This document shows, piece after piece, positions 1 to 64,000 of a DNA stretch of 64,000 nucleotides. Both the position numbers and the translations under genes were made by a program. How positions within the stretch are numbered: position 1 is the stretch's first letter; every line of letters begins with the position of its first letter. The stretch comes from Halomonas sp. 1513 (GTDB taxonomy: Bacteria > Pseudomonadota > Gammaproteobacteria > Pseudomonadales > Halomonadaceae). The notes below the pieces were generated by a model. That model was not told the DNA's origin and did no database searches. It saw only the letters and a list, made by a program, of their open reading frames with translations. The stretch lies in NCBI GenBank assembly GCA_001971685.1, contig CP019326.1, positions 2,232,001-2,296,000 on the forward strand, written 5' to 3'.

Positions 1-2
1 TG

Positions 3-392
3 CCCTACTCGATGATCGAACCGCTGCGCGAACAGCTCAGCGGCCCGCTCACCGACAGCCATCCCGAAGAGGAGCGCCAATGGGGCCAGCGCATGGCCGG
101 CGAGATCAAACGCTCCCACGTCGAACTGATTGCCGACTTCGTCGAGATCCCCAGCAGCATTGGCCGGGTGATGTCACTCGAGGTCGGCGACGTGCTGCCC
201 ATCGAGCTGCCGGAGATCGTCACCGCCAGCGTCGACGGCGTACCGGTGATGCGCTGCGAATACGGTAGCCAGCACGGCCAGCGAGCGCTGCGCGTCAACA
301 GCCTGATCGAGCACGCCTCGCCACCCAAGTCGGCCAAGGAAACTTTCGTCAAAGGGTCAACGCCGCAAGCCAAGGAATTCGATAATGACTGA
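3..392 (+). CDS. fliM: FliM, flagellar motor switch protein (C-terminal part)
   Basis: The gene enters from the left edge, so only about the last 129 residues are visible. FliM forms the C-ring of the flagellar switch with FliG and FliN and binds phosphorylated CheY; the part seen here is the end of the middle domain and the C-terminal FliN-like (SpoA) domain. In-frame residues before the first visible Met read PYS, as in FliM, so the ATG at 12 is internal. The SpoA fold is recognisable around LEVGDVLPIELPE. The stop overlaps the start of fliN by 8 bases, and the gene order fliM-N-O-P-Q-R supports the call. Confidence 0.93.
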   Translation, partial: PYSMIEPLREQLSGPLTDSHPEEERQWGQRMAGEIKRSHVELIADFVEIPSSIGRVMSLEVGDVLPIELPEIVTASVDGVPVMRCEYGSQHGQRALRVNSLIEHASPPKSAKETFVKGSTPQAKEFDND

Positions 393-885
393 TCCCAACA
401 AGCCTGATCCCAACAAGCCCGATCAGAGCGCCACCGACGACGACTGGGCAAGCGCCATGGCCGAACAGGGCGATACAGCGCCCGCCGAGGATGACCCCTG
501 GGCCGAGGCGCTCGCCGAACAGGCCGAGAGCGAGGCAGACGCCGCCAGTCCGGCCAGCCAACCGGAAGCCGCCGGCGCCCAAGTCTTCAAGCCCCTCGAC
601 AAGGGTCAGGGCAGCGGTGCCGCCCGCGACCTGGAGATGGTCATGGACATCCCGGTCAAGCTCACCGTCGAGCTCGGCCGCACCCGGATCACCATCAAGC
701 AGCTACTCGAGCTGGCTCAGGGCTCGGTGATCGAGCTCGAAGGCCTGGCCGGCGAGCCGATGGACATCCTGATCAACGGCTACCTGATCGCCCAGGGCGA
801 AGTGGTAGTGGTGGATGACAAATACGGCATCCGCGTCACCGAGATCATCACTCCCTCCGAGCGTGTGCAGAAACTCAACCGATGA
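385..885 (+). CDS. fliN: FliN, flagellar motor switch protein
   Basis: C-ring protein (166 aa) that pairs with FliM and docks the FliH-FliI export ATPase. The C-terminal SpoA domain (about residues 85-165) is highly conserved, including DIPVKLTVELGRTR, EPMDILINGYLIAQGE and [11 protein letters not shown]. The N-terminal tail is longer than in E. coli FliN. It begins with a tandem DPNKP repeat and carries two copies of an acidic-aromatic motif (DDDWASAMAEQ and DDPWAEALAEQ) where E. coli has one. AAGGAA about 8 bases upstream of the ATG fits a ribosome binding site. The start overlaps fliM and the end overlaps fliO in ATGA. Confidence 0.96.
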   Translation: MTDPNKPDPNKPDQSATDDDWASAMAEQGDTAPAEDDPWAEALAEQAESEADAASPASQPEAAGAQVFKPLDKGQGSGAARDLEMVMDIPVKLTVELGRTRITIKQLLELAQGSVIELEGLAGEPMDILINGYLIAQGEVVVVDDKYGIRVTEIITPSERVQKLNR

Positions 886-1343
886 GCGAGCGTGCTTCGA
901 CACCCGAGCCCAGCGTCCAGGTCGATACCAGCGGCCTGGCGGCGCTCGAAGGTAGCGTAGGCAGCAGCGACGCCCTGCTCGGCATGGCCGCGCTGGGCAA
1001 GACCGCGGCCGCCCTGGCACTGGTGGTCGCGGTGATCTTCCTGTGCAGCTACCTGGTCAAGCGCCTTCACCCCCAGGGCCGCATCCACGGCCAGCACCTC
1101 AAGGTGGTCGGCAGCACCGGGGTCGGCAACCGCGAGCGGGTAGTGATCGTCGACGTCGAAGGCACCTGGCTGGTGCTCGGCGTGGGCGGTGGCCAGGTCA
1201 CCAAACTGCATGAATGCGCCGCGCCGGTGGACGCCACGCCGCCTGTCGCGGAGGCCCCCGAAGGCAGCAGCTTCGCCGCGCGCTTTGCCAGCGCGCTCAA
1301 GCACAATGCCGGCCTGGGCCGTGGCAAGGGTAGTCGGCCGTGA
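882..1343 (+). CDS. fliO: FliO, flagellar export apparatus assembly protein
   Basis: FliO (153 aa) helps build the FliP ring of the flagellar type III export gate in the inner membrane. One transmembrane segment lies at about residues 45-65 (rich in Ala, Val and Leu). It is followed by the cytoplasmic FliO domain with the recurring pattern [20 protein letters not shown] and [16 protein letters not shown]. The family is poorly conserved, but position between fliN and fliP makes the assignment firm. It overlaps fliN by ATGA and fliP by GTGA, indicating tight translational coupling. Confidence 0.92.
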
Positions 1344-2098
1344 TCTCGCTGCAACGCCTTGCACTACTCCTGCTGACCACTGCGCTGCTGTGGTGGCTGC
1401 CCAGCGCCGCCTGGGCGCAGGCCGCCATCCCCGGTATCGTCAGCCAGCCCACCGAGGACGGCGGCCAGCAGTGGTCGGTGCAGCTGCAGACCCTGCTGCT
1501 GCTCAGCTCGATGGCGTTCCTGCCGGCGCTGCTGCTGATGATGACCGGCTTCACCCGCATCATCATCGTGCTCAGCCTGCTGCGCACCGCCATGGGTACC
1601 CAGTCGGCGCCGCCCAACCAGGTGCTGCTCGGCCTGGCGCTGTTTCTGACCTTCTTCGTGATGTCGCCGGTGTTCGCCCAGGTCTATGAAGATGCCTGGC
1701 TGCCGCTCTCCGCCGACGACATCAACTTCGACGAGTTCCTGCTGGTGGCCAGCCAGCCGTTCCGCGAGTTCATGCTCGCCCAGACCCGCGAGCCGGACCT
1801 GGCAATGTTCGTGCGCCTGGCCGATGTCGGCGAGATGCAGGGCCCCGAAGACCTGCCGATGCGGGTCTTGATGCCGGCCTTCGTCACCAGCGAGCTGAAG
1901 ACCGCCTTCCAGATCGGCTTCACCATCTTCATTCCATTTCTGATCATCGACCTGGTGGTCGCCAGCACCCTGATGTCACTGGGCATGATGATGGTGCCAC
2001 CGGCGACCATCTCGCTGCCCTTCAAGCTGATGCTGTTCGTGCTGGTGGACGGCTGGCAGCTGATTATCGGCTCGCTGGCCGAGAGCTTCTACATATGA
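1340..2098 (+). CDS. fliP: FliP, flagellar export gate protein
   Basis: FliP (252 aa) is the main ring subunit of the flagellar export gate and assembles with FliQ and FliR. It has a cleavable signal sequence ending near AAWAQA (residues about 20-27), then hydrophobic segments separated by a large periplasmic loop. Conserved family blocks are visible: [32 protein letters not shown] and [13 protein letters not shown]. It starts with GTG overlapping the fliO stop. Length is normal for the family. Confidence 0.97.
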
Positions 2099-2117
2099 CC
2101 GCCGCGAGGAGTACGCA

Positions 2118-2387
2118 ATGACACCCGAAGTCGTCATGGGCATGGCCTATCAGGGCATGCGGGTCACGCTGTTCCTGGCCGGCCCGCTGCTGATCACCGC
2201 CCTGCTCACCGGCCTGACCGTCAGCCTGTTCCAGGCCGCCACCCAGATCAACGAGATGACCCTGTCGTTCATCCCCAAGATCCTCGGCGTGTTCACGGTA
2301 CTGGTATTCGCCGGGCCCTGGCTGCTCAAGCTGATCAGCGACTTCACCCGCGAGCTGTTCACCAACATCCCGCTGATGCTGAGCTGA
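2118..2387 (+). CDS. fliQ: FliQ, flagellar export gate protein
   Basis: Small two-helix membrane protein (89 aa) of the FliP5-FliQ4-FliR1 export gate. Both hydrophobic hairpins are visible (about residues 14-40 and 52-76), together with the conserved stretch LFQAATQINEMTLSFIPKI between them. A GAGGAG-like ribosome binding site precedes the ATG. It lies 19 bases after fliP and 12 bases before fliR. Length matches the family. Confidence 0.97.
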   Translation: MTPEVVMGMAYQGMRVTLFLAGPLLITALLTGLTVSLFQAATQINEMTLSFIPKILGVFTVLVFAGPWLLKLISDFTRELFTNIPLMLS

Positions 2388-2399
2388 CGGCCCCCGCCC

Positions 2400-3191
2400 A
2401 TGGTCGAGGTCACTTTCGCCCAGCTGCAGGGCTGGCTGATGCTGTTCCTGTGGCCCTTCGTGCGCATTACCGCCTTCCTGATGGCCTCTCCGCTACTCGG
2501 CCACTCGGCGGTCCCCAACCAGGCCAAGATCGGCCTGGCGGTACTGCTCACCGTGGTGATCGGCCCCACCCTACCGGACATGCCGGACGCGCCCATCGTC
2601 TCCTGGGCGAGCCTCGGCATCATGATCGAGCAGATGCTGATCGGCATCGCCATCGGGCTGACCATGCAGGTGATGTTTGCGGTGGTGCAAGCGGCGGGCG
2701 AGTTCATCGGCCTGCAGATGGGCCTGGCCTTCGCGACCTTCTTCGATGCCGGTAGCGGCACCAATACCATGATCCTGTCACGGGTGTTCTACATGATCAC
2801 CCTGCTGATGTTTCTGGCCTTCAACGGCCACCTGATCGTGATCGAGATCCTTGCCTCGACCTTCGTCACCCTGCCGATCGGCATCGGCAGCTTCAACGCC
2901 GGCGCCTTCGAGATGCTGGTGCGCTTCGGCGGCACCATCTTCGTGTCGGGCATGTTGCTGGCGCTGCCGCTGGTCGGCTCGCTGCTGATCATCAACCTCT
3001 CGCTGGGCATCCTCAACCGTTCGGCGCCGCAGCTCACGGTGTTCAATATCGGCTTCCCCACCTCGCTGACCGTGGGTATCTTCCTGCTGATGGTACTGAT
3101 GACCGACTTCGCCCGCTTCCTGCAGCGGCTGTTCAGCGACAGCCTGGGGTTTCTACAGCAGATGCTGGAGGCGATGGCACCGCTGAGCTGA
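2400..3191 (+). CDS. fliR: FliR, flagellar export gate protein
   Basis: Third component of the export gate core (263 aa), homologous to type III secretion SctT. Multiple transmembrane segments are evident throughout. The family blocks QMGLAFATFFD and LLIINLSLGILNRSAPQ, followed by FNIGFPTSLTVG, are present. The usual next gene, flhB, does not follow; the minus-strand gene at 3196 begins 4 bases after the stop, so the operon ends here. Confidence 0.97.
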   Translation: MVEVTFAQLQGWLMLFLWPFVRITAFLMASPLLGHSAVPNQAKIGLAVLLTVVIGPTLPDMPDAPIVSWASLGIMIEQMLIGIAIGLTMQVMFAVVQAAGEFIGLQMGLAFATFFDAGSGTNTMILSRVFYMITLLMFLAFNGHLIVIEILASTFVTLPIGIGSFNAGAFEMLVRFGGTIFVSGMLLALPLVGSLLIINLSLGILNRSAPQLTVFNIGFPTSLTVGIFLLMVLMTDFARFLQRLFSDSLGFLQQMLEAMAPLS

Positions 3192-3195
3192 GCCG

Positions 3196-3561
3196 CTAAT
3201 CGTCGCGCACCTCGACCTGTTCGAGGTTGAGGCCATGACGCAGCGCCACTCGCACCACCTCATCACGACTCTCCTGGCGCGCCAGGCGGTGGATGAGCAG
3301 CCGCCGCGGCAAAAAAAGCAGCTCTACCAGCGCCCAGCTCAGCGGCAGCGCCGCGACCAGCCAGCGCCAGGCATCTGGGTCCAGCGAACCACCGCCGGAC
3401 AAGAATAGTGCCAGCCCCACCGCCGCGGTGATCGACAGCGCCCAGGCCAGGTTGGGCAGGCCCAGGAAGCGATTCTGGCGCAGCAGTTCACGGCGGTAGT
3501 AACGAGGCGAGCGGGCGTGGGCATCAGGGCGGGAAGTCGTGTTGGCGTTATCGTTCTGCAT
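3196..3561 (-). CDS. Hypothetical small membrane protein with two transmembrane segments
   Basis: A protein of 121 aa from the ATG at 3561; a GTG at 3612 would add 17 residues, but that extension looks unlike a gene start. It has a hydrophilic N-terminus, two transmembrane segments (about residues 37-55 and 65-83) and a charged, probably cytoplasmic C-terminus ending in LEQVEVRDD. I do not recognise a named family. It converges on fliR with a 4-base gap, so it is not part of that operon. Composition is like its GC-rich neighbours. Confidence 0.6.
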   Translation of the reverse strand: MQNDNANTTSRPDAHARSPRYYRRELLRQNRFLGLPNLAWALSITAAVGLALFLSGGGSLDPDAWRWLVAALPLSWALVELLFLPRRLLIHRLARQESRDEVVRVALRHGLNLEQVEVRDD

Positions 3562-3697
3562 CGATGCACAGTACCGTTGAGGGACTCGGACATACGATGT
3601 TCCCTCATGCACGGTTATGCAAAGTCACGATAAGGCGCTTGATAAACAGCTATTTACCCAGGGTTACAGGTGCAAGCGCCCAGCGCCAAGCGTGAGG

Positions 3698-5716
3698 CTA
3701 GCGGTTGATATAGGCCACCGAGGCGGTTTCCAGCGGCGTGTTGTGTTCAGGCTCGCCGGCGCCGTCGGACAGCTGGCGGCAGCGCTCGTCCCATACCAGA
3801 TCGGCGATCTCCCCCTGGGGGTCGTAGGCCGCGGGGGCCTCCAGCAGCAGCCGGCGGATCTCGTCATGGCGCTGCTGGTTACAGGCCGCGAACAGCTCGC
3901 CCAGCAACATGTCCAGCTGGGGCCACTCCCAGTAGGTCTCGTTGGCGGTCATGATCCGCGGATGGCGTGTCTCTGCTACCTCCTCGCCGATTAGCAGCTC
4001 TTCATAGAGCTTTTCGCCGGGGCGTAGGCCGGTAAACACGATCTCGATATCGCCTTCCGGGGCGTCGTTGGCCGTGCCCTTGGCACTGCCCGGCGCCGTC
4101 GTGATCGGCGGCACTACCGGATCCAGCCCACTCAGGCGCACCATGTGTCCGGCCAGTTCGGCGATCTTCACCGGCTCACCCATGTCGAGCACGAACACAT
4201 CACCGCCCTTGGCCATGGCGCCGGCCTGAATCACCAGCTGCGCGGCCTCGGGGATGGTCATGAAATAGCGGGTGATCTCAGGGTGGGTAACGGTCACCGG
4301 ACCGCCCTGCTCGATCTGGCGGCGGAACAGCGGCACCACCGAGCCCGAGGACCCCAGCACATTACCAAAGCGCACCATGCTGAAGCAGGTACTGCTACCA
4401 CGGCTGGCCATGGCCTGGCAGACCAGCTCGGCCAGGCGCTTGCTGGCTCCCATAACATTGGTGGGGCGCACGGCCTTGTCGGTGGAAACCAGCACGAACG
4501 ACTCCACTCCACAGCTGGCCGCTGCTCGCGCCATCTCCAGGGTGCCGAAGACGTTGTTACGCAGCCCCTCTACCACGTTGTGCTCGACCATCGGCACGTG
4601 CTTATAGGCGGCGGCATGATAAATCGTCTGCACTCCGAAGGCCGTTAGGATCGCTTCGTTGCGCTGGCGATGCTGCACCGAGCCAAGCAGCGCCTTGACC
4701 TTGACGGCCGACGCGTAGCGCTGGGTTAGCTGGAGGAGCTCCTGCTCGATGCTATAAAGCGAGTACTCGGCAACATCGAACAGCAGCAGCGTCTCGGGCT
4801 GGCGCATAATGATCTGGCGGCACAGCTCGCTGCCAATCGAGCCGCCGGCGCCGGTCACCATCACCACCTTGCCCTTGATATTGGCATCCAGCAGCGCCTC
4901 GGCGGGCGGCACCGGGTCGCGGCCCAGCAAGTCTTCCACCGAGACGTCGCGAATTTCGTTGATCTTGGCCTTGCCCGACACCACATCGGCAATGCCCGGA
5001 ATGGTCTGCACCGGCACACTCAGAGGCTCGAGCCTCTTGAGTAGATCGCGGCGCCGCGCACGGGACGTGCTGGGCATCGCCAGCAGCACCTTCTGCACGC
5101 CGTACTCCTCGACCAGTCGCTCGATTACATCCGGGTTATAGACCTTGATGCCCTCGATATAGATGCTGCGCAGGCCGCGGGCGTCGTCGACGAATGCCAC
5201 CGGCCAGTACTCCTGCCCCTGGCGCAGCGACGCCACCAGCTGGCGCCCCGCCGCACCGGCGCCGTAGACCAGCACACGGGTCTTGTGGCGCAGCTGGCTG
5301 TTCAGGTAGAGCGCACGCAGCCCGAAGCGCACCCCGCCGATGGTGATCAGTGCCAGCATGGCGTAGATGAACGGTACCGAGCGCGGCACCGGCAGATTGA
5401 GCAGATAGCTGGTCACGGCAAGCGACAGCGCCGAGGCCGCCACTCCTGCACAGATCGCGCGGATCGCCTTCTGATTCATATAGCGGATGATGGCGCGATA
5501 GAAGCCCAGGCGGATAAAGATCACCAGGCTCGCCGGCACCATGAACAGCAGCACCAGCCAGGTGCGCGGCTCAGCGATCGGTGCCCAGCTATCCAGGCGC
5601 AGCATCATCGCCAGCAGGAAGCTCACCGCAATCAGCATCACATCGGCAAGCAGCTGAATAGCGCGCTTGCGCTTTCGCGGCAAACGAAACAGTGGCTTGA
5701 GCAGGGACATCAGCAT
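3698..5716 (-). CDS. UDP-sugar 4,6-dehydratase, membrane-bound (PglF/WbpM/CapD family)
   Basis: Converts UDP-N-acetylglucosamine-type sugars to the 4-keto-6-deoxy form, the first step to bacillosamine- or QuiNAc-type sugars. The protein is 672 aa, typical of the long family. It has four N-terminal transmembrane helices (about residues 15-120), a first Rossmann domain with VLVYGAGAAGRQL and a second, catalytic SDR domain with VTGAGGSIGSELCRQI. The active site reads STDKAVRPTNVMGASKR, with Met in place of the usual catalytic Tyr, as in PglF/WbpM. It is last in the minus-strand polysaccharide locus. The aminotransferase at 11.6 kb and sugar transferase at 13.0 kb are the expected partners. Upstream lies a GTAAG-N6-CTTAC palindrome. 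Confidence 0.92.
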   Translation of the reverse strand: MLMSLLKPLFRLPRKRKRAIQLLADVMLIAVSFLLAMMLRLDSWAPIAEPRTWLVLLFMVPASLVIFIRLGFYRAIIRYMNQKAIRAICAGVAASALSLAVTSYLLNLPVPRSVPFIYAMLALITIGGVRFGLRALYLNSQLRHKTRVLVYGAGAAGRQLVASLRQGQEYWPVAFVDDARGLRSIYIEGIKVYNPDVIERLVEEYGVQKVLLAMPSTSRARRRDLLKRLEPLSVPVQTIPGIADVVSGKAKINEIRDVSVEDLLGRDPVPPAEALLDANIKGKVVMVTGAGGSIGSELCRQIIMRQPETLLLFDVAEYSLYSIEQELLQLTQRYASAVKVKALLGSVQHRQRNEAILTAFGVQTIYHAAAYKHVPMVEHNVVEGLRNNVFGTLEMARAAASCGVESFVLVSTDKAVRPTNVMGASKRLAELVCQAMASRGSSTCFSMVRFGNVLGSSGSVVPLFRRQIEQGGPVTVTHPEITRYFMTIPEAAQLVIQAGAMAKGGDVFVLDMGEPVKIAELAGHMVRLSGLDPVVPPITTAPGSAKGTANDAPEGDIEIVFTGLRPGEKLYEELLIGEEVAETRHPRIMTANETYWEWPQLDMLLGELFAACNQQRHDEIRRLLLEAPAAYDPQGEIADLVWDERCRQLSDGAGEPEHNTPLETASVAYINR

Positions 5717-5846
5717 CGCAGGACGGTCTCATCCATGAGGTGGGCAGTTCACAGAACACTTAAGAATTATCCCACAACGGATGATGAACTTCATCGTACA
5801 TAAACATCAGCAATGTCGTCATTTGGTGCTAGGAAAAAGCTTACAC

Positions 5847-5866
5847 TTGTAAGAAATAGCTTACAA
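5847..5866. promoter_or_regulatory. Palindrome TTGTAAG-N6-CTTACAA, putative operator
   Basis: A perfect 7-bp inverted repeat with a 6-bp spacer (TTGTAAGAAATAGCTTACAA), about 130 bp upstream of the dehydratase start and touching the stop codon of the ligase gene. A further CTTAC half-site at 5840-5844 makes three alternating half-sites. The same arms recur at 7331-7346 and 29782-29801. It has no poly-T tract and does not look like a terminator. The regulator is unknown. Confidence 0.5.
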
Positions 5867-7117
5867 AGCTGTGTGTTTCCCCGAGGCGCGCCAGAACAGC
5901 GCAAGCCATACGGCATATACGGCGATACCCACTGGGTAGGCGAAGAAGGCGTAGCTCAGACCGAAGTCGATAAAGGCAACCGGGATCAGCATCCCGGCCA
6001 CGGCGGTAGCTCGCCGTGCCGGGTCGCCGGTGCTCAACTGCCGCGAGAAGTGCCAGAGCGGCACCAGATAAAGCGCCAGCACCGCCACCAGGCCCAGCAG
6101 GCCGCGGCGCACCCAGGCATCGAGCAGTTCGTTATGCGCGTGCCAGTAGCGATCGAGGCCGGCGGGCAGCCGCTCGGCCTCGACCAGCGCCTGCATACGC
6201 GGCTGGTAGCCCTGGTGGCCGAGCCCCAAATAGGGCTGGTCAAGAATCAGCAGGCCGGCACCGCGGTACATCTCGAGCCGCGTGCCCACCGAGCCGCGGG
6301 CATTGCCCGCCAGGTAGTCGTGCACCTCTTCTCGCGCCTCGCTCACGCGGTTCTGCACGCCGGTTTGCGGCGTGGCATACACCGCCAGCAGCAGAGACAG
6401 CACGATGGCTGCGCAGGCCCAGCGCCAGCGGGGCGCCCAGCCGCGCAGGTAACCACGGTAGAACACCAGCAGCGCCAGCGGCAGCGCAATCCACCCCCCG
6501 CGGGTGCCCGACAGCACCGAGGCCAGCAAGCCCCCAGCGGCGCCGGCCAGCATCAATAGCCACCAGCCCACCAGGCGTTCGCCCTCGCCGCGCCGGCTCC
6601 ACACCCATCCCAGCCCTGCCAGGCACAGCAGCCCGCTGAGCAGCGCAACGTTACCGAAGAAAATCGCATGCAGCGGCGCATGGCCGTTGGCGCGCCAGGC
6701 GCCGTCCACCAGCGCCTGCCACAGCGCCCAGCCGCCGGCGCCCATACCGCCCAGGGCAAACCCCGCCCACACACAGCCGAGCGGAATCACCAAACGCCGC
6801 CCTAGCGCCCAAGACAGTGCCGCCAGTGCGCCGGCAGCCAGGGTCGGCCACGCCGCCAGCCAGTCCGTATGCCAATAGCCCGCCAGTGCCTCACCCAGGG
6901 CGAAGCACAGCAGCGCAGCGCCCAGCCAGGCGCCATGGGGCTGGGCCGCACCTGCCTGTTCAGCAGTAGGCGGCACGCTATACGGCGGTTGCCCCCTCCA
7001 GCGTACCGCCAGCCCCCAGGCAAGCAGCACCGCCAAGGCCAACCAGTAGCCAAACGGCACCAATACCGGTGCCGCGGCTAGCACCGTCACAAGAATCCAT
7101 CCCATCAGTAGGCGCAC
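5861..7117 (-). CDS. O-antigen ligase / Wzy-like polymerase family membrane protein
   Basis: A 418-aa polytopic membrane protein with about ten hydrophobic segments and a large periplasmic loop in the C-terminal half (about residues 255-330). The family signature SGTRGGW (about residue 208) and later YWHAHNELLDAWVRRG belong to the Wzy_C/O-antigen ligase superfamily. It may attach the finished polysaccharide to lipid A-core or polymerise repeat units; sequence alone does not decide. GTG at 7117 or ATG at 7105 are both possible starts. A second polymerase-like gene lies at 18.2 kb, which favours a ligase role here. Confidence 0.82.
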   Translation of the reverse strand: MRLLMGWILVTVLAAAPVLVPFGYWLALAVLLAWGLAVRWRGQPPYSVPPTAEQAGAAQPHGAWLGAALLCFALGEALAGYWHTDWLAAWPTLAAGALAALSWALGRRLVIPLGCVWAGFALGGMGAGGWALWQALVDGAWRANGHAPLHAIFFGNVALLSGLLCLAGLGWVWSRRGEGERLVGWWLLMLAGAAGGLLASVLSGTRGGWIALPLALLVFYRGYLRGWAPRWRWACAAIVLSLLLAVYATPQTGVQNRVSEAREEVHDYLAGNARGSVGTRLEMYRGAGLLILDQPYLGLGHQGYQPRMQALVEAERLPAGLDRYWHAHNELLDAWVRRGLLGLVAVLALYLVPLWHFSRQLSTGDPARRATAVAGMLIPVAFIDFGLSYAFFAYPVGIAVYAVWLALFWRASGKHTAL

Positions 7118-7147
7118 TTATAGCAGCAAGGTGTATTAGTAAAACGG

Positions 7148-7190
7148 TGAGTCATCTGATCCTCCTGAAGGCCGCACTATAACCCGTGAA
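7148..7190 (-). mobile_element. Relic of an IS3-family 5' end (leader, ribosome binding site, start)
   Basis: Read on the minus strand, this stretch matches the leader of the intact IS3-family element at about 21 kb: TATAGTGC, then TTCAGGAGGATCAG and ATG. About 26 of 33 bases match next to the start codon. The following codons soon reach a stop and do not resemble orfA. It looks like a decayed or partial IS end. Confidence 0.45.
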
Positions 7191-7231
7191 CGCGTGCCGT
7201 CGCGCGAGGCATGCTGTTCTCACGCCTTCTA

Positions 7232-7276
7232 GTGTGGGAGCGAATTCATTCGCGATGCAGCGCGAAGCGCTGCCGG
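7232..7276. repeat. REP-like element with two hairpins
   Basis: The sequence begins GTGGGAGCGAATTCATTCGC, which closely resembles REP sequences common in Pseudomonas and relatives. The first hairpin is GCGAA/TTCGC with a 4-base loop (7240-7253). The second is a perfect 7-bp stem, GCAGCGC/GCGCTGC, with loop GAA (7257-7273). Only one copy was recognised in this window. Confidence 0.5.
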
Positions 7277-7330
7277 GCCCCCATCGCCCATTACCATAAG
7301 AGACTTTCATCTCAACTCAGCGGCTGTGGG

Positions 7331-7346
7331 GTAAGTCGTTGCTTAC
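7331..7346. promoter_or_regulatory. Palindrome GTAAG-N6-CTTAC, putative operator
   Basis: GTAAG-TCGTTG-CTTAC, the same arms and the same 6-bp spacing as the palindromes at 5847 and 29782. It lies about 90 bp upstream of the CHASE2 gene start, a plausible operator position. Confidence 0.4.
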
Positions 7347-7436
7347 ATGAAAAAAGGCTGATTTGATAACCGCGACATAAAGAACAAGCCCAGGGGCGAC
7401 AAGGCCACCGAGGCGCCATAACGCAGGGAAGCTCGA

Positions 7437-8804
7437 ATGCTGCCATTGATCGAAACGGCGGTGCGCTGGATGCGCACGCTATGGGACTATGCTGCCATTC
7501 GCATGGTCGGGTATTTTCTACTCGGCTTTTGGGCGCTGTCCGGCGACCCGTTCCGGCTCTCATCAACGTCGGATCAGGCGCTCTCCGCGGCCTACCACAA
7601 CCTCCAGGTTCGCCTGAGCAGCGTCTCGCCGCCGCCGCTTACCGTGCTGACCATCGACAATGATGACATTCGCCGCGCGCACGCCGAGGACTTCTTCGAC
7701 AGCGACGACTGGCCCCTCGACTATGACGACCATCGCCGCCTGCTGACCTGGCTAGTGGACTCCGGCGACCGGCCACCGGCGGGCGTCTTCTACGACATCT
7801 TCTTCGAGCAGCCGCGCACCAGCAGCGGCGACCTGGCCGGCCTCGGCGAGCGCCTGGCCAAACTTGCCGAATTCGACGACCTGCCCCCGGTTTACCTGGC
7901 CGGCGGCGGTGACTACATGCCTATCTCACAGGCCACCCAGGACGCGCTAGGCGGCGCTCAGCTCACCCCCATCGCCTGGTCGGGCCTCGGCGACTACTAC
8001 CCGCTGGCGGCCCCGCTAAGCCCAGGCGCCCACCCCACTGCCACCCCCGCTCCGCTGATGTATCAGGCACTATGCGACGCCAGCAACCGCGCGTGTCGTG
8101 AGCTGGACTTGCAACAGCCGCCGATCTCGTTGCGCTGGGGGCTGCGCAGCGGCGATACCTGCGTGCCCGACAGCTGGCCATCTCGTGCCTGGTCGAGTAC
8201 CGCCCGAGTCTTCGCATCGGTGATGCAGGGCGTGGTGAATGTGGCACCACCCCCGCCCGCCAATCCGGCGTGTTTGCCCATCCGTACGCTCCGGCTCCAG
8301 CAGCTGCACGAATACGGCCCCGCGGCGCTGGTGCCCCCTGGTGTAGCCGAGGACGAACCCTACGCCGTGATGGTCGGCGTCACCATGCCCAGTGCCGGCG
8401 ATTTCCACCCCACACCGGTCTATGAATCACTGCCGGGCGTCTACCTGCACGCCATGGCCTTCGAGAATCTCTGGCGCGCCGGCGACAACTACCTGCGTTA
8501 CCACGACTTCACCTGGCTGAGCATCTTCGTTTGGGGCTTGGCGGTGATGGCCTTCATGTGGGAAGGCCAACGACGGCAACGGGCAGGCAACCAGGGCAGC
8601 CTGGGGCTCACCCTAGTGTGGTGGGGCGCCATTATTGCCGTAGTGCTGCTGCTACAGCTGGTGTTCCACCACGGGCTGCGCATCGTGCCCGAGGGCTGGC
8701 TCTCGCTGGCCGCGATCATGCCGCTGTTATACACCGTGGTCCTTCGCAACGAAGTGGCCTATCAACATAAAAAAACGTCAATCCAACACACAGGGAACCC
8801 ATGA
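7437..8804 (+). CDS. CHASE2 domain membrane protein without output domain
   Basis: A 455-aa inner-membrane sensor-like protein. An N-terminal transmembrane helix (about residues 22-40) leads into a large extracytoplasmic CHASE2 domain (about 50-350; note LTVLTIDNDDIRRAH and GVFYDIFFEQPR). Three closely spaced transmembrane helices follow (about 362-445), the standard CHASE2 topology. The chain stops about 15 residues after the last helix, so the cyclase, kinase or GGDEF output domain normally found there is absent. It overlaps the next gene by ATGA, and that gene overlaps an M48 protease gene, so the three are probably one operon. What it senses is unknown. Confidence 0.85.
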   Translation: MLPLIETAVRWMRTLWDYAAIRMVGYFLLGFWALSGDPFRLSSTSDQALSAAYHNLQVRLSSVSPPPLTVLTIDNDDIRRAHAEDFFDSDDWPLDYDDHRRLLTWLVDSGDRPPAGVFYDIFFEQPRTSSGDLAGLGERLAKLAEFDDLPPVYLAGGGDYMPISQATQDALGGAQLTPIAWSGLGDYYPLAAPLSPGAHPTATPAPLMYQALCDASNRACRELDLQQPPISLRWGLRSGDTCVPDSWPSRAWSSTARVFASVMQGVVNVAPPPPANPACLPIRTLRLQQLHEYGPAALVPPGVAEDEPYAVMVGVTMPSAGDFHPTPVYESLPGVYLHAMAFENLWRAGDNYLRYHDFTWLSIFVWGLAVMAFMWEGQRRQRAGNQGSLGLTLVWWGAIIAVVLLLQLVFHHGLRIVPEGWLSLAAIMPLLYTVVLRNEVAYQHKKTSIQHTGNP

Positions 8805-9163
8805 ATAAAAGACTCTTGCTCACCCTCTGCGGCCTGGCCTGCTCGGCCAGCGCCATGGCCGACTTGCGCATCAGCGATATCCCCGCGGCCCGCTTCACCG
8901 AAGCACAGGCCGTCGACACCCAGGAGTGGCACCGCGTCAGCGAGATTGCCAGCCTCAGCCTGCCAACCACGGCATCGCCTGTCGACGGCGACAGCCAGCT
9001 GCTGGAATTCCAGGCCGGCGACACGCGCTATCATATCCCCCGCGCCGACGTGGTCGTAGCCGGTGAACGCCTGGTGACCGGTGCCTGCGACACCGCCCCC
9101 GCCACCATCGCCTCGGATGCACGTTCGGCCAGCGTCAGGGGGGCCGGCGAAGCATGCGACTGA
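8801..9163 (+). CDS. Hypothetical secreted protein
   Basis: A protein of 120 aa with a clear signal peptide (MNKRLLLTLCGLACSASAMA, cleavage after about residue 20). The mature part is small, hydrophilic and probably periplasmic; it contains one Cys near residue 99 and a second close to the end. I do not recognise a family. It overlaps the CHASE2 gene by 4 bases and the M48 protease gene by 10 bases, which ties its function to those two. Confidence 0.65.
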   Translation: MNKRLLLTLCGLACSASAMADLRISDIPAARFTEAQAVDTQEWHRVSEIASLSLPTTASPVDGDSQLLEFQAGDTRYHIPRADVVVAGERLVTGACDTAPATIASDARSASVRGAGEACD

Positions 9164-10518
9164 TACAACGCCTTGCCACAGCGCTGGCCCTGAGCGCCGC
9201 GCTTGCCGGCTGTGCCGGCATTCACCAGCCCGACCGCAGCTTCGACAACGTCGACCTGGTCATCCCTACCCGGGACAGTCACACCATCCATCAAATGGAG
9301 CGCACCCTGGTGCTGGACCAGGACGTGCTCGACTACGTCAACGACATACGCCAGCGCCTGGAAACCGCCCACGGCACACCCTGCAACTGCCAGGTAGTGG
9401 TCGACGCCTTCAGCGGCTACGAGGGCTACGCTGTCTCGCCCTATACCATCGTCGTCACCGCCGGGGTACTGGCTCAGGCCGACTCCGAGGACGAAGTGGC
9501 CGCACTGATCGCCCACGAGATGAGCCACGCCATCCACGACGACACCACCAAGCAATGGATGCAGGAAGCCGTGGCCTCGACCCTGCGCCTGGGCGCCTTG
9601 GTCGCCGGCGGCTCCGACAACGTCGGCTACGCGGCACTGATCGGCGAGTCCGCCCACGAAGCCACCAACGGCATTATCTACCGGCACTGGAATGCCGAAC
9701 ACGAACTCCAGGCCGATGCCTTCGCCGTGGAGGTACTGGCCAAGGCCGGCTACTCCCAGGACGGCGTGAAGATGATGATCCGCCGGCTCGGCGAATACAG
9801 CGAGCAGGCGATTGCCGGGCGCTCCACCCCGCCTTCGCAATGCGTCAGCCAGCAGGGCGACAACAACCTCGCCGTGGATTTCAGGGCCTGCACCGCACAG
9901 CTGACCGGCTCGGGAGAGAGCATCTACCTGCCGCCGCAGGCGCGCCTCGAAGCCGCTCTGGAGCACGCCTGGGAACTACCGCCGCAACAGCGCCGCCAGC
10001 GAGCCGCACCGCCACCGCCCTCCTTCGATGCCATCGATTACCTTTACGCCATGAACGCGCTGGTGTTCAGCGACGAGGATCTGCTGCGCAACAGCGTAGA
10101 GGCGATGGCATCGCGGCCGCTACCGGCCAGCCTCGAGGGCAACGTCTCGGTCTCCAACCGCATGGCTCAGGCCTACTACCTGCTGGGCGAATACGACAAG
10201 GTGATGCCGTACTGGGAGCAGAGCGCCAGCAGCCCGCAGCGCACGCCCTGGACCTTCACTCAGCAGTTGAAGTTAGCCGACCAGCAGCGCGACCGCGACA
10301 AGGTACGGCAGCTACTCAATGAAATGAGCGATGAGCTCGGCATGGTCCCCGCCATGCTACCCGCAGAGTACTACCTGGCCCGGCGCTACGAATTGCGCGT
10401 ACATGAAGGCCTCACGCTTGCCCGCTGCGCGCTAAATTTGGCCGGAAGCATCAGTACCGCACAGCTGTGCAGCGAATACGGCCAGTTGGCCAACCGCCAT
10501 CAACCGCTAAACTGGTAA
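9154..10518 (+). CDS. M48-family zinc metalloprotease, lipoprotein
   Basis: A 454-aa periplasmic or outer-membrane lipoprotein; the lipobox LAGC puts the lipidated Cys at about residue 22. The peptidase M48 zinc motif HEMSH is at residues 121-125, and the downstream glutamate ligand lies in EHELQADAFA (about 181-190). The C-terminal 170 residues are probably a helical, TPR-like region (YYLLGEYDKVMPYWEQ is a TPR-type pattern), as in BepA/YfgC-like proteases. It is the last gene of the CHASE2 unit and is followed by a strong terminator hairpin. The natural substrate is not evident. Confidence 0.88.
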   Translation: MRLIQRLATALALSAALAGCAGIHQPDRSFDNVDLVIPTRDSHTIHQMERTLVLDQDVLDYVNDIRQRLETAHGTPCNCQVVVDAFSGYEGYAVSPYTIVVTAGVLAQADSEDEVAALIAHEMSHAIHDDTTKQWMQEAVASTLRLGALVAGGSDNVGYAALIGESAHEATNGIIYRHWNAEHELQADAFAVEVLAKAGYSQDGVKMMIRRLGEYSEQAIAGRSTPPSQCVSQQGDNNLAVDFRACTAQLTGSGESIYLPPQARLEAALEHAWELPPQQRRQRAAPPPPSFDAIDYLYAMNALVFSDEDLLRNSVEAMASRPLPASLEGNVSVSNRMAQAYYLLGEYDKVMPYWEQSASSPQRTPWTFTQQLKLADQQRDRDKVRQLLNEMSDELGMVPAMLPAEYYLARRYELRVHEGLTLARCALNLAGSISTAQLCSEYGQLANRHQPLNW

Positions 10519-10533
10519 GCCCAGAAACGCGAA

Positions 10534-10562
10534 AGCCCCGTGAGTTGATGACTCACGGGGCT
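10534..10562 (+). terminator. Terminator-like hairpin after the M48 protease gene
   Basis: Perfect 12-bp stem (AGCCCCGTGAGT/ACTCACGGGGCT) with a 5-base loop, starting 15 bases after the stop. The T-run that follows is weak (GGCTGTCTT), so termination strength is uncertain. Confidence 0.75.
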
Positions 10563-10625
10563 GGCTGTCTTGCGTGATTTAAACCACTCCCACACTTGCC
10601 TTGGCGCCGCCGGGCCCTATCTTCC

Positions 10626-10814
10626 TCAATGCTCCCGCTCTACCCTCAACAGCCCCAGCGCTTCGTATACCGCCCACGGCATCGAGCGCCGGCCCGACGA
10701 AGGGTGAACCCTCGCCAATCCCAGGGCCAACGCAAAAAGCCCCAGACCGATTGGCAGGGGCATCAAGAGTTGGGCGGCGAGTGCTTTGAGGAGATCGTAA
10801 ATGCTGGCTACCAC
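10626..10814 (-). pseudogene. N-terminal fragment resembling YdcF/SanA (DUF218) membrane proteins
   Basis: A reading frame of 62 aa that begins MVASIYDLLKALAAQLLMP and continues as one hydrophobic segment. This resembles the first transmembrane region of YdcF/ElyC-type DUF218 proteins, but the catalytic-fold domain that should follow is absent. It begins inside the end of the ParD-ParE fusion gene, so it is probably a truncated remnant. It could also be a non-coding frame. Confidence 0.3.
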
Positions 10815-11452
10815 TCCATCAGTTTCAGCTTATGGCCGCTTGACGCCCGGTGACCATAGGGCGGTTTCAGAGAGGAAGCTGCCAGGTGGCACTCATTCTG
10901 CTGGCGAATGGAGAGCACTACCACGGCGTTACCATCAAGGCGATAACGAGCGATATAGCCGCTGTCGGCGAAATCGATCCACCAGTCACGGTACTCATCG
11001 CCAAGGCATGACATCAGTCGCCCATAGCGAGGCTCGTCCCCCAGCCAGCGTATGCTCTTGACGATAACAGCGGCGACTTGTTGCGCCACCTGCGGCGGAT
11101 GCTGCTCCAGCAGCCTTTCATGCAGACGCTGCAGATATTCCACGGCGGGCGGCGCCAGCATCACCTGTGGCACCGCGGACCTCCTCCTGACACTGGGAGG
11201 GGCATCTGCCGTGCCCCAACAGGCCAGCCACTGCTCCATCTCATCGGCCGAGATGTGCAGCCCGCTCGCCTGGTACTCCTCCCAGGCCATGAGCGTTGCC
11301 TGCTGGAAAGCCATGGCACGCTGCTCGCGCGCCACATATTCCTCAATGGCGTTACTCACGATCCAGTCGGCAGAATGCCCGGTGGCATAGGCCGTCCGCT
11401 GGATGCTTTCTCTCAGCGTTTGGTCAAGTTCTATTGAAGACGGGGCCATCAT
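10808..11452 (-). CDS. Fused ParD-like antitoxin / ParE-like toxin
   Basis: A single open frame of 214 aa. Residues about 3-82 form a ribbon-helix-helix ParD/CopG-type antitoxin (start of domain SSIELDQTLRESIQ, end EMEQWLACWGT). Residues about 95-190 form a ParE/RelE-superfamily toxin (QVMLAPPAVEYLQRLHERL, then DWWIDFADSGYIARYRLDG and VVVLSIRQQNE). Normally these are two genes. The start at ATG 11452 is chosen because GGAGGG precedes it; a longer in-frame start at 11485 lacks this. Inside the frame, AGGAGGAGG (11180-11188) lies 6 bases before a GTG at 11173, an ideal start for the toxin alone. The chain ends in about 25 extra residues not typical of ParE. Confidence 0.82.
   Translation of the reverse strand: MMAPSSIELDQTLRESIQRTAYATGHSADWIVSNAIEEYVAREQRAMAFQQATLMAWEEYQASGLHISADEMEQWLACWGTADAPPSVRRRSAVPQVMLAPPAVEYLQRLHERLLEQHPPQVAQQVAAVIVKSIRWLGDEPRYGRLMSCLGDEYRDWWIDFADSGYIARYRLDGNAVVVLSIRQQNECHLAASSLKPPYGHRASSGHKLKLMEW
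11180..11188 (-). promoter_or_regulatory. Internal Shine-Dalgarno for free toxin within the ParD-ParE fusion
   Basis: AGGAGGAGG on the minus strand, 6 bases upstream of the in-frame GTG at 11173. The spacing is ideal, so a free 121-aa ParE-like toxin could be made as well as the fusion. It probably survives from an ancestral two-gene parDE operon. Confidence 0.65.
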
Positions 11453-11567
11453 TCTGCCCTCCGTTGTAAAAGGATCCGGTCTCATTATTCAAGAGGCTTA
11501 CCAAGCGCCCTATCAGCGCAGGGCTCGCCATGGCGTTATCTGCGGGGAAGGTCACCATGTCGACGCC

Positions 11568-12881
11568 TCACTCATCGTCGGTGTCGATGGTCTCTAGCGT
11601 TTCCACAACAGGCTGCTTGGACTGCCGGGGCTGCAGCAACGGCGCGGGCTGCGACGCAACCTTGCCGAGCAAGCGATAGCGGGTGACACGCCGCTCCGTG
11701 CACTCGGCCATCACCTCGCGCAGCACCTCGCAGGTCTTGTCGATCTCGGCCTCGGTCAGGGTGGGGTGACACAAAAACATCAAGCTGGTATCGCCAAGCT
11801 CCTGGGCTACCGGCAAGGGCTGCTCAGGCCGCCAGCCGGTGCCATCGAAGGCTTTTTCCAGATAGACCTCCGAGCAAGAACCAGAGAAGCACGGCACTCC
11901 ACGGGCCGCGATCTCTGCCTGGATGCGGTCACGGTTCCACCCCGGCTTGAGCGCACCGGCCTCGACGAAGACATAGCACTTGTAGGCGGCATGCTCGATA
12001 TGCGCAGGCAGTGCCGGCACCCTAAGCCCTCTGAAACGATCGGCGGCCTGCCAGATCCGCTGAGCATAGGCTTGCCGCGTGGCCTTCCACTCCGGCATGC
12101 GGGTGAGCTGAATGCGGCCGATGGCCGCCTGCATCTCGGTCATCCGCCAGTTGGTGCCGAAGCTCTCGTGCAGCCAGCGAAAGCCTGGCGGGTGCTCGCG
12201 CTCATAGACCGCTTCCCAGCTCTTGCCGTGGTCCTTGTAGGCCCACATCTTGCGCCACAGGGTTTCATCACTGGTGGTGACCATGCCCCCCTCGCCGCCG
12301 GTGGTCATGATCTTGTCCTGACAGAACGACCAGCAGCCGACATGGCCGATGCTGCCCACGCTACAGCCACGGTAGCGAGCGCCATGTGACTGGGCACAGT
12401 CTTCAATCACATAAAGGCCGTGCTGCTCGGCGAGTGCCATCAACGCGCCCATCTCACAGGGCCAACCGGCCAGATGCACGGCGAGAATCGCCCGGGTGTT
12501 GGCGGTAATCTTCTTGGCCACCGTCTCGGCAGTAATATTCTGCGAATCGCGGTCGACATCGGCAAACACCGGCACCGCCCCAGCGGTGACGATGCTGGAC
12601 GCAGAGGCCATAAAGGTACGCGAGGTGACGATCACCTCGTCACGCCCCCTGCCCTCGCCTTCACCAATGCCCAGCCCTTTCAGGGCCAGGTCCAGCGCCG
12701 TGGTGCCATTGGACACAGCAATGGCGAAGTCGGTAACGGCAAAGGCGGCAAACTCACGCTCGAACTCGCGCCCCTCCTGGCCGGTCCAGTAGTTCACCTT
12801 GTTGGAAAGCAGCACGCGCTGCACGGCCAGGGCCTCTTCCTCGTTGAAAGAGGGCCAGGGGGAGAAAGGTCCATTAAGCAT
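11568..12881 (-). CDS. DegT/DnrJ/EryC1/StrS sugar aminotransferase
   Basis: PLP-dependent aminotransferase (437 aa) that aminates a keto-sugar nucleotide, most likely the product of the 4,6-dehydratase at 3.7-5.7 kb. Family features are the SNGTTALDLALKGLGIG phosphate-binding region, the ADVD motif, EDCAQSHGA, and the PLP-lysine region WSFCQDKIMTTGGEGGM, followed by the usual gap and YKDHGKSW. The C-terminal 45 residues are an unusual hydrophilic extension rich in Gln, Pro and Asp. The ATG at 12881 is preferred; a TTG at 12893 is possible. It is separated from the dehydratase by the CHASE2 unit. Confidence 0.9.
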   Translation of the reverse strand: MLNGPFSPWPSFNEEEALAVQRVLLSNKVNYWTGQEGREFEREFAAFAVTDFAIAVSNGTTALDLALKGLGIGEGEGRGRDEVIVTSRTFMASASSIVTAGAVPVFADVDRDSQNITAETVAKKITANTRAILAVHLAGWPCEMGALMALAEQHGLYVIEDCAQSHGARYRGCSVGSIGHVGCWSFCQDKIMTTGGEGGMVTTSDETLWRKMWAYKDHGKSWEAVYEREHPPGFRWLHESFGTNWRMTEMQAAIGRIQLTRMPEWKATRQAYAQRIWQAADRFRGLRVPALPAHIEHAAYKCYVFVEAGALKPGWNRDRIQAEIAARGVPCFSGSCSEVYLEKAFDGTGWRPEQPLPVAQELGDTSLMFLCHPTLTEAEIDKTCEVLREVMAECTERRVTRYRLLGKVASQPAPLLQPRQSKQPVVETLETIDTDDE

Positions 12882-12953
12882 CAAAGCACCCAACTAAAGT
12901 AAATTGCCAAACTATCAACTGCGACACGTCGCCTCTCGAACCTCGCCCCTTGA

Positions 12954-13616
12954 TCACCCCACCACCGTCTGCCATATATAACGAATATCCCCAAACAGGC
13001 TCCAGCGCCGAACGTACTCCAGGTTAAGGCGTACCTTGTCGGGCCAGATCACCTCCCGGTTGTAGCGCTCCGGGTCGGCCTGCTTGGTCAGCAGTTCTTC
13101 TTCGTGGCGGTACGCCAGAGTGGCCGGCCCGGTAATGCCAGGCTTCAGGCTGAGCATGGCGCGCTCCTCACCCTCCAGACGGTCGGCAAAGCCCGGCACA
13201 TCGGGCCGGGGGCCTACAAAGCTCATCTGCCCCAGTAGCACGTTGAAGAGCTGGGGCAGCTCATCGATCTTGGTACGGCGCAGAAAGCGGCCGATAGGCG
13301 TGATACGCGCATCCCGCCCGGTAGTTACCGTGGTGGTCACCTCTGCTGAGGGGCGCATGGTGCGAATCTTGACCACGCTGAAACGACGACCGTGCTGGCC
13401 TACCCGCTCCTGAATAAAGAAACCGTTCTGGCGGGTATCCAGAGAGGCCAGCAACCAGGCCAGGCCGATCAACCAGAATGTGAGCAGCAGCCCCCCTGCC
13501 GCCCCCAGGCAGTCGAAACTGCGCTTGAGCGCCTGTTGGCGGCGGGAGAGCCCCGGCGCCACGCGGCCAGCGCCAGCGGTAACCGCATTATCCAGAGAAG
13601 AGTGTGGCGTAGACAC
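12954..13616 (-). CDS. Initiating sugar-phosphate transferase (PglC/WcaJ family)
   Basis: Transfers the first sugar-1-phosphate from a UDP-sugar to undecaprenyl phosphate at the inner membrane (220 aa, the short PglC-like form). An N-terminal re-entrant hydrophobic segment lies at about residues 33-55. It is followed by [22 protein letters not shown], the [11 protein letters not shown] active-site block and [20 protein letters not shown]. The start is a GTG at 13616 with CAGGAG 12 bases before it. With the 4,6-dehydratase and the aminotransferase it points to an amino-dideoxy sugar, such as a bacillosamine type, as the first sugar. Confidence 0.92.
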
Positions 13617-13808
13617 GATGACAGAAAGCTCCTGAGGAGAAAGGGAGCTGGCTAGACCCAGCCCCGCAGGCGGTAATAGAAAATGCCGATGATTTAATGC
13701 ATGGCGCGAGTACTGCAGGACAGCGCCCCGGCGTGGCGCAGCTGTGTATAGCCACTAGGGTTTTTCAAGGATAGGGCAGCAGCACCAAAGTCTTGGCAAG
13801 CTCGTAGA

Positions 13809-14432
13809 TCACAGCTCGACCGTTCGCTGGCCCGTAGGCACATCCACGAACTCCACCAGCAGATAGTCGTTGCCAAGCTCACTCACAGTACGCGCATGGG
13901 AGTTGTTCTGATGGGAGCGCATCACCGCCTGGTTGTGCTTGGAAATGGTGGTCATGCAGTGAAAACCTGACCACCAGGCCGTGTGGTACATGATCTGGTT
14001 CATCACCCGGCCGATGCCCTGGCCTTCGCTAGGCGCATCGATCATCCGCCCTACAAAGCAGCGACGATTGCAGAAACAGCGCAGGAAGAAGTAGCCGACA
14101 AGTTCACCACTGACATTCCACACGCCGAACATCAGGAAGGCGGGATTGGCCCACATGCCCCGAAGGCTCGGCAGAGCAAAACCGTGGGGCTGGAAATAGC
14201 GCAGGCGCGACGCCTCCTGTCGGGCCAGCAGCTCAGCCAGCTGGGGCAGGTCGTCACGACCCATGGGGCGGAAGGTAAAGCCCTCCAGGGTAAAGGTCGC
14301 AAAGGCGCGCCGCATCTGGCGCTGCATGCGCCGGCTGTGTAGCAGCGCATAAAAACGGGCGTTGAGCCACTCCACCCAGCGCCACAGCCAAGGCAGGCGG
14401 TGTTTGATATACAGCATTATACGGGCAATCAT
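13809..14432 (-). CDS. GNAT-type acetyltransferase
   Basis: A 207-aa protein whose central part (about residues 45-190) looks like a GNAT fold: FTFRPMGRDDLPQLAELL at the start, GELVGYFFLRCF in the middle and APSEGQGIGRVMNQIMY as the acetyl-CoA loop. It may acetylate the amino group of the sugar made by this cluster, but it is not the hexapeptide-repeat PglD type, so the substrate is inferred only. The ATG at 14432 overlaps the upstream stop in ATGA, which decides the start. About 190 bases without a gene separate it from the sugar transferase. Confidence 0.7.
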   Translation of the reverse strand: MIARIMLYIKHRLPWLWRWVEWLNARFYALLHSRRMQRQMRRAFATFTLEGFTFRPMGRDDLPQLAELLARQEASRLRYFQPHGFALPSLRGMWANPAFLMFGVWNVSGELVGYFFLRCFCNRRCFVGRMIDAPSEGQGIGRVMNQIMYHTAWWSGFHCMTTISKHNQAVMRSHQNNSHARTVSELGNDYLLVEFVDVPTGQRTVEL

Positions 14433-15439
14433 CCGGCCTCCAACATCGCCTTGAGCCCTCGCCGTACCGGCAACTGCCACACTAGCTTGCACCAGTCGTG
14501 GTTGCCCTCGATCAAGCCGGGCCCCTCCGGGGTGATCACCACATCCCAGCCGATGGAGCGGTTCTCGGGGTGTTTCAGGCTGGCCTGGCGAACCAGCTCC
14601 AGGGTCTCGTCCCAGAAGGGTAGCGCAAAGCCCTCGATGGGCGTGCCAGTGACCGGATGAACGGACTCCGGCGGTCGGGTGGTATCAGAGTAGATCCCAG
14701 GGCCGTTGATCCTGCCGCTCGCCTCATCGATGGACGCCGCCAAGTTACCGGCGGCCAGGTTGTCCACGTGAGAGTTGACCGAAATGCGCAGCCGACAGCC
14801 CAGTACCCGGTAGTTGCCCTTCTCATCCAGCAACGTGAAGATGCGTACCGTGTTGACCCCGGAGGGCGAAAGTGCCTGCAGCTCGGCATGCTGCTCCACG
14901 AAGCTCTCCACCATGTCGAAGCCATGCTGTTTCATCCAGCCCACCAAGTGCGACGCACTCAACTCGACGGTGGCGTGAACCTGCACGCTGGCCCCGCAGT
15001 TGCCGGTGGCATCCTTGAACACCAGACGCTCATGTTCGGCCAGGATGCGCTCGGCAAGTACCGGACTCGACTCCAGCTCCTCGATTGACCACAGTGAGTG
15101 GCGGAAGAACTCCCGGTAGGCCTGGTAGAAGCGCCGCTTGTCGTTGAGCAACCCGCGTGCCCCAGGAGGGTTTACCCGCCGCTGGAACTCGTACATGGTG
15201 CCGGTACCCGCCCAGGCGGCCTTCTCGGCACCGCCCAGGCCGGCAAAACCAAACTGGTACCATTCCAGAGGAGAGATGTTGTAGCGCAGAGAATCTCCAA
15301 CCAGTAGCACTGCCTGGCGCAAGGTGCCCATGCCCTCGACCTGATGGGTGTGATGCATGAAGCGGCGCAGCAGCGGCCAGTTCATGCGGCGGACATAGTA
15401 GCCCAGATAGGCTGTGCGACGTGCCAAGGCCAGCGTCAT
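14429..15439 (-). CDS. Sugar-transfer-associated ATP-grasp protein
   Basis: A 336-aa protein of the ATP-grasp family often found in polysaccharide loci (sugar-transfer-associated ATP-grasp). Recognisable elements are FKDATGNCGASV (nucleotide-binding loop), VESFVEQHAELQALSPSGVN and, at the C-terminus, IGWDVVITPEGPGLIEGN, where the metal-binding acidic and Asn residues lie. These enzymes are expected to join an amino acid or similar group to a sugar; the precise reaction is unknown. It overlaps the downstream GNAT gene by ATGA and the upstream glycosyltransferase by 4 bases, so the three are co-translated. Confidence 0.82.
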   Translation of the reverse strand: MTLALARRTAYLGYYVRRMNWPLLRRFMHHTHQVEGMGTLRQAVLLVGDSLRYNISPLEWYQFGFAGLGGAEKAAWAGTGTMYEFQRRVNPPGARGLLNDKRRFYQAYREFFRHSLWSIEELESSPVLAERILAEHERLVFKDATGNCGASVQVHATVELSASHLVGWMKQHGFDMVESFVEQHAELQALSPSGVNTVRIFTLLDEKGNYRVLGCRLRISVNSHVDNLAAGNLAASIDEASGRINGPGIYSDTTRPPESVHPVTGTPIEGFALPFWDETLELVRQASLKHPENRSIGWDVVITPEGPGLIEGNHDWCKLVWQLPVRRGLKAMLEAG

Positions 15440-16683
15440 GATTTCACTCCAGATCTTCCATTGCCATTATGCCCATTAACAATTGCCGGACACTGCAAAA
15501 TGGCATCAGTGGCGCATTGAGCCGATTGCACAGTCGGTGCAACTACTCCCATAGCCTCCAGCATCACCGCGTTGACTTTATGCACGTCGTATTTCTCATC
15601 GGCGATGGCCCGTGATCTCTGCCCCATCTTGGCCACCAGTTCTGGCTGATCGATAAAACGCTGCATGGCAGCGGCCAGAGGCTCCACCGACTTGACCGGT
15701 ACCAGGTAACCGTTATCACCCTCTACAACCGTCTCCCGGCAGCCGGGGGCGTCGGTGGTGATGATCGGGCGGCCCATGGCCATCGCCTCGAGAATCGTAC
15801 GCGGCACCCCCTCACGGTAGTAGGTAGGCAGAACAAACACGTGGGAGTTAGCTAAAGCAGGTCTTACATCATTTAACCTGCCTAAATATTCAATGCTTCC
15901 ACTTTCTATCCAGGCATCAAGCTCTTCACGCCTAATAGACTCTGGATTATCATCCAAGTCTCCTACCAAAAAAAATGTAACATCTGGATGCTTAGATTTT
16001 ATTTGCTTTGCTGCTTCGGCGTATAGTCTAACGCCTTTATCCGCAATCAATCTTGCGGTAAGCAAGAAGCTCACAGGAGAATCAGGAAGCGGCGCTTTCT
16101 CAAAATGCTTCATATCAACACCGGAGCCGTTCACCACAGTGGAAGGGACATGGTTAGGCAAAATACCGAGTGAGCGGAACAACGCCTGATCATCGGGGTT
16201 TTGAAACATCACATGATGAGCACGATGTATAGCCAATCGATAGAGGCGACGAACAACGTACAGTACAATCGCACGTTTTCCCTGTGCCTGGTCGCTAAAG
16301 GCATAACCTAATCCCGTAATCAGTACATAGCGTTTGGGCACCCTCGCAACCCAGGCCGCCAAGGTGCCGTAAAACACTGGCTTGATGGTGTAGCCCATTA
16401 CTGCATCAGGCTTAATCTCACGAAACAGACGATACAGAGAGCGTAGTGTACTCAGATCTCTCAGCGGGTTGGTGCCAGTGCGCTGCATTGGCACGTCATG
16501 GGTGATGACGCCCCAGGCCTTAAGTTGCGCTTGGGTAGCCTGATCATCGTTGAGACCTGGGGCGATAGCGTGGACATAATACCCCGCAGAGAGAAGCCTT
16601 TGAATTAAGGGGCCTCGAAAGTTAACAAGCGAAGATGACATCCCTGCCGCGACAACGAAAGACTTCAAAACAACCTCCTTCAT
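15436..16683 (-). CDS. Glycosyltransferase family 4
   Basis: Cytoplasmic retaining GT-B glycosyltransferase (415 aa from ATG 16683; a GTG at 16695 is also possible). The C-terminal GT4 domain shows LTARLIADKGVRLYAEA, then FVLPTYYREGVPRTILEAMA and GRPIITTDAPGCRE, the E-x7-E type donor site. It resembles PglA/WbpH-type enzymes that add the second sugar, but the specificity cannot be read from sequence. Base composition falls towards A+T in the middle of this gene, where the atypical region begins. Confidence 0.88.
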   Translation of the reverse strand: MKEVVLKSFVVAAGMSSSLVNFRGPLIQRLLSAGYYVHAIAPGLNDDQATQAQLKAWGVITHDVPMQRTGTNPLRDLSTLRSLYRLFREIKPDAVMGYTIKPVFYGTLAAWVARVPKRYVLITGLGYAFSDQAQGKRAIVLYVVRRLYRLAIHRAHHVMFQNPDDQALFRSLGILPNHVPSTVVNGSGVDMKHFEKAPLPDSPVSFLLTARLIADKGVRLYAEAAKQIKSKHPDVTFFLVGDLDDNPESIRREELDAWIESGSIEYLGRLNDVRPALANSHVFVLPTYYREGVPRTILEAMAMGRPIITTDAPGCRETVVEGDNGYLVPVKSVEPLAAAMQRFIDQPELVAKMGQRSRAIADEKYDVHKVNAVMLEAMGVVAPTVQSAQCATDAILQCPAIVNGHNGNGRSGVKS

Positions 16684-16698
16684 AACACCACCCACTAA

Positions 16699-17841
16699 TC
16701 AAATGCGCCTCAACACTTCCATATATTTCGCGCCATAAGCCTCAAGAGAGAAATGTTCTTTTGCATACTCACGAGCAGCAATTTTAATTTCCATCACCTG
16801 GCTCGCATCACTCAAAAAGGAGACCAGCCGAGATGCCCACCCACTTTCGTCAAAGTTTGGCATCAACAATCCCGTGCGTTCATGCTCAATAATATCCGGA
16901 ACCCCTCCAGCACATGATGCTATCACAGGAAGTCCGGTCACCATTGCCTCTTGCACCGCATTAGGGACGCCTTCATTAAGTGAAGTAACGATTAAAGCAT
17001 GGCTTGCTTTCATTAACGCGTTGATATCATCGCGCCAACCCAAAAACTCCACTCTCCCTGCAAGGCCAAGGCTTTCTATCTCACAAATTAGTTTCTCATG
17101 ATAACTCGAATCATCAACCCCACCCACCATACTTAGCAAGAAATCCAATTCCGGATTTTGTTTGGCAATTTCCGCCATTACCCTAACTGCAAATAACTGG
17201 TTTTTCCTAGGATGCACCTTCCCAACATGCAAAAAACCAATGCGGGCATAGTTACACGATTGCGAACTGGTTGTACTAGGAGCATTTGAAGAAGTCTCGA
17301 TCCCTGGCGTGATATTGACAACCTTGCGACGTATCCCTTTGATTTGCTCTTTTGATAACTTCTCCTCAAGCACCGATGAATATTGGGTAACAATTAGACT
17401 TGATCGCTTCAGTGACACCTTTCTGGCCAAGTTCACCAAGGGGCTGGCCGGCAGCTCCAAGTCAATATCTAAAACGACTTTTTTCCCCGGAATAAAATAC
17501 GCTGCAAAATACACAAGCCCGCTCAAAGTGGACCTGAGAACAACCACTTTCCCATTAAGCTTTAGAACAAAAAAAAACAAATATGGCTGATATAAAAAAA
17601 CCATTAATATGTACAAGAGCTTCTTAACAAAGGAGCTTCCTGAGAACCCTCTTTCCAGCAAGGAAGGCCTCCATAGATACTTCATATCGACGCCTAGATG
17701 CTCTACATACTGGTTCACCTCATGGGCACGATGCGTTATGTAGCTAACTCCCTCATGATATTTTGAGAGTTCTGATGACAACATCGCTAAGCGTTTTGGC
17801 GCCCCAGTTTTACCAGAGCCTGAAAAAAATACACTAATCAT
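16699..17841 (-). CDS. Glycosyltransferase family 4
   Basis: A second GT4 enzyme (380 aa). The N-terminal GT-B lobe starts ISVFFSGSGKTGAPKR. The C-terminal lobe carries GFLHVGKVHPRKNQLFAV, HALIVTSLNEGVPNAVQEAM and GLPVIASCAGGVPDIIEHE, the typical donor-binding region. It lies 15 bases upstream of the next glycosyltransferase on the same strand and is A+T-rich compared with the flagellar genes. Donor and acceptor are unknown. Confidence 0.87.
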   Translation of the reverse strand: MISVFFSGSGKTGAPKRLAMLSSELSKYHEGVSYITHRAHEVNQYVEHLGVDMKYLWRPSLLERGFSGSSFVKKLLYILMVFLYQPYLFFFVLKLNGKVVVLRSTLSGLVYFAAYFIPGKKVVLDIDLELPASPLVNLARKVSLKRSSLIVTQYSSVLEEKLSKEQIKGIRRKVVNITPGIETSSNAPSTTSSQSCNYARIGFLHVGKVHPRKNQLFAVRVMAEIAKQNPELDFLLSMVGGVDDSSYHEKLICEIESLGLAGRVEFLGWRDDINALMKASHALIVTSLNEGVPNAVQEAMVTGLPVIASCAGGVPDIIEHERTGLLMPNFDESGWASRLVSFLSDASQVMEIKIAAREYAKEHFSLEAYGAKYMEVLRRI

Positions 17842-18188
17842 CGCTGCGAACCATTTCTTCTATAAGCACAAGGAAACAAACCATGTCTTTAACAAGTTAG
17901 GATAAGTTGGTTGCATTGCCACCGCACCTTAAAGAAATTGAAAATTTTCAGCCGAAAATGAAGTCGGTTTATCTATTTCCATTCAGAAAAAACCACAATC
18001 TGAGCCACTCAACTGAAGTCCCCCTACAGAACAACACAGACTATAGTGCAGCGATCAGGAGGATGAGATTAGCAGCGAAATTATCGTCAAACACTGTACC
18101 GCTAAGCGCGATGCCATCGTGATTATGGATCATGTGCAAGGCCATGAGCACGCTTGATCTTACTCATAGTTGAAAGCAATAATTACAA
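17842..18188. other. Intergenic region with an IS3-family fossil
   Basis: A 347-base, A+T-rich gap between the Wzy-like gene and the downstream glycosyltransferase. No intact gene is supported. It contains a decayed IS3-type end on the plus strand (18014-18157), described separately, and a GAAAATTTTC palindrome near 17940 of unknown meaning. Confidence 0.6.
18014..18157 (+). pseudogene. Fossil 5' end of an IS3-family element (terminal repeat, leader, orfA start)
   Basis: The plus strand here aligns with the minus-strand left part of the intact IS at 19.8-21.0 kb: a CCCCCT end, ACTATAGTGCAGC, ATCAGGAGG and ATG. After a one-base shift, the frame from 18068 reads IIVKHCTAKRDAIVIMDHVQ, clearly related to IKRWTAKRKAAVVMDIFK in the intact OrfA, and then stops at 18157. 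It is a truncated, frameshifted copy of a related but diverged IS. Confidence 0.6.
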
Positions 18189-19607
18189 CTAGAGACTTTT
18201 AAATTTACACCTAAGCACATAATAAAAAGACAAATAAACAGCGAAAGAATAGGATAAAAAGTGGAAAAAGCCGTACAGCGCATCAGACCCTAGTGAAAAT
18301 CTAAAAACGACAGCCAAAAATAGCAATGATGATAGAGGCGAGAAACTATTATACAGCATGGTATTATATGAGATCTTATATATAAAACCAACTATCAGCG
18401 CTGACAAGAAGACACCAAAATAAGAAAAGTTCCAATATGCCTCAGCAACACTCCCTATTGGCCATGCAGTATCTACTCTTCCAGTTAATTGATTGACATA
18501 ATGATAACCTGCTGCATTAGGCTTATCGAATGGAAGGGCTGCAGCAGGTATAAAAATGAAAGGAACAGATAGATATGTCTTTCCAAACTGATAACTTATA
18601 ACTTCTGGAGTGTTGAGATGCATACCAATTGCCGAGTTACTTTCTGCCCCTCTACGAGAAGCTTCACTGAAAGTATCTGAAACACCTTCCGCAGAACTTG
18701 AGATATACCCCCAAACACCTAGCTGTTGGATACTGTCAGATGAAAGGGACCTATTGGCGGTCATAGCCCCAATTGCGACGAGCAAAAGTGAAGCAGCCAG
18801 AAAGACTGTCTTGAAAGGAATTTTTTTATTATGGATAAAATAAAGGCATAAAAAAATTATAACCTTTGATAGGACTCCTCCCCTGCTGCCTGTTACCAAG
18901 AAGCCTAACAGCAAAGTGAACAAGACAATCCCCCAAAAAAATACTTTCTTAGAAAACCTTCCATTAAAAGCCATTAAAGTTAATGGCACAAGATAAGATT
19001 GATTGATTAAAAAAGTGTAATGGCCACCAATAGCAGCAGAAACCCTTTCGTTTCTCGCTATACTTCGCTGAGTTATAGCGTCCAAAAAGCCGCCTGCATG
19101 TCGCGAATAAACAAAAAAAGCAAAAATAGTAATTGCCAACCAAAACGCAACCACGATGTAATATTTATAATTTTCTTCGAGCAGCGCTTTTTTTCTTTCC
19201 TTTATAAAACAGTAATTACTGGGCGTCAGATAGTATGAAACAACCAAAGTTATAGTATACCCGCCCAGCAAGATGTAATGCTTAGACACTGCTTCATCTA
19301 AGCTGGAACCAAAGTTAAAGGCATGATCTCTATGATACCTCACCCCTTCAATACCAACTGTATAACTGCCTATAAATCCGAAAACAATTGAGGTGAGAAA
19401 CACATAGAAAAGAGGGTTAAAGTAATCCTTATTATAAGAAAAAACAAACATAAAAAAAATCAAAACGGAAAAATAAAACAGGTATGGGATCGCTTGCAAG
19501 TTGCCAGCGAGGAATCCATTTGCAACTATGAACAACAGCAAGATAGAAAAAACAAATAAAGCAATAAATACTGAGTGGTCTAGGCCTTTTACATTCACTT
19601 TATCCAT
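18189..19607 (-). CDS. wzy: Wzy-like oligosaccharide repeat-unit polymerase
   Basis: A 472-aa polytopic inner-membrane protein with about 11-12 hydrophobic segments and a long periplasmic loop in the second half. The loop area contains VTGSRGGVLSKVI, a pattern common in O-antigen polymerases. Wzy proteins join flipped repeat units at the periplasmic face, and their sequences are poorly conserved, so the call rests on topology, this motif and the cluster context. Strongly A+T-rich. It lies between the IS element and the glycosyltransferases. Confidence 0.75.
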   Translation of the reverse strand: MDKVNVKGLDHSVFIALFVFSILLLFIVANGFLAGNLQAIPYLFYFSVLIFFMFVFSYNKDYFNPLFYVFLTSIVFGFIGSYTVGIEGVRYHRDHAFNFGSSLDEAVSKHYILLGGYTITLVVSYYLTPSNYCFIKERKKALLEENYKYYIVVAFWLAITIFAFFVYSRHAGGFLDAITQRSIARNERVSAAIGGHYTFLINQSYLVPLTLMAFNGRFSKKVFFWGIVLFTLLLGFLVTGSRGGVLSKVIIFLCLYFIHNKKIPFKTVFLAASLLLVAIGAMTANRSLSSDSIQQLGVWGYISSSAEGVSDTFSEASRRGAESNSAIGMHLNTPEVISYQFGKTYLSVPFIFIPAAALPFDKPNAAGYHYVNQLTGRVDTAWPIGSVAEAYWNFSYFGVFLSALIVGFIYKISYNTMLYNSFSPLSSLLFLAVVFRFSLGSDALYGFFHFLSYSFAVYLSFYYVLRCKFKSL

Positions 19608-19634
19608 AAATTATGATTTACCCGCTTATCACCT

Positions 19635-19833
19635 TTACATGTTTTGGTTAACTGCTAACCTAGGGATAACTATCGAAAGCAATCGGACAGCGAGAATGTC
19701 CGCCTGGTAGGTCTCGTCCAGCGCAGCTTTCTTCTGTTCCCGCCGGATGCCGCCTTTGAAACGCATCTCACCTTTCAGGTAATTCATAGCGGTATGCCGC
19801 AACCTCGCAAGGCTCCCAGCGGCACGATTGTAA
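19635..19833 (-). pseudogene. C-terminal remnant of a transposase (possibly ISAs1-like)
   Basis: A reading frame ending at 19635 contains LARLRHTAMNYLKGEM followed by KKAALDETYQADIL, resembling the C-terminal tail of ISAs1/H-repeat-type transposases (LRR-A-NLLK...AAMD-DY). The upstream part is cut off by the IS3-family element whose end is at 19834. It is a fragment only, and the family assignment is tentative. Confidence 0.42.
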
Positions 19834-19856
19834 TGACCCCCTGGTTTCTGCACACC

Positions 19857-20675
19857 CTACGCAGCTAATGCCGGGTGTGCACGGGGTGCCACATAGCCCA
19901 ACGACTGATGTGGCCGCTCTTCGTTGTAGTACCGGATCCAGCGGCTGATGACCGCTCGGGCCTGGCCCAGCGACTCGAACCGATGTTGCCAAATGCACTC
20001 TTCTTTCAAGGACCGGAAAAAGCGCTCAACCAGCCCGTTCTGCTCCGGCGTGTAGGGCGTCGTGAACTCCTGGGTGAGTCCGTAGGCCTTCACCGTCCCT
20101 GTATAGTGTCGGCTGCTGAAGACGAGGCCATTATCGGAGCGCAGGGCCAACGGTTGATGAATACGGCCCAGTGCGCCGAATCGATGCACCAGAGCCTCTT
20201 CCAGCGCGGCTTCAGCGGTCTTGCTGCTGCCGTTGTCCGATAATCGCCAGCCAAGGATTTCCCGCGTGCAGCAGTCGATGATCACCGCCAGGCTGGCCCG
20301 CCGATCCTTGCCGCACCACACATGCGTCAGATCGGTCACCCAGCGCTCATCCGGCCGTGAGGCGACAGACGGCAGGCTCCTGGCGCGCGGTCGAAAGCCC
20401 TGAGGCCGCTTGCGCACCTGCCAACCCTTCAACTGAAGGATGCGCTGAATCGGCTTGCGGTTCTCACCAAGCACGCAAGCCAGACGGCGATAGCCGTAGG
20501 TGGGAAACCGCTCCAGGGCCAGCTTAACGCTCGCTGCCAGGTCGGCATTGATCACACGGCGCCGCGGCCTGGGGCGGTAATACAAGGTCCGCCGGGGGAG
20601 CCCCAGCCATCGACAAAGTTTGACGAGCGATACCACATGGCCTTCCTCAGCCAGCTGCGCCTGCAACGACCTCAC
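19857..20675 (-). CDS. IS3-family transposase OrfB (DDE integrase domain)
   Basis: A 272-aa transposase. An HTH_21-type segment (about residues 45-100; ERFPTYGYRRLACVLGE) precedes the integrase core. The DDE acidic residues can be placed in WVTDLTHVW, LRSDNGLVF and NGLVERFFRSLKEE. The tail PHQSLGYVAPRAH is typical of the family. It starts at GTG 20675, overlapping the orfA stop in GTGA. It can also be read as an OrfAB fusion by a -1 slip at an A7 tract (20708-20714) near the end of orfA; that frame is open throughout. Confidence 0.93.
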   Translation of the reverse strand: MRSLQAQLAEEGHVVSLVKLCRWLGLPRRTLYYRPRPRRRVINADLAASVKLALERFPTYGYRRLACVLGENRKPIQRILQLKGWQVRKRPQGFRPRARSLPSVASRPDERWVTDLTHVWCGKDRRASLAVIIDCCTREILGWRLSDNGSSKTAEAALEEALVHRFGALGRIHQPLALRSDNGLVFSSRHYTGTVKAYGLTQEFTTPYTPEQNGLVERFFRSLKEECIWQHRFESLGQARAVISRWIRYYNEERPHQSLGYVAPRAHPALAA

Positions 20676-20983
20676 GAGTTCTCGTCCTCGTCGAGCAGGC
20701 GCTTGAATTTTTTTAGTGCGTAGATCTGCAGGTGGGCCTCGCCCAGTGCCTCCTTGGTCTCCCGGAGCTCGGACTCGTACTGCTCACGGATGTCCTTGGG
20801 GCGGGCTTTGAATCCGTTCTCCATGTTGCGTTGGGCATCATCGATCCAGCCCTCGACCTCGGAGACAGTGAGGTCGTATTGGCGCGCCACCTCAGCGACC
20901 GTGGTCTTGCCCTTGAAAATGTCCATGACCACAGCGGCCTTGCGCTTGGCGGTCCATCGCTTGATGGGGTTATCGTCACTCAT
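20672..20983 (-). CDS. IS3-family transposase OrfA (helix-turn-helix)
   Basis: A 103-aa DNA-binding protein. The helix-turn-helix lies at about residues 10-50 (RWTAKRKAAVVMDIFKG, then TTVAEVARQYDLTVSEVEGW), followed by a coiled-coil-like segment (about 70-100) typical of IS3 OrfA. AGGAGGACAG precedes the ATG at 20983. A run of seven A residues (20714-20708 on the minus strand, frame A-AAA-AAA) is a standard slippery site for -1 frameshifting into orfB. Confidence 0.9.
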   Translation of the reverse strand: MSDDNPIKRWTAKRKAAVVMDIFKGKTTVAEVARQYDLTVSEVEGWIDDAQRNMENGFKARPKDIREQYESELRETKEALGEAHLQIYALKKFKRLLDEDENS

Positions 20984-21264
20984 CCTGTCCTCCTGATGGC
21001 TGCACTATAGCCTGTGCAGCTCAGAAGGGGGTCACTTCACCCCGGCCGCAGTACCGGACGTGCGCGATTGACGAATCCGGTAGCCGTCAGGAAAGTTATC
21101 GCCTCTAAGGTTATTCAGGCTCTTGCTTTTCTGGTTCGACGACGGTGACCTAGCGCTCACGCTCCGAGTTGAGTGGTCAGTATATCAATATGACATGCAT
21201 ACACTGGCTCAGTAAGTTAATACTAAGTACCAGGTGAGTACAATTCACTATACAATAAAAACTA

Positions 21265-22152
21265 CTACCAATTAAGCTTGATCATGGATATAACTTGATC
21301 AGAAGCAACATTAAGCCACTGAAGAAAATTTGACCGATCACCCCTTTTAAATGACCCCATCAAATATCGAAATGTCACTGGAAGATAACGAGCCTTTTTA
21401 ATATCATCTTTAGAAAAATCCCTCAAATTGGCTAGCCTTTTCTCTTTAATATCTTGATCTAGCTCTTTTGCAATAGACTTAAAGTAGCGCTGCTCTACTT
21501 TCCTACCAGGTGAAAAAGTAAACCCATCGGAAAAAGCAAACCGCCTATACAAAAATGCGCCAAGCACATTTATCTCACACACATTAATCAACCGTGTATA
21601 CAGATCCCAATCACTACACATTCGCATTCTAACGTCGTAGCCGCCTACATCTTCGTAGTATTTTCTAGACAACATTAAAGTGCCATGAGTAAATGGTACC
21701 CGTTTAGCGAGACTGCACTTTGAGACCTGGTAGTCATCACCTTCTTTCAACAGGTCAAAGCTATCGTCCTCTGGAATTTCAAGACTTGACTTGGAGCCAA
21801 CAGCACCTACAGAAGGCGAATTAGAAAGAACTTTATATTGCCTTCGCAACCTGTCAGGTAAAGAGATATCTCCAGCACCTTGAATGGCGATGTAAGGTGC
21901 CTGCGACTCATCTATAGCCCGGCGAATAGCCTTAACAAACCCTGCATTATTTTGATGGATAACACGCAACCGTGGATCGCTGTAAGAGTTTAACGTCTCT
22001 TTTACACGACTATCTGTACTGCCATCATTAACAATTACCACTTCAAAGCTATCAAATTTTTGCGCCAACAAACTGTCGACAGTAGTTCGGATATAGTCGG
22101 CGCGATTATACCATGCGCACACAATAACAACTTGGGGAGTAGAATCAGGCAT
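21265..22152 (-). CDS. Glycosyltransferase family 2
   Basis: A 295-aa inverting GT-A glycosyltransferase. VVIVCAWYNRADYIRTTVDS opens the Rossmann-like fold, EVVIVNDGSTDS is the nucleotide-sugar site, PYIAIQGAGDISLPDRL holds the DxD-like position, and MRMCSDWDLYTRLI is the acceptor-side block. It is A+T-rich. It lies 12 bases downstream of the MurB-like gene and 231 bases before the IS element, so it belongs to the upstream part of the same operon. The linkage formed is unknown. Confidence 0.88.
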   Translation of the reverse strand: MPDSTPQVVIVCAWYNRADYIRTTVDSLLAQKFDSFEVVIVNDGSTDSRVKETLNSYSDPRLRVIHQNNAGFVKAIRRAIDESQAPYIAIQGAGDISLPDRLRRQYKVLSNSPSVGAVGSKSSLEIPEDDSFDLLKEGDDYQVSKCSLAKRVPFTHGTLMLSRKYYEDVGGYDVRMRMCSDWDLYTRLINVCEINVLGAFLYRRFAFSDGFTFSPGRKVEQRYFKSIAKELDQDIKEKRLANLRDFSKDDIKKARYLPVTFRYLMGSFKRGDRSNFLQWLNVASDQVISMIKLNW

Positions 22153-22164
22153 GTTAAAAAATCC

Positions 22165-23127
22165 TTAGCCAATTTTATCGGCAGGGAAGATCATCCCGTT
22201 CGGATGAATATAACGGGCTTCTACTTCCATCCTATAGCCAGTAGCATCAGCCGCTCTATTGACGATCAACTCAATCAGCCCCAGCACATCAGAAGCCCTT
22301 GCTCCACCATAGTTAACAATGAAATTAGCATGATGACAGGACACAGATGCCTTACCAAGGCTAAAGCCTTTCAGGCCTATACGCTCAATTACAGCCCCGG
22401 GCGGCCCAACATCTTCATACATCGCCGGATTGCTTTTGAAAACCGAACCACAATTCGGCATCTTACGTGGAAATTTCCGGTTCCGCTCAGCCAAAATACT
22501 GAGCATCTCTTGGCGTATTTTCAGCTTATCGCCTGATAAAAAACTCAGCTTTGCTGAAGCAATAACCTCACTATTACTTTGACAGACCGAGCTACGGTAA
22601 GAAAACTCACACTGTTCCGCATCACGCTGGTGAATATTCCCTGCAGCATCAACGCTCTCAACAGTGACCACCGAGCTGCCAATGCCTTTACGCTGACTCC
22701 CACCGTTCATACATATCAAACCACCTAGCGTGCCTGGTATCCCACAGGTGTGCTCAGCGCCGGTTAATCCTGACAGCATGATTTTTCTTGCCAGGAAAGG
22801 CACCCACACTCCAGCTTGGGCATAAACGATATTGTTTTCTATATGCACCGATGACATTCGTGAGCTAAGACGAATGCAAACAGCCCTTAGCCCTTCATCG
22901 GAAAATAGTAAATTCGAGGTATCTCCAATAACAACGCTAGGGAGGTACTCTTGTGCAATGAAAGTTCTCAAGGAGCAAAGCTCCGCTACTGTACTAGGTT
23001 CTACGATGACGTCAGCAACTCCCCCTATCCGCCACCGGCTAATAGCTGCAAGTGAGACGTTTTCTTTCACACCGCCCGGGCATATTCGCTTTAGCTCATC
23101 GATATGATTCTGTTCTAATCGCCGCAT
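22165..23127 (-). CDS. murB: MurB paralog, UDP-N-acetylenolpyruvoylglucosamine reductase
   Basis: Reduces UDP-GlcNAc-enolpyruvate to UDP-MurNAc with NADPH and FAD. It is 320 aa from ATG 23127; an upstream in-frame start lies inside murA and is unlikely. FAD-binding elements SRWRIGG, VVIGDTSNLLF and AEHTCGIPGTLGGLICMNGG are present, with the catalytic-type Ser in NCGSVFKSNP and AVIERIGLKGFSLGKASVSCHHANFIVN. This is the short, type II form, unlike the E. coli-type MurB normally used by gammaproteobacteria. It overlaps murA by 13 bases inside the polysaccharide operon and is probably a dedicated paralog rather than the cell-wall enzyme. Confidence 0.85.
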   Translation of the reverse strand: MRRLEQNHIDELKRICPGGVKENVSLAAISRWRIGGVADVIVEPSTVAELCSLRTFIAQEYLPSVVIGDTSNLLFSDEGLRAVCIRLSSRMSSVHIENNIVYAQAGVWVPFLARKIMLSGLTGAEHTCGIPGTLGGLICMNGGSQRKGIGSSVVTVESVDAAGNIHQRDAEQCEFSYRSSVCQSNSEVIASAKLSFLSGDKLKIRQEMLSILAERNRKFPRKMPNCGSVFKSNPAMYEDVGPPGAVIERIGLKGFSLGKASVSCHHANFIVNYGGARASDVLGLIELIVNRAADATGYRMEVEARYIHPNGMIFPADKIG

Positions 23128-24368
23128 TCGACGCTCGCCCCAAGAGCTTTTAATTTTTCCGGAAAGTTCACATAACCACGTGCAATTTGCCAAGAATCTG
23201 TAATCGTCGTCTCACCTTCAGCCATCAGCCCACACAAAGCTAACGCAGCTCCTGCACGAAGGTCTAACGCTTTGACCTCTGCACCATGCAATTGGCCGCC
23301 GGCACCATGCAAGACCAGCATGTCTCCACGAATTTCGTGCTTGGCTCCCATCCTGGCCATTTGCTCTGCATAGGCGTAGCGACCAGGAAAGCGTAGATCA
23401 ATAATTCGTGACTCACCCTTCGCTTTAGCGGCCCATGCTGCGAGTATGGGTTGAACATCCGAGTTTATGCCGGGATGTGGTCCGGTACTAATTTCAATTG
23501 GATAGCAGTTCCCCCCGCGCACTATAAGCGATTCATCATTGTGGTATAGTTTTGCCCCGGCGGCACGGAGGTGTGTAAGAACCACTTCCAAGTCTTGGTG
23601 CGGGAAGCCATGAATCTCTATATCGCCTCCTGTGATCACTGCACCAGTCAACCAGGTTATAGCCTCCATGTTGTCAGCAATAATACTATGCTCAGCACCA
23701 TGCAGCCCATCCACGCCGGTGATTTCGATGTGCTCCTGCCCAAACACCTTGATTTTAGCGCCCATCTTTCTCAGCAGCGCAATAAGATCGAGAATTTCGG
23801 GCCGTATGTGTGGATTCCAAATTCGTGTCACGCCTTCTGCCAGCGTGCCACACAAAATTGCATTTTCGGTCGCACCAGTAGAGCGAAGCGGCAGGTAAAT
23901 ATCTGCTCCCTTTAGCCTACCCTTTAGCTCTGCGCAGAGATAATCATTCTCCTCCCATACAAGTGCCCCTAAGCTCTCGAGCACCATCACGTGCAGATCA
24001 TACTTACGCTCTCCAAGTTTACAGCCGCCTGGAAGCGGTACCGCACCAGCACCTAACCTTGCAGTGAGTGCGCCAAGAATTAGCAGCGTGTTGCGAATAG
24101 AGCGATCTTCCCAACGCAGCGTGCTGTTGAGTTGGTTAGGCTCAGAAATCGCAATGCTTTCTTCTCCCGCCAGTGCACACTGCTTGCCTAGCTGATTGAG
24201 CATGTCTACATGAATTTTCGCATCGAGAAGCTGGGCTGGATAGTTATCTAACACAATGGAGTCTGAAGTTAGCAGACTAGCCGCTAATAAGCGAAGAGCT
24301 GAGTTCTTTGCACCGCTAAGGTTAATGGAACCTTCAAGCCGCTGAGGGCCGGTAATTTTGACCGTCAT
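23115..24368 (-). CDS. murA: MurA paralog, UDP-GlcNAc 1-carboxyvinyltransferase
   Basis: Transfers enolpyruvate from PEP to the 3-OH of UDP-GlcNAc. 417 aa from ATG 24368 (a TTG at 24380 is possible), close to the 419 aa of E. coli MurA. Active-site landmarks are kept: LSGAKNSALRLL (Lys21-Asn22), PLPGGCKLGERKYDLH with the PEP-binding Cys116, TGPHPGINSDVQP (catalytic Asp) and LDLRAGAALAL. It sits between wzx and the MurB paralog, a place not expected for the housekeeping gene. Together the pair could make UDP-MurNAc, or a related lactyl sugar, for the polysaccharide. Confidence 0.87.
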   Translation of the reverse strand: MTVKITGPQRLEGSINLSGAKNSALRLLAASLLTSDSIVLDNYPAQLLDAKIHVDMLNQLGKQCALAGEESIAISEPNQLNSTLRWEDRSIRNTLLILGALTARLGAGAVPLPGGCKLGERKYDLHVMVLESLGALVWEENDYLCAELKGRLKGADIYLPLRSTGATENAILCGTLAEGVTRIWNPHIRPEILDLIALLRKMGAKIKVFGQEHIEITGVDGLHGAEHSIIADNMEAITWLTGAVITGGDIEIHGFPHQDLEVVLTHLRAAGAKLYHNDESLIVRGGNCYPIEISTGPHPGINSDVQPILAAWAAKAKGESRIIDLRFPGRYAYAEQMARMGAKHEIRGDMLVLHGAGGQLHGAEVKALDLRAGAALALCGLMAEGETTITDSWQIARGYVNFPEKLKALGASVECGD

Positions 24369-24382
24369 AATAGCGCTCAATT

Positions 24383-25693
24383 TTATCTAGGAATAAACCG
24401 CAAAGCGTACCAAGTGCTCATTAAATAATGGGCAGATAGCGTCAAGGCATATGCCCAGATCGTCGCTTCGGGCGTAAAGTTGAACAGGTAGGAAACCCCA
24501 AAACAAATGAACAACAAGAGCACTCGCTGCAAGTTCAGTGCTAACAGTTTCTTTTGTCCATCAAAAATGTAAAAAATATATGCCACCGGCGTCTGGACAA
24601 ACTGAAATACTAGGTAGACAGCAAGAATTGAAGCGAAAGTTCCTGCCTGAATCCACTCATCACCAAAAACCAGTGAAAAAAACATAGGACCGAAAACAAG
24701 CAAGGCTATCGCAGGAAGGAGAGAGAAGAAGGCCAAGCGCTTAATTACAGCATGAGCCATGCTACGCACTTCCCCAGACCGCTTATAGCCTAAATTGGCT
24801 GCTTCTGCATAGAAAGCTTTAGCCAGCGTTCTCCCAAAAAGCTGAAGAGGAAGTCCGAGTGCCATCAGCGCCAATCCAAACTGACCTGTCGTGTTCGCAT
24901 CATAGAGAGCAGCCATAAAAAGCAGCGGCGCTTGGGATGAAGTAGCCAGCAAAAATTGGGATGGCACTCTAAAGAATGGGAAGCCACGATGACGCCATGC
25001 AGCCTTACGCATTCGTGACCAGCGTAGAAATCGCCAGTTTTCTCTGAATTCTCCTCCAAAGCCACGAAGCAGCGAACTAATTCCGCCTCCAGTTGCCACT
25101 ACCTGCCCAATTAACAAACCAGCCGGCTTTAATGCTAACAATCCGAGCCCAATCTTAACTATTGAACCACTAGCACTTTGCCAAACGCTGGTACGGGCAA
25201 TAATTCGATAATTTCGCCTGCGTGTAGCCCAGAGCGTTAACATCTCGTAGGAAGCTGACGCTAACAGCCCCATTGAAATTAACCACCACCAAGGCGCCAA
25301 CTCCTCCATTGAAAATATGCCTAGGAGTTGCACTCCAAATGCCCAGAGTAGCAAAGTGATCGAAAGTGTCACTATCAGCATGAGGCCAGTTGAAAGCATC
25401 AGCAGGTTAAATGCCATACCGTCATGACGCGGGAGTGGAATGGCTAGCACGTATCTGAAGGTGAGAAAAGGAGCTAGAATGGAAAGCAGGGCTGTAAATA
25501 CTACTAGAACGCCAAAATCTTCTGGATTATAAAGACGTGTCAAAATAGGAATGGCGGCAATGCCAATGATACGCGCTATGCCACTACCAAGGGCTAGCGT
25601 TGCCATACCCTTGAAGACATTGCTGGCCGAGCCACCAAAGGCTTTTTTCAGCAGCTTTTGGGCCGGTGATGATAACGCGAAACGAAACTTCAT
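24383..25693 (-). CDS. wzx: Wzx-type oligosaccharide flippase
   Basis: A 436-aa polytopic membrane protein with about 12 transmembrane helices, of the polysaccharide-transport (MOP/PST) superfamily. The start region ASNVFKGMATLALGSGIARI, then PILTRLYNPEDFGVL, is typical of flippases; a charged loop with FRENWRFLRWSRMRKAAWRH follows. It moves undecaprenyl-linked repeat units across the inner membrane for the Wzy-like enzyme. It lies 6 bases downstream of wzc on the same strand, marking the change from conserved export genes to variable, A+T-rich specificity genes. Confidence 0.9.
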   Translation of the reverse strand: MKFRFALSSPAQKLLKKAFGGSASNVFKGMATLALGSGIARIIGIAAIPILTRLYNPEDFGVLVVFTALLSILAPFLTFRYVLAIPLPRHDGMAFNLLMLSTGLMLIVTLSITLLLWAFGVQLLGIFSMEELAPWWWLISMGLLASASYEMLTLWATRRRNYRIIARTSVWQSASGSIVKIGLGLLALKPAGLLIGQVVATGGGISSLLRGFGGEFRENWRFLRWSRMRKAAWRHRGFPFFRVPSQFLLATSSQAPLLFMAALYDANTTGQFGLALMALGLPLQLFGRTLAKAFYAEAANLGYKRSGEVRSMAHAVIKRLAFFSLLPAIALLVFGPMFFSLVFGDEWIQAGTFASILAVYLVFQFVQTPVAYIFYIFDGQKKLLALNLQRVLLLFICFGVSYLFNFTPEATIWAYALTLSAHYLMSTWYALRFIPR

Positions 25694-25699
25694 TTTTCG

Positions 25700-27880
25700 C
25701 TACTTATATGAGTAGTTATAGTACCCATACCCATAACTCGTCGCAGCTTTGCGCTGCATGGCATTGAGGATAGAGCCTTTGACGGCCACACCCGCGGTTT
25801 CCAGGCGGCGTTTGGCAACCTCGATTTCCTTGATCGGGTTCAGCTCGAAGCGCGCTACCATCAGCGTGGTGCCACACTGCTTGCCTACCACGGCAGCGTC
25901 GGTCACGGCCAGAATTGGCGGGGTGTCGATAATCACCAGGTCGTATTCCTGGCTGGCTTGCTCGAGGAATTCGCTGAAGCGCTGCGTCATCAGCAGTTCG
26001 GCGGGGTTAGGTGGTGCCATGCCCCGCGAGAGGTAGCTCAGCCCGTCAATGGGCGTAGTTCGCACCGCGCCCTGCATGTCGAGCTTGCCCGAAAGCAGTT
26101 CCGAAAGCCCGCCTTCGCTGGCCTCGCCAAAGGCGTTGTGCACGTGGCCCTTGCGCATATCGGCATCCACCACCAGCACCCGCTGGCCGCCCTGGGCGCA
26201 TATCGCCCCCAGGTTGATGCTGACGAAGCTCTTGCCCACGCCCGGGCTGGGGCCGGTAATCATCAGGCGGTTGTCGTCGCCTTCCATCATCGCGAAGTGC
26301 AGGCTGGTGCGCAGGCCGCGCAGCGCCTCTATAGAAGTATCTGCCGGGGCACGGTCGGCCAGCACGCCGAAGGCCACCGCCTGGCCGTGCTTGTCGCGCT
26401 TGTGCTTGATGCGTTTGACCAGCTTGCTCTGCTCATCCGAGAGCGGCACGGTGGCATACACCGGCAGGCCGGTGTTCTCGATCTGCTCCGCCGACTCCAC
26501 CCCTCTGCGCAGCAGGCCACGCACCATTACCACGCCTACCGCCAGCATGCCGCCCAGCAGAGTGGCCAGCACCACGATAAGCGGCTTTCGTGGTGCCACG
26601 GCATTGGGTTGCACCACGGCCTCGTCGAGAATGCGCACATTGCCCACTGTGCTGGCGCGGGCAATGTTCATCTCCTGCATCTTGTTGAGCAGCTGCACGT
26701 AGATCTGCTGGTTCACTTCCACGTCGCGATTCATGCGTAGAATCTGCTGCTGGGTTTCCGGCAGGTCGTTTACCCGGGCGTTGAGGCGATCACGCTCGCG
26801 CTCCAGTTGCTGGCGCTTATCCAGCAGCGCGGCATAGGTGGGGTGGCCCGGGTTGTAGCGCCGCGACACCTCGGCCTCGGTAAACTCCAGCTCGTTGAGC
26901 TGCGTCTCCAGGTTGACGATACGCTCGAGGATCGACTGGGTCTCCAGCGAGAGATCGACGCTGTCCTGCTGCATGCGGTAGGCATTCAATTGGTCTTCCG
27001 CCTCGCGCAGCTGGCCACGTACTTGCGGCGCCTGGTCTTCGAGGAACTCCAGGCTCTGCTCGGCCTCGGCGCTTTGGCGCTGCACGTTCTGAGTCAGGTA
27101 AATCTGGCTGATGGCGCTAAGGCTGCGCTGGGCGCGCTGCGGGTCGGGGTCGGTAAGGGTGAGGTTGAACACGCCGCTCTCGCGGCCCTGCTCGCTGACG
27201 TTGAACCGCCCGCGCAGGTCGTTGATCGCCGCCAGGCGCGAACGGCGCATCAGGCTGAATTCGGCTCCGGCGGGCACGTTAAGCTCGGCCACGCGCAGCC
27301 TCAACTGGCCGTCGAGGAAGCTGGCGTCTTCCCCCACCTGGCCTTCGCCCAGGGTTTCCCCTTCCAGGGCCAACTGGTAAGCGCCGGCCTCGCCCGCGGT
27401 GAGGGTAAAGCGCGTGCCTTCCAGTTGCTGGGCGACCTCCAGCGCACCGATATTGAGGTACTCCCCCGCCCATACGCTGCGCTCGGCAAAGCCCGGGCGC
27501 TCGACCCCGCGCCGCACCAGGAAGTCGCCTACCAGCGGCAGGCGCTCGGGCTCGACCACGATGTCCAATTGCTCTTGGTCCACTGCGCGCCCCAGCACCA
27601 GCCGCGAGCGCAGGATCTGCAGCTCGGTGTCGCTGCGGGTGTCTTCCCCCAGCAGGCTGCGAGCGTCGTCCAGCGGGTTGCGCATGCCGCCCTTGCTCTC
27701 GACCTGCACCAGGCTGTCGGACTGGTAGATTGGCGTGGCCAGCAGCGCATAGGCCACCCCGGCCATGGCGAACAGCGCGGTGATGCCGACGATCCACCAC
27801 TTGTGATCGAGCAGCAGGCCGAACAGGCGGCCAAGATCGATCTCGTCATCGGCAACGGGAGAGGTAGGCGTTTGAGACAT
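25700..27880 (-). CDS. wzc: Wzc, polysaccharide co-polymerase and tyrosine autokinase
   Basis: Inner-membrane protein (726 aa) controlling chain length and export with Wza. Two transmembrane helices (about residues 32-52 and 440-460) flank a periplasmic Wzz-type domain rich in coiled coil (about 270-400). The cytoplasmic BY-kinase has Walker A GPSPGVGKSF (about 540-549), Walker A' VLVVDADMRKG and Walker B LVIIDTPP. The C-terminus is a Tyr-rich tail (YGYGYYNYSYK) that is autophosphorylated in this family. It lies 43 bases downstream of wzb, its cognate phosphatase. Confidence 0.97.
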   Translation of the reverse strand: MSQTPTSPVADDEIDLGRLFGLLLDHKWWIVGITALFAMAGVAYALLATPIYQSDSLVQVESKGGMRNPLDDARSLLGEDTRSDTELQILRSRLVLGRAVDQEQLDIVVEPERLPLVGDFLVRRGVERPGFAERSVWAGEYLNIGALEVAQQLEGTRFTLTAGEAGAYQLALEGETLGEGQVGEDASFLDGQLRLRVAELNVPAGAEFSLMRRSRLAAINDLRGRFNVSEQGRESGVFNLTLTDPDPQRAQRSLSAISQIYLTQNVQRQSAEAEQSLEFLEDQAPQVRGQLREAEDQLNAYRMQQDSVDLSLETQSILERIVNLETQLNELEFTEAEVSRRYNPGHPTYAALLDKRQQLERERDRLNARVNDLPETQQQILRMNRDVEVNQQIYVQLLNKMQEMNIARASTVGNVRILDEAVVQPNAVAPRKPLIVVLATLLGGMLAVGVVMVRGLLRRGVESAEQIENTGLPVYATVPLSDEQSKLVKRIKHKRDKHGQAVAFGVLADRAPADTSIEALRGLRTSLHFAMMEGDDNRLMITGPSPGVGKSFVSINLGAICAQGGQRVLVVDADMRKGHVHNAFGEASEGGLSELLSGKLDMQGAVRTTPIDGLSYLSRGMAPPNPAELLMTQRFSEFLEQASQEYDLVIIDTPPILAVTDAAVVGKQCGTTLMVARFELNPIKEIEVAKRRLETAGVAVKGSILNAMQRKAATSYGYGYYNYSYK

Positions 27881-27923
27881 GATGTTTCCTGAAACAGAAA
27901 GGCAGAAGCAGTAAGCGCTGACG

Positions 27924-28361
27924 TTATAGCTTGTGGGCCCAGGCGTCGGCGGCGCGGGTCAGCAGCTGGTGCACGTGCTGGAACACCTCGGGGCTCTTGC
28001 GGTAGGGGTCGGGGATGTCTTCCCCCTGGGCGCCGCCCAGCCAGCGGCCGAACAGCATGGTCTTGCCCATCGCTGCCGGCAGCATCTCGCCCACCGCCAG
28101 GCGCTGGCCGTCGCTCATCACCAGGATCAGATCGTGCTGTTGCAGCATCTCCACCGTGAGCTGGCGGGCCTGATGGGCGCTGACGTCGAGCCCCTCGGCC
28201 TCGGCCAGCTGGCGCGCCTGGGGCTCCACACCGTGGCCCACCAGCGCCCCCAACCCGGCGGAACTGACCTGCTTGGCGGGCAGCTGCTGCCTGAGCAGCG
28301 CCTCGCCCACCGGGCTGCGGCAGATATTGCCGGTACATACCACCAGGATGCGCTCGAACAT
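27924..28361 (-). CDS. wzb: Wzb, low-molecular-weight protein tyrosine phosphatase
   Basis: Dephosphorylates the tyrosine tail of Wzc. 145 aa, the normal length. The P-loop VVCTGNICRSP carries the catalytic Cys and Arg (about residues 9-15), and the general-acid Asp is in the conserved DPYRKS near residue 116. The ATG overlaps the wza stop by one base (TGATG), so translation is coupled in the order wza-wzb-wzc. Confidence 0.97.
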   Translation of the reverse strand: MFERILVVCTGNICRSPVGEALLRQQLPAKQVSSAGLGALVGHGVEPQARQLAEAEGLDVSAHQARQLTVEMLQQHDLILVMSDGQRLAVGEMLPAAMGKTMLFGRWLGGAQGEDIPDPYRKSPEVFQHVHQLLTRAADAWAHKL

Positions 28362-29500
28362 CAGAAGTCGTCCCGCAGTGTATCGATGTCACGCAGGGTG
28401 CGCGTGGTCTGGTAGACCGCGGTCACGGTGGGCAGCAGCTGGCTGACCACACGGTTCCAGCGGCCCAGCGGCGTGGTGGTCACGTAGATGATGTCGTTGG
28501 GCTGCAGCATGAACTCGGTGCCCAGCATCATGGCGGCGGCATTGCGCGCGTCGAGCTGGTAGACGGTGGCCAGCTTGTCGCTGGTGGCCGCCGCCTGGCG
28601 AATCACGAAGATGCCCCGCGCATTGGCCTGGGCCTCGTTGAAGCCGCCGGCGCGGGTCAGGGCGTCGGTCAGCGAGACGCGGCTACGGCCGATCGGCACG
28701 TTGCGCACCTCGTTGACCTCGCCCATCACGTAGACCTGCTGACTGGCGTTATCGCCGATGTGCAGTACATCGCCGTCACGCAGCAGCATGTTCTGCTCCA
28801 GGTCGCCGCGGTTGAGCATATCGTAGAGTGAGATGCGGTGGTCCTCGCCCTGCCGCGTGAGAATCACCTCGTGCCAGTTGGCCATCTCACCCAGGCCGCC
28901 GGCATGGCTGATCGCGTCCAGCACCGTCAGCGGTACGTTGGTGATCGGCAGCCGCCCCGGCTCCACTACTTCACCGGTGACGAAGACCTTCTGCGAGTTG
29001 AAGTCGGCAAGGCGCACTTCTACCTGGGGCTCGGCGATAAAGCTGGTCAGCCGCTGTGCAATGATGTCGCGCACCTCGGCCACGGTCAGGCCTTCTACTT
29101 CAACCCGCCCGATATAGGGGTAGAAGATGGTGCCATCGCTATGCACGGTATTGCCCGACTCGGCGGCACTGCGCTCGCTGCCGGCGGGAATGGTCAGTTC
29201 CGGGTGGTCGTAGACGATCACGCTGAGCACGTCGCCCTTACCAATGCGGTAGTCGTAGCTGTCGATATGACTACGCAGCTCGTCACTGACCCGGCCGATC
29301 TCGCGCGGCGGGGTGGTGTCGCGCTGGGCTCGTACCAGCCCCAGGGTGATCGGCTCGATATCCACCAGGTCATCCACCGGGGCGCTGTCGGCCCGATAGT
29401 CGAGGTGCCCACCGGGGGCGAAGGCACAGCCACTCAGGGTGACGGCGGCAAGCAGCGCGGGCATCAGCCGGCGGAGAAGTAACGTATTAGGCACAGTCAT
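28361..29500 (-). CDS. wza: Wza, outer-membrane polysaccharide export lipoprotein
   Basis: Forms the octameric outer-membrane export channel. 379 aa from the ATG at 29500; an upstream ATG at 29530 would add 10 residues ahead of the signal peptide. The lipobox LSGC places the lipid Cys at residue 25. The polysaccharide-export domain is seen in YRIGKGDVLSVIVYDHPEL, and SLBB-type repeats follow (KVFVTGEVVEPGRLPI and VYVMGEVNEVRNVPI). The C-terminal amphipathic helix region (TVTAVYQTTRTLRD) would form the pore. First gene of the long minus-strand operon, preceded by an ops element. Confidence 0.95.
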   Translation of the reverse strand: MTVPNTLLLRRLMPALLAAVTLSGCAFAPGGHLDYRADSAPVDDLVDIEPITLGLVRAQRDTTPPREIGRVSDELRSHIDSYDYRIGKGDVLSVIVYDHPELTIPAGSERSAAESGNTVHSDGTIFYPYIGRVEVEGLTVAEVRDIIAQRLTSFIAEPQVEVRLADFNSQKVFVTGEVVEPGRLPITNVPLTVLDAISHAGGLGEMANWHEVILTRQGEDHRISLYDMLNRGDLEQNMLLRDGDVLHIGDNASQQVYVMGEVNEVRNVPIGRSRVSLTDALTRAGGFNEAQANARGIFVIRQAAATSDKLATVYQLDARNAAAMMLGTEFMLQPNDIIYVTTTPLGRWNRVVSQLLPTVTAVYQTTRTLRDIDTLRDDF

Positions 29501-29535
29501 ACTCGCGGGATTGTCTTGTCGATTCGGCATTTGGG

Positions 29536-29547
29536 CACGCTACCGCC
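29536..29547 (-). promoter_or_regulatory. ops element (RfaH recruitment site) of a JUMPstart-like leader
   Basis: On the minus strand this reads GGCGGTAGCGTG, an exact 12-base match to the ops element that recruits RfaH to pausing RNA polymerase. It is preceded by CCTGG and, 34 bases further upstream, CAGTGC, as in JUMPstart leaders. It lies 36 bases before the wza start, as expected for antitermination of a long polysaccharide operon. Confidence 0.88.
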
Positions 29548-29781
29548 CCAGGGTGTCATGGCGCATCCCTGAGGCCGGTGGCACTGCCGTTGGCAGAAGC
29601 CGGGTGCCTGGCCAGGGGCGTCTTGCCGCTGGCAACTGCTCGCCACGGCGCTCGCGTGAGCACCCGCTGGCAGAGCAGAGGCGTATTGGTGTGGGCTAAT
29701 TTTAAAGAGGCAACATTTTTGTGGGGCATAGTACAGAAAGAGGCTTAGCCGAACTAGTCAAAAAGCAGGGTGACACCCCAA

Positions 29782-29801
29782 TTGTAGGAAATCTCTTACA
29801 A
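29782..29801. promoter_or_regulatory. Near-palindrome TTGTAGG-N6-CTTACAA, putative operator
   Basis: TTGTAGGAAATCTCTTACAA differs at only 3 of 20 positions from the palindrome at 5847-5866. It lies about 280 bp upstream of wza and about 160 bp upstream of yjbE. A second, outward-facing pair CTTAC-CGGTG-GTAAG follows at 29817-29831. Confidence 0.5.
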
Positions 29802-29959
29802 GCATGGAAACAATCACTTACCGGTGGTAAGCATCCCTCAACAACTAGCGCCCCGGCGCCGACGCATGATTGGAGTAATGCGTTTTAACCACTACCATCT
29901 AACCATACTAAGAGGTAGCATTAGCCGAAGGATCATTGCGTCGCACCAAGGAGAACATC

Positions 29960-30310
29960 ATGAAAAAGGTTTTTGCCGTCATCGGCATTTTCGGCATGCT
30001 GGCATCGCCGCTGGCCATGGCCCAGGGCAGCTCTGAAGTGGGCACCCCCACCGGTGATGCCACCGGCGTAAGTGGCGGCACCAGCAGCAGCGCCGGCGCC
30101 CCGGCCAGCGGTACCGCGACTGGCGGCACGGCCTCTGCCGCAGGCGGCGCAGCCACCGCAACCGGCCCCGTTGCCGGCCTGAGCGCTGCCACCGGCCTCT
30201 CGACTGCGGCCATCGGCGCGATTGCCGCCGGTGCCATCGTGGCTGGCATTGCCGTGGCCTCCAACTCTTCCAGCAGCAGCGGCGCCACTGGCACCACCGG
30301 TACCAACTAA
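29960..30310 (+). CDS. yjbE: YjbE/GfcA-like small secreted Gly/Ala/Ser/Thr-rich protein
   Basis: A 116-aa protein with a signal peptide (MKKVFAVIGIFGMLASPLAMA). The low-complexity mature region is rich in Gly, Ala, Ser and Thr, and a hydrophobic stretch lies near residues 78-100 (AAIGAIAAGAIVAGIAVA). This composition and the position ahead of YjbF, GfcC and YjbH homologs match YjbE/GfcA, whose precise role in exopolysaccharide secretion is not known. AAGGAGA before the ATG at 29960 fixes the start; an in-frame codon at 29936 has no such site. Confidence 0.78.
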   Translation: MKKVFAVIGIFGMLASPLAMAQGSSEVGTPTGDATGVSGGTSSSAGAPASGTATGGTASAAGGAATATGPVAGLSAATGLSTAAIGAIAAGAIVAGIAVASNSSSSSGATGTTGTN

Positions 30311-30312
30311 AC

Positions 30313-30999
30313 ATGCCGCAGCGCTTAACCTACCGTGCTGGATTCCAAGGCCGCCTCCGGGCGGTCTTGTCGTGTGGGGTGGCAAGCCTGGCCGCCCTGG
30401 CCCTTGGCGGCTGCGCCAGCGGCGAGGTCAGCCCGTTGGGCGAGTCGGCCCGCGCGCTGATCCCCGGCGGCAGCGACTACGCCAGCGAGGTGCAGCAGCA
30501 CGGCTTTGCGGCGCTGATTGTGGATGCCGCCAACCGTGAAGGCATGGCGGTGCTGGGCGCCATGGCCGGCCCCTACACCTATTGGCCCACCGGTGACGGC
30601 GGCTCGCTTGCGCTCTTCCACGGCGCGCTGCACAGTACCTCGGGGTTCGATGAAGACCTGCTCGGCACCCAGTACAGGCTGGAAGGCGTCGAGGTGCCCT
30701 GGCTGGCGGAGACGCCGGTGGCCTTCGAGCTGAGCCGCCAATGGCAAGTCGCCGGTGGCGCGGTGCAGCAGCAGCGCGCCACCGGCCGCCTGGAATGCGC
30801 CCCCGCCGAGCCGGTGAGCCTGACGCTGGATGAGCCGGCACTCGAGCGCTGCAACGAAACCCTGGAATGGGACGACGGCACCACCACCCGCAGCACCCTG
30901 TGGCGCGAGCCACACACCCACCAGCTGCGCCAGGTGGCGGCCACGCCGTGGCCGGGCGCGCCGACGTTCGCGTGGCAGGTGGCAAGGAGCTGGTGGTAA
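30313..30999 (+). CDS. yjbF: YjbF/GfcB-family lipoprotein
   Basis: A 228-aa outer-membrane lipoprotein with lipobox LGGC (lipid Cys near residue 34). The mature domain contains RLEGVEVPWLAETPV, FELSRQWQVAGG and TRSTLWREPHTHQLRQV, recognisable as the YjbF/GfcB family of capsule and exopolysaccharide secretion loci. It begins 2 bases after yjbE, and its stop overlaps the next start as TAATG, so the four genes form one operon. Confidence 0.85.
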   Translation: MPQRLTYRAGFQGRLRAVLSCGVASLAALALGGCASGEVSPLGESARALIPGGSDYASEVQQHGFAALIVDAANREGMAVLGAMAGPYTYWPTGDGGSLALFHGALHSTSGFDEDLLGTQYRLEGVEVPWLAETPVAFELSRQWQVAGGAVQQQRATGRLECAPAEPVSLTLDEPALERCNETLEWDDGTTTRSTLWREPHTHQLRQVAATPWPGAPTFAWQVARSWW

Positions 31000-31763
31000 T
31001 GGGCCATTTCACACGTCATTTGGTTGCTGCGGGCGCTCTTGCGTCGCTCGCTTTATCGCTGGCCGCCCTGCCGCTGGCCGCAGCCGCGCAGCCCGCGGCT
31101 ACCCTTGCCGACGCCTGGCTCGCTCATCAGCAGGCCCATCCCGGGCCGATCAGTTGGAGCCACAGCGCGGCGCTGAGCCACGAGACCGCCGCTGCGCTTG
31201 GCTTCAAGCGCCAGCGGCTGATCGCCGAGATCGACAACCTCGCCCTGCACCGCCGGGTACAGGGCGATGCCCTGGCCAGCGCTGGGCTGGCGGAGTGGCA
31301 AGCCAGCCTGGCAGAGATGGACGACCGCGCGGCGCGCTCGCCGGGCCGCCACGACCTGCCGTGGCTGGCCGCCAACCTGCGCCATAACCCGCCTCAGTCG
31401 CGCTTTGCGCGGCTCGGCAGCTGCGAGATACCGGGCTGGGTCGAGGTGTGGTCTGCCGCCGGGGTAAGCCGCCACGCCTGGCAGCCTGAGCTCACCCCGC
31501 GTCAGCTGCTGCGCGAGCTGCCGCAGGCCGCCTATTCCCACGCCGACGAGGTGGTGACCATCACCCCGCTCGGCGACAGCCACGCCGCCCCGGTGGCCGC
31601 CTGGAACCATCAGCCACTGCCGCTGGCACCGGGCAGCCGCCTGGTGGTCCCGCTGGCCGCCGGCGTCGACGACGCCGCCTTCGTTAGCGAGCTGCTCGCC
31701 GAGCTGCTGGCCACCCGCCTGCCCGGCGACGACTGCACCATGACCGACCTCGGGACCCCTTGA
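30999..31763 (+). CDS. yjbG: YjbG/GfcC-family periplasmic polysaccharide secretion protein
   Basis: A 254-aa exported protein; the signal peptide occupies about residues 1-32, ending AAAAQPAA. The mature region carries the capsule-biosynthesis GfcC features, including a helical repeat (QAHPGPISWSHSAALS) and LTPRQLLRELPQAAYSHADEVVT. GfcC proteins are periplasmic partners of Wza-like secretion with beta-grasp domains. The start is the ATG in TAATG overlapping yjbF; longer in-frame starts lie within yjbF. Confidence 0.85.
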   Translation: MGHFTRHLVAAGALASLALSLAALPLAAAAQPAATLADAWLAHQQAHPGPISWSHSAALSHETAAALGFKRQRLIAEIDNLALHRRVQGDALASAGLAEWQASLAEMDDRAARSPGRHDLPWLAANLRHNPPQSRFARLGSCEIPGWVEVWSAAGVSRHAWQPELTPRQLLRELPQAAYSHADEVVTITPLGDSHAAPVAAWNHQPLPLAPGSRLVVPLAAGVDDAAFVSELLAELLATRLPGDDCTMTDLGTP

Positions 31764-33880
31764 GCGTGACGCGACTTTCTCCTCTTACGACCTGGCTGAT
31801 GGGCCTTTCATTGAGCGCCGGCAGCGGCCTGGCGCTGGCCGCCGGCAGTGTGCCGGCGCAGAATCTTGGCCTGGGCAAGGGCCAGAGCGACTTTGGCGGC
31901 GTAGGGCTGATGCAGACCCCCACCGCCCGCATGGCGCCGTTTGGCAGCATGTCGGGATCGTTCAACCGCACCGCGCCCTACCGCCGCTATAACCTGTTCT
32001 TTCAGCCCGCCGAGTGGCTGGAGGGCGGGTTTCGCTATGTGCAGGTAGAAAACCGCACCTTTACAGCCGCTGGTGAAGGGACGCCCAACCTCGACAAGGG
32101 CGTGGATGCCAAGCTGCGGCTGTGGAACGAGAGCCGCTATCTGCCGGCGCTGGCAGTGGGCCTGCGCGATCTGGGTGGCACCACCCTGTTCGGCGCCGAG
32201 TACCTGGTGGCCAGCAAGCGCTGGCACGACCTGGATTTTTCGCTCGGCCTGGGCTGGGGCTATCTGGGCAACGAAGCCGACCTGCGTTCGCCGCTGGGCG
32301 TGCTCGACAGCCGCTTCGATGAGCGCCCCGGCGAGGCCGGCGGCGATCAGGGCGGCGAGTTTGCCGTCGATGCGCTGTTCCGCGGCTCGGCGGCAGTGTT
32401 CGGCGGGGTCGAGTACCAGACGCCCTGGGACCGGCTGCTGCTGCAGCTGGAGTACGAAGGCAACGACTACCAGAACGAGCCCCAGGACAACGATCAAGTG
32501 CGCGACTCGCGCGTCAACCTCGGCGCACGCTTCAAGCTCAGCGACGGCCTGGAGCTGCGCGCCGGCTGGCAGCGCGGCAACACCGCCATGGCCGGCATCG
32601 CCTATACCACCAACCTGGCGGGGCTCTCCCAGGCCAAGCGCGACCCGGCACCGGCGGCGCTGGACGCCGAGCCGCAGCCCGACTGGGCGAGCCTAGCCGA
32701 GGAGCTGGAGTTGAACGCCGGCTTGCGCGCCACGCGCATCAGCCAGGAGGGGCAGGACCTGATCGTCGAGGGCGAGCCAACCCGCTTCCGCGCACTGGCC
32801 CAGAGCGAGGGCCGCGCCGGTCGCCTGCTCCACGCCCAGACAGACGACGACGTGCAGCGGCTGCGCTACCGTTGGGAGAACCGCGGCATGTTCCTGCGCG
32901 AGAGCGTGCACGATCGCCAGGCACTCGTGGCGGCGGCCGGTTCCGCCGAACATGAGACCGCCCACAAGCACGGCATCTATCAGCATGCCCGGCTGACGCC
33001 TCCGGCGGCCGACGCCGAGACCCTCTACGAGGCGCCTACGCAGCGCCTGCAGTACAGCCTGGGGCCGGGCTTTCAGCAGAACTTCGGCGGGCCCGACGGC
33101 TACTTGTACCGGCTCTCGGCCGTGGCCAGCGCCGAATACGCCACCGACCGCAACGGCTGGTTCTCCGGCACGCTGACCTACACCCTGGCCGACAACCTCG
33201 ACAACTACGAGTACATCGCCGACTCCGACCTGCCGCGGGTGCGCACCTTCATCGGCGACTACCTCGCCGAGACCGACCTCGGCATCGACAACCTGCAGTA
33301 CACCCGCACCGCCCAGCTGGGCCGCAACTGGTATGCCATGGGCTACGGCGGGCTGCTGGAGATGATGTATGCCGGGGTCGGCGCAGAGCTGCTGTATCGC
33401 CCCTTCAACAGCCGCTGGGCGGTCGGTGCCGACCTTAACCGCGTGCAGCAGCGCGAGTTCGACCAGCGCTTCGGGCTACGTGACTACACCACGACCACCG
33501 GTCATCTGACCGCCTATGTGGAGACCGGCGTCGAGGACGTGCTGGCCAAGGTCAGCGTGGGCCGCTACCTGGCGGGTGACATCGGCACCACCATCGATCT
33601 GTCGCGGGAATTCGAGTCCGGCGTGCGGGTCGGCGCCTGGGCAACCTTTACAGATGCCGGCGACGATTTCGGCGAGGGCAGCTTCGACAAGGCGCTGTAT
33701 ATGTCACTGCCGCTGGACGCCTTCTTCATCCGCTCGACCCGCGACCGTGCCGATATCGCCTGGCAACCGCTGACCCGCGACGGCGGCGCGCGCCTCAACC
33801 GACGCTACTCGCTCTACGAGGTAACCGAGGAGCGACGGTTGAACGGCTACTGGGACGACTACGAGGCTAGCTGGCGGTGA
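31760..33880 (+). CDS. yjbH: YjbH/GfcD-family outer-membrane beta-barrel protein
   Basis: A 706-aa exported protein predicted to form an outer-membrane beta-barrel for polysaccharide secretion. The signal peptide ends about residue 30 (LSLSAGSGLALAAG). Family blocks include GGVGLMQTPTARMAPFGS near the N-terminus, RRYNLFFQPAEWLEGGFRY, and repeated alternating aromatic/polar strands to the end, with YSLYEVTEERRLNGYWDD near the C-terminus. The start is TTG at 31760 overlapping the yjbG stop, or GTG at 31766. It converges on hglS and overlaps it by 14 bases. Confidence 0.88.
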   Translation: MSVTRLSPLTTWLMGLSLSAGSGLALAAGSVPAQNLGLGKGQSDFGGVGLMQTPTARMAPFGSMSGSFNRTAPYRRYNLFFQPAEWLEGGFRYVQVENRTFTAAGEGTPNLDKGVDAKLRLWNESRYLPALAVGLRDLGGTTLFGAEYLVASKRWHDLDFSLGLGWGYLGNEADLRSPLGVLDSRFDERPGEAGGDQGGEFAVDALFRGSAAVFGGVEYQTPWDRLLLQLEYEGNDYQNEPQDNDQVRDSRVNLGARFKLSDGLELRAGWQRGNTAMAGIAYTTNLAGLSQAKRDPAPAALDAEPQPDWASLAEELELNAGLRATRISQEGQDLIVEGEPTRFRALAQSEGRAGRLLHAQTDDDVQRLRYRWENRGMFLRESVHDRQALVAAAGSAEHETAHKHGIYQHARLTPPAADAETLYEAPTQRLQYSLGPGFQQNFGGPDGYLYRLSAVASAEYATDRNGWFSGTLTYTLADNLDNYEYIADSDLPRVRTFIGDYLAETDLGIDNLQYTRTAQLGRNWYAMGYGGLLEMMYAGVGAELLYRPFNSRWAVGADLNRVQQREFDQRFGLRDYTTTTGHLTAYVETGVEDVLAKVSVGRYLAGDIGTTIDLSREFESGVRVGAWATFTDAGDDFGEGSFDKALYMSLPLDAFFIRSTRDRADIAWQPLTRDGGARLNRRYSLYEVTEERRLNGYWDDYEASWR

Positions 33881-35216
33881 GGGCTGCCAGCGCCCGCTCC
33901 AAGGAGGCCTGCTGGCGCCGCTCGTAGAGCGCGATCTCATCGGTGACCGCGGCGCCTAGTGCCTCTTCGAACAGCGCCTGGTTGGAGTGACTGGCGTATT
34001 CATCGCGCACGCCGTCGCCGAGGTTGGACTGGAAGATCCCCGCCGCGCTGACCGGCAGAAAGTCTTCGTAGGTCATCGCCGCGGCAGTCAGTGCGCCCTG
34101 CGCGATCAGCGCTTCCACGTCGTGTTCATCGCCCGCTGTCGCGCCGGGCACGGCACGGTAGTGGAAAAACGCCAGCTCCTCACGGCGCAGTACGGCGGGG
34201 TCGTCGGGGAAGTCGGCAAACACCTCGCTGAGCTGCGCCTGGTGGCTGGCGTTGTCGGCGGCGGGGTCGCCCTCCCGCGAGGCCTTCAGCAGCCGGTCGT
34301 AGAGCGCGCGCCCCTTGCGCGTCAGCGCCACGCCGCGCTGCTCGATCTCGCCGAAGCGGGCGGTGTGGTGGCCCTGCTCGTTGCCGGCGAAACGGATCGG
34401 CTCCTCCAGCGCCTTGAAGCTGGTCTGGCGCAGCAGGATCGGGCAGGCGCGGCGCGGCGGGCCTTCGATGATCGCCTTGGGGTCGATGCCTGCCTCGGGC
34501 ATGCGCTGCTGAACGGCGTCGATGTCCAGGGTGCGCGGCGTGAGGTGGTTGATATGCGGGCCGCGAAAGCACACCACGTCGGCGATCAGGCGGTGCTCGT
34601 CGCTCAGCGCGCGGTAGGTGGCCAGGTCGACGGTGGCCTCGCGATGCCAGCGGAAGGTCTCCAGCGCCTCGGCCACGAAGCGCTCGGCCTGCTCGGCATC
34701 GAGCCCACCCTGGCGCTCGGCGGTGGCGACCAGCTCCCGCGCGCCGGGGGTGAAGATATCGCGGGCGGCGAGGATCTCGGCAGCGCGCTGGCGCAGCTCG
34801 GCGTCCTCGATCAGCTCCAGGCGCAGCAGCGAGGTAAACACGCGGAACGGATTGCGCTTGAGCGCAGCGTCGTCCACCGGACGAAACGCCGTGGAGTGCA
34901 CCGGCACCCCGGCCTCCGAGAGGTCATAGTAGCCCACCGGGTGCATGCCCATCACCGCAAACAGGCGGCGCAGCATGGCCAGCTCATCCGGTGTGCCAAC
35001 GCGAATCGCACCGTGGCGCTCGACGTCGAGCCGCGCCAGCTCGTCACCGTCGCGCAGCTCGGCATGCAGCGTGGGGTTGGCTGCCAGCGTCTCGCGGTTG
35101 ACCGCCTCGACCAGCGCCAGCAGCGTGCCGTACTGCGGCACCTCATGGCGGTACATCTCCGACATCGCCTTGGCGAAGTTGCCGCGAATCTCGTCCGTGG
35201 CTATCCAGTTGCTCAT
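33867..35216 (-). CDS. hglS: HglS, 2-oxoadipate dioxygenase/decarboxylase (DUF1338, YdcJ-like)
   Basis: Fe(II)-dependent enzyme of the VOC-like DUF1338 family that converts 2-oxoadipate to 2-hydroxyglutarate in Pseudomonas lysine catabolism. 449 aa, the normal length. Conserved features include YDLSEAGVPVHSTAFRPVD (a metal-ligand His and substrate-binding Arg region) and CFRGPHINHLTPRTLDID with a second conserved His. AGGAGG six bases before the ATG at 35216 decides the start over an in-frame codon at 35249. It lies 54 bases downstream of a class III aminotransferase on the same strand; together they would turn 2-aminoadipate into 2-hydroxyglutarate. Confidence 0.87.
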   Translation of the reverse strand: MSNWIATDEIRGNFAKAMSEMYRHEVPQYGTLLALVEAVNRETLAANPTLHAELRDGDELARLDVERHGAIRVGTPDELAMLRRLFAVMGMHPVGYYDLSEAGVPVHSTAFRPVDDAALKRNPFRVFTSLLRLELIEDAELRQRAAEILAARDIFTPGARELVATAERQGGLDAEQAERFVAEALETFRWHREATVDLATYRALSDEHRLIADVVCFRGPHINHLTPRTLDIDAVQQRMPEAGIDPKAIIEGPPRRACPILLRQTSFKALEEPIRFAGNEQGHHTARFGEIEQRGVALTRKGRALYDRLLKASREGDPAADNASHQAQLSEVFADFPDDPAVLRREELAFFHYRAVPGATAGDEHDVEALIAQGALTAAAMTYEDFLPVSAAGIFQSNLGDGVRDEYASHSNQALFEEALGAAVTDEIALYERRQQASLERALAALTAS

Positions 35217-35270
35217 CTGGGCCTCCTGTGGCCGATATGTTCTTAGCATAGAAGGATCTGGGCCAGCGGC

Positions 35271-36524
35271 TCAGGCCGCCAGCGACTCGAGGGCACGTTC
35301 GAGAATCGCCAGGCCTTCGTCGAGCCGCTCGGCTTCGATGGTCAGCGGCATCAGCAGACGCAGCACGTTCTTGTGGCGTCCGCTGGGCATCAGCAGCAGG
35401 CCCTGCTCACGAGCCTTGACCAGTAGCGCGGCCAGGTGCTGGCTGCCGCTGGCCGCAGCGGTGTCGTGGAAGACGATGCCGCGCATGGCGCCGATGCCGG
35501 TCAGCTCACCCAGCATCGGGAAGCGGCCGCTCGCCTGCCAGCGCCGGTGCGCATCCACGATGGCCACCTCGATCCGCTCGCTCCACTCGCTCAGGCGCGA
35601 CTCGGCCATGATCTGCATCACCGCCCTGGCGGCGGCGCAGGCCACCGGGTTGCCGGAGTAGGTGCCGCCCAGCCCGCCCTTGGGCAGGGCGTTCATGATC
35701 ACTTCGCGCCCGGCCACCGCGGCCAGCGGCAGGCCGCCGGCGATACTCTTGCCCATCAGCAGCAGGTCGGGCTCGATGCCCAGGTGAGAGAAGGCGAAGC
35801 GCGTGCCGCTGCGGCCGAAGCCGGACTGGATCTCGTCGATGATCAGCACGATGCCGTGGCGGTCGCATTCGGCACGCAGCCGGGCGGCGAAGTCGCGGTC
35901 GAGCAGCCGGAAGCCGCCCTCGCCCTGCACCGGCTCGACGACGATGGCGGCCACTTCATCCGCTGGCACCTCGACCTCAAACAGGCGTGCCAATGCCGCC
36001 AGGCCCTGCTCGGCGCTGATGCCGCCGTCGCTGCTGGGGAACGGCAGGTGGTAGACAGGCCCCGGCAGCGCACCGAGCCGGCGCTTGTAGGGCGCGACCT
36101 TGCCGTTGAGGTTGAGCGCCGCCAGGGTGCGGCCGTGGAAGCCGTCATCGAAGGCGATCACCGCCTGGCGCCCGGTGTGCCCGCGCGCCACCTTGAGGGC
36201 GTTCTCGGTGGCCTCGGCACCGCTGTTGGTGAGCATGCAGCTCAGCGGGTAGCTGACCGGCACGAAGTCCTGCAGCGCCGCGACCACGTCCAGATAGCCG
36301 CGGTGCGGTACGGCGTTGAACGCCGAGTGGGTCAGCTTGGCGAGCTGCGCGCCAGCGGCTTCGACGATGACCGGATGGCAGTGCCCGAGGTTGAGCACGC
36401 CGATGCCGCCGACGAAATCGATATAGCGCCGCCCCTGCTCGTCCCACACCTCGGCATTGCGGCCCTGCTCCACACAGATGGGGTGCACCACGCCCATCGA
36501 CTCGCTGACAAAGGGTAACTCCAT
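35271..36524 (-). CDS. Class III aminotransferase (GabT-like; probable 2-aminoadipate aminotransferase)
   Basis: A PLP enzyme of 417 aa from ATG 36524. Elements of the ornithine/GABA aminotransferase subgroup are clear: NSGAEATENALKVARGHTGR, FDDGFHGRTLAALNLNGKV, LIIDEIQSGFGRSGTRFAF with the PLP Asp, and LLMGKSIAGGLPLAAVAG with the catalytic Lys. By sequence it would be named 4-aminobutyrate transaminase. The adjacent hglS and the amaA/amaB genes suggest 2-aminoadipate as substrate, as for the P. putida enzyme of this class. An in-frame codon at 36551 is an alternative start. Confidence 0.85.
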   Translation of the reverse strand: MELPFVSESMGVVHPICVEQGRNAEVWDEQGRRYIDFVGGIGVLNLGHCHPVIVEAAGAQLAKLTHSAFNAVPHRGYLDVVAALQDFVPVSYPLSCMLTNSGAEATENALKVARGHTGRQAVIAFDDGFHGRTLAALNLNGKVAPYKRRLGALPGPVYHLPFPSSDGGISAEQGLAALARLFEVEVPADEVAAIVVEPVQGEGGFRLLDRDFAARLRAECDRHGIVLIIDEIQSGFGRSGTRFAFSHLGIEPDLLLMGKSIAGGLPLAAVAGREVIMNALPKGGLGGTYSGNPVACAAARAVMQIMAESRLSEWSERIEVAIVDAHRRWQASGRFPMLGELTGIGAMRGIVFHDTAAASGSQHLAALLVKAREQGLLLMPSGRHKNVLRLLMPLTIEAERLDEGLAILERALESLAA

Positions 36525-36831
36525 GCCCTCTCCATCCTCCTGCTGCGGCATTCACTCGTGCCGCTATCAGAGCAGAGCCCGCCCCACGTCTCAAACGAAA
36601 AAAAGCGCGCTATGCATTCCGTTTATTCAAGGTGATACCGGCGTCAGGCCTGCCGCAGACACCATCAGCACCAGGCAGGAAAAAATGGAATACAAAGGAG
36701 ACTAAATTTCTTTTGCCTGATATGCCGCGGGCGACAACAATGGCCGCCCAACAGTGGATCCGGGCCAACCACCGCGAAGACGGTAGGCGCCACGGCATAC
36801 AACAACCACAGGCAAGTGAACAGGAGACGAC

Positions 36832-37833
36832 ATGAAGCGCGTAATTCCCCTGGCAACACTCGGCGCTGCGGCAGGCGCTCTGCTGGCCGGTTGCGGCAGC
36901 GACGGCACCAGCACACCGAACATCGCCATCGGCCCGCCGGCCAGCACTACCCAGAGCGTGTCGCAGCTGATCTTCGACGCCTACGGCATTGGCGAAGACG
37001 ACTACAGCACCTATCAGGAAGGCTTCGGCGCGGCCCTCGACGGCGTGCAGGATGGCAACATCGATATCTCCATCGGCATTCTCGGCCTGCCCTCGGGCAG
37101 CATCGAGAACCTGCAGGCCTCGAGCGGCGATGCCCGCATGCTGAGCCTCAGCGATGACGCTATCGACTACATCGAGGCCAACAGCGACTACCAGCGCTTC
37201 ACCATTCCCAGCGACAGCTACGAGTTCCTCGACGAGGACGTCACCACCATCACCGCCTACGCCATCCTGATGGGCAACACCCATACCATCGATGAAGAGC
37301 TGGGCTATGAGCTGGCACGCCTGATGGTCGAACACGCCGAGGAGAACACCCACTCCCAGTCGGCGTTCATGACCCTCGAGAACGCCCTCAACGGCGCCGA
37401 CGACCTGCCGATCCACCCCGGCGCCAAGCGCTACTACGAGGAGCAGGGCCTGACCGTCGACAACCCGGTGGCCGAGCTCGGCGAGGTCGAAGAGAAGCGC
37501 GAGTTCATCCTCGGCACCGGTAGCCAGGGCGGCACCTACTACCCGCTGGGTGGCGAGATGGCGACCATCTGGAACCGCTACCTGGACGACGCCAACTTCA
37601 CCAACATCGAGACCGGCGCCTCGATCGAGAACATGGTCAGCATCCGCGATGGCAGCATGGACCTGGGCATGACGGTGCACGCGCCGGCTCGCGAGGCCGT
37701 GGAAGGCCGCGGCGAGTTCGACGGTGGCCAGGTCGAGAACGCGGCCTTCATCGGCCACATCTACCCCGAGGTGATTCAGATCGTGACCCGTGAGCGTTCG
37801 GGCATCACGTCGCTCGACGAGATCGGCAACTGA
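36832..37833 (+). CDS. TAXI-family TRAP solute-binding protein with circularly permuted order
   Basis: A 333-aa exported lipoprotein; lipobox LLAGC places the lipid Cys at residue 21. It is clearly related to TAXI-TRAP binding proteins, but the halves are swapped. Residues about 31-207 (from IAIGPPASTTQSVSQLIFDA to PIHPGAKRYYEEQGL) are what is normally the C-terminal part. Residues about 223-333 (from REFILGTGSQGGTYYPLGGE to VTRERSGITSLDEIGN) are what normally follows the signal peptide. Both halves look complete and the cut is at the first lobe-crossing strand. A short linker (TVDNPVAELGEVEEK) joins the old ends. GAGGAGAC... spacing supports the ATG. A hairpin and the fused TRAP permease follow. 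Confidence 0.9.
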   Translation: MKRVIPLATLGAAAGALLAGCGSDGTSTPNIAIGPPASTTQSVSQLIFDAYGIGEDDYSTYQEGFGAALDGVQDGNIDISIGILGLPSGSIENLQASSGDARMLSLSDDAIDYIEANSDYQRFTIPSDSYEFLDEDVTTITAYAILMGNTHTIDEELGYELARLMVEHAEENTHSQSAFMTLENALNGADDLPIHPGAKRYYEEQGLTVDNPVAELGEVEEKREFILGTGSQGGTYYPLGGEMATIWNRYLDDANFTNIETGASIENMVSIRDGSMDLGMTVHAPAREAVEGRGEFDGGQVENAAFIGHIYPEVIQIVTRERSGITSLDEIGN

Positions 37834-37849
37834 TCCGTTCTTCACGATC

Positions 37850-37874
37850 GCTGCCGGGCACCGCGCCCGGCAGC
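37850..37874 (+). terminator. Intercistronic hairpin between TAXI binding protein and permease
   Basis: Perfect 10-bp stem GCTGCCGGGC/GCCCGGCAGC with a 5-base loop, 16 bases after the stop of the binding-protein gene. Only a short T-run follows (CCTGTTTCT). Such hairpins commonly protect or attenuate the message so that more binding protein than permease is made. Confidence 0.6.
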
Positions 37875-37895
37875 GCCTGTTTCTGCGAGGCTACC

Positions 37896-39838
37896 GTGGT
37901 TAAAAAAAAACCGCTGACGACGCATCACTGCTAGAAAAGTACGACCGCGAATCCAATACGCGCACCGAGCTCGGCAAGTGGGGCTGGCTGGTGACGCTGA
38001 TGGGTATCACACTCACCTGCTTTCACCTGTATACCGGCTACTTCGGCACCCTGCCCTCCCAGCAGCAGGGCGCGGTCCATCTGGGCCTGGCGCTGGGCAT
38101 GATCTTCATCCTGTTTCCTGCTACCCGCGGCGGCAGCCGCCAGCACGTTCCCTGGTACGACGTGATACTCGCCTTCGTGGCCACCTTCACCGCCTACTAC
38201 AAGATCCTCTTCTACGAGGAGGTGTTGCGCGCCCGGGTCACCGGCTATTCGAGCTTCGACCTCACCATCGCGGCGCTGGGCGTGCTGTTCGTCCTCGAGG
38301 CGACCCGCCGTACCGTGGGCATCCCCATCGTGATCATGGCCAGCTGCGCGATCCTCTACGCACTGTTCGGCAATCTGATTCCCAGCCAGATTCTCTCCCA
38401 TCCCGGGTTCTCCTTTACCCAGGTCTCGCCCTACCTGTGGTTCCGTGAAAGCGGGGTGTTCGGTACGCCGCTACAGATTTCGGCGCGCTTTATCTTCCTG
38501 TTCCTGTTCTTCGGCGTGGTGCTGATGCACACCGGCGTGGGGCGCTTCTTCAATGACTTGGCCTTTGCAATGACGGGCCGCTTTACCGGTGGTGCCGGCA
38601 AGGCCGCGGTGATGGCCAGCTCCTTTCAGGGCATGATCTCGGGCAGCTCGATCGGCAACACCGTGGCCTCGGGCTCGTTCACCATTCCGATGATGAAGAA
38701 CGCCCGCTTCAAGCCGGAGGTGGCCGGCGCCGCCGAGGCCTCGGCCTCCACCGGCGGCCAGATCATGCCGCCGCTGATGGGGGCGGCGGCCTTCATCATG
38801 GTCGAGTACGTCGGGGTGTCATACCGCGAAATCATGGTCTCGGCGCTGATCCCGGCGCTGCTCTACTTCGCCGGTATTTTCATCGGCGTGCACTTCGAGG
38901 CCAAGCGCCACCGCATCCTCGGCATGCCCAAGGATCAGCTACCCAGCAAGCGCAGGCTGATGCTGGAGAAGGGCTATATGCTTCTGCCGCTGCTGGTTAT
39001 CGTCGGCACCATCATGGTGGGCTTCACCGCCCAGCGCGCCGCCCTACTGGGGATCGCCTGCGCCTTTGCGGTCAGCCTGATCCGCAAGGAGACACGCCCG
39101 TCGTTGCGCAAGGTGCTGACGATCTTCGAGCAGGGCGCGCGGGTGGCACTGCCGGTGATCGCCGCCGTGGCGTGCGCCGGAATCATTGCCGGCGTGGTGG
39201 GCATGACCGGCCTCGGCTCGAAGTTCGCTTCCGGCATCATCAGCCTCGCCGACGGCGTGCTGATCCTCGCCCTGCTGTTCACCATGGTGGCCTGCATCGT
39301 GCTGGGCATGGGGCTGCCGACTACCGCCAACTATGTGGTCACCGCCACCATCGCCGCCCCGGCGCTGATCAACGAGTTCGGCCTGCCGCCCATGGCGGTG
39401 CATCTGTTCGTGTTCTATTTCGGGATTATCGCCGATATCACGCCGCCGGTTTGCCTGGCCGCCTTTGCCGGTGCCGGTATTGCCCGTGCTAATCCGATGA
39501 AGACCGGCTTTACCGCCGTCAAGCTGGCCATCGGCGCCTTCATCATTCCCTACGCCTTCATCTTCAACCCGATGCTGGTGATGGTCGATGTGACGCCGCT
39601 GGGACTGGCAAGCGCGGTGCTGTTCTCGTTGCTGGGTATCATGGGGGTCAGTAGCGGGTTGATCGGCTACTTCGTGCGGGATTCCCTGCCCTGGGAGCGT
39701 CTGGTAATGTTGGCCGCTGGCCTGGCCATGGTGGTACCGGAACTGCTGACCAGCGGGGCCGGGCTGATCGCCATGGCCTTGATCGGCTGGCTGCAGCAGC
39801 GGCGGCCGGATAGCGGCGCCCTCAAGCCCGCCACATGA
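37896..39838 (+). CDS. Fused TRAP permease (DctQM-type), out of frame at an A9 tract near its start
   Basis: Membrane part of the TAXI-TRAP transporter: fused small and large permease subunits with about 16-18 helices. Signature segments are MASSFQGMISGSSIGNTVAS, ASASTGGQIMPPLMGAAAF and ACIVLGMGLPTTANYVVTA. The open frame begins at GTG 37991, but that cuts the first helix. The natural start is GTG 37896, preceded by GCGAGG. From there the frame runs through A9 (37902-37910) and stops at 37932. One extra A would give KKKTADDASLLEKYDRESN leading straight into the permease. Length from 37991 is 615 aa. It is followed by a LysR gene. Confidence 0.85.
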
Positions 39839-39856
39839 GCCAATCACCGCCTCTCA

Positions 39857-39888
39857 GGCCACTCCGGCGCCAACGCGCCGGAGTGGCC
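39857..39888 (+). terminator. Strong hairpin between TRAP permease and LysR gene
   Basis: Perfect 14-bp GC-rich stem (GGCCACTCCGGCGC/GCGCCGGAGTGGCC) with loop CAAC, 19 bases after the permease stop. No T-run follows. Its position inside the longest possible LysR frame argues that the LysR protein starts after it. Confidence 0.55.
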
Positions 39889-39912
39889 GGCCAGCACTCC
39901 GGAGCACCGCGC

Positions 39913-40803
39913 TTGGCGTCTCGCAACCTTCCCTCCACCACCGCCATGCAGTGCTTCGAGGCCGCCGCGCGGCACAAGAGCTTCACTCGCGCCGCTGAGG
40001 CCCTGAGCCTGACCCAGAGCGCGGTGAGCAAGCAGGTCGCGCAGTTGGAAGCCCACCTGCAGCACAAGCTGTTTCGCCGCGTGCGACGCAGCCTGGTGCT
40101 GACGCCGGAGGGCGCGATCTACCTCAGCGACGTGCGCAAGGTGCTGGCGCAGATCGAGATGTCGACCCACGCCATCATGACCTACAGCGGCAACAGCGAG
40201 GTGCTCAAGGTGGCGACCCTGCCGAGCTTCGGCACGCGCTGGCTGGCCGACCGGCTGCCGGCGTTCCTGGCCGCCAACCCGCGCATCAGCCTGGAATTCC
40301 ACGACCGCGTCGAGGACTTCGACCTCGAGCAGCAGAACATCGACGTGGCGTTTTTCTACGGCCACGGCAGCTGGCCCGACCTTGAGTGCCACAAGCTTGC
40401 CGACGAGGAGATGGTCGCCGTGGCCGCCCCGGCGCTGCTGTCAGCCCGCGCGCCGGCTTCGGCCAGCGACCTCACCGAGCTGCCGCTGCTGCACCTCTCG
40501 ACCCGCCCCGACGCCTGGCACCAGTGGTTCGCCGAGCAGCACATCGGCACCGACCGCAGCTACCACGGCACCCGCTTCGAGACCTTCCCGATGCTGGTGC
40601 GCACCGCCATGGCCGGCGGCGGCGTGGCGCTGGTGCCACGTTTCACGGTCGACGAGGAGCTCGATAGCGGGCGCCTCGCCGTTGCCGCCCCCCACCGCCT
40701 GCGCAGCGCCAGCGCCTACTACCTCGTCTACCCCGAACACCTCGGCGAACTGGCCAAGGTGCGACGCTTCGTCGAGCATATCCTCAGCACGTTGCCGGCG
40801 TAG
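39913..40803 (+). CDS. LysR-family transcriptional regulator
   Basis: Activator/repressor-type DNA-binding protein of about 296 aa. The winged helix-turn-helix is at the N-terminus (SFTRAAEALSLTQSAVSKQV), followed by the periplasmic-binding-fold effector domain (VLKVATLPSFGTRWL to the end). I prefer the TTG at 39913, which has CGGAG 8 bases upstream and lies after a strong hairpin. An ATG at 39835, overlapping the permease stop, would add 26 non-family residues. It is closely similar to the LysR protein encoded tail-to-tail at 40784-41698. It probably regulates the TRAP genes or the lysine route. Confidence 0.88.
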   Translation: MASRNLPSTTAMQCFEAAARHKSFTRAAEALSLTQSAVSKQVAQLEAHLQHKLFRRVRRSLVLTPEGAIYLSDVRKVLAQIEMSTHAIMTYSGNSEVLKVATLPSFGTRWLADRLPAFLAANPRISLEFHDRVEDFDLEQQNIDVAFFYGHGSWPDLECHKLADEEMVAVAAPALLSARAPASASDLTELPLLHLSTRPDAWHQWFAEQHIGTDRSYHGTRFETFPMLVRTAMAGGGVALVPRFTVDEELDSGRLAVAAPHRLRSASAYYLVYPEHLGELAKVRRFVEHILSTLPA

Positions 40804-41698
40804 CCGCCGGTGCTGCGATTCGCTCACCGATCCAGTCGATGAACGAGCGCACCTTGTAGAGCTCGGCCATGTGCTCGGGATACGCCATGTAGTAGCTATC
40901 GCGACTGGTCAGGGCAAACGGCCAGGGCATCACCAGCTTGCCCTCCTGAAGTTCCTCTTCGGCCAAGAACCGTGGTACCAGCGCCACGCCACACCCTGCC
41001 TGAGCCGCGCGCAGCGCCATGTAGAAAGTATCGAAGCGCGGCCCGTGGTAGCTGTGCTCGGTGTACTGCTGTTGGGCCTCGAACCAGTCGTGCCAGGCTT
41101 CCGGCCGCGTTGCGCTCTGCAGCAGCACCAGCTGGGTCACATCCAGCGGACGCTCGATCGTGACACGCTGCAACGCCTGAGGGGAGCACACCGCCACCAT
41201 CTCTTCATCGAGCAGCTTGACGCATTCGGCCCGCGGCCAGGCGCCGTGACCGAAGAAGAACGCCACGTCGATACGCTCCTGCTGCAGGTCGAAGGGCTCG
41301 ACCCGGTTGCTGATGTTGAGGTTGATCTGCGGGTAGCGAAAACGGAAGCCGTTTAGGCGCGGGATCAGCCAGCGCGCACCGAAGGTCGGCAGGGTCGCCA
41401 CATTGAGCACATCGCTCTCACCGCCATAGGACTGCATGTAGCGCGTCGACATCTCGACCTGGGCGAGGATCTTGCGCGCCTCGCTGAGGTAGACGGCGCC
41501 CTCCGGCGTGAGATGCAAGCGGCGGCGGATACGCCGGAACAGCGGATGCTCGAGTACCGATTCGAGCTGGGCTACCTGCTTGCTCACCGCGCTCTGGGTC
41601 AAGCTCAGTTCGGCAGCGGCGCGGGTAAAGCTGAGATGCCGGGCGGCGGCCTCGAAACACTGCAGGCCGGCCAGGGAAGGGAGATGGCGGCGATTCAT
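40784..41698 (-). CDS. LysR-family transcriptional regulator
   Basis: A 304-aa regulator with an N-terminal winged helix-turn-helix (SFTRAAAELSLTQSAVSKQV) and a C-terminal effector-binding domain. GGAGG just before the ATG at 41698 supports this start; an ATG at 41716 is possible. It is divergent from amaB with about 125 bases between them, the standard position for a LysR regulator of the adjacent catabolic genes. Its 3' end overlaps that of the plus-strand LysR gene by 20 bases. The two proteins share many blocks, such as DVAFFFGHGAWP versus DVAFFYGHGSWP. Confidence 0.9.
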   Translation of the reverse strand: MNRRHLPSLAGLQCFEAAARHLSFTRAAAELSLTQSAVSKQVAQLESVLEHPLFRRIRRRLHLTPEGAVYLSEARKILAQVEMSTRYMQSYGGESDVLNVATLPTFGARWLIPRLNGFRFRYPQINLNISNRVEPFDLQQERIDVAFFFGHGAWPRAECVKLLDEEMVAVCSPQALQRVTIERPLDVTQLVLLQSATRPEAWHDWFEAQQQYTEHSYHGPRFDTFYMALRAAQAGCGVALVPRFLAEEELQEGKLVMPWPFALTSRDSYYMAYPEHMAELYKVRSFIDWIGERIAAPAATPATC

Positions 41699-41822
41699 TG
41701 GGCCTCCACAGGTCATGAAAATAGGGAATGATATCTATATTAAACATCGTTTGCCGGTGCCTAACCATGCTGGTGATACTCGATTCAGGCTTTTGCACTC
41801 AACGACAATGATAGGAGCAAGA

Positions 41823-43316
41823 ATGATCGACGATATCATGCAGCGCCTTGGCGTCAGCGCCGATGCCTACCGTGACGGCAATCTGGCCGTCACCACCCCC
41901 ATCGACGGCAGCGTCATTGGCCGTGTCCAATCGGCCTCAGCCAGTGAGGTCGAGGCGCAGATCGCGGCCGCCGAGGCCGCCTTCCTTGCCTGGCGCGAGG
42001 TACCGGCCCCGCGCCGCGGCGAGCTGGTACGCCTGTTCGGCGAACAGCTGCGCGCTCACAAGGATGACTTGGGGGCACTGGTGACCTGGGAGTGCGGCAA
42101 GATCCTCCAGGAGGGGCTGGGCGAGGTGCAGGAGATGATCGATATCTGCGATCTCGCCGTGGGCCAGTCGCGCCAGCTGTTCGGCCTGACCATCGCCTCC
42201 GAGCGACCCGGTCACCATATGCGCGAGAGCTGGCACCCGCTGGGGCCGGTGGGGCTGATCACCGCGTTCAACTTCCCGGTGGCGCCCTGGGCCTGGAATG
42301 CCGCTCTGGCACTGGTGTGTGGCAACAGTCTGCTGTGGAAGCCTTCCGAGAAGACCCCGCTGACCGCCCTGGCCTGCCAGGCGCTGCTCGAGCGCGCCAT
42401 GGTCGACTTTGGCGACGAGGCTCCACAGGGCCTGAGCCAGGTGATCATCGGCGAGCGCGAGGCCGGCGAGCAGATGGTCGATGACCCTCGGGTGCCTCTG
42501 GTCAGTGCCACCGGCAGTACCCGCATGGGCCGCGAGGTAGGGCCACGGGTCGCCGCGCGCTTTGGGCGCAGCATCCTCGAGCTGGGCGGCAACAACGCCA
42601 TGATCCTGGCACCCAGTGCCGATCTCGACATGGCCACCCGCGCCATCCTGTTCTCGGCGGTAGGCACCGCGGGGCAGCGCTGCACCACGCTGCGCCGGCT
42701 GATCGTCCATGAGTCGATCAAGGACGAGGTGGTCTCGCGGCTCAAGAAGGCCTATGCCGGGGTCTCCATCGGCAATCCGCTGGAAGGCAAGCTGGTCGGG
42801 CCACTGATCGACCAGCAGGCCTTCGATGCCATGCAGGGCGTACTCGCCAAGGCCCGCGACCAGGGCGCACCGGTGTTTGGCGGCGAGCGCCAACTGAGCG
42901 ATACCCACCCCGAGGGCTACTACGTGTCGCCGGCCATCGTCGAGATGCGCGAGCAAAATGACCTGGTCAGGCACGAGACCTTTGCGCCGATTCTCTACGT
43001 CATGAGCTACCGCGAGCTGGATGAGGCCATTGCCCTCAACAACGACGTGCCCCAGGGGCTGTCGTCGTGCATCTTCACCACCGACGTGCGCGAGGCAGAG
43101 ACCTTCGTCTCGGATACAGGCAGCGACTGCGGTATCGCCAACGTCAATATCGGTCCCAGCGGCGCCGAGATCGGCGGCGCCTTCGGCGGCGAGAAAGAGA
43201 CCGGCGGCGGCCGCGAGTCGGGCTCCGATGTCTGGAAGACCTACATGCGTCGTCAGACCAACACCGTCAACTACTCCCGCGAACTGCCGCTGGCACAGGG
43301 GATCAAGTTCGACTAA
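41823..43316 (+). CDS. amaB: AmaB-type piperideine-6-carboxylate / aminoadipate semialdehyde dehydrogenase
   Basis: NAD(P)-dependent aldehyde dehydrogenase of the ALDH7 type (497 aa). It oxidises L-aminoadipate semialdehyde (in equilibrium with piperideine-6-carboxylate) to 2-aminoadipate. The general-base Glu253 is in LELGGNNA and the catalytic Cys287 in GTAGQRCTT; ITAFNFPVAPWAWNAALAL and LWKPSEKTPLTALA match the family. AGGAG ten bases upstream supports ATG 41823; longer frames run into the LysR gene. It heads an operon with an NhaC-type antiporter and the pipecolate-oxidase-like AmaA, which fixes the likely pathway. Confidence 0.9.
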   Translation: MIDDIMQRLGVSADAYRDGNLAVTTPIDGSVIGRVQSASASEVEAQIAAAEAAFLAWREVPAPRRGELVRLFGEQLRAHKDDLGALVTWECGKILQEGLGEVQEMIDICDLAVGQSRQLFGLTIASERPGHHMRESWHPLGPVGLITAFNFPVAPWAWNAALALVCGNSLLWKPSEKTPLTALACQALLERAMVDFGDEAPQGLSQVIIGEREAGEQMVDDPRVPLVSATGSTRMGREVGPRVAARFGRSILELGGNNAMILAPSADLDMATRAILFSAVGTAGQRCTTLRRLIVHESIKDEVVSRLKKAYAGVSIGNPLEGKLVGPLIDQQAFDAMQGVLAKARDQGAPVFGGERQLSDTHPEGYYVSPAIVEMREQNDLVRHETFAPILYVMSYRELDEAIALNNDVPQGLSSCIFTTDVREAETFVSDTGSDCGIANVNIGPSGAEIGGAFGGEKETGGGRESGSDVWKTYMRRQTNTVNYSRELPLAQGIKFD

Positions 43317-43325
43317 ACCGCCCAC

Positions 43326-43348
43326 GCCCCCGTCTGCCTGACGGGGGC
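43326..43348 (+). terminator. Intercistronic hairpin between amaB and the nhaC-like gene
   Basis: Nine-bp stem GCCCCCGTC/GACGGGGGC with a 5-base loop, 9 bases after the amaB stop. Only TT follows, so it is more likely an attenuator or mRNA-stability element than a full terminator. Confidence 0.5.
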
Positions 43349-43389
43349 TTGCCTGACCCTCGCGACAATCACAACAAGGAAGGCACCTC

Positions 43390-44856
43390 ATGCATGACGA
43401 CATTCGTATCGGCCCGCCTCCCGGGCTGCTGATGGCGCTGTTGCCGCTGCTGGTCACCACCGCGGTACTGATTCTGCAATTCTTCGTCTTCGCTGACTTT
43501 ACGCCGCACATCCCGCTGGCCTGCGGCATCATGGTCTGCGCCTTCTTCGGCCGCCTGCGCGGCATCCGCTGGACCGAGATGGAAGCCTCGATGCTCGAGG
43601 TGGTCAAGATCGGCATTCCGGCGATCTTCATCCTCATGGCAGTGGGCATGGTGATCGGGACCTGGATCCTGTCCGGCACGGTGCCGATGCTGATCTATTA
43701 CGGTTTCCAGATGATCTCGCCGTCTGTGTTCCTGGTCGCTACCTGCCTAATCAGCGCGCTGGTCTCGCTGGCTACCGGCACTTCCTGGGGCACCGTTGGC
43801 ACCCTGGGCATCGCGCTAATGGGCATTGGCGAGGGACTCGGCATCCCCATGTACCTGACCGGCGGTGCGCTGGTCTCGGGTGCTTTCTTCGGCGACAAGA
43901 TGTCGCCCCTGTCTGAGACGACGAATCTGACCCCGGCGGTATGTGAAACCGACCTGTGGAGCCATATCAAGAGCATGATGGCCACCACCGTGCCGGCCAT
44001 CGTGATTTCGCTGATCCTCTATGCCTGGCTGGGTGCCGGTTACGCCGACCAGTTGGAACGCACCACCGATATCACTACCTTCCGCAACACCCTGGCGGAT
44101 ACCTTTAGCCTGTCGTGGATCACCATGATCCCACCGGTGGTGGTGATCGGCATGGCACTGGCCAAGCTGCCGCCCTTCCCCACCATCTTCACCGGCGCGG
44201 CGCTCGGCGGCCTGGTAGCCATCGGCATCCAGGGCGAGAGCCTGCACACCGTGTTCGATGTGATGCAGAACGGCTACACCAGCGATACCGGCAGCGGCGC
44301 CATCGACGAGCTATTGAGCAGCGGCGGCGTGCTGTCGATGACCTGGGTGGTCAAGCTGACCTTCTTCGCGCTGGGCTTCGCCGGCATGCTCGAGGCCTAC
44401 GGCACCATTGACGCCATCATCCAGCGTTTGATGCGCCTGATACGCGGCCGCTTCAGCCTGGTAGCGACCAGTTCGGGGACCACGCTGGCGGTGAGCACTA
44501 TCATCGGTGACGTCTACACCACGCTGGTGCTGCCCGGCCGTCTGCTCAAGGGCCAATACCAGGCGATGGGCTACAAGACCACCACGCTGTCGCGCGCTAT
44601 CGAGGACAACGGCACGCTCTCCTCACCGTTGATTCCATGGAACATGGGCGGTGGTTTCGTGGCCTCGACCATCGGCGTGCCGACCCTGGTCTATGCACCG
44701 TTCGCCTTCGCTTGCTGGCTATCGCCGCTGTTCGGTCTGCTGTGGGGGCTAACCGGCCACTTCATCCCGCGCGAAACGGATCCGCAGCAGGCTCAGAACA
44801 CAACCGATGCATCGGGCGATACCGCCTATACGCCGGCCAGCGGCCATTCATCCTGA
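43390..44856 (+). CDS. NhaC-family Na+/H+ antiporter-like transporter
   Basis: A 488-aa polytopic inner-membrane protein with about 11-12 helices. Family blocks include SLATGTSWGTVGTLGIALMG, GGALVSGAFFGDKMSPLSET and AIEDNGTLSSPLIPWNMGG, typical of NhaC antiporters. AAGGAGGC-type sequence (AAGGAAGGCACCTC) precedes the ATG. Its position between amaB and amaA suggests it may take up the amino-acid substrate of this operon rather than serve general pH control; that is inference from context only. Confidence 0.85.
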   Translation: MHDDIRIGPPPGLLMALLPLLVTTAVLILQFFVFADFTPHIPLACGIMVCAFFGRLRGIRWTEMEASMLEVVKIGIPAIFILMAVGMVIGTWILSGTVPMLIYYGFQMISPSVFLVATCLISALVSLATGTSWGTVGTLGIALMGIGEGLGIPMYLTGGALVSGAFFGDKMSPLSETTNLTPAVCETDLWSHIKSMMATTVPAIVISLILYAWLGAGYADQLERTTDITTFRNTLADTFSLSWITMIPPVVVIGMALAKLPPFPTIFTGAALGGLVAIGIQGESLHTVFDVMQNGYTSDTGSGAIDELLSSGGVLSMTWVVKLTFFALGFAGMLEAYGTIDAIIQRLMRLIRGRFSLVATSSGTTLAVSTIIGDVYTTLVLPGRLLKGQYQAMGYKTTTLSRAIEDNGTLSSPLIPWNMGGGFVASTIGVPTLVYAPFAFACWLSPLFGLLWGLTGHFIPRETDPQQAQNTTDASGDTAYTPASGHSS

Positions 44857-44882
44857 TAGCACCGCGGCAAGGAGAGACCGGA

Positions 44883-46166
44883 ATGCAAACACGCTGCCTG
44901 TGGGAGACCACTGCCCGCGAAACAGCGCCGCCAACGACGACCCTGGAGGAGGCCATCGAGACTCGGGTGTGCATCGTGGGGGCCGGGATCACCGGCCTCA
45001 GCACCGCCCTGCATCTTGCCGAGCTGGGTATCGATAGCGTACTGCTCGAGGCCGGCGAGTCGGTGGCCAGCGGCGGCTCGGGACGCAATGTTGGCCTGGT
45101 CAACGCCGGGCTATGGATCCCGCCGGACGATATCGTCGAGGCGCTGGGCAAGGCCGACGGCGAACGTGTCAATCAGATACTCGGCGCCGCACCGGCGGCG
45201 GTGTTCGACATCATCGAGCGCTACGCCATCGACTGCAGCGCAACGCGGACCGGCACCCTGCACCTGGGCCACAGCACCAAGGGCTGCAGTGAACTGGCGC
45301 GACGCCACGACCAGCTCGCCTCACGCGGCGCCCCGGTAACGCTGGTCGAGGATGAGGCATGTCATGCGCTTACCGGCACCACTCGAATCCAGGCGGCACT
45401 GCTCGACGAGCGGGCCGGCACGCTCAACCCGGCCGCCTATACCCGCGGCCTGGCGCGTGCCGCCGCGGAGCAAGGTGCGCGTCTGTTCACCTACAGCGCC
45501 GCCACCGGCATTGCCCGCCACGGCGACCGCTGGCGGGTGTCCACCGCACGTGGCGCGGTAACCGCAGACCGGGTGGTGCTGGCCACCAACGCCTACACCT
45601 GCGACGAGTGGAACTACGTCAAGCGCCATTTCTTCCCCGGGCACTTCTTCCAGGTCGCCTCACAGCCGCTTGAGGGCGACGCCGCCGAACGCATTCTGCC
45701 GCAGCGCCAGGGCGCCTGGGACACGCGCATGGTGCTCAGCAGCATCCGCCGTGATGACCAGGGGCGGCTGATCCTTGGCAGCCTGGGCCGGGGGGAAGGT
45801 CGCCCGAAGGCCTATCTCGAGCAGTGGGCCAATCGCATCCAGCGCTGCTACTTCCCCGACCTTGGCAAGGTCGAGTGGCAAACCTCCTGGACCGGGCGCA
45901 TCGGGTTCACCCCCGACCACACCCTGCGCCTGTTCGAACCCCAGCCGGGCATTCTCGCTGCCAGCGGCTACAACGGCCGCGGCCTCACCACCGGCAGCGT
46001 GGTCGGCAAGGGCTTCGCCCACTATATCGCCCATGACGACGATGCCCTGCTACCGCTACCGCTCAAGCGTCACACTCCGGTCAGCGCACGACGGCTGAGG
46101 AGCGCCGCTTATGAAAGTGGCTTCACGCTATACCACGCTGGACAGTGTCTGCGCGTGGTGACCTGA
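44883..46166 (+). CDS. amaA: AmaA-type FAD-dependent L-pipecolate oxidase
   Basis: A 427-aa DAO-superfamily flavoenzyme expected to oxidise L-pipecolate to piperideine-6-carboxylate, which AmaB then uses. The FAD-binding motif VGAGITGLSTALHLAELG lies at residues 32-49, with GSGRNVGLVNAG after it. The second flavin region, ILAASGYNGRGLTTGS, is near the C-terminus. AAGGAGAG upstream of ATG 44883 decides the start; longer frames lie in the nhaC-like gene. The last 20 residues (SGFTLYHAGQCLRVVT) are unusual but in frame. A hairpin follows. Confidence 0.85.
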   Translation: MQTRCLWETTARETAPPTTTLEEAIETRVCIVGAGITGLSTALHLAELGIDSVLLEAGESVASGGSGRNVGLVNAGLWIPPDDIVEALGKADGERVNQILGAAPAAVFDIIERYAIDCSATRTGTLHLGHSTKGCSELARRHDQLASRGAPVTLVEDEACHALTGTTRIQAALLDERAGTLNPAAYTRGLARAAAEQGARLFTYSAATGIARHGDRWRVSTARGAVTADRVVLATNAYTCDEWNYVKRHFFPGHFFQVASQPLEGDAAERILPQRQGAWDTRMVLSSIRRDDQGRLILGSLGRGEGRPKAYLEQWANRIQRCYFPDLGKVEWQTSWTGRIGFTPDHTLRLFEPQPGILAASGYNGRGLTTGSVVGKGFAHYIAHDDDALLPLPLKRHTPVSARRLRSAAYESGFTLYHAGQCLRVVT

Positions 46167-46175
46167 ACGAGGCAT

Positions 46176-46201
46176 AAAAAAACCGCTGCCGAGGCAGCGG
46201 T
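46176..46201 (-). terminator. Rho-independent terminator downstream of flgL
   Basis: On the minus strand an 8-bp stem (ACCGCTGC/GCAGCGGT, loop CTCG) is followed by a run of seven T. It lies 20 bases after the flgL stop and 10 bases after the convergent amaA stop, so it may also stop amaA transcription in part. Confidence 0.88.
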
Positions 46202-46222
46202 GAAGAGAGCGGCACACACCAC

Positions 46223-47428
46223 TCAGAGACGATCGAACAGCGACATCCCCTGGATGTCGACGAAGGCCTTCTGCGCGGCCTGGAGGCCGACCTGGCGCAG
46301 GCTGTATTCGGAGATTGCCTGGGCGTAGTCGAGGTCGACCAGGTCGGAGAGGGTCTGCTCGTAGTTGAGCATGCGGTTACTGCCCACCGAGTCGACCACG
46401 TCGAGCTCGTTGAGCCGAGCACCCACCGAGGCGCGTACGGTGAGAACGTTGTCGAGGCTGTTGTCGAGCTCGCGCATCGAGGTGTTGAGGGTGTTGCGCA
46501 GCGCGGCCTTGTCCTGGGCGTTTTCGGCGGGATTCTCCAGCACCGCCAAGGCGTTCTCAAAGGTCTTGAACAGATTGGGGTCCATTTCGGTGGCGCGGCC
46601 CAGGGTAAAGCTGTCGCCGTCGGCCGGCTCACCGCTGAGGGTCACGCTCAGACCGCCGAAGCGGATCTGTTCGCCGGGAACGTAATCCTCGGTCTCTATC
46701 TCCTCATCGCCTTGCCAGACCGTATAGGTGGCATCCTCGCCATCCACGCTGAATTCGATGCGGTACTGCAGTCCATAGCCGTCGTTGGATGAGTCCACTA
46801 CCGTGGGCCCGCCAACGATCAGGCTGCCGTCATTGTCGCCCATCTGGGTGATGTACTTAGCGCCGCTGGGCACGCTGGCGAAGATCTTGTTGCCGTTGTC
46901 GGCCACCGGCATCAGCCGCGAGGAGTCGATACGCTGCTCGCGTACGTTGTTGTCGCCGACATAGCTTACCGAGCCATCCGCCTCACGCACGTAGGGCGGG
47001 CTGCTGTCCTGGTAACCGCCGAACAGGTAGCGGCCGTTACCGTCGGTGGCGTTGGCCTGGCCGATCACGGTCTCGTAGATGCCGCGCAGTTCGCTGGCGA
47101 TTGACTGGCGGTCGACGTCGCTGAGGGTGTCGCTGGAGGCCTGGATCAGCAGGGTCTTGGCGCTGGCGATGGCGTCGCTGACGCTATTGAGGATGCTCTC
47201 CTCCTGGGACAGCGAGTTTCGCGCGCTGACCCGGGCATCCATGTGCTGCTGGGTGACCGCCTTGGACTGGTCGACACCCACCGCCCGCGAGGCGGCCTGG
47301 GGGTCGTCCGAGGGGTTGACCACGCGGCGCCCGGAGGCGATCTGCTGGCCGACCTTCATGAAATCATTCTGCTGGCGGTTCATGCTCGAGACGCTCTGCT
47401 CGAACATGGTCACGGTGCTGACGCGCAT
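46223..47428 (-). CDS. flgL: FlgL, flagellar hook-filament junction protein
   Basis: Second hook-associated junction protein (401 aa), between FlgK and the flagellin filament. The flagellin-like N-terminal helical domain (MRVSTVTMFEQSVSSMNRQQ, then VNPSDDPQAASRAV) and the C-terminal helix (SDLVDLDYAQAISEYSLRQV) are both present, with a variable central domain. AGGAG nine bases before the ATG supports the start. It lies 21 bases after flgK and is presumably transcribed from the sigma-28 promoter in front of flgK. Confidence 0.96.
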   Translation of the reverse strand: MRVSTVTMFEQSVSSMNRQQNDFMKVGQQIASGRRVVNPSDDPQAASRAVGVDQSKAVTQQHMDARVSARNSLSQEESILNSVSDAIASAKTLLIQASSDTLSDVDRQSIASELRGIYETVIGQANATDGNGRYLFGGYQDSSPPYVREADGSVSYVGDNNVREQRIDSSRLMPVADNGNKIFASVPSGAKYITQMGDNDGSLIVGGPTVVDSSNDGYGLQYRIEFSVDGEDATYTVWQGDEEIETEDYVPGEQIRFGGLSVTLSGEPADGDSFTLGRATEMDPNLFKTFENALAVLENPAENAQDKAALRNTLNTSMRELDNSLDNVLTVRASVGARLNELDVVDSVGSNRMLNYEQTLSDLVDLDYAQAISEYSLRQVGLQAAQKAFVDIQGMSLFDRL

Positions 47429-47449
47429 TGCGGTTAACTCCTAAACGAA

Positions 47450-49345
47450 TCAGGCACGCAGGCCCAGAATGGTATCCAGCAGCGACGAGCCTATGTCGAT
47501 GACCCGCGCATTGGCCTGGTAGTACTGCTGGTAGCGGATCAGGTTGGCGGCCTCTTCGTCCAGGTTGACCCCGGATTCGGACTGCTGCACGGCCTTGAGC
47601 TGGTCGGTGAGGCCCTGCTGGGCGTCGAGGTTGACCTGGACGATATTGGTGCGGTTGCCCACGTCGCTGACCATCGAGCCGTAGGCCTGGCTGACACTGG
47701 AGGTACCGCCCACCAGCGAGACATCCTGCAGGCCCTGCATGGCCAGGGCGTTGCGGTTATTGCCGGTGCCGGGAGGCGCGGCGTCGAGGGTCAGGGTCTG
47801 GCCTTCCTGGATATCGCCGAGGGTAAAGGTGACGCCGTCGATGGTCAGTACATCGCCGGCCTCAGCGGTCTCACCAGTCGTCATGGGCTCGCCATTACGC
47901 ATTACCTCAATGGCACCATCATCATCGAACGTCAGCGCACCGTCTTCGCCAACGGTAAGGCTAAAACCCTCAGCGCCGATATTCTGCAAAGCCCCGCTCT
48001 CGGCACTCATCCCGCTGATCGGCATATCGCCATTCGCTTCGACGAAGCTCGCCGCGGCGATCTTGTCGAGGTCGTTGATCCGGGTCTCCATGCTGGCCCC
48101 GGCACGGCGCACCGGCTGCACCTCGAAGCGGTCGCCGTTGGCGAAATCGCCGTCGCCGAAGCCGATCACCACGCCGCCGAAGCTGAGCTCATTGGTACCT
48201 GGTTCAAAGTCATGGTCGACCACCCGGCCATTGTCCTTGCGAACAACTTCGAATTCCGGGGCAGCGGCATCGGTCACGCGCACGGTGTAGTCGGTGGCGC
48301 GCAGGTCGTCGAGATCGCCGAAGCGGGTCGAAGCGATTTCGACATCGCCGGCGTTACGCTCATTGGCGTAGGCCTGGGGCTGGCCGATATTGAAGAAGTC
48401 TTCGCCCTGCTCGCCGTTGAGGTCCTGACCCAGGCGGTGCTGCTCATTGAAGCCCGCCGCCAGCGAGACCGCCAGCTGGCCGATCTGGTTCTGGGTCTTG
48501 TCGAGGGTCTCGGCACGGAAGGTCATCAGCCCGCCGAGGGTACCGCCGGTCACCGCGCCCTCATTGAGTTGGGAGACGCTACCGTTACCGTCGCGGTAGC
48601 CGAGCACCATGCGCTGCGGGTCGTTGGCCGACTCGATGGCCTCGAGATTGAACTGGTTGGTGCCCGACACCAGCGGCTGGCCGTTGGGCAGCGAGATATT
48701 GTAGGTCTTGCCGTCCTGGATATTGACGCGCACGTTCATGCGCTTGCTGAGATCGGCGATCGCCTCATCACGCTGATTGAGCAGGCTGTTGGGCGCCTCG
48801 CCGGTGCGCGCACGGGCCAGGGCGATCTCCTTGTTCAAGCCGGCGATCTGGTCGGTGAGGTTGTTGATCTGGGTAACTTCGTCGTTGATCTGGCCGTTGA
48901 CGCCGCGCTGCATGTCCTCCAGATAACGATCAAAGGAGCGGAACTGGGCGCTCATGGTGTCGGCGGCGCCGAGCACACCCTGGCGGGCGGCGGGGTCGGA
49001 CGGCGACCCGGCCAGGTCCTCCATGGCCGAGAAGAAGTTCTGCATCAGCGGCGCCAGGCCGGCTTCGCGGTCGGCGAGCAGGTTGTCGATCTGGCTGACC
49101 TGGCTCTGATAGGCCTTGAGCGCGCTGGAGGAACTGGTCGCGGCGTTGAGCTGGTCGGCCACGTACTGGTTGAACTGGCGCTGGATATCGTTGACCTTCA
49201 CGCCACCCGCCGCACCGCCTTCGCCCAGCAGCGTCAGCTCGCGGTTATAGCCCGGCGTATAGACGTTGCTGATGTTGTTGCTGGTGGTGTTCAAGGCGTT
49301 CTGAGCGGCGTTCAGCCCGCTCAAGCCGATCGAAAAAATGCTCAT
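47450..49345 (-). CDS. flgK: FlgK, flagellar hook-associated protein 1
   Basis: First hook-filament junction protein (631 aa), exported through the flagellar type III system with the chaperone FlgN. The N-terminal rod-type motif is MSIFSIGLSGLNAAQNALNT with SNNISNVYTPGYNRE. The C-terminal helix contains GVNLDEEAANLIRYQQYYQA and DTILGLRA. The central region is a long variable beta domain. AAGGGAA upstream supports the ATG at 49345. A sigma-28-type promoter lies 30-56 bases upstream. Confidence 0.97.
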   Translation of the reverse strand: MSIFSIGLSGLNAAQNALNTTSNNISNVYTPGYNRELTLLGEGGAAGGVKVNDIQRQFNQYVADQLNAATSSSSALKAYQSQVSQIDNLLADREAGLAPLMQNFFSAMEDLAGSPSDPAARQGVLGAADTMSAQFRSFDRYLEDMQRGVNGQINDEVTQINNLTDQIAGLNKEIALARARTGEAPNSLLNQRDEAIADLSKRMNVRVNIQDGKTYNISLPNGQPLVSGTNQFNLEAIESANDPQRMVLGYRDGNGSVSQLNEGAVTGGTLGGLMTFRAETLDKTQNQIGQLAVSLAAGFNEQHRLGQDLNGEQGEDFFNIGQPQAYANERNAGDVEIASTRFGDLDDLRATDYTVRVTDAAAPEFEVVRKDNGRVVDHDFEPGTNELSFGGVVIGFGDGDFANGDRFEVQPVRRAGASMETRINDLDKIAAASFVEANGDMPISGMSAESGALQNIGAEGFSLTVGEDGALTFDDDGAIEVMRNGEPMTTGETAEAGDVLTIDGVTFTLGDIQEGQTLTLDAAPPGTGNNRNALAMQGLQDVSLVGGTSSVSQAYGSMVSDVGNRTNIVQVNLDAQQGLTDQLKAVQQSESGVNLDEEAANLIRYQQYYQANARVIDIGSSLLDTILGLRA

Positions 49346-49374
49346 GATTCCGTTCCCTTAAGCCAATGCTTGTT

Positions 49375-49401
49375 ATATCGGCACCGCCGCTCACATCTTT
49401 A
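49375..49401 (-). promoter_or_regulatory. Sigma-28 (FliA) promoter of flgKL
   Basis: On the minus strand TAAAGATG, 11 bases, then GCCGATAT; the consensus is TAAAGTTT-N11-GCCGATAA, giving 13 of 16 matches with exact spacing. It lies between the flgJ stop and the flgK start, so flgKL can be expressed late, separately from the hook-basal-body genes. Confidence 0.8.
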
Positions 49402-49402
49402 A

Positions 49403-50506
49403 TCAAAACCAGCTGTTGCCCGGGGCGAAAATACTGCCGCTGGCCGGCGCCTCGCGGCTGGCCAGGGTCGGGCCGGCGGCGTCGATCGGTCCCAGGGTAT
49501 TCATGATCGACACCAGCTTGTCGGCATAGGCCGGGTCGGTGGCATAGCCGCCCTGCTGCAGCGCACGAGCGGCCTGCTGGGCGTTGGGCGCCTCGACCAC
49601 GCCGGCATAGCGCGGGTTGTTGCCGATCAGCCCGGCGTAGTCGGTGAAGGCCTCCTCGAAGGAGTCGTAGACGCGGAAGGTGTCGGTGATCCGCGTGCGC
49701 CGGCCGTCGATGTATTCGTGGGTGGTGATATCGGTGGTCTCACCCTGCCAACGGCTGCCAGCCTTGATGCCGAACAGGTTGTGGCTGTTGCCACCGCGGG
49801 CATCGGGAATCTCGTGGCGTCCCCAGCCGGTCTCCAGCGCCGCCTGGGCGAGGATCAGCTCGGCCGGCACGCCGGTGACCCGGCTGGCCGCCTGGGCCGG
49901 GGCGGAAAGCTCGTCGACGAAGGCGCGCACGTGGTCGGGCCGGTCGCCGCGGGGCTCGCTGCGCTCGGCGCGCGCCGTGGCTTCCGTGGGCTCGGCAGCG
50001 TCACGCTGAGCGCCGCGCTGCAGATCGAGGGCATCCAGGAAGCTGCCCGGCGGCGCCACACCGGCCGACTTGTCTGCGCGCTCAGTGGGCGCATCACCGG
50101 GCAGGTTACCGGCGCTCAGACCATCGCTTAGGACCCGCGGCGTGCCGCGGGGAATCCCGGCGATCAGCGAGTCGACCTCGCTGTCGGCCTGCTCACGCGC
50201 GGGGACCATGCCGCGGCCTTCGAGCTGGTTGACCAGCTGCTCGGCAAGGCCGATGCCGCGGCCAGAGAGGTGCTGCGCCCACTGCTGGTCGAGCAGCGAT
50301 TCGTAGAACTCGGTCTGCTGGCTGTGCAGCAGGTCCGAGCGCGGCGTGGCCTCGCGCATGCTCTTCATCATCATCTGTACGAACAGCGCCTCGAACTGCT
50401 TGGCGGCTTCGTCGAGGCCGGCGTTGGGGTCGCGGCTGGCGGTATGCCGCAGGCGCTGAATGCCCTGCATGTCGAGGGCGAACTGGCCGCCGAGATCGTT
50501 GCTCAT
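49403..50506 (-). CDS. flgJ: FlgJ, rod-capping protein with peptidoglycan hydrolase domain
   Basis: A dual-domain protein (367 aa). The N-terminal rod-binding domain (about residues 15-110; LDEAAKQFEALFVQMMMKSM) helps assemble the rod. The C-terminal glucosaminidase domain (about 195-345) opens the wall; its catalytic Glu lies in ILAQAALETGWGRHEI, and YDSFEEAFTDYAGLIGNNPRY is typical. The linker between them is long and rich in charged residues. The start overlaps the flgI stop by one base. Confidence 0.95.
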   Translation of the reverse strand: MSNDLGGQFALDMQGIQRLRHTASRDPNAGLDEAAKQFEALFVQMMMKSMREATPRSDLLHSQQTEFYESLLDQQWAQHLSGRGIGLAEQLVNQLEGRGMVPAREQADSEVDSLIAGIPRGTPRVLSDGLSAGNLPGDAPTERADKSAGVAPPGSFLDALDLQRGAQRDAAEPTEATARAERSEPRGDRPDHVRAFVDELSAPAQAASRVTGVPAELILAQAALETGWGRHEIPDARGGNSHNLFGIKAGSRWQGETTDITTHEYIDGRRTRITDTFRVYDSFEEAFTDYAGLIGNNPRYAGVVEAPNAQQAARALQQGGYATDPAYADKLVSIMNTLGPIDAAGPTLASREAPASGSIFAPGNSWF

Positions 50507-51630
50507 CAGATGATCTCCAGCTCGGCGCGCAGCGATCCGGCGGCCTTGAGCGCCTCGAGGATCGCCATCAGGTCGTTGGGTGTGGCGCCCAGGGCGTTGA
50601 GGGCGTTGACCACGTCGGTGAGGTCGGCGCCCTCGACCATCATCAGGGCGCCCTCCTGCTGCTCGACGGCGATGTCGGTGTCGGGCACCACCACCGTCTC
50701 ACCCTCGCCGAACGGCGCCGGCTGGCTGACCTGGAACTGGGTGTCGATGATGATCGACAGGTTGCCGTGGGCCACCGCGGCGCGGCGCAGGGTCACCGCG
50801 CTGTTGAGCACCACCGAGCCGGTGCGCGAGTTGACCACGACCTTGGCCGGCACGTCGTTGGGCGTGACCCGCAGGTTCTCGACCCGCGCCATGAAGTTGA
50901 CCCTGTCGTTGGGGTCGGCCGGCCCTTGCAGGCGGATGGTACGGCCGTCCTGGGCGGCAGCCACCGGCCAGCCGAAGTCGCGGTTGATGGCCTCGACCAC
51001 CTGGCGCGCGGTGCCGAAGTCCGACTCTTTGAGCTGCAGGTCGAGCACACCACCGTTGGCACCCAGCTGCAGCGGCACTTCGCGCTCGACCATGGCGCCG
51101 CCGCTGATGCGTCCGCCGGCCTGCTGGTTGATCTGCACGCTGGCTCCGCCGGCCTCGGCGCCGGCACCGCTGACCAGCAGGTTACCCTGGGCGATGGCGT
51201 AGGTATCACCGTCGGCGCCCTTGAGCGGCGTCATCAGCAGGGTGCCGCCGCGCAGGCTACGCGCGTTGCCCACCGAGGAGACGTTGATATCGAGGCGCTG
51301 GCCGGGCCGCGAGAACGGCGGCAGGTCGGCGGTGACCATCACCGCGGCAACGTTGCGCAGCTGCATGTTGGTGCCCGGCGGCACGGTGATGCCCAGCTGC
51401 GAGAGCATGTTGGTCAGGCTCTGTCCGGTGAACGGCGCCTGCATGGTCTGGTCGCCGGTACCGTCGAGGCCCACCACCAGGCCGTAGCCGACCAGGGCGT
51501 TGTCGCGCACGCCTGCAAAGTCGGCCAGCTCGCGCAGCCGCTCGGCCTGCGCCGGGCTGGTCACCATGGCCAGCAGCAGGGCCAGCATCAGGGCTTGCAG
51601 AATGCGGCTGCCACGCAGGAACGTCTTCAT
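50506..51630 (-). CDS. flgI: FlgI, flagellar P-ring protein
   Basis: Periplasmic P-ring subunit (374 aa from ATG 51630; a GTG at 51636 is possible). The signal peptide ends at about residue 29 (MVTSPAQA). Conserved blocks are [20 protein letters not shown] and [20 protein letters not shown] near the N-terminus and [16 protein letters not shown] sequence ([18 protein letters not shown]) near the end. It is exported by Sec, unlike rod proteins, and assembles with help from FlgA, encoded divergently at 57.1 kb. Confidence 0.97.
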
Positions 51631-51645
51631 CGGCACTCGGCTCCG

Positions 51646-52335
51646 CTAGAAAGGTGAAACGTTGAGGAAGAAACGCTGCAGCCAACCCATGTGCTGCGCC
51701 TCGTTGATATAGCCGTCGCCGACGTACTCGATGCGTGCATCGGCAACCTGGGTCGAGGGCACGGTGTTCTGGCCGGTGATGGTGCGCGGGTTGACGACAC
51801 CCGAGAAGCGAATGAACTCGACGCCCTGGTTGATGGCGATCTGCTTCTCGCCGCGCACCCGCAGGTTGCCGTTGTGCATCACTTCGAGCACCGACACGGT
51901 GATGGTGCCGGTGAAGGAGTTGTTGGCCTCCGAGCCGCCGCCGCCGGAGAAATCGCTGTTGCCGGACACGTCGAAGCCGTAGTCGGCGAGCTGCTCGAGC
52001 ACGTCGGGCAACTCGAGGAACGACAGCCCCGCCGAGCCGCTGCGCCCGGCGTTGCTCTGGGCGTTCTTGCTGGCACTGACTTCCTCATCGAGCACGATGG
52101 TCAGGATGTCGCCGATCATGCGCGGACGACGGTCCTCGAACAGCGGGTGATGGCCGCGGGTCGGCTGGTAGATCGAACCGTTGGGCTCGGGTGGCGGGCG
52201 GTCAGCGATGTTGACCTGCTCCTGCTCGCCGACCACCGACGGGCGCGGCATCTGCGCGCAGCCGGTCACGATGGCGACCAGCAGTAGCGCGCCGAGCAGC
52301 CGCCAGGGGCGCGATGAGGACGTGTGCCGTTTCAT
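51646..52335 (-). CDS. flgH: FlgH, flagellar L-ring lipoprotein
   Basis: Outer-membrane L-ring subunit (229 aa). The lipobox VTGC gives the lipid Cys at residue 26. Conserved features include [40 protein letters not shown] and [15 protein letters not shown], with the C-terminal signature [18 protein letters not shown]. It lies between flgG and flgI in the standard order. Confidence 0.97.
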
Positions 52336-52353
52336 GCTCTCTCCGGGTATCGC

Positions 52354-53136
52354 TTACAGCTGGCTCAGGCGCGCCAGCATTTCATCGCTGGTCTGCACCG
52401 CCTTGCTGTTGATCTCGTAGGCGCGCTGGGTCTGGATCATGCTGACCATCTCCTCCACCACGTTGACGTTGGAGGTCTCGACGTAGCCCTGCATCAGCCG
52501 GCCGGCGCCGTTCATGCCCGGCATGGTCTCGTTCATCGGACCGGAGGCGGTGGTCTCGAGGTAGAGGTTGCCGCCGATGCTCTCCAGGCCGGTCGGGTTG
52601 ACGAAGGTCGCCAGGCTGAGCTGGCCGACCTCCAGGCTCTGGCTGGTGCCCGGCTGGGTCACCGAGACGATACCGTCCTCACCCACGCTGACCGACAGCG
52701 CGTTCTCGGGCAGGATGATCGCCGGCTCCACCGGGTAGCCGTTGGCGGTAACCATCTGGCCGTTCTGGTCGAGCTGGAAGCTGCCGTCGCGGGTGTAGGC
52801 GGTGTTGCCGTCCGGCATCAAGACCTGAAAGAAGCCGTTGCCGTTGATGGCCAGGTCGCGGGAGTTCTCGGTCTGCTCCAGGCCGCCCTGGTTGTGCAGT
52901 CGCTCGGTGGCCACCGGGCGTACGCCGGAGCCGACCTGCATGCCCGACGGCAGGGCATTCTGGATATCGTTCTGGGCACCGGGCTGGCGCAGGTTCTGGT
53001 ACAGCAGGTCCTCGAACACCGCCCGCGAGCGCTTGAAGCCGTTGGTGCCGACGTTGGCCAGGTTGTTGGAGATGACATCCATCTGCACCTGCTGCGACTC
53101 GAGACCGGTCTTGGCGGTCCACAGCGATTTGATCAT
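52354..53136 (-). CDS. flgG: FlgG, distal rod protein
   Basis: Distal flagellar rod subunit (260 aa, the standard length). The N-terminal rod motif is [20 protein letters not shown] followed by [20 protein letters not shown]. The C-terminal D0 helix contains MLARLSQL at the end and [20 protein letters not shown]. FlgG carries the FlgG-specific insertion region near residues 45-65 ([13 protein letters not shown]). In operon with flgF and flgH. Confidence 0.97.
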
Positions 53137-53147
53137 GAGAGGTTTCC

Positions 53148-53906
53148 TTAGCCTTGAATGGACAGCAGGTTGTTGGCGCGCTGGGCGTTCTCGTCGGCGC
53201 TGTCGATCACCTTCATCTGCATGTCGTAGCGACGCTGGGTATCGATCATCGCCACCATCGACTCGATGGCGCTGACGTTGCTGCCCTCGAGCGAACCGGA
53301 GACCACGCGCACGTCCTGGTTGGCAGCGAGGATCGGCACTTCGCCGTCATCGCCGGGCGGCAAGCGGAACAGGCCGTCGTCGCCGCGCGTCAGGGTCTGG
53401 TCCTCGGGGTCGACCAGCTTGAGCTGACCCACCGGCACCAGCGCCGTGGGATCTTCGCCGGGGCCGATGGCGCTGATGGTGCCGTCGGCACCGATCGACA
53501 GCCTGGCCTCGAGGGGCACGATGATCGGGCCGTCGTCGCCGATCACCGGGCGCCCGACGCTGGTCAGCATGCCGTTGCCGTCGACCTGCAGATCGCCGCG
53601 GCGGGTGTAGGCCTCGCCGCCGTCGTCGGTCTGCACCGCCAGCCAGCCGTTGCCCTCCACCGCCACATCGAGCTCACGCCCGGTGGTGCTCACCGGGCCG
53701 TGAGAGAAGTCCGAACCCGGCGTGGTGGCGGCCACCGAGGTGCGCGTTGCCAGCAGGCCGTCGCCCTCTACCGGCACCGCGCGCATGGCGTGCAGCTGGG
53801 CGCGGAAACCGGCGGTGGCGGCATTCGACAGGTTGTGGTTGACCACCGCCTGCTGATCGAGGCTCTGCTTGGCGCCGCTCATGGCGGTATATAGGATGCG
53901 ATCCAT
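53148..53906 (-). CDS. flgF: FlgF, proximal rod protein
   Basis: Proximal rod subunit (252 aa). The N-terminus [19 protein letters not shown] leads into the asparagine-rich rod motif [20 protein letters not shown]. The C-terminal helix is [20 protein letters not shown] with [15 protein letters not shown]. Located 11 bases upstream of flgG on the same strand. Confidence 0.96.
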
Positions 53907-53929
53907 GGTTCACTCTCCCCGAGGCGTCA

Positions 53930-55291
53930 TCAACGCAGGTTGATGGCGGTCTGCAGGATCTCGTCCTGGGTCTTGATGGTCTGGGAGTTGGCCTGGTAGG
54001 CGCGCTGGGAGACGATCATGTCGACCAGCTGCTTGGCCATGTCGACGTTGGACATCTCGACCACCCCGGATTCGATGGAACCGAACATCCCGGTACCCGG
54101 CGCACCCACCAGCTCCTGGCCGGAGGCGTTGGTGGCGGTCCAGCCGTTGTCACCGTTGGGCTGCAGGCCTTCGGGGTTGCGGAAGTACGCCAGGGCAATC
54201 TGGCCGGCGGGCCGAGACTGCTCGTTGGCGTAGTTCATCATGATGGTGCCGTTGTTCTCGAAGGTAATGCCGACCAGGGCACCGGAAGTGAAGCCATCCT
54301 GGGTCAGGGCGCTGGTGGTGGAGTCGTTACCGAACTGGGTGGAGCCGGCCAGGTTGAGTTCGAAATTCAGTGGCTCGGGGTCGTTGCCTAGCGGGGAGTT
54401 ATCATCAAAGCCGATGTTTTGCTGGGCGCCATCAGCCAAGGTGCCGTTGTTGTTGAACGAGACCCGGAAATCATTGGCGGTACTGTAGTAGCCGTCCATT
54501 ACCACCTTGGCATCCCAGGTGTTGGAACCAGCAGGGAATGGGGACAAATCATTGGGGTCAGGCTGATCGGCGGCGTCCAGCAGATTGCCGTCTTCGTCAT
54601 AATATTCACCTTCACCAAGATAATAGACCTCGTCACCATCGGAGAAAGCTAAGCGCCCTTCCTCATCGGCATCCTGACCAATTTTTTCGTAATACACCGT
54701 CACATTGCGCGGATTGCCCAGGGAGTCGTAGACGGTAAAGTTATTCGAGTAGTGGTAGTCGATCTCGTTAGCGTCGCCGTTAACCTGGGTGGTACTCAGA
54801 CCTTGACCAGCATTCTCCCGCGAATCCAGGTTGATGGTGGTGCGCACGTTCTCAGTGGCGCCGGCCGGCATCTCGTCGGCCGGGACGTTGAGCACCTGCG
54901 GCTGGCCGCCGACTTGCACCTCACCGGCGGCGTTGAGGCCGTAGCCCATCAGCTGCGCGCCCTGGGCGTTGACCAAGGTGCCGTCCGGGGTCAGGTTGAG
55001 CTGGCCGTTGCGCGAGTAGACGATCTCGCCACCCTGCTCGTAGCGCAGGAAGCCCTCACCGCTGACCGCCAAGTCGAGGTTGCGGTTGGTCGACTCGAGG
55101 TTGCCTTCGGTGAAGTCCTGTACGGTCGCCGAGACCCGCGTGCCCAGGCCTACCGAGCCGGCGAAGACGTCGGCGAACTGGGTGCTCGAGCCCTTGAAAC
55201 CGACGGTCTGCGAGTTGGAGATATTGTTGCCCAGGGTGCCGAGGCTAGATGATGCCGCGTTCAACCCGCTCAAGGCCTGTGAAAAGCTCAT
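53930..55291 (-). CDS. flgE: FlgE, flagellar hook protein
   Basis: Hook subunit (453 aa). The N-terminal motif is SFSQALSGLNAASSSLGTLG with NNISNSQTVGFKGSSTQFAD; the C-terminal D0 helix ends MIVSQRAYQANSQTIKTQDE and ILQTAINLR. The central domain is acidic and variable, rich in Asp and Gly (for example EDGNLLDAADQPDPNDLSPF), which may suit a halophile. Assembly needs the FlgD cap, encoded just upstream. Confidence 0.97.
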   Translation of the reverse strand: MSFSQALSGLNAASSSLGTLGNNISNSQTVGFKGSSTQFADVFAGSVGLGTRVSATVQDFTEGNLESTNRNLDLAVSGEGFLRYEQGGEIVYSRNGQLNLTPDGTLVNAQGAQLMGYGLNAAGEVQVGGQPQVLNVPADEMPAGATENVRTTINLDSRENAGQGLSTTQVNGDANEIDYHYSNNFTVYDSLGNPRNVTVYYEKIGQDADEEGRLAFSDGDEVYYLGEGEYYDEDGNLLDAADQPDPNDLSPFPAGSNTWDAKVVMDGYYSTANDFRVSFNNNGTLADGAQQNIGFDDNSPLGNDPEPLNFELNLAGSTQFGNDSTTSALTQDGFTSGALVGITFENNGTIMMNYANEQSRPAGQIALAYFRNPEGLQPNGDNGWTATNASGQELVGAPGTGMFGSIESGVVEMSNVDMAKQLVDMIVSQRAYQANSQTIKTQDEILQTAINLR

Positions 55292-55356
55292 GGTCCTTCT
55301 CCCTGTGTCACCGTGTGGTGGCTATTTTTTTACGCTGCGTGTCGTGAATGGGGCGC

Positions 55357-56034
55357 TCAGAGGCGCAGAATCTGGCGAATGTCTTCGAGGCTGGCCTGCT
55401 CACTGATGCCGCCCAGGTCGAGGCGCGGCGAGCCGTTCTTGTCAGTGGATACCCCGCTGACCACGGCATAGTTGAGCGCCTTGGTGTCGACCTTGTCGTC
55501 GCCCGAGGTGGCCTCGAAGGAGATGCTGTAGGCGCCCTGCGGTGCCATCTCGCCGCTGTCGAGCTTGCCGTCCCATTCGAACGACTCGACGCCCGACGAC
55601 ACCGCACCGATGTCGAAGCTGCGCACCACCTGACCGCCACCGTCGCGAATCGTGGCCTTGACGTTGTCTGCCGACTTGCCGAGCTCGATGCCGAACGGCG
55701 TGGCGCCGTCCTTGCCGACCAGGATGCGGTCGCCGGGCACCAGCACGCCCTGGCCGATCAACCCCGCGGCCTGGAGGGTTTGGCCGGCATCGATCTGGCC
55801 GGTGATGCCCTTGAGGGTCGTGTTGAGCTCCTCGATGCCGCTGACGGTGTTGATCTGCGCCAGCTGCGAGGTCATCTCCGCGTTCTCCATCGGATTGAGC
55901 GGGTCCTGGTTCTGCAACTGGGTGATCAGCAGGGTCATGAAGTTTTCGCGCAGGTCCTCCGACTGGCGCGCGCTGCCGCTGCCGGCGGTCGCGTTCATGC
56001 TGTTCATCACGCTGCTATCGATGATGTTGGACAC
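55357..56034 (-). CDS. flgD: FlgD, hook-capping protein
   Basis: Hook cap scaffold (225 aa) that guides FlgE assembly. The N-terminal family signature is ENFMTLLITQLQNQDPLNPM followed by ENAEMTSQLAQINTVSGIEE. The C-terminal half is the FlgD Ig-like/Tudor domain, with FEWDGKLDSGEMAPQGAYSI. It lies 65 bases upstream of flgE and 2 bases downstream of flgC. Confidence 0.96.
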   Translation of the reverse strand: MSNIIDSSVMNSMNATAGSGSARQSEDLRENFMTLLITQLQNQDPLNPMENAEMTSQLAQINTVSGIEELNTTLKGITGQIDAGQTLQAAGLIGQGVLVPGDRILVGKDGATPFGIELGKSADNVKATIRDGGGQVVRSFDIGAVSSGVESFEWDGKLDSGEMAPQGAYSISFEATSGDDKVDTKALNYAVVSGVSTDKNGSPRLDLGGISEQASLEDIRQILRL

Positions 56035-56036
56035 GA

Positions 56037-56444
56037 TCAGCCCTCCCCGATGGTCAGGGTCTTGAGCATCATCTGCTTGCTGGTATTCATCACCTCGACG
56101 TTGGCCTGGTAGGAGCGCGACGCCGAGATCATGTTAACCATCTCGTGGACCGGCTCGACGTTGGGCATCTGCACATAGCCCTGCTCGTCGGCCAGCGGGT
56201 GCTCGGGACGGTACTCCATGCGCAGCGGGCTCTGGTCCTCGACCACTTCGCTGACGCGCACGCCGCCCACGCCGTGGCGGCCCTGGGCCTGGGTCTCGAA
56301 CATCACCTGCTTGGCACGATAGGCCTCACCGTCGGGACCGGCCACGCTATCGGCGTTGGCCAGGTTGCTGGCGGTGGCGTTCATGCGCTGCGACTGGGCG
56401 CTCATCGCCGAGCCGGATATATCGAAGACGGAGAACATCGACAT
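56037..56444 (-). CDS. flgC: FlgC, proximal rod protein
   Basis: Proximal rod subunit (135 aa, normal length). N-terminal rod motif [21 protein letters not shown]-terminal helix [20 protein letters not shown] and [13 protein letters not shown]. It lies between flgB and flgD in the canonical order with short gaps. Confidence 0.97.
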
Positions 56445-56456
56445 GGACTGCTCCTG

Positions 56457-56870
56457 TTACTCGGGCTGCATGGCCGACTTGAGGCCCTGAATGCGGCTGT
56501 TGATCATGGTCAGTGACGCTTGGTAGCGCACCGCGTTATCGGCGAACTGGGTGCGCTCACGGTCCATGTCCACGGTGTTGCCATCCAGGCTTGGCTGGTC
56601 CGGTACCCGGTAGAGCAGCTCCTGGCCGGCCGGTGCGCTGGCCTGGGCAGGAATGTGCCGCGCCGAGGTGGTGGCCAGGGCCATGCCCTGACCGCCGGTC
56701 CTGCCGCTCTCCATCACCTTGGAAAGCTCGCGGGAGAAGTCCATGTCGCGAGCCTTGTAGTTGGGCGTGTCGGCATTGGCGATATTCGCGGCCAGCACTT
56801 CGTGGCGCTCGGCGCGCAGATTGAGGGCTTCCTGATGAAAATTCAGGGCACCCGAGAGTTTGTCGATCAT
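56457..56870 (-). CDS. flgB: FlgB, proximal rod protein
   Basis: First rod subunit (137 aa), placed against the MS ring. The N-terminus [20 protein letters not shown] with [20 protein letters not shown] is the FlgB rod motif. The end [19 protein letters not shown] is the C-terminal helix. ATG 56870 with GGGAGG 8 bases upstream is chosen; a frame open to 57038 adds 56 residues that do not match the family. First gene of the flgB-to-flgL run, divergent from flgA. Confidence 0.95.
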
Positions 56871-57070
56871 CCGCTGAGCCTCCCTTCTCGATGGCCGTTG
56901 GCGGCCCTTGGGGTATTGGGTCAGCGTGGAGAATAGAGGAGCCGCTGTCAGGACAAAGGCAAGAACAGGGACCGCTTTTCGCGTCATTTTGAACGTTGTG
57001 TTTCTGCCTGGCGGCCTAGAATCGTGATCCTCGGTCAATCTCGCCTGCGCGCTGCGCAGAGGACGTCACC

Positions 57071-57775
57071 ATGCCATTTGCCTGCTCCCTTCGTGTCTGC
57101 ATCACCACGCTGACCACCGCGCTATGCCTGACCCTGCCGCTGTCGGCCAGCGCCGAGGCCTCGCGCCAGCTGCTGGTCGAGCGGGTCCACGGCTTTCTCT
57201 ATGAGCGCAGCCGGGACTTGGGCAACGAGGTGCATATCGAAGTGCATCCACCCTCGGCGCACCTGCCGGCGTGCGAGTCACCGCAACCGTTTATTCCTAA
57301 TGAGCGCGCCCTGTCCCAGGGCCGAATCTCGGTAGGGGTGCGCTGCGGCGACCAGGGCCAGCAGGTGCGCTACATGCAGGCCTCGGTGGCGGTGATCGGT
57401 GACTATGTGGTGCTGCGTGAGGACGTCTCGGCCGGCACCGTGATCACTAGCGACATGCTGGAACTCAGCGAAGCGGAACTGGGCAGCCTGCCGCGCGGCG
57501 TGATCACCGACCTCGATCAGGTCATCGGCCAGGAGAGCGCCCGTGCGCTGCGCGCCGGCAGCGCCATCACGGCGCAGCAGTTGCGCGAGGTGACCCTGGT
57601 GGAACGCGGCGCCTCGGTGCGTATCGAAGCGGTAGGCGACGGCTTTGCGGTCAGCCGCGAAGGCCAAGCCCTGGACAGCGGCGGCATGGGCCGCGAGATC
57701 CGCGTGCGACTCGCCAATCGCGAGATCCTCAACGCCGAGGTCAGTGGCCGCAATCGGCTAAGCGTCCATTTTTAA
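57071..57775 (+). CDS. flgA: FlgA, P-ring assembly chaperone
   Basis: Periplasmic chaperone for FlgI (234 aa). The signal peptide ends at about residue 28 (LPLSASAEA). The C-terminal SAF domain (about 115-234) shows YVVLREDVSAGTVITSDMLE, GQESARALRAGSAITAQQLR and VRLANREILNAEVSG. The two Cys residues near 69 and 92 could form a disulphide. GAGGA seven bases upstream supports the ATG. Divergent from flgB and upstream of flgM. Confidence 0.95.
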   Translation: MPFACSLRVCITTLTTALCLTLPLSASAEASRQLLVERVHGFLYERSRDLGNEVHIEVHPPSAHLPACESPQPFIPNERALSQGRISVGVRCGDQGQQVRYMQASVAVIGDYVVLREDVSAGTVITSDMLELSEAELGSLPRGVITDLDQVIGQESARALRAGSAITAQQLREVTLVERGASVRIEAVGDGFAVSREGQALDSGGMGREIRVRLANREILNAEVSGRNRLSVHF

Positions 57776-57802
57776 CCTCAGCAGCGATTGGCAAAATAGT
57801 AT

Positions 57803-57829
57803 TCAAGTTCGCTCCATCCCCGCCGATAC
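57803..57829 (+). promoter_or_regulatory. Sigma-28 (FliA) promoter of flgMN
   Basis: TCAAGTTC, 11 bases, GCCGATAC; 13 of 16 positions match TAAAGTTT-N11-GCCGATAA with exact spacing. It lies 33 bases upstream of the flgM start and allows late, FliA-dependent expression of the anti-sigma factor and of FlgN. Confidence 0.82.
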
Positions 57830-57861
57830 TAGGGGAAAGGAACGAGCGAGAGAGGCTTCCC

Positions 57862-58158
57862 GTGAAAATCGATAGCTCCCACCCCCTGGCGCGCCCCCAG
57901 CAAGGCGAGCCGGGTAACACCAGCAAGGCGACGGCCACCGGCAACGCCCCGGCCAAGCCCGGCAGCCCGGCGGCGGTCACGCATTTGAGCGATACCGGCG
58001 CCAGCAGCGGCCAGGACATCGACATGGCCCGCGTCGAGGAGATTCGCCAGGCGATCAGCGACGGCAAGCTCGACATCCGTGCCGAACGCATCGCCGACGG
58101 CCTGATCGACAGCGTGCGCGACATGCTCGGCCACGACAGCGGCACGCCGCGCTCATGA
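57862..58158 (+). CDS. flgM: FlgM, anti-sigma-28 factor
   Basis: A 98-aa regulator that holds FliA inactive until it is exported through the completed hook-basal body. A disordered N-terminal half rich in Pro, Ala and Ser is followed by the helical sigma-binding part: VEEIRQAISDGKLDIRAERI then ADGLIDSVRDML. GTG start with GAGAGG upstream. Overlaps flgN by ATGA, the usual flgMN pairing. Confidence 0.95.
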   Translation: MKIDSSHPLARPQQGEPGNTSKATATGNAPAKPGSPAAVTHLSDTGASSGQDIDMARVEEIRQAISDGKLDIRAERIADGLIDSVRDMLGHDSGTPRS

Positions 58159-58607
58159 GCCTGGCCGCCCACCTCGCTCGCCAACAGCAGCGCCTAGAGG
58201 CGCTGGTCACGCTGCTCGAGCAGGAGCGTGAGGCGCTGTGTGCCGGACGCGTCGACGGCCAGCAGCTCAACGAGCTGGCGGCCGGCAAGCAGGCCCTGTT
58301 CGATGAGCTCGACCGGCTCGAGAGCCAGCGCCGCAGCGCCCAGCACAAGCTCGGTTACGCCGAGGGGCTGCCCGGCGCCGAGGCCGCGGCCCGCGATGCC
58401 GACTGCCTGCACGCCTGGCTTGCCATGCGCGACAGTGCCGAACGCGCCCGCCACCTCAACGCCCAGAACGGCGAGCTGATCACCACCCGCCTCAATCACA
58501 ATCAGCGCACGCTCAACTTCCTGCACGAAGCCGCCGGCAAGGCGCTCTACGGGCCGGACGGCCAGGCCAAGCGCAAGGGGCTGGCGGGAATCGCCTCAAA
58601 GGCCTGA
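58155..58607 (+). CDS. flgN: FlgN, export chaperone for FlgK and FlgL
   Basis: Cytoplasmic chaperone (150 aa) predicted to be all helix. It shows the FlgN pattern LARQQQRLEALVTLLEQERE near the start and LNAQNGELITTRLNHNQRTL near residue 105, followed by a flexible, basic tail (LYGPDGQAKRKGLAGIAS) that binds clients in this family. It overlaps flgM by 4 bases. A short AAGGC/GCCTT hairpin follows the gene but lacks a T-run. Confidence 0.93.
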   Translation: MSLAAHLARQQQRLEALVTLLEQEREALCAGRVDGQQLNELAAGKQALFDELDRLESQRRSAQHKLGYAEGLPGAEAAARDADCLHAWLAMRDSAERARHLNAQNGELITTRLNHNQRTLNFLHEAAGKALYGPDGQAKRKGLAGIASKA

Positions 58608-58739
58608 TCCCAGCCTTGACCTCAACGCAGCGCCTGATCAATAGTCGGTTACGTCGACTTAACAATTGTCAGGCTGGTACGTGGCTCTAGTGCTGCGCTG
58701 CTCCTGGCCTTGTAGCAAGTGCCCAGGATGGAGACCGGC

Positions 58740-60356
58740 ATGCCCCACTTCGCAGAACAAGACAGCGCCACCCGCAGCGCTGCAGGGCCCGCCGGCCACT
58801 TAGAGGATACCGCCCCCCTGCTACTCCCCGAGGCGTTGGCCAAGGCGGTCGGCGCCAATCGTGCCCTGCCCTCGCTGCCGGCCGCGGTGATGCAAATCAT
58901 CGAGCTTGCCGACGCCGAGGATGCCAATCTCCAGGAATTTACCGCCGCCATCGAGCGCGACCCGGCGCTGACGCTGCGCATGCTGGGACTGGCCAACAGC
59001 GTCTTCCACGCCTACGACACCCCCGCCGAGACCTGCCATGAAGCCGTCACCCGTCTGGGCGTCGACGCCACCCTGTCGGTCGCACTGGGCTTCGGCCTCG
59101 CCAATCGTCAGCAGCGCCGCTCTCACGGCCTGGATCTGGATCACTTCTGGCATCGCGCGCTGATCAGTGCCCTGATCGGCCATGCGCTGGCCAAAGCGCT
59201 GCACGCCCCTTCGCCGGGTCGCGCCTTCACCCTCGGCCTGCTGCAGGATATCGGCATGCTGGCCCTGGACGCCTGCCTGCCGAGGGGCTATGCCGCGCTG
59301 CTGTCGAGCACCGACAGCCACGCTGCCTTGAGCGCCGCCGAGTGCAAGGCATGGGGCTGTGATCATGCGCTGGTGGGTGCCTGGCTCGCCCAGCACTGGG
59401 GGTTGCCCGAGCGACTGGTGGCCGGCATTGCCGCCAGTCACCTGCCGCTGGATCAGGTCACCATCGAGCAGCGCTGCGTCAATGCCTCGGGGCAGCTCGC
59501 CGAAGCCTGGCTGAGCAGCAACGCTTTGCAGGTCGATGACAGCGAACCGCCGCTGGTCAGCGACCTGCAGCTTGTTGCGCCGGCGCTGAATATCGATTCC
59601 GACACCCTGATCGAGCTGCTCTGCGGCCTGCAGCAGACGCTGCCGACCACCGCCGAGCTGATGCACATCAGCTGCCCGCCGGATTTCGATGCCACCCGCA
59701 CCTTGCTGGTGGCCAAGCAGCAGTTGCACGCCCACCACCTCAAGCTCAGCCAGCAGCTGCTCGACCAGCACCTGGAGATCGAGCGACTGCGCCAGCGCCA
59801 GGCCGACCTCGACCAGCGCGTACGCCACGACCCACTCACCGGGCTGTATAACCGCGCCCACCTGGAAATGCTGCTCGAGCAGCACTTCCGTGAGGCGCTG
59901 GTTCAAGGCTTGTCGCTGAGCCTGGTATTCATCGACCTGGACCACTTCAAGCAGCTCAACGACCGCTACGGTCATCGGCTCGGCGACGAGGTGCTGAAGG
60001 GCTTTGCCGCCTTGCTACGGGAGCTGTTGAGTCGCGAGGTGCTGGGGGGGCGCTACGGTGGGGAGGAGTTCATTCTGTTTCTGCCGGGCGGCGGACGCGA
60101 GGCCGCCAGACGTCTAGCCGATACGCTGCAGCAGCACATGGCAGCGCGCAAGCTGGCGATGACCAGCGACCACAGCGAGATTCGCGTCAGTGCATCCATG
60201 GGTGTCGTGAGCCTGGCGGACGGCGATTTCGTCAACTCCGCGGACCTGATCCAGGCCGCCGACCAGGCGATGTATGTGGCCAAGCGCGCGGGCCGTGGGC
60301 GCATCGTTCACTACCGCGCCGGCATGGCAGCCCAGGAGCAGCAGGACAGCGCCTGA
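58740..60356 (+). CDS. HDOD-GGDEF protein, probable diguanylate cyclase
   Basis: A 538-aa cytoplasmic signalling protein. The N-terminal HDOD domain (about residues 35-230) begins LPSLPAAVMQIIELADAEDA. A coiled-coil-like linker (QLLDQHLEIERLRQRQADLD) leads to the GGDEF domain (about 368-530) with DPLTGLYNRAHLE and the intact active-site motif GGEEF at residues 440-444. No RxxD inhibitory site is seen five residues before it. It probably makes cyclic di-GMP and may link motility to polysaccharide production. ATG 58740 with GGAG upstream is preferred over in-frame codons at 58719 and 58728. Confidence 0.88.
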   Translation: MPHFAEQDSATRSAAGPAGHLEDTAPLLLPEALAKAVGANRALPSLPAAVMQIIELADAEDANLQEFTAAIERDPALTLRMLGLANSVFHAYDTPAETCHEAVTRLGVDATLSVALGFGLANRQQRRSHGLDLDHFWHRALISALIGHALAKALHAPSPGRAFTLGLLQDIGMLALDACLPRGYAALLSSTDSHAALSAAECKAWGCDHALVGAWLAQHWGLPERLVAGIAASHLPLDQVTIEQRCVNASGQLAEAWLSSNALQVDDSEPPLVSDLQLVAPALNIDSDTLIELLCGLQQTLPTTAELMHISCPPDFDATRTLLVAKQQLHAHHLKLSQQLLDQHLEIERLRQRQADLDQRVRHDPLTGLYNRAHLEMLLEQHFREALVQGLSLSLVFIDLDHFKQLNDRYGHRLGDEVLKGFAALLRELLSREVLGGRYGGEEFILFLPGGGREAARRLADTLQQHMAARKLAMTSDHSEIRVSASMGVVSLADGDFVNSADLIQAADQAMYVAKRAGRGRIVHYRAGMAAQEQQDSA

Positions 60357-60359
60357 CCC

Positions 60360-61058
60360 TCAGGCTTCCCCCTCCTCCTCGCGGCGGCGCTCCACCGCCC
60401 GCCTTACACCGGCCCCCAGCAGCAGCAGCACGGCCAGCGCCACCAGCGGCAGCACCACGCCGAGGCTCAAGGCGTCACCGGTTTCGACTGCCGCCAAGGC
60501 GCCATGAATGGCACTGGCGTAGACTGCCCACTTGACTCCCAGCCCGATCACCGCGGCGATCACGAAGGTGCGCAGCGGCAGGTGCAGCAGCCCCGCCGCG
60601 TAGTTGATCACCGAATGCGGGAAGCCCGGCAATACGCGGAAGGCGCACTGGGTCAGGGCATCGCTGCGCCGGCTCATGACGCGCATGATGCGACGCGTCA
60701 GGCCCTTGGGGGTGTAGCGCTGCCGGAAAGTGGCCGCCAGCCAGTAGGCGCCGAGCGCGCCCCCAACGCTGCCAACGATCAGCATCGGGGTAGCGACCCA
60801 GGGCGGATGGAAAGGCGCGATCAGCCACAGGCCAATACTGCCCGGCAGCCCCACGGCCAGAGTCACCGCCATCACCGCCATCACCGCCAACATGGTCAAG
60901 GGGTGGTGAGAGGCCTCATCGGCCCAATGGCGAAAAGCGCTCAAGTCGGGCGACTGCCACACCCACAGCAGTACCGCCATCAGGACCGAGGCGCCGATCG
61001 CTACTAGACGCCAGTGGCCGCGCGCTTCGCGCACCTCATCGTTCGTGTCGCTTTGCAT
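60360..61058 (-). CDS. VTT-domain (TVP38/TMEM64, DedA-like) membrane protein
   Basis: A 232-aa inner-membrane protein with about five to six hydrophobic segments. The VTT domain is recognisable from VTLAVGLPGSIGLWLIAPFH, IVGSVGGALGAYWLAATF and RVLPGFPHSVINYAAGLLHL. Members of this superfamily act in phospholipid or undecaprenyl-phosphate handling, but no specific role can be assigned here. The C-terminus is highly charged (RRAVERRREEEGEA). Converges on the GGDEF gene with a 3-base gap. Confidence 0.82.
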   Translation of the reverse strand: MQSDTNDEVREARGHWRLVAIGASVLMAVLLWVWQSPDLSAFRHWADEASHHPLTMLAVMAVMAVTLAVGLPGSIGLWLIAPFHPPWVATPMLIVGSVGGALGAYWLAATFRQRYTPKGLTRRIMRVMSRRSDALTQCAFRVLPGFPHSVINYAAGLLHLPLRTFVIAAVIGLGVKWAVYASAIHGALAAVETGDALSLGVVLPLVALAVLLLLGAGVRRAVERRREEEGEA

Positions 61059-61289
61059 CGAGCCTTCCCAGCCTCTGCAGCCAATTCAAAAGGCCCCAAT
61101 GGTGCCACGAAATGCCGTAAACATCATGCGCGCTACCGTCAAACTATTTAGCGAGCTAGCGAGGGACGCCGGCGGCAGGTCGAAGAGGGGGTTCTGCGCC
61201 ATGGATGGCGCAGGTAGCGCCCAGGGATGGTTTACAGCGCCCCCTCGTAGGCCTGCCGGCGGATCAGTCCCGAGCGAGGCCGGCAACAG

Positions 61290-61436
61290 TTAACCCATCG
61301 GCGGGGGCGTATCGTCATCCTGCTGGGTAAGCATCGATGAAGCCGGGTTGCCCGGCTGAATTCGCTGATCGATGTAGTGCAGCACGCCGAGCTGCACGAC
61401 CAGGATCGACACGCACAGCATCAAACTCTTCCACAT
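61290..61436 (-). CDS. Possible small membrane-anchored protein (48 aa)
   Basis: A short frame beginning MWKSLMLCVSILVVQLGVLH: one signal-anchor helix followed by a hydrophilic tail (YIDQRIQPGNPASSMLTQQD and a short Asp/Pro-rich end). The sharp division into helix and polar tail resembles a real small protein. The upstream GGAA is a weak ribosome site and no family is recognised. It is in the same frame as a longer open stretch reaching 62084, which is a shadow of other genes. Confidence 0.45.
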   Translation of the reverse strand: MWKSLMLCVSILVVQLGVLHYIDQRIQPGNPASSMLTQQDDDTPPPMG

Positions 61437-61534
61437 GATGGCAGGTTCCAGGTACCGGAGCAGGCGCTCCAACAGCGCTAATATAAGCCCTGCCGCGTCA
61501 CCGCAACAGCGCTTTTTTAGTGCCTCGCTGCGAC

Positions 61535-61945
61535 CTAGAGCCGCGCCTCGACGCGCTCCAAAATCTGCCGGCTGACCTTGCTGACCAGCGGCTTGGCGGC
61601 GCGATTGACGGCGCGCTCCAGGAGCCGGTTGTTGATACGGTAGTCGATGGTCAGCGACACCTCGGTGCCGTCGCCGACCTGGCGCAGCCGGTAGCACCCC
61701 TGGTTGCGCACGCCGTCCAGCGACTCCCACGCCAGCCGCTCCGGCGCCCGGCGCTCGGTGATCTCGACGTCGAAGGTCCAGTCCATGCCGACCGCTCGCA
61801 CGTGCCAGCGATAGCGCTGCTCGCCCAGCGCTTCGATGGCTTCGATCAGGTCGGAGTAGTCGGCGAAGTCCTCCACCCGCTCGAGCAGGGCGAAGACCCG
61901 CTCCGGGGGGGCCGGCAGAATGGCACTGTGCTCGATGGTGGCCAT
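61535..61945 (-). CDS. SRPBCC-superfamily protein (polyketide cyclase/CoxG-like fold)
   Basis: A 136-aa START/SRPBCC-fold protein with a hydrophobic ligand pocket. The start IEHSAILPAPPERVFALLER, the middle VGMDWTFDVEITERRAPERL and the helix NRAAKPLVSKVSRQILERVE fit the family pattern. The ligand is unknown. Divergent from queC with about 135 bases between the starts. Confidence 0.8.
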   Translation of the reverse strand: MATIEHSAILPAPPERVFALLERVEDFADYSDLIEAIEALGEQRYRWHVRAVGMDWTFDVEITERRAPERLAWESLDGVRNQGCYRLRQVGDGTEVSLTIDYRINNRLLERAVNRAAKPLVSKVSRQILERVEARL

Positions 61946-62082
61946 GACGATCCTTGCTGTGGTGACAACGCTGTTCCGAGAGTACCGGGACGGCCGGCGT
62001 ATAGCCAGGCCCCAGCGGCGCGGCTACAATGGCGCCGCACCCGGACCGGACCCCGGACAAATTCTCCGACAGGGATTTTCCC

Positions 62083-62778
62083 ATGACAACCGATACTCGA
62101 CCCGCCGTAGTGATCTACTCCGGCGGCATGGACTCCTATACCGTTCTCCACCGCGCGCTGCGCGAGGGCCATGCCGTCCACGCGCTGTCATTCGACTATG
62201 GCCAGCGGCATGCCCGCGAACTCGACGTGGCCGGCGCCGTTTGCCAGCGCCTCGGCGTAGCGCATCAGGTGATCGACATTCGTGCCATCCACGGCCTGAT
62301 CGACAACTCGGCGCTGACCGATGCCAGTCGCGACATGCCCAGCGGCGACTACGACGCCGACAACCTGGCAGCGACCGTGGTGCCCAACCGCAACATGATC
62401 CTGCTCTCGCTGGCCATCGCCCAGGCGGTCAATATCGGCGCCCCCAGGGTCTACTACGGCGCCCACGGCGGCGACCACGTGCTCTACCCCGACTGCCGCC
62501 CCGAGTTCGTCGAGCGCATGAACGCGGTGGCGGCAATCGCCAACTTCGAGGCGGTGGAGATCGTCGCCCCCTACCTGCGCCGCGGCAAGGACCAGATCCT
62601 CGCCGACGGACTGGCCATGGGCCTCGACTACGCCGAGACCTGGACCTGCTACCTGGGCGGCGAGCTGGCCTGCGGCACCTGCGGCAGCTGCCGCGAGCGG
62701 CTGGCGGCCTTCGCCGCCAACGGCGTCCGCGACCCGCTCGGCTATTTGCCGCGCGCCGACAGTGGAGCAGCGCGCTGA
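62083..62778 (+). CDS. queC: QueC, 7-cyano-7-deazaguanine (preQ0) synthase
   Basis: Converts 7-carboxy-7-deazaguanine to preQ0 with ATP and ammonia, for queuosine in tRNA. 231 aa, the usual length. The PP-loop [11 protein letters not shown] is at about residues 11-21; [14 protein letters not shown] and [12 protein letters not shown] follow. The zinc-binding Cys cluster is [15 protein letters not shown] near the C-terminus. AGGGA eight bases upstream of ATG 62083 decides the start; the frame is open to 62029. Overlaps queE by one base (TGATG). Confidence 0.96.
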
Positions 62779-63422
62779 TGTACCACGTCAAGGAAGCGTT
62801 CTATACCCTGCAGGGTGAAGGCGCCCGCGCCGGACGCGCCAGCGTGTTCTGCCGCTTCAGCGGCTGCAACCTGTGGAGCGGCCGCGAACAGGACCGCGCC
62901 GGCAGCATTTGCCAGTTCTGCGACACCGACTTCATCGGCACCGACGGTGACGGCGGCGGCCGCTTCGGCAGCGCAGACGCCCTCGCCGACCACCTGCTCG
63001 GCATGTGGCCGGCTACCAGCCAAGGGGCAACGCCCTATGTGGTATTTACCGGCGGTGAGCCGCTGCTGCAGCTCGATGGCACGCTGATCGAGGCCATGCA
63101 CGCGCGGGGCTTCGAGATTGCCGTGGAGACCAACGGCACCCTGCCGCCGCCCGCCGGTATCGACTGGCTGTGCGTCAGCCCCAAGGGTAGCAGCCGGCTG
63201 GCGGTCACCGCCGGCGACGAGCTCAAGCTGGTCTACCCGCAAGCAGAAGCGCCGCCGGAGCACTTCGCTGAACTCGACTTCCAGCATTTCTATCTGCAGC
63301 CGATGGATCTGGCACCACAGGGTGGCGACGGCACCACCCTCGAGGCCACGCTGGCGTACTGCCTGGCTACCCCGCGCTGGCGACTGTCGCTGCAGACCCA
63401 CAAGATCGCGGGGTTCGCATGA
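62778..63422 (+). CDS. queE: QueE, 7-carboxy-7-deazaguanine synthase
   Basis: Radical SAM enzyme (214 aa) converting 6-carboxytetrahydropterin to 7-carboxy-7-deazaguanine. N-terminal YHVKEAFYTLQGEGARAGRA. The iron-sulphur cysteines are in CRFSGCNLW and, after an insert, CQFCDTDF, giving the long C-x14-C-x2-C spacing found in part of this family. VVFTGGEPLLQLD is the SAM-binding GGE motif. The in-frame sequence upstream of 62778 belongs to a shadow of queC. Overlaps queC by 1 and the next gene by 4 bases. Confidence 0.95.
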   Translation: MYHVKEAFYTLQGEGARAGRASVFCRFSGCNLWSGREQDRAGSICQFCDTDFIGTDGDGGGRFGSADALADHLLGMWPATSQGATPYVVFTGGEPLLQLDGTLIEAMHARGFEIAVETNGTLPPPAGIDWLCVSPKGSSRLAVTAGDELKLVYPQAEAPPEHFAELDFQHFYLQPMDLAPQGGDGTTLEATLAYCLATPRWRLSLQTHKIAGFA

Positions 63423-64000
63423 CGCTATTCGTGAATCGCTTGACCCAGTTGGACGTCTCGCTGTGGTGCCCCAGCCGCGGGCTGATCGGCGCCAGCTGGC
63501 ACGTGGATGTAGAACTCGACGGCACGCTGGGCGAGGACGGCATGCTGTTCGACTTCGGCGAGGTCAAGCCGTGGATCAAGTCGCGGCTGGACGCCGGCGC
63601 CGACCATACGCTGCTGGTGCCGAGCCGCGCGCCGGGCATCAGCGTTCAGGAGTGCCGCGAGGGGCTCTCGATACGCACCCAGCTGCCCTACCCCATGGAG
63701 GTGCGCGGTCCTCGCCAGGCCTTTACCCTGCTGCCGTGGCAGGCCGTGAGCGCCGAGCGGCTCGGTGAGCACCTGGCCAAGGAGCTGATGCGACGGCCGC
63801 CGCCGCGGGTCGAGGCGATCCGCCTCGGGCTGCGCGACGAAGCCATCGACGGCGCCGCCTATACCTACAGTCACGGCCTCAAGCGCCACGCCGGCAACTG
63901 CCAGCGCATCGCCCACGGCCACCGCTCGCGCCTCGAGATCTGGCGACAGGGCCACCGCGACGCGGGGCTGGAGGCCCGTTGGGCCGCCTGGCTGGCCGAT
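63419..64000 (+). CDS. queD: QueD-like 6-carboxytetrahydropterin synthase, two T-fold segments (3' end outside window)
   Basis: The frame is open to the window end (194 codons). It overlaps the queE stop by ATGA. The first segment (residues about 3-75) resembles the second half of QueD: SWHVDVELDG, DGMLFDFGEVKPW and a DHTLL motif, but without the usual zinc-binding HGH. A second, normal QueD-like start, YTYSHGLKRHAGNCQRIAHGH, appears at about residues 146-166 with the zinc histidines and catalytic-type Cys. The protein therefore looks like a duplicated T-fold, longer than the 120-aa standard enzyme. Position after queC-queE supports a role in preQ0 synthesis. Confidence 0.82.
   Translation, partial: MTLFVNRLTQLDVSLWCPSRGLIGASWHVDVELDGTLGEDGMLFDFGEVKPWIKSRLDAGADHTLLVPSRAPGISVQECREGLSIRTQLPYPMEVRGPRQAFTLLPWQAVSAERLGEHLAKELMRRPPPRVEAIRLGLRDEAIDGAAYTYSHGLKRHAGNCQRIAHGHRSRLEIWRQGHRDAGLEARWAAWLAD

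Follow-up and report, generated by a model that had tools for sequence, protein, structure and literature searches.

A circularly permuted TAXI-family TRAP receptor in Halomonas and many relatives of Bacillus

In Halomonas sp. 1513, a TRAP solute-binding lipoprotein of the TAXI family is encoded with the two parts of its chain in swapped order; we call it cpTAXI. Its gene lies in a 64,000-nucleotide stretch of contig CP019326.1 (the window, by which we mean that whole stretch), to which all positions below refer. We put at roughly 0.9 the probability that cpTAXI is a TAXI-type solute-binding lipoprotein, permuted once in a Bacillota ancestor, which has kept its clamp, is anchored through lobe 2 and most likely takes a ligand from a lysine branch. 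The chain would pass from lobe 2 through the second hinge to the end of lobe 1, then through an ordered linker to the start of lobe 1, the first hinge and the last helix of lobe 2 and, judging from its family, the protein would close on its ligand and hand it to the adjoining fused TRAP permease. The gene and its parts are arranged as follows.

36832..37833, forward strand: cpTAXI, circularly permuted TAXI-family TRAP solute-binding lipoprotein, 333 aa (open reading frame and profiles)
36832..36894, forward strand: lipoprotein signal ending in the lipobox LLAGC, with Cys21 (read by eye and by regular expression)
36895..36918, forward strand: short leash from Cys21 to the first strand of lobe 2 (distance measurement)
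36919..37452, forward strand: former C-terminal part of TAXI, residues 30-207, comprising most of lobe 2, the second hinge and the end of lobe 1 (profile, structure alignments and model)
37453..37497, forward strand: new internal linker, residues 208-222 (TVDNPVAEL...), by which the old C terminus runs on into the old N terminus (alignment and model)
37498..37830, forward strand: former N-terminal part of TAXI, residues 223-333, comprising the start of lobe 1, the first hinge and the first helix of lobe 2 (alignments and model)

Against PF16868 cpTAXI scores 206.4 bits (cut-off 27), and against TIGR02122 207.7 bits (cut-off 84.35), in two stretches each time: the best places residues 30-206 on positions 113-289 of the 289 in the former profile and residues 31-206 on positions 144-320 of the 320 in the latter, and the second falls in the remainder of the chain. 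A profile search at genome level recovered both pieces, with positions 113-289 ahead of 1-114, and a Pfam scan to E 1 found no family except PF16868. The solved structures tell the same story: all seven chains listed (E up to 10) align to cpTAXI in two stretches, and the order is swapped in all three alignments that were examined, residues 5-115 of 8s4j corresponding to cpTAXI 225-331 and residues 119-298 to cpTAXI 30-207. Ten further rows in the Halomonas sp. 1513 genome match PF16868, eight of them (L001-L008) unbroken, beginning at position 1-5 and ending at 287-289, while a weaker one covers 9-286 and one below the cut-off covers 23-166. The normal-order controls L108 and P0230 span PF16868 1-289 in a single stretch, and on TIGR02122 the normal-order P0230, P0264 and P0122 reach position 320 in one stretch where all four permuted proteins need two.

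A preliminary description of this DNA had proposed that a former C-terminal part (residues 22-207) stands ahead of a former N-terminal one (223-333), with both halves complete. The order is borne out by profiles, solved chains and genome search, the split is correct to within a few residues by profile and structure alignment, and the permutation is real, complete and established in nature, the whole protein being collinear with neither TIGR02122 nor PF16868. cpTAXI lies above the curated cut-offs of the TAXI TRAP solute-binding subunit profiles and lacks their collinear N-to-C order, which is typical of TAXI subunits and forms no part of the curators' score. Because its profile stretches come in swapped order, cpTAXI is, judging by its sequence, a permuted descendant within the TAXI family.

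Only a single contig (P0001) is listed with the exact cpTAXI sequence, and a misjoined assembly or an annotation error would mean that the true gene is in normal order. We reject this as improbable to the point of being negligible, because independent genomes carry the permuted order: among 68 relatives in named genomes, 62 are collinear with cpTAXI, including one on the complete chromosome of Halomonas socia (L070), and six are in normal order, and the search across Halomonadaceae that the preliminary description had envisaged found the permuted order in 30 genomes, counting the window's own, out of 275. This order extends into Bacillales: the 62 permuted loci belong to Halomonadaceae, to many Bacillales and to a single record labelled Pseudomonas. 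Among 561 protein matches to cpTAXI, the best 120 are all permuted. We further surveyed three taxa, mostly through the best 5 or 10 candidates per genome at E 1e-30 or below, a scope that weaker cases could escape. In the class to which G285 (a Salipaludibacillus) belongs, 7 of 398 genomes gave full-span matches, none weaker than E 1e-165; in the window's phylum 2 of 398 did so (the window's own and one other Halomonadaceae), and in the phylum of G289 (a Nesterenkonia) none of 198 did. No other independent permutation was seen in these 398, 398 and 198 genomes. A search of 16 genomes with a permuted profile gave full-span matches in 11 (12 matches in total), all other rows being part-length. 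The dN/dS of cpTAXI against seven Halomonadaceae copies is 0.05-0.23.

Two records deserve mention in their own right. Oceanobacillus damuensis has two permuted copies (L033 and L035), each with its own permease, and L027, from the record labelled Pseudomonas sp. Q2-TVG4-2, is a Halomonadaceae-type locus with a run of nine A's (A9) and HglS/transaminase neighbours, reflecting either transfer or a mislabelled genome.

VcGluP, whose hinge is given as residues 116-131 and whose lobe 2 as residues 132-254 (PMC11574862), offers a frame onto which we mapped the cut by hand. It falls near VcGluP residue 144, inside lobe 2 and between that lobe's first helix and first strand; the preliminary description had set it at the first lobe crossover, which is close by, but the cut actually lies some 12-15 residues beyond the hinge. 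At the loop beside the new N terminus, the early-branching permuted proteins L066, L067 and P0115 have an ancestral-looking GSGTQ or ASGTQ, and many other permuted proteins ASETN or ASTTQ. Survival of the fold, also anticipated earlier, is supported by a structure model of cpTAXI (pLDDT 87) with the helices and strands of a normal-order sister in rotated order, and as far as prediction goes the two-lobed TAXI clamp survives the permutation. When the model was searched against the PDB with Foldseek, the best two rows were the TAXI entry 9ibp (about 200 columns, TMq 0.45) and the other rows shown were other binding proteins and related folds (TMq 0.31-0.43). The top row in a structure comparison of the model was the betaine-binding OpuAC (2B4L) at 11% identity, a resemblance of fold and chain order, not of sequence family.

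Most of the binding pocket also appears to have been kept. We mapped 14 VcGluP pocket sites by hand onto 87 permuted rows and three aligned sisters, and ten of them hold one and the same residue in all 87 permuted rows and the three normal-order sisters, with VcGluP S40, V44, Y45, S75, Q93, H123, E125, D157, Y200 and G203 corresponding to S, T, Y, S, V, Y, E, T, G and G. The sites Y46, S94 and M201 vary in some rows of this set. The equivalent of G156 is Gly in the three sisters and Glu (57 rows), Thr (20) or Ala (7) in 84 of the 87 permuted rows; in VcGluP, the main chain of Gly156 touches the ligand.

How did this gene arise? We consider it most likely that one gene was permuted once, in place within its operon, in Bacillota, because the comparisons of the halves, the permease tree and the neighbours agree. 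In the receptor trees, for which the halves were aligned separately and then joined, the permuted proteins are nested among normal-order TAXI proteins: 28 permuted rows form one clade (100/98) next to the normal-order L106, L108 and P0230 in a 57-row tree, and 36 form one clade in an 82-row tree (100/99 under LG+G4 and C20 PMSF, the bootstrap being not fully settled), where L106 and P0264 stand closest among the normal rows (81/90 and 85/87, with the same reservation) and a larger group including other normal-order rows has 100/95 and 95/100.

Alternatively, fission and fusion could have joined halves of two different TAXI paralogues in the new order. Eight of the 28 C halves are nearest by raw identity to normal rows outside L106, L108 and P0230, and support in the N-half tree is weak (the quick version needs two changes, the careful one gives 84/95), leaving the sister group without resolution. 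Nevertheless, one of those same three rows is nearest for 27 of the 28 N halves and 20 of the 28 C halves, both halves keep 54-63% mean identity to the three, the C-half tree sets them as sisters beside the permuted clade (96), and the pocket positions of both halves match one subfamily. The partner permease, which is unpermuted, has the same sister group, as its tree of 46 rows unites 34 permuted-partner rows in one clade (100/99), followed by L121/L122 and then L123, the loci of the normal-order L106-L108. The half-by-half comparison and the partner-permease tree thus disfavour a fusion of different paralogues, which we hold to be very unlikely.

A single permutation in place is also in keeping with the surroundings: a fused TRAP permease adjoins the receptor at the normal-order L121-L123, and genes for a class III aminotransferase and for an RpiR-like regulator occur in the vicinity of both L121-L123 and the permuted L124 and L125, in an arrangement that varies (the family scans of this comparison cover L122 and L124). 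The first step would have been a tandem duplication of a TAXI gene, after which the first copy would have lost its leash and N half behind the signal peptide, and the second its signal peptide and C half, its leash becoming the linker. Such a head-to-tail duplication followed by loss, as the preliminary description had suggested, fits the anatomy; its intermediate was not found, none of the best 120 of 730 matches being longer than 378 aa. The Halomonadaceae rows form one clade of three rows (100/100 in two trees, 100/99 in the C20 PMSF analysis), and therefore this family would have received the permuted gene by transfer, a view that rests mainly on the Bacillota identity of the named normal-order sisters. 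For Halomonas copies nested inside the Bacillota copies, the AU test gave p 0.181 with the receptor and p 0.046 with the permease.

In the window, cpTAXI and its permease stand between two groups of catabolic and transport genes.

33867..35249, reverse strand: HglS, 2-oxoadipate dioxygenase/decarboxylase (732 bits, cut-off 550)
35271..36551, reverse strand: 2-aminoadipate transaminase (738 bits, cut-off 650)
37904..39838, forward strand: TRAP fused permease, reading frame after the A9 run (TIGR02123, 695.5 bits)
39835..40803, forward strand: LysR-type regulator, GcvA-like (below the GcvA model's cut-off)
40784..41716, reverse strand: second LysR-type regulator, GcvA-like
41811..43316, forward strand: L-piperidine-6-carboxylate (P6C) dehydrogenase (821 bits, cut-off 730; start chosen by us)
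43390..44856, forward strand: NhaC-type antiporter (429 bits, cut-off 370)
44883..46166, forward strand: AmaA, L-pipecolate oxidase (670 bits against a cut-off of 600 for the longer open reading frame 44637-46166; start chosen by us)

HglS and the transaminase on one side, and the dehydrogenase, antiporter and oxidase on the other, all exceed their NCBIfam cut-offs. Together the enzymes make up a route of the lysine branch that runs from L-pipecolate through P6C, 2-aminoadipate and 2-oxoadipate to 2-hydroxyglutarate. At least one of HglS, the transaminase and the dehydrogenase lies near 24 of the 25 other proteobacterial copies, and a fused TRAP permease adjoins 61 of the 62 permuted loci. At L042 (4370-5368), no TRAP permease was found adjoining the permuted TAXI gene, whose neighbours encode a GGDEF-EAL protein on one side and an FAD-dependent oxidoreductase on the other; a further copy in that organism, L052, does have a permease. 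Around the Bacillota copies L033-L069, BLAST brought up neither HglS nor AmaA nor P6C dehydrogenase and, of aminotransferases, only distant ones, at L035 and L047. Dehydrogenases of 36-39% identity are present at L124 and L125.

From these neighbours, the ligand of the Halomonas cpTAXI is most likely L-2-aminoadipate or L-pipecolate, destined for the adjoining lysine-branch genes, and the ligand in Bacillota relatives may differ because the catabolic neighbours there differ. That the Halomonas ligand is another amino acid, such as glutamate or lysine, or an osmolyte is a real possibility, if somewhat short of even odds: VcGluP and TtGluBP are reported to bind glutamate (PMC11574862), cpTAXI Tyr236, Ser264 and Glu313 match VcGluP Tyr45, Ser75 and Glu125, and the structural neighbour OpuAC binds betaine, though the likeness lies in fold and chain order. 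However, Val282 replaces the key VcGluP Gln93 and Gly82 replaces its Tyr200, so that glutamate specificity is not implied for cpTAXI and the pocket may well be roomier, and four enzymes of the lysine branch, from pipecolate through 2-oxoadipate, are encoded in the Halomonas cluster. Pipecolate, aminoadipate and a TRAP transporter were not found treated together in the open-licence literature.

The start of the permease presents a second peculiarity, with two features in the gap behind cpTAXI.

37850..37874, forward strand: predicted intercistronic hairpin with a 10-bp stem, in the gap between cpTAXI and the permease
37896..37910, forward strand: GTG start (37896) and, behind it, the nine A's of the A9 run (37902-37910), which lie outside the permease frame

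The program-made list of open reading frames starts the permease only at 37991, and its frame is free of ATG, GTG and TTG between the in-frame TAA at 37901 and the conserved LLEKYDRES; the GTG at 37896, with a Shine-Dalgarno-like stretch seen by eye, is in a different frame. An out-of-frame A9 recurs in 23 of 26 proteobacterial loci (the window, L009-L032 and L070), the exceptions being L012, with ten A's and in frame, and L028 and L031, where the run is absent and an ATG stands in frame. Elsewhere a permease was within reach at 51 loci (L100 and L124 being the same place), and every one of these offers an ATG, GTG or TTG in frame. On the assumption that the start is the ATG or GTG immediately ahead of the run, hand reading gives the shift the same sense in 22 of the 23 loci and the opposite one in L020, where an assembly indel is possible.

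Programmed slippage or frameshifting at the A9 is a likely prospect, and slippage on runs of nine A's is reported in bacteria (PMC5009743, PMC1088944). Transcriptional slippage seems favoured over ribosomal -1 shifting, because L020 shifts in the other sense; possibly the run also permits phase variation, as the ten A's of L012 might indicate. The gap hairpin is predicted in all 26 loci folded, with a stem of at least 8 pairs and no shuffle control, and its sequence differs among L009-L032 and L070, yet the stem is kept. Together, hairpin and slippage could hold the permease below the level of the receptor. We found no A-run slippage at TRAP permeases in titles and abstracts of the open-licence literature, and the word TRAP is absent from the main text of the GeneTack paper. 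The 64-kb window has two A9 runs against 0.03 expected, the other, at 17569-17577, being a T9 inside a glycosyltransferase-like open reading frame on the reverse strand (16699-17841, function by eye).

What might the permutation have changed? Since the cut relocated the N terminus, the lipid is now attached to lobe 2 through a leash of some 6 residues, where normal-order relatives carry it on lobe 1 behind one of some 32. Cys21 is invariant across 31 aligned rows. The distance from this Cys to the first core residue has a median of 6 (IQR 5-7, range 4-24) in 120 permuted proteins and of 32 (IQR 24-39, range 5-65) in 126 normal relatives (two further relatives are without a lipobox pattern), rows which share descent and are not independent points; 33 newly found normal-order rows have leashes of 15-38 residues.

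Perhaps all this is structurally neutral, the permutation having been fixed once by drift and the change of anchor having no effect on the working of the receptor, a reading to which we give even odds. Most pocket sites and the partner permease are unchanged, and TpMglB-2, a permuted ABC receptor, still binds glucose and changes shape on binding, as its authors describe (PMC4990184). On the other hand, nearly every permuted row has a short leash, already of 5-10 residues in the early-branching L066, L067, L100, L104 and P0115, and a purely neutral N terminus might drift in length; these rows share descent and do not count as independent points. We posit, tentatively and with more doubt than confidence, that the permutation was retained for re-anchoring, fixing the orientation of the clamp to the permease, and that the Halomonadaceae operon in addition meters its permease through the hairpin and a programmed A9 slip. 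If the re-anchoring is true, nature has provided a test of which lobe must stay free during delivery.

Permuted binding proteins are already known among ABC receptors, and what appears to be new here is the case of a TRAP receptor. The open-licence literature, with most subscription papers outside this scope, yielded no account of a permuted receptor from TAXI or from elsewhere among TRAP systems; the preliminary description likewise knew of none in the TAXI family. The TAXI-TRAP binding proteins TtGluBP (TTHA1157; 1US4/8U79) and VcGluP (8S4J) share with cpTAXI the family, the two-lobed fold (here predicted), a TRAP partner and several pocket residues, but differ in chain order, in the lobe-2 anchor with its short leash and at the equivalents of Gln93 and Tyr200. 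The Bacillota sisters L106-L108, P0230 and P0264 represent the parent subfamily, with a fused TRAP permease adjoining L106-L108 and, unlike cpTAXI, an unpermuted chain and a longer leash. Among ABC receptors, the glycine-betaine-binding OpuAC (2B4L) is a permuted precedent relative to 1R9L/1SW1 (ProX, going by the source paper's reference list); it belongs to an ABC transporter family, to which cpTAXI had no sequence match (Pfam, E 1). TpMglB-2 (Tp0684) of Treponema pallidum, from the proposed 'Cluster Bc', is presented as a natural circular permutation of a membrane-tethered binding protein, and its authors likewise suggest tethering as a cause (PMC4990184). Its fold is that of the type I sugar-binding ABC receptors, a family without a match to cpTAXI (Pfam, E 1), and its permuted part is given as 13% identical to its counterpart (PMC4990184), far from the identity that both cpTAXI halves keep to their sisters. 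BP0403 TAXI-GltS is another TAXI protein of unusual architecture, with extra N-terminal domains and GltS as its partner; the stem 'permut' is absent from the main text of its paper (PMC12344293).

This natural permutation can be compared with a still recognisable unpermuted parent lineage that has the same partner gene and related neighbours. As the docking of TRAP receptors to their permeases is poorly understood, permuted and unpermuted members could together reveal the role of anchor, lobe order and docking, and cpTAXI offers a naturally tested cut site for TAXI-based sensors. Lastly, naming families by total profile score masks rearrangement, and many permuted proteins are labelled as plain TAXI subunits in their sources.
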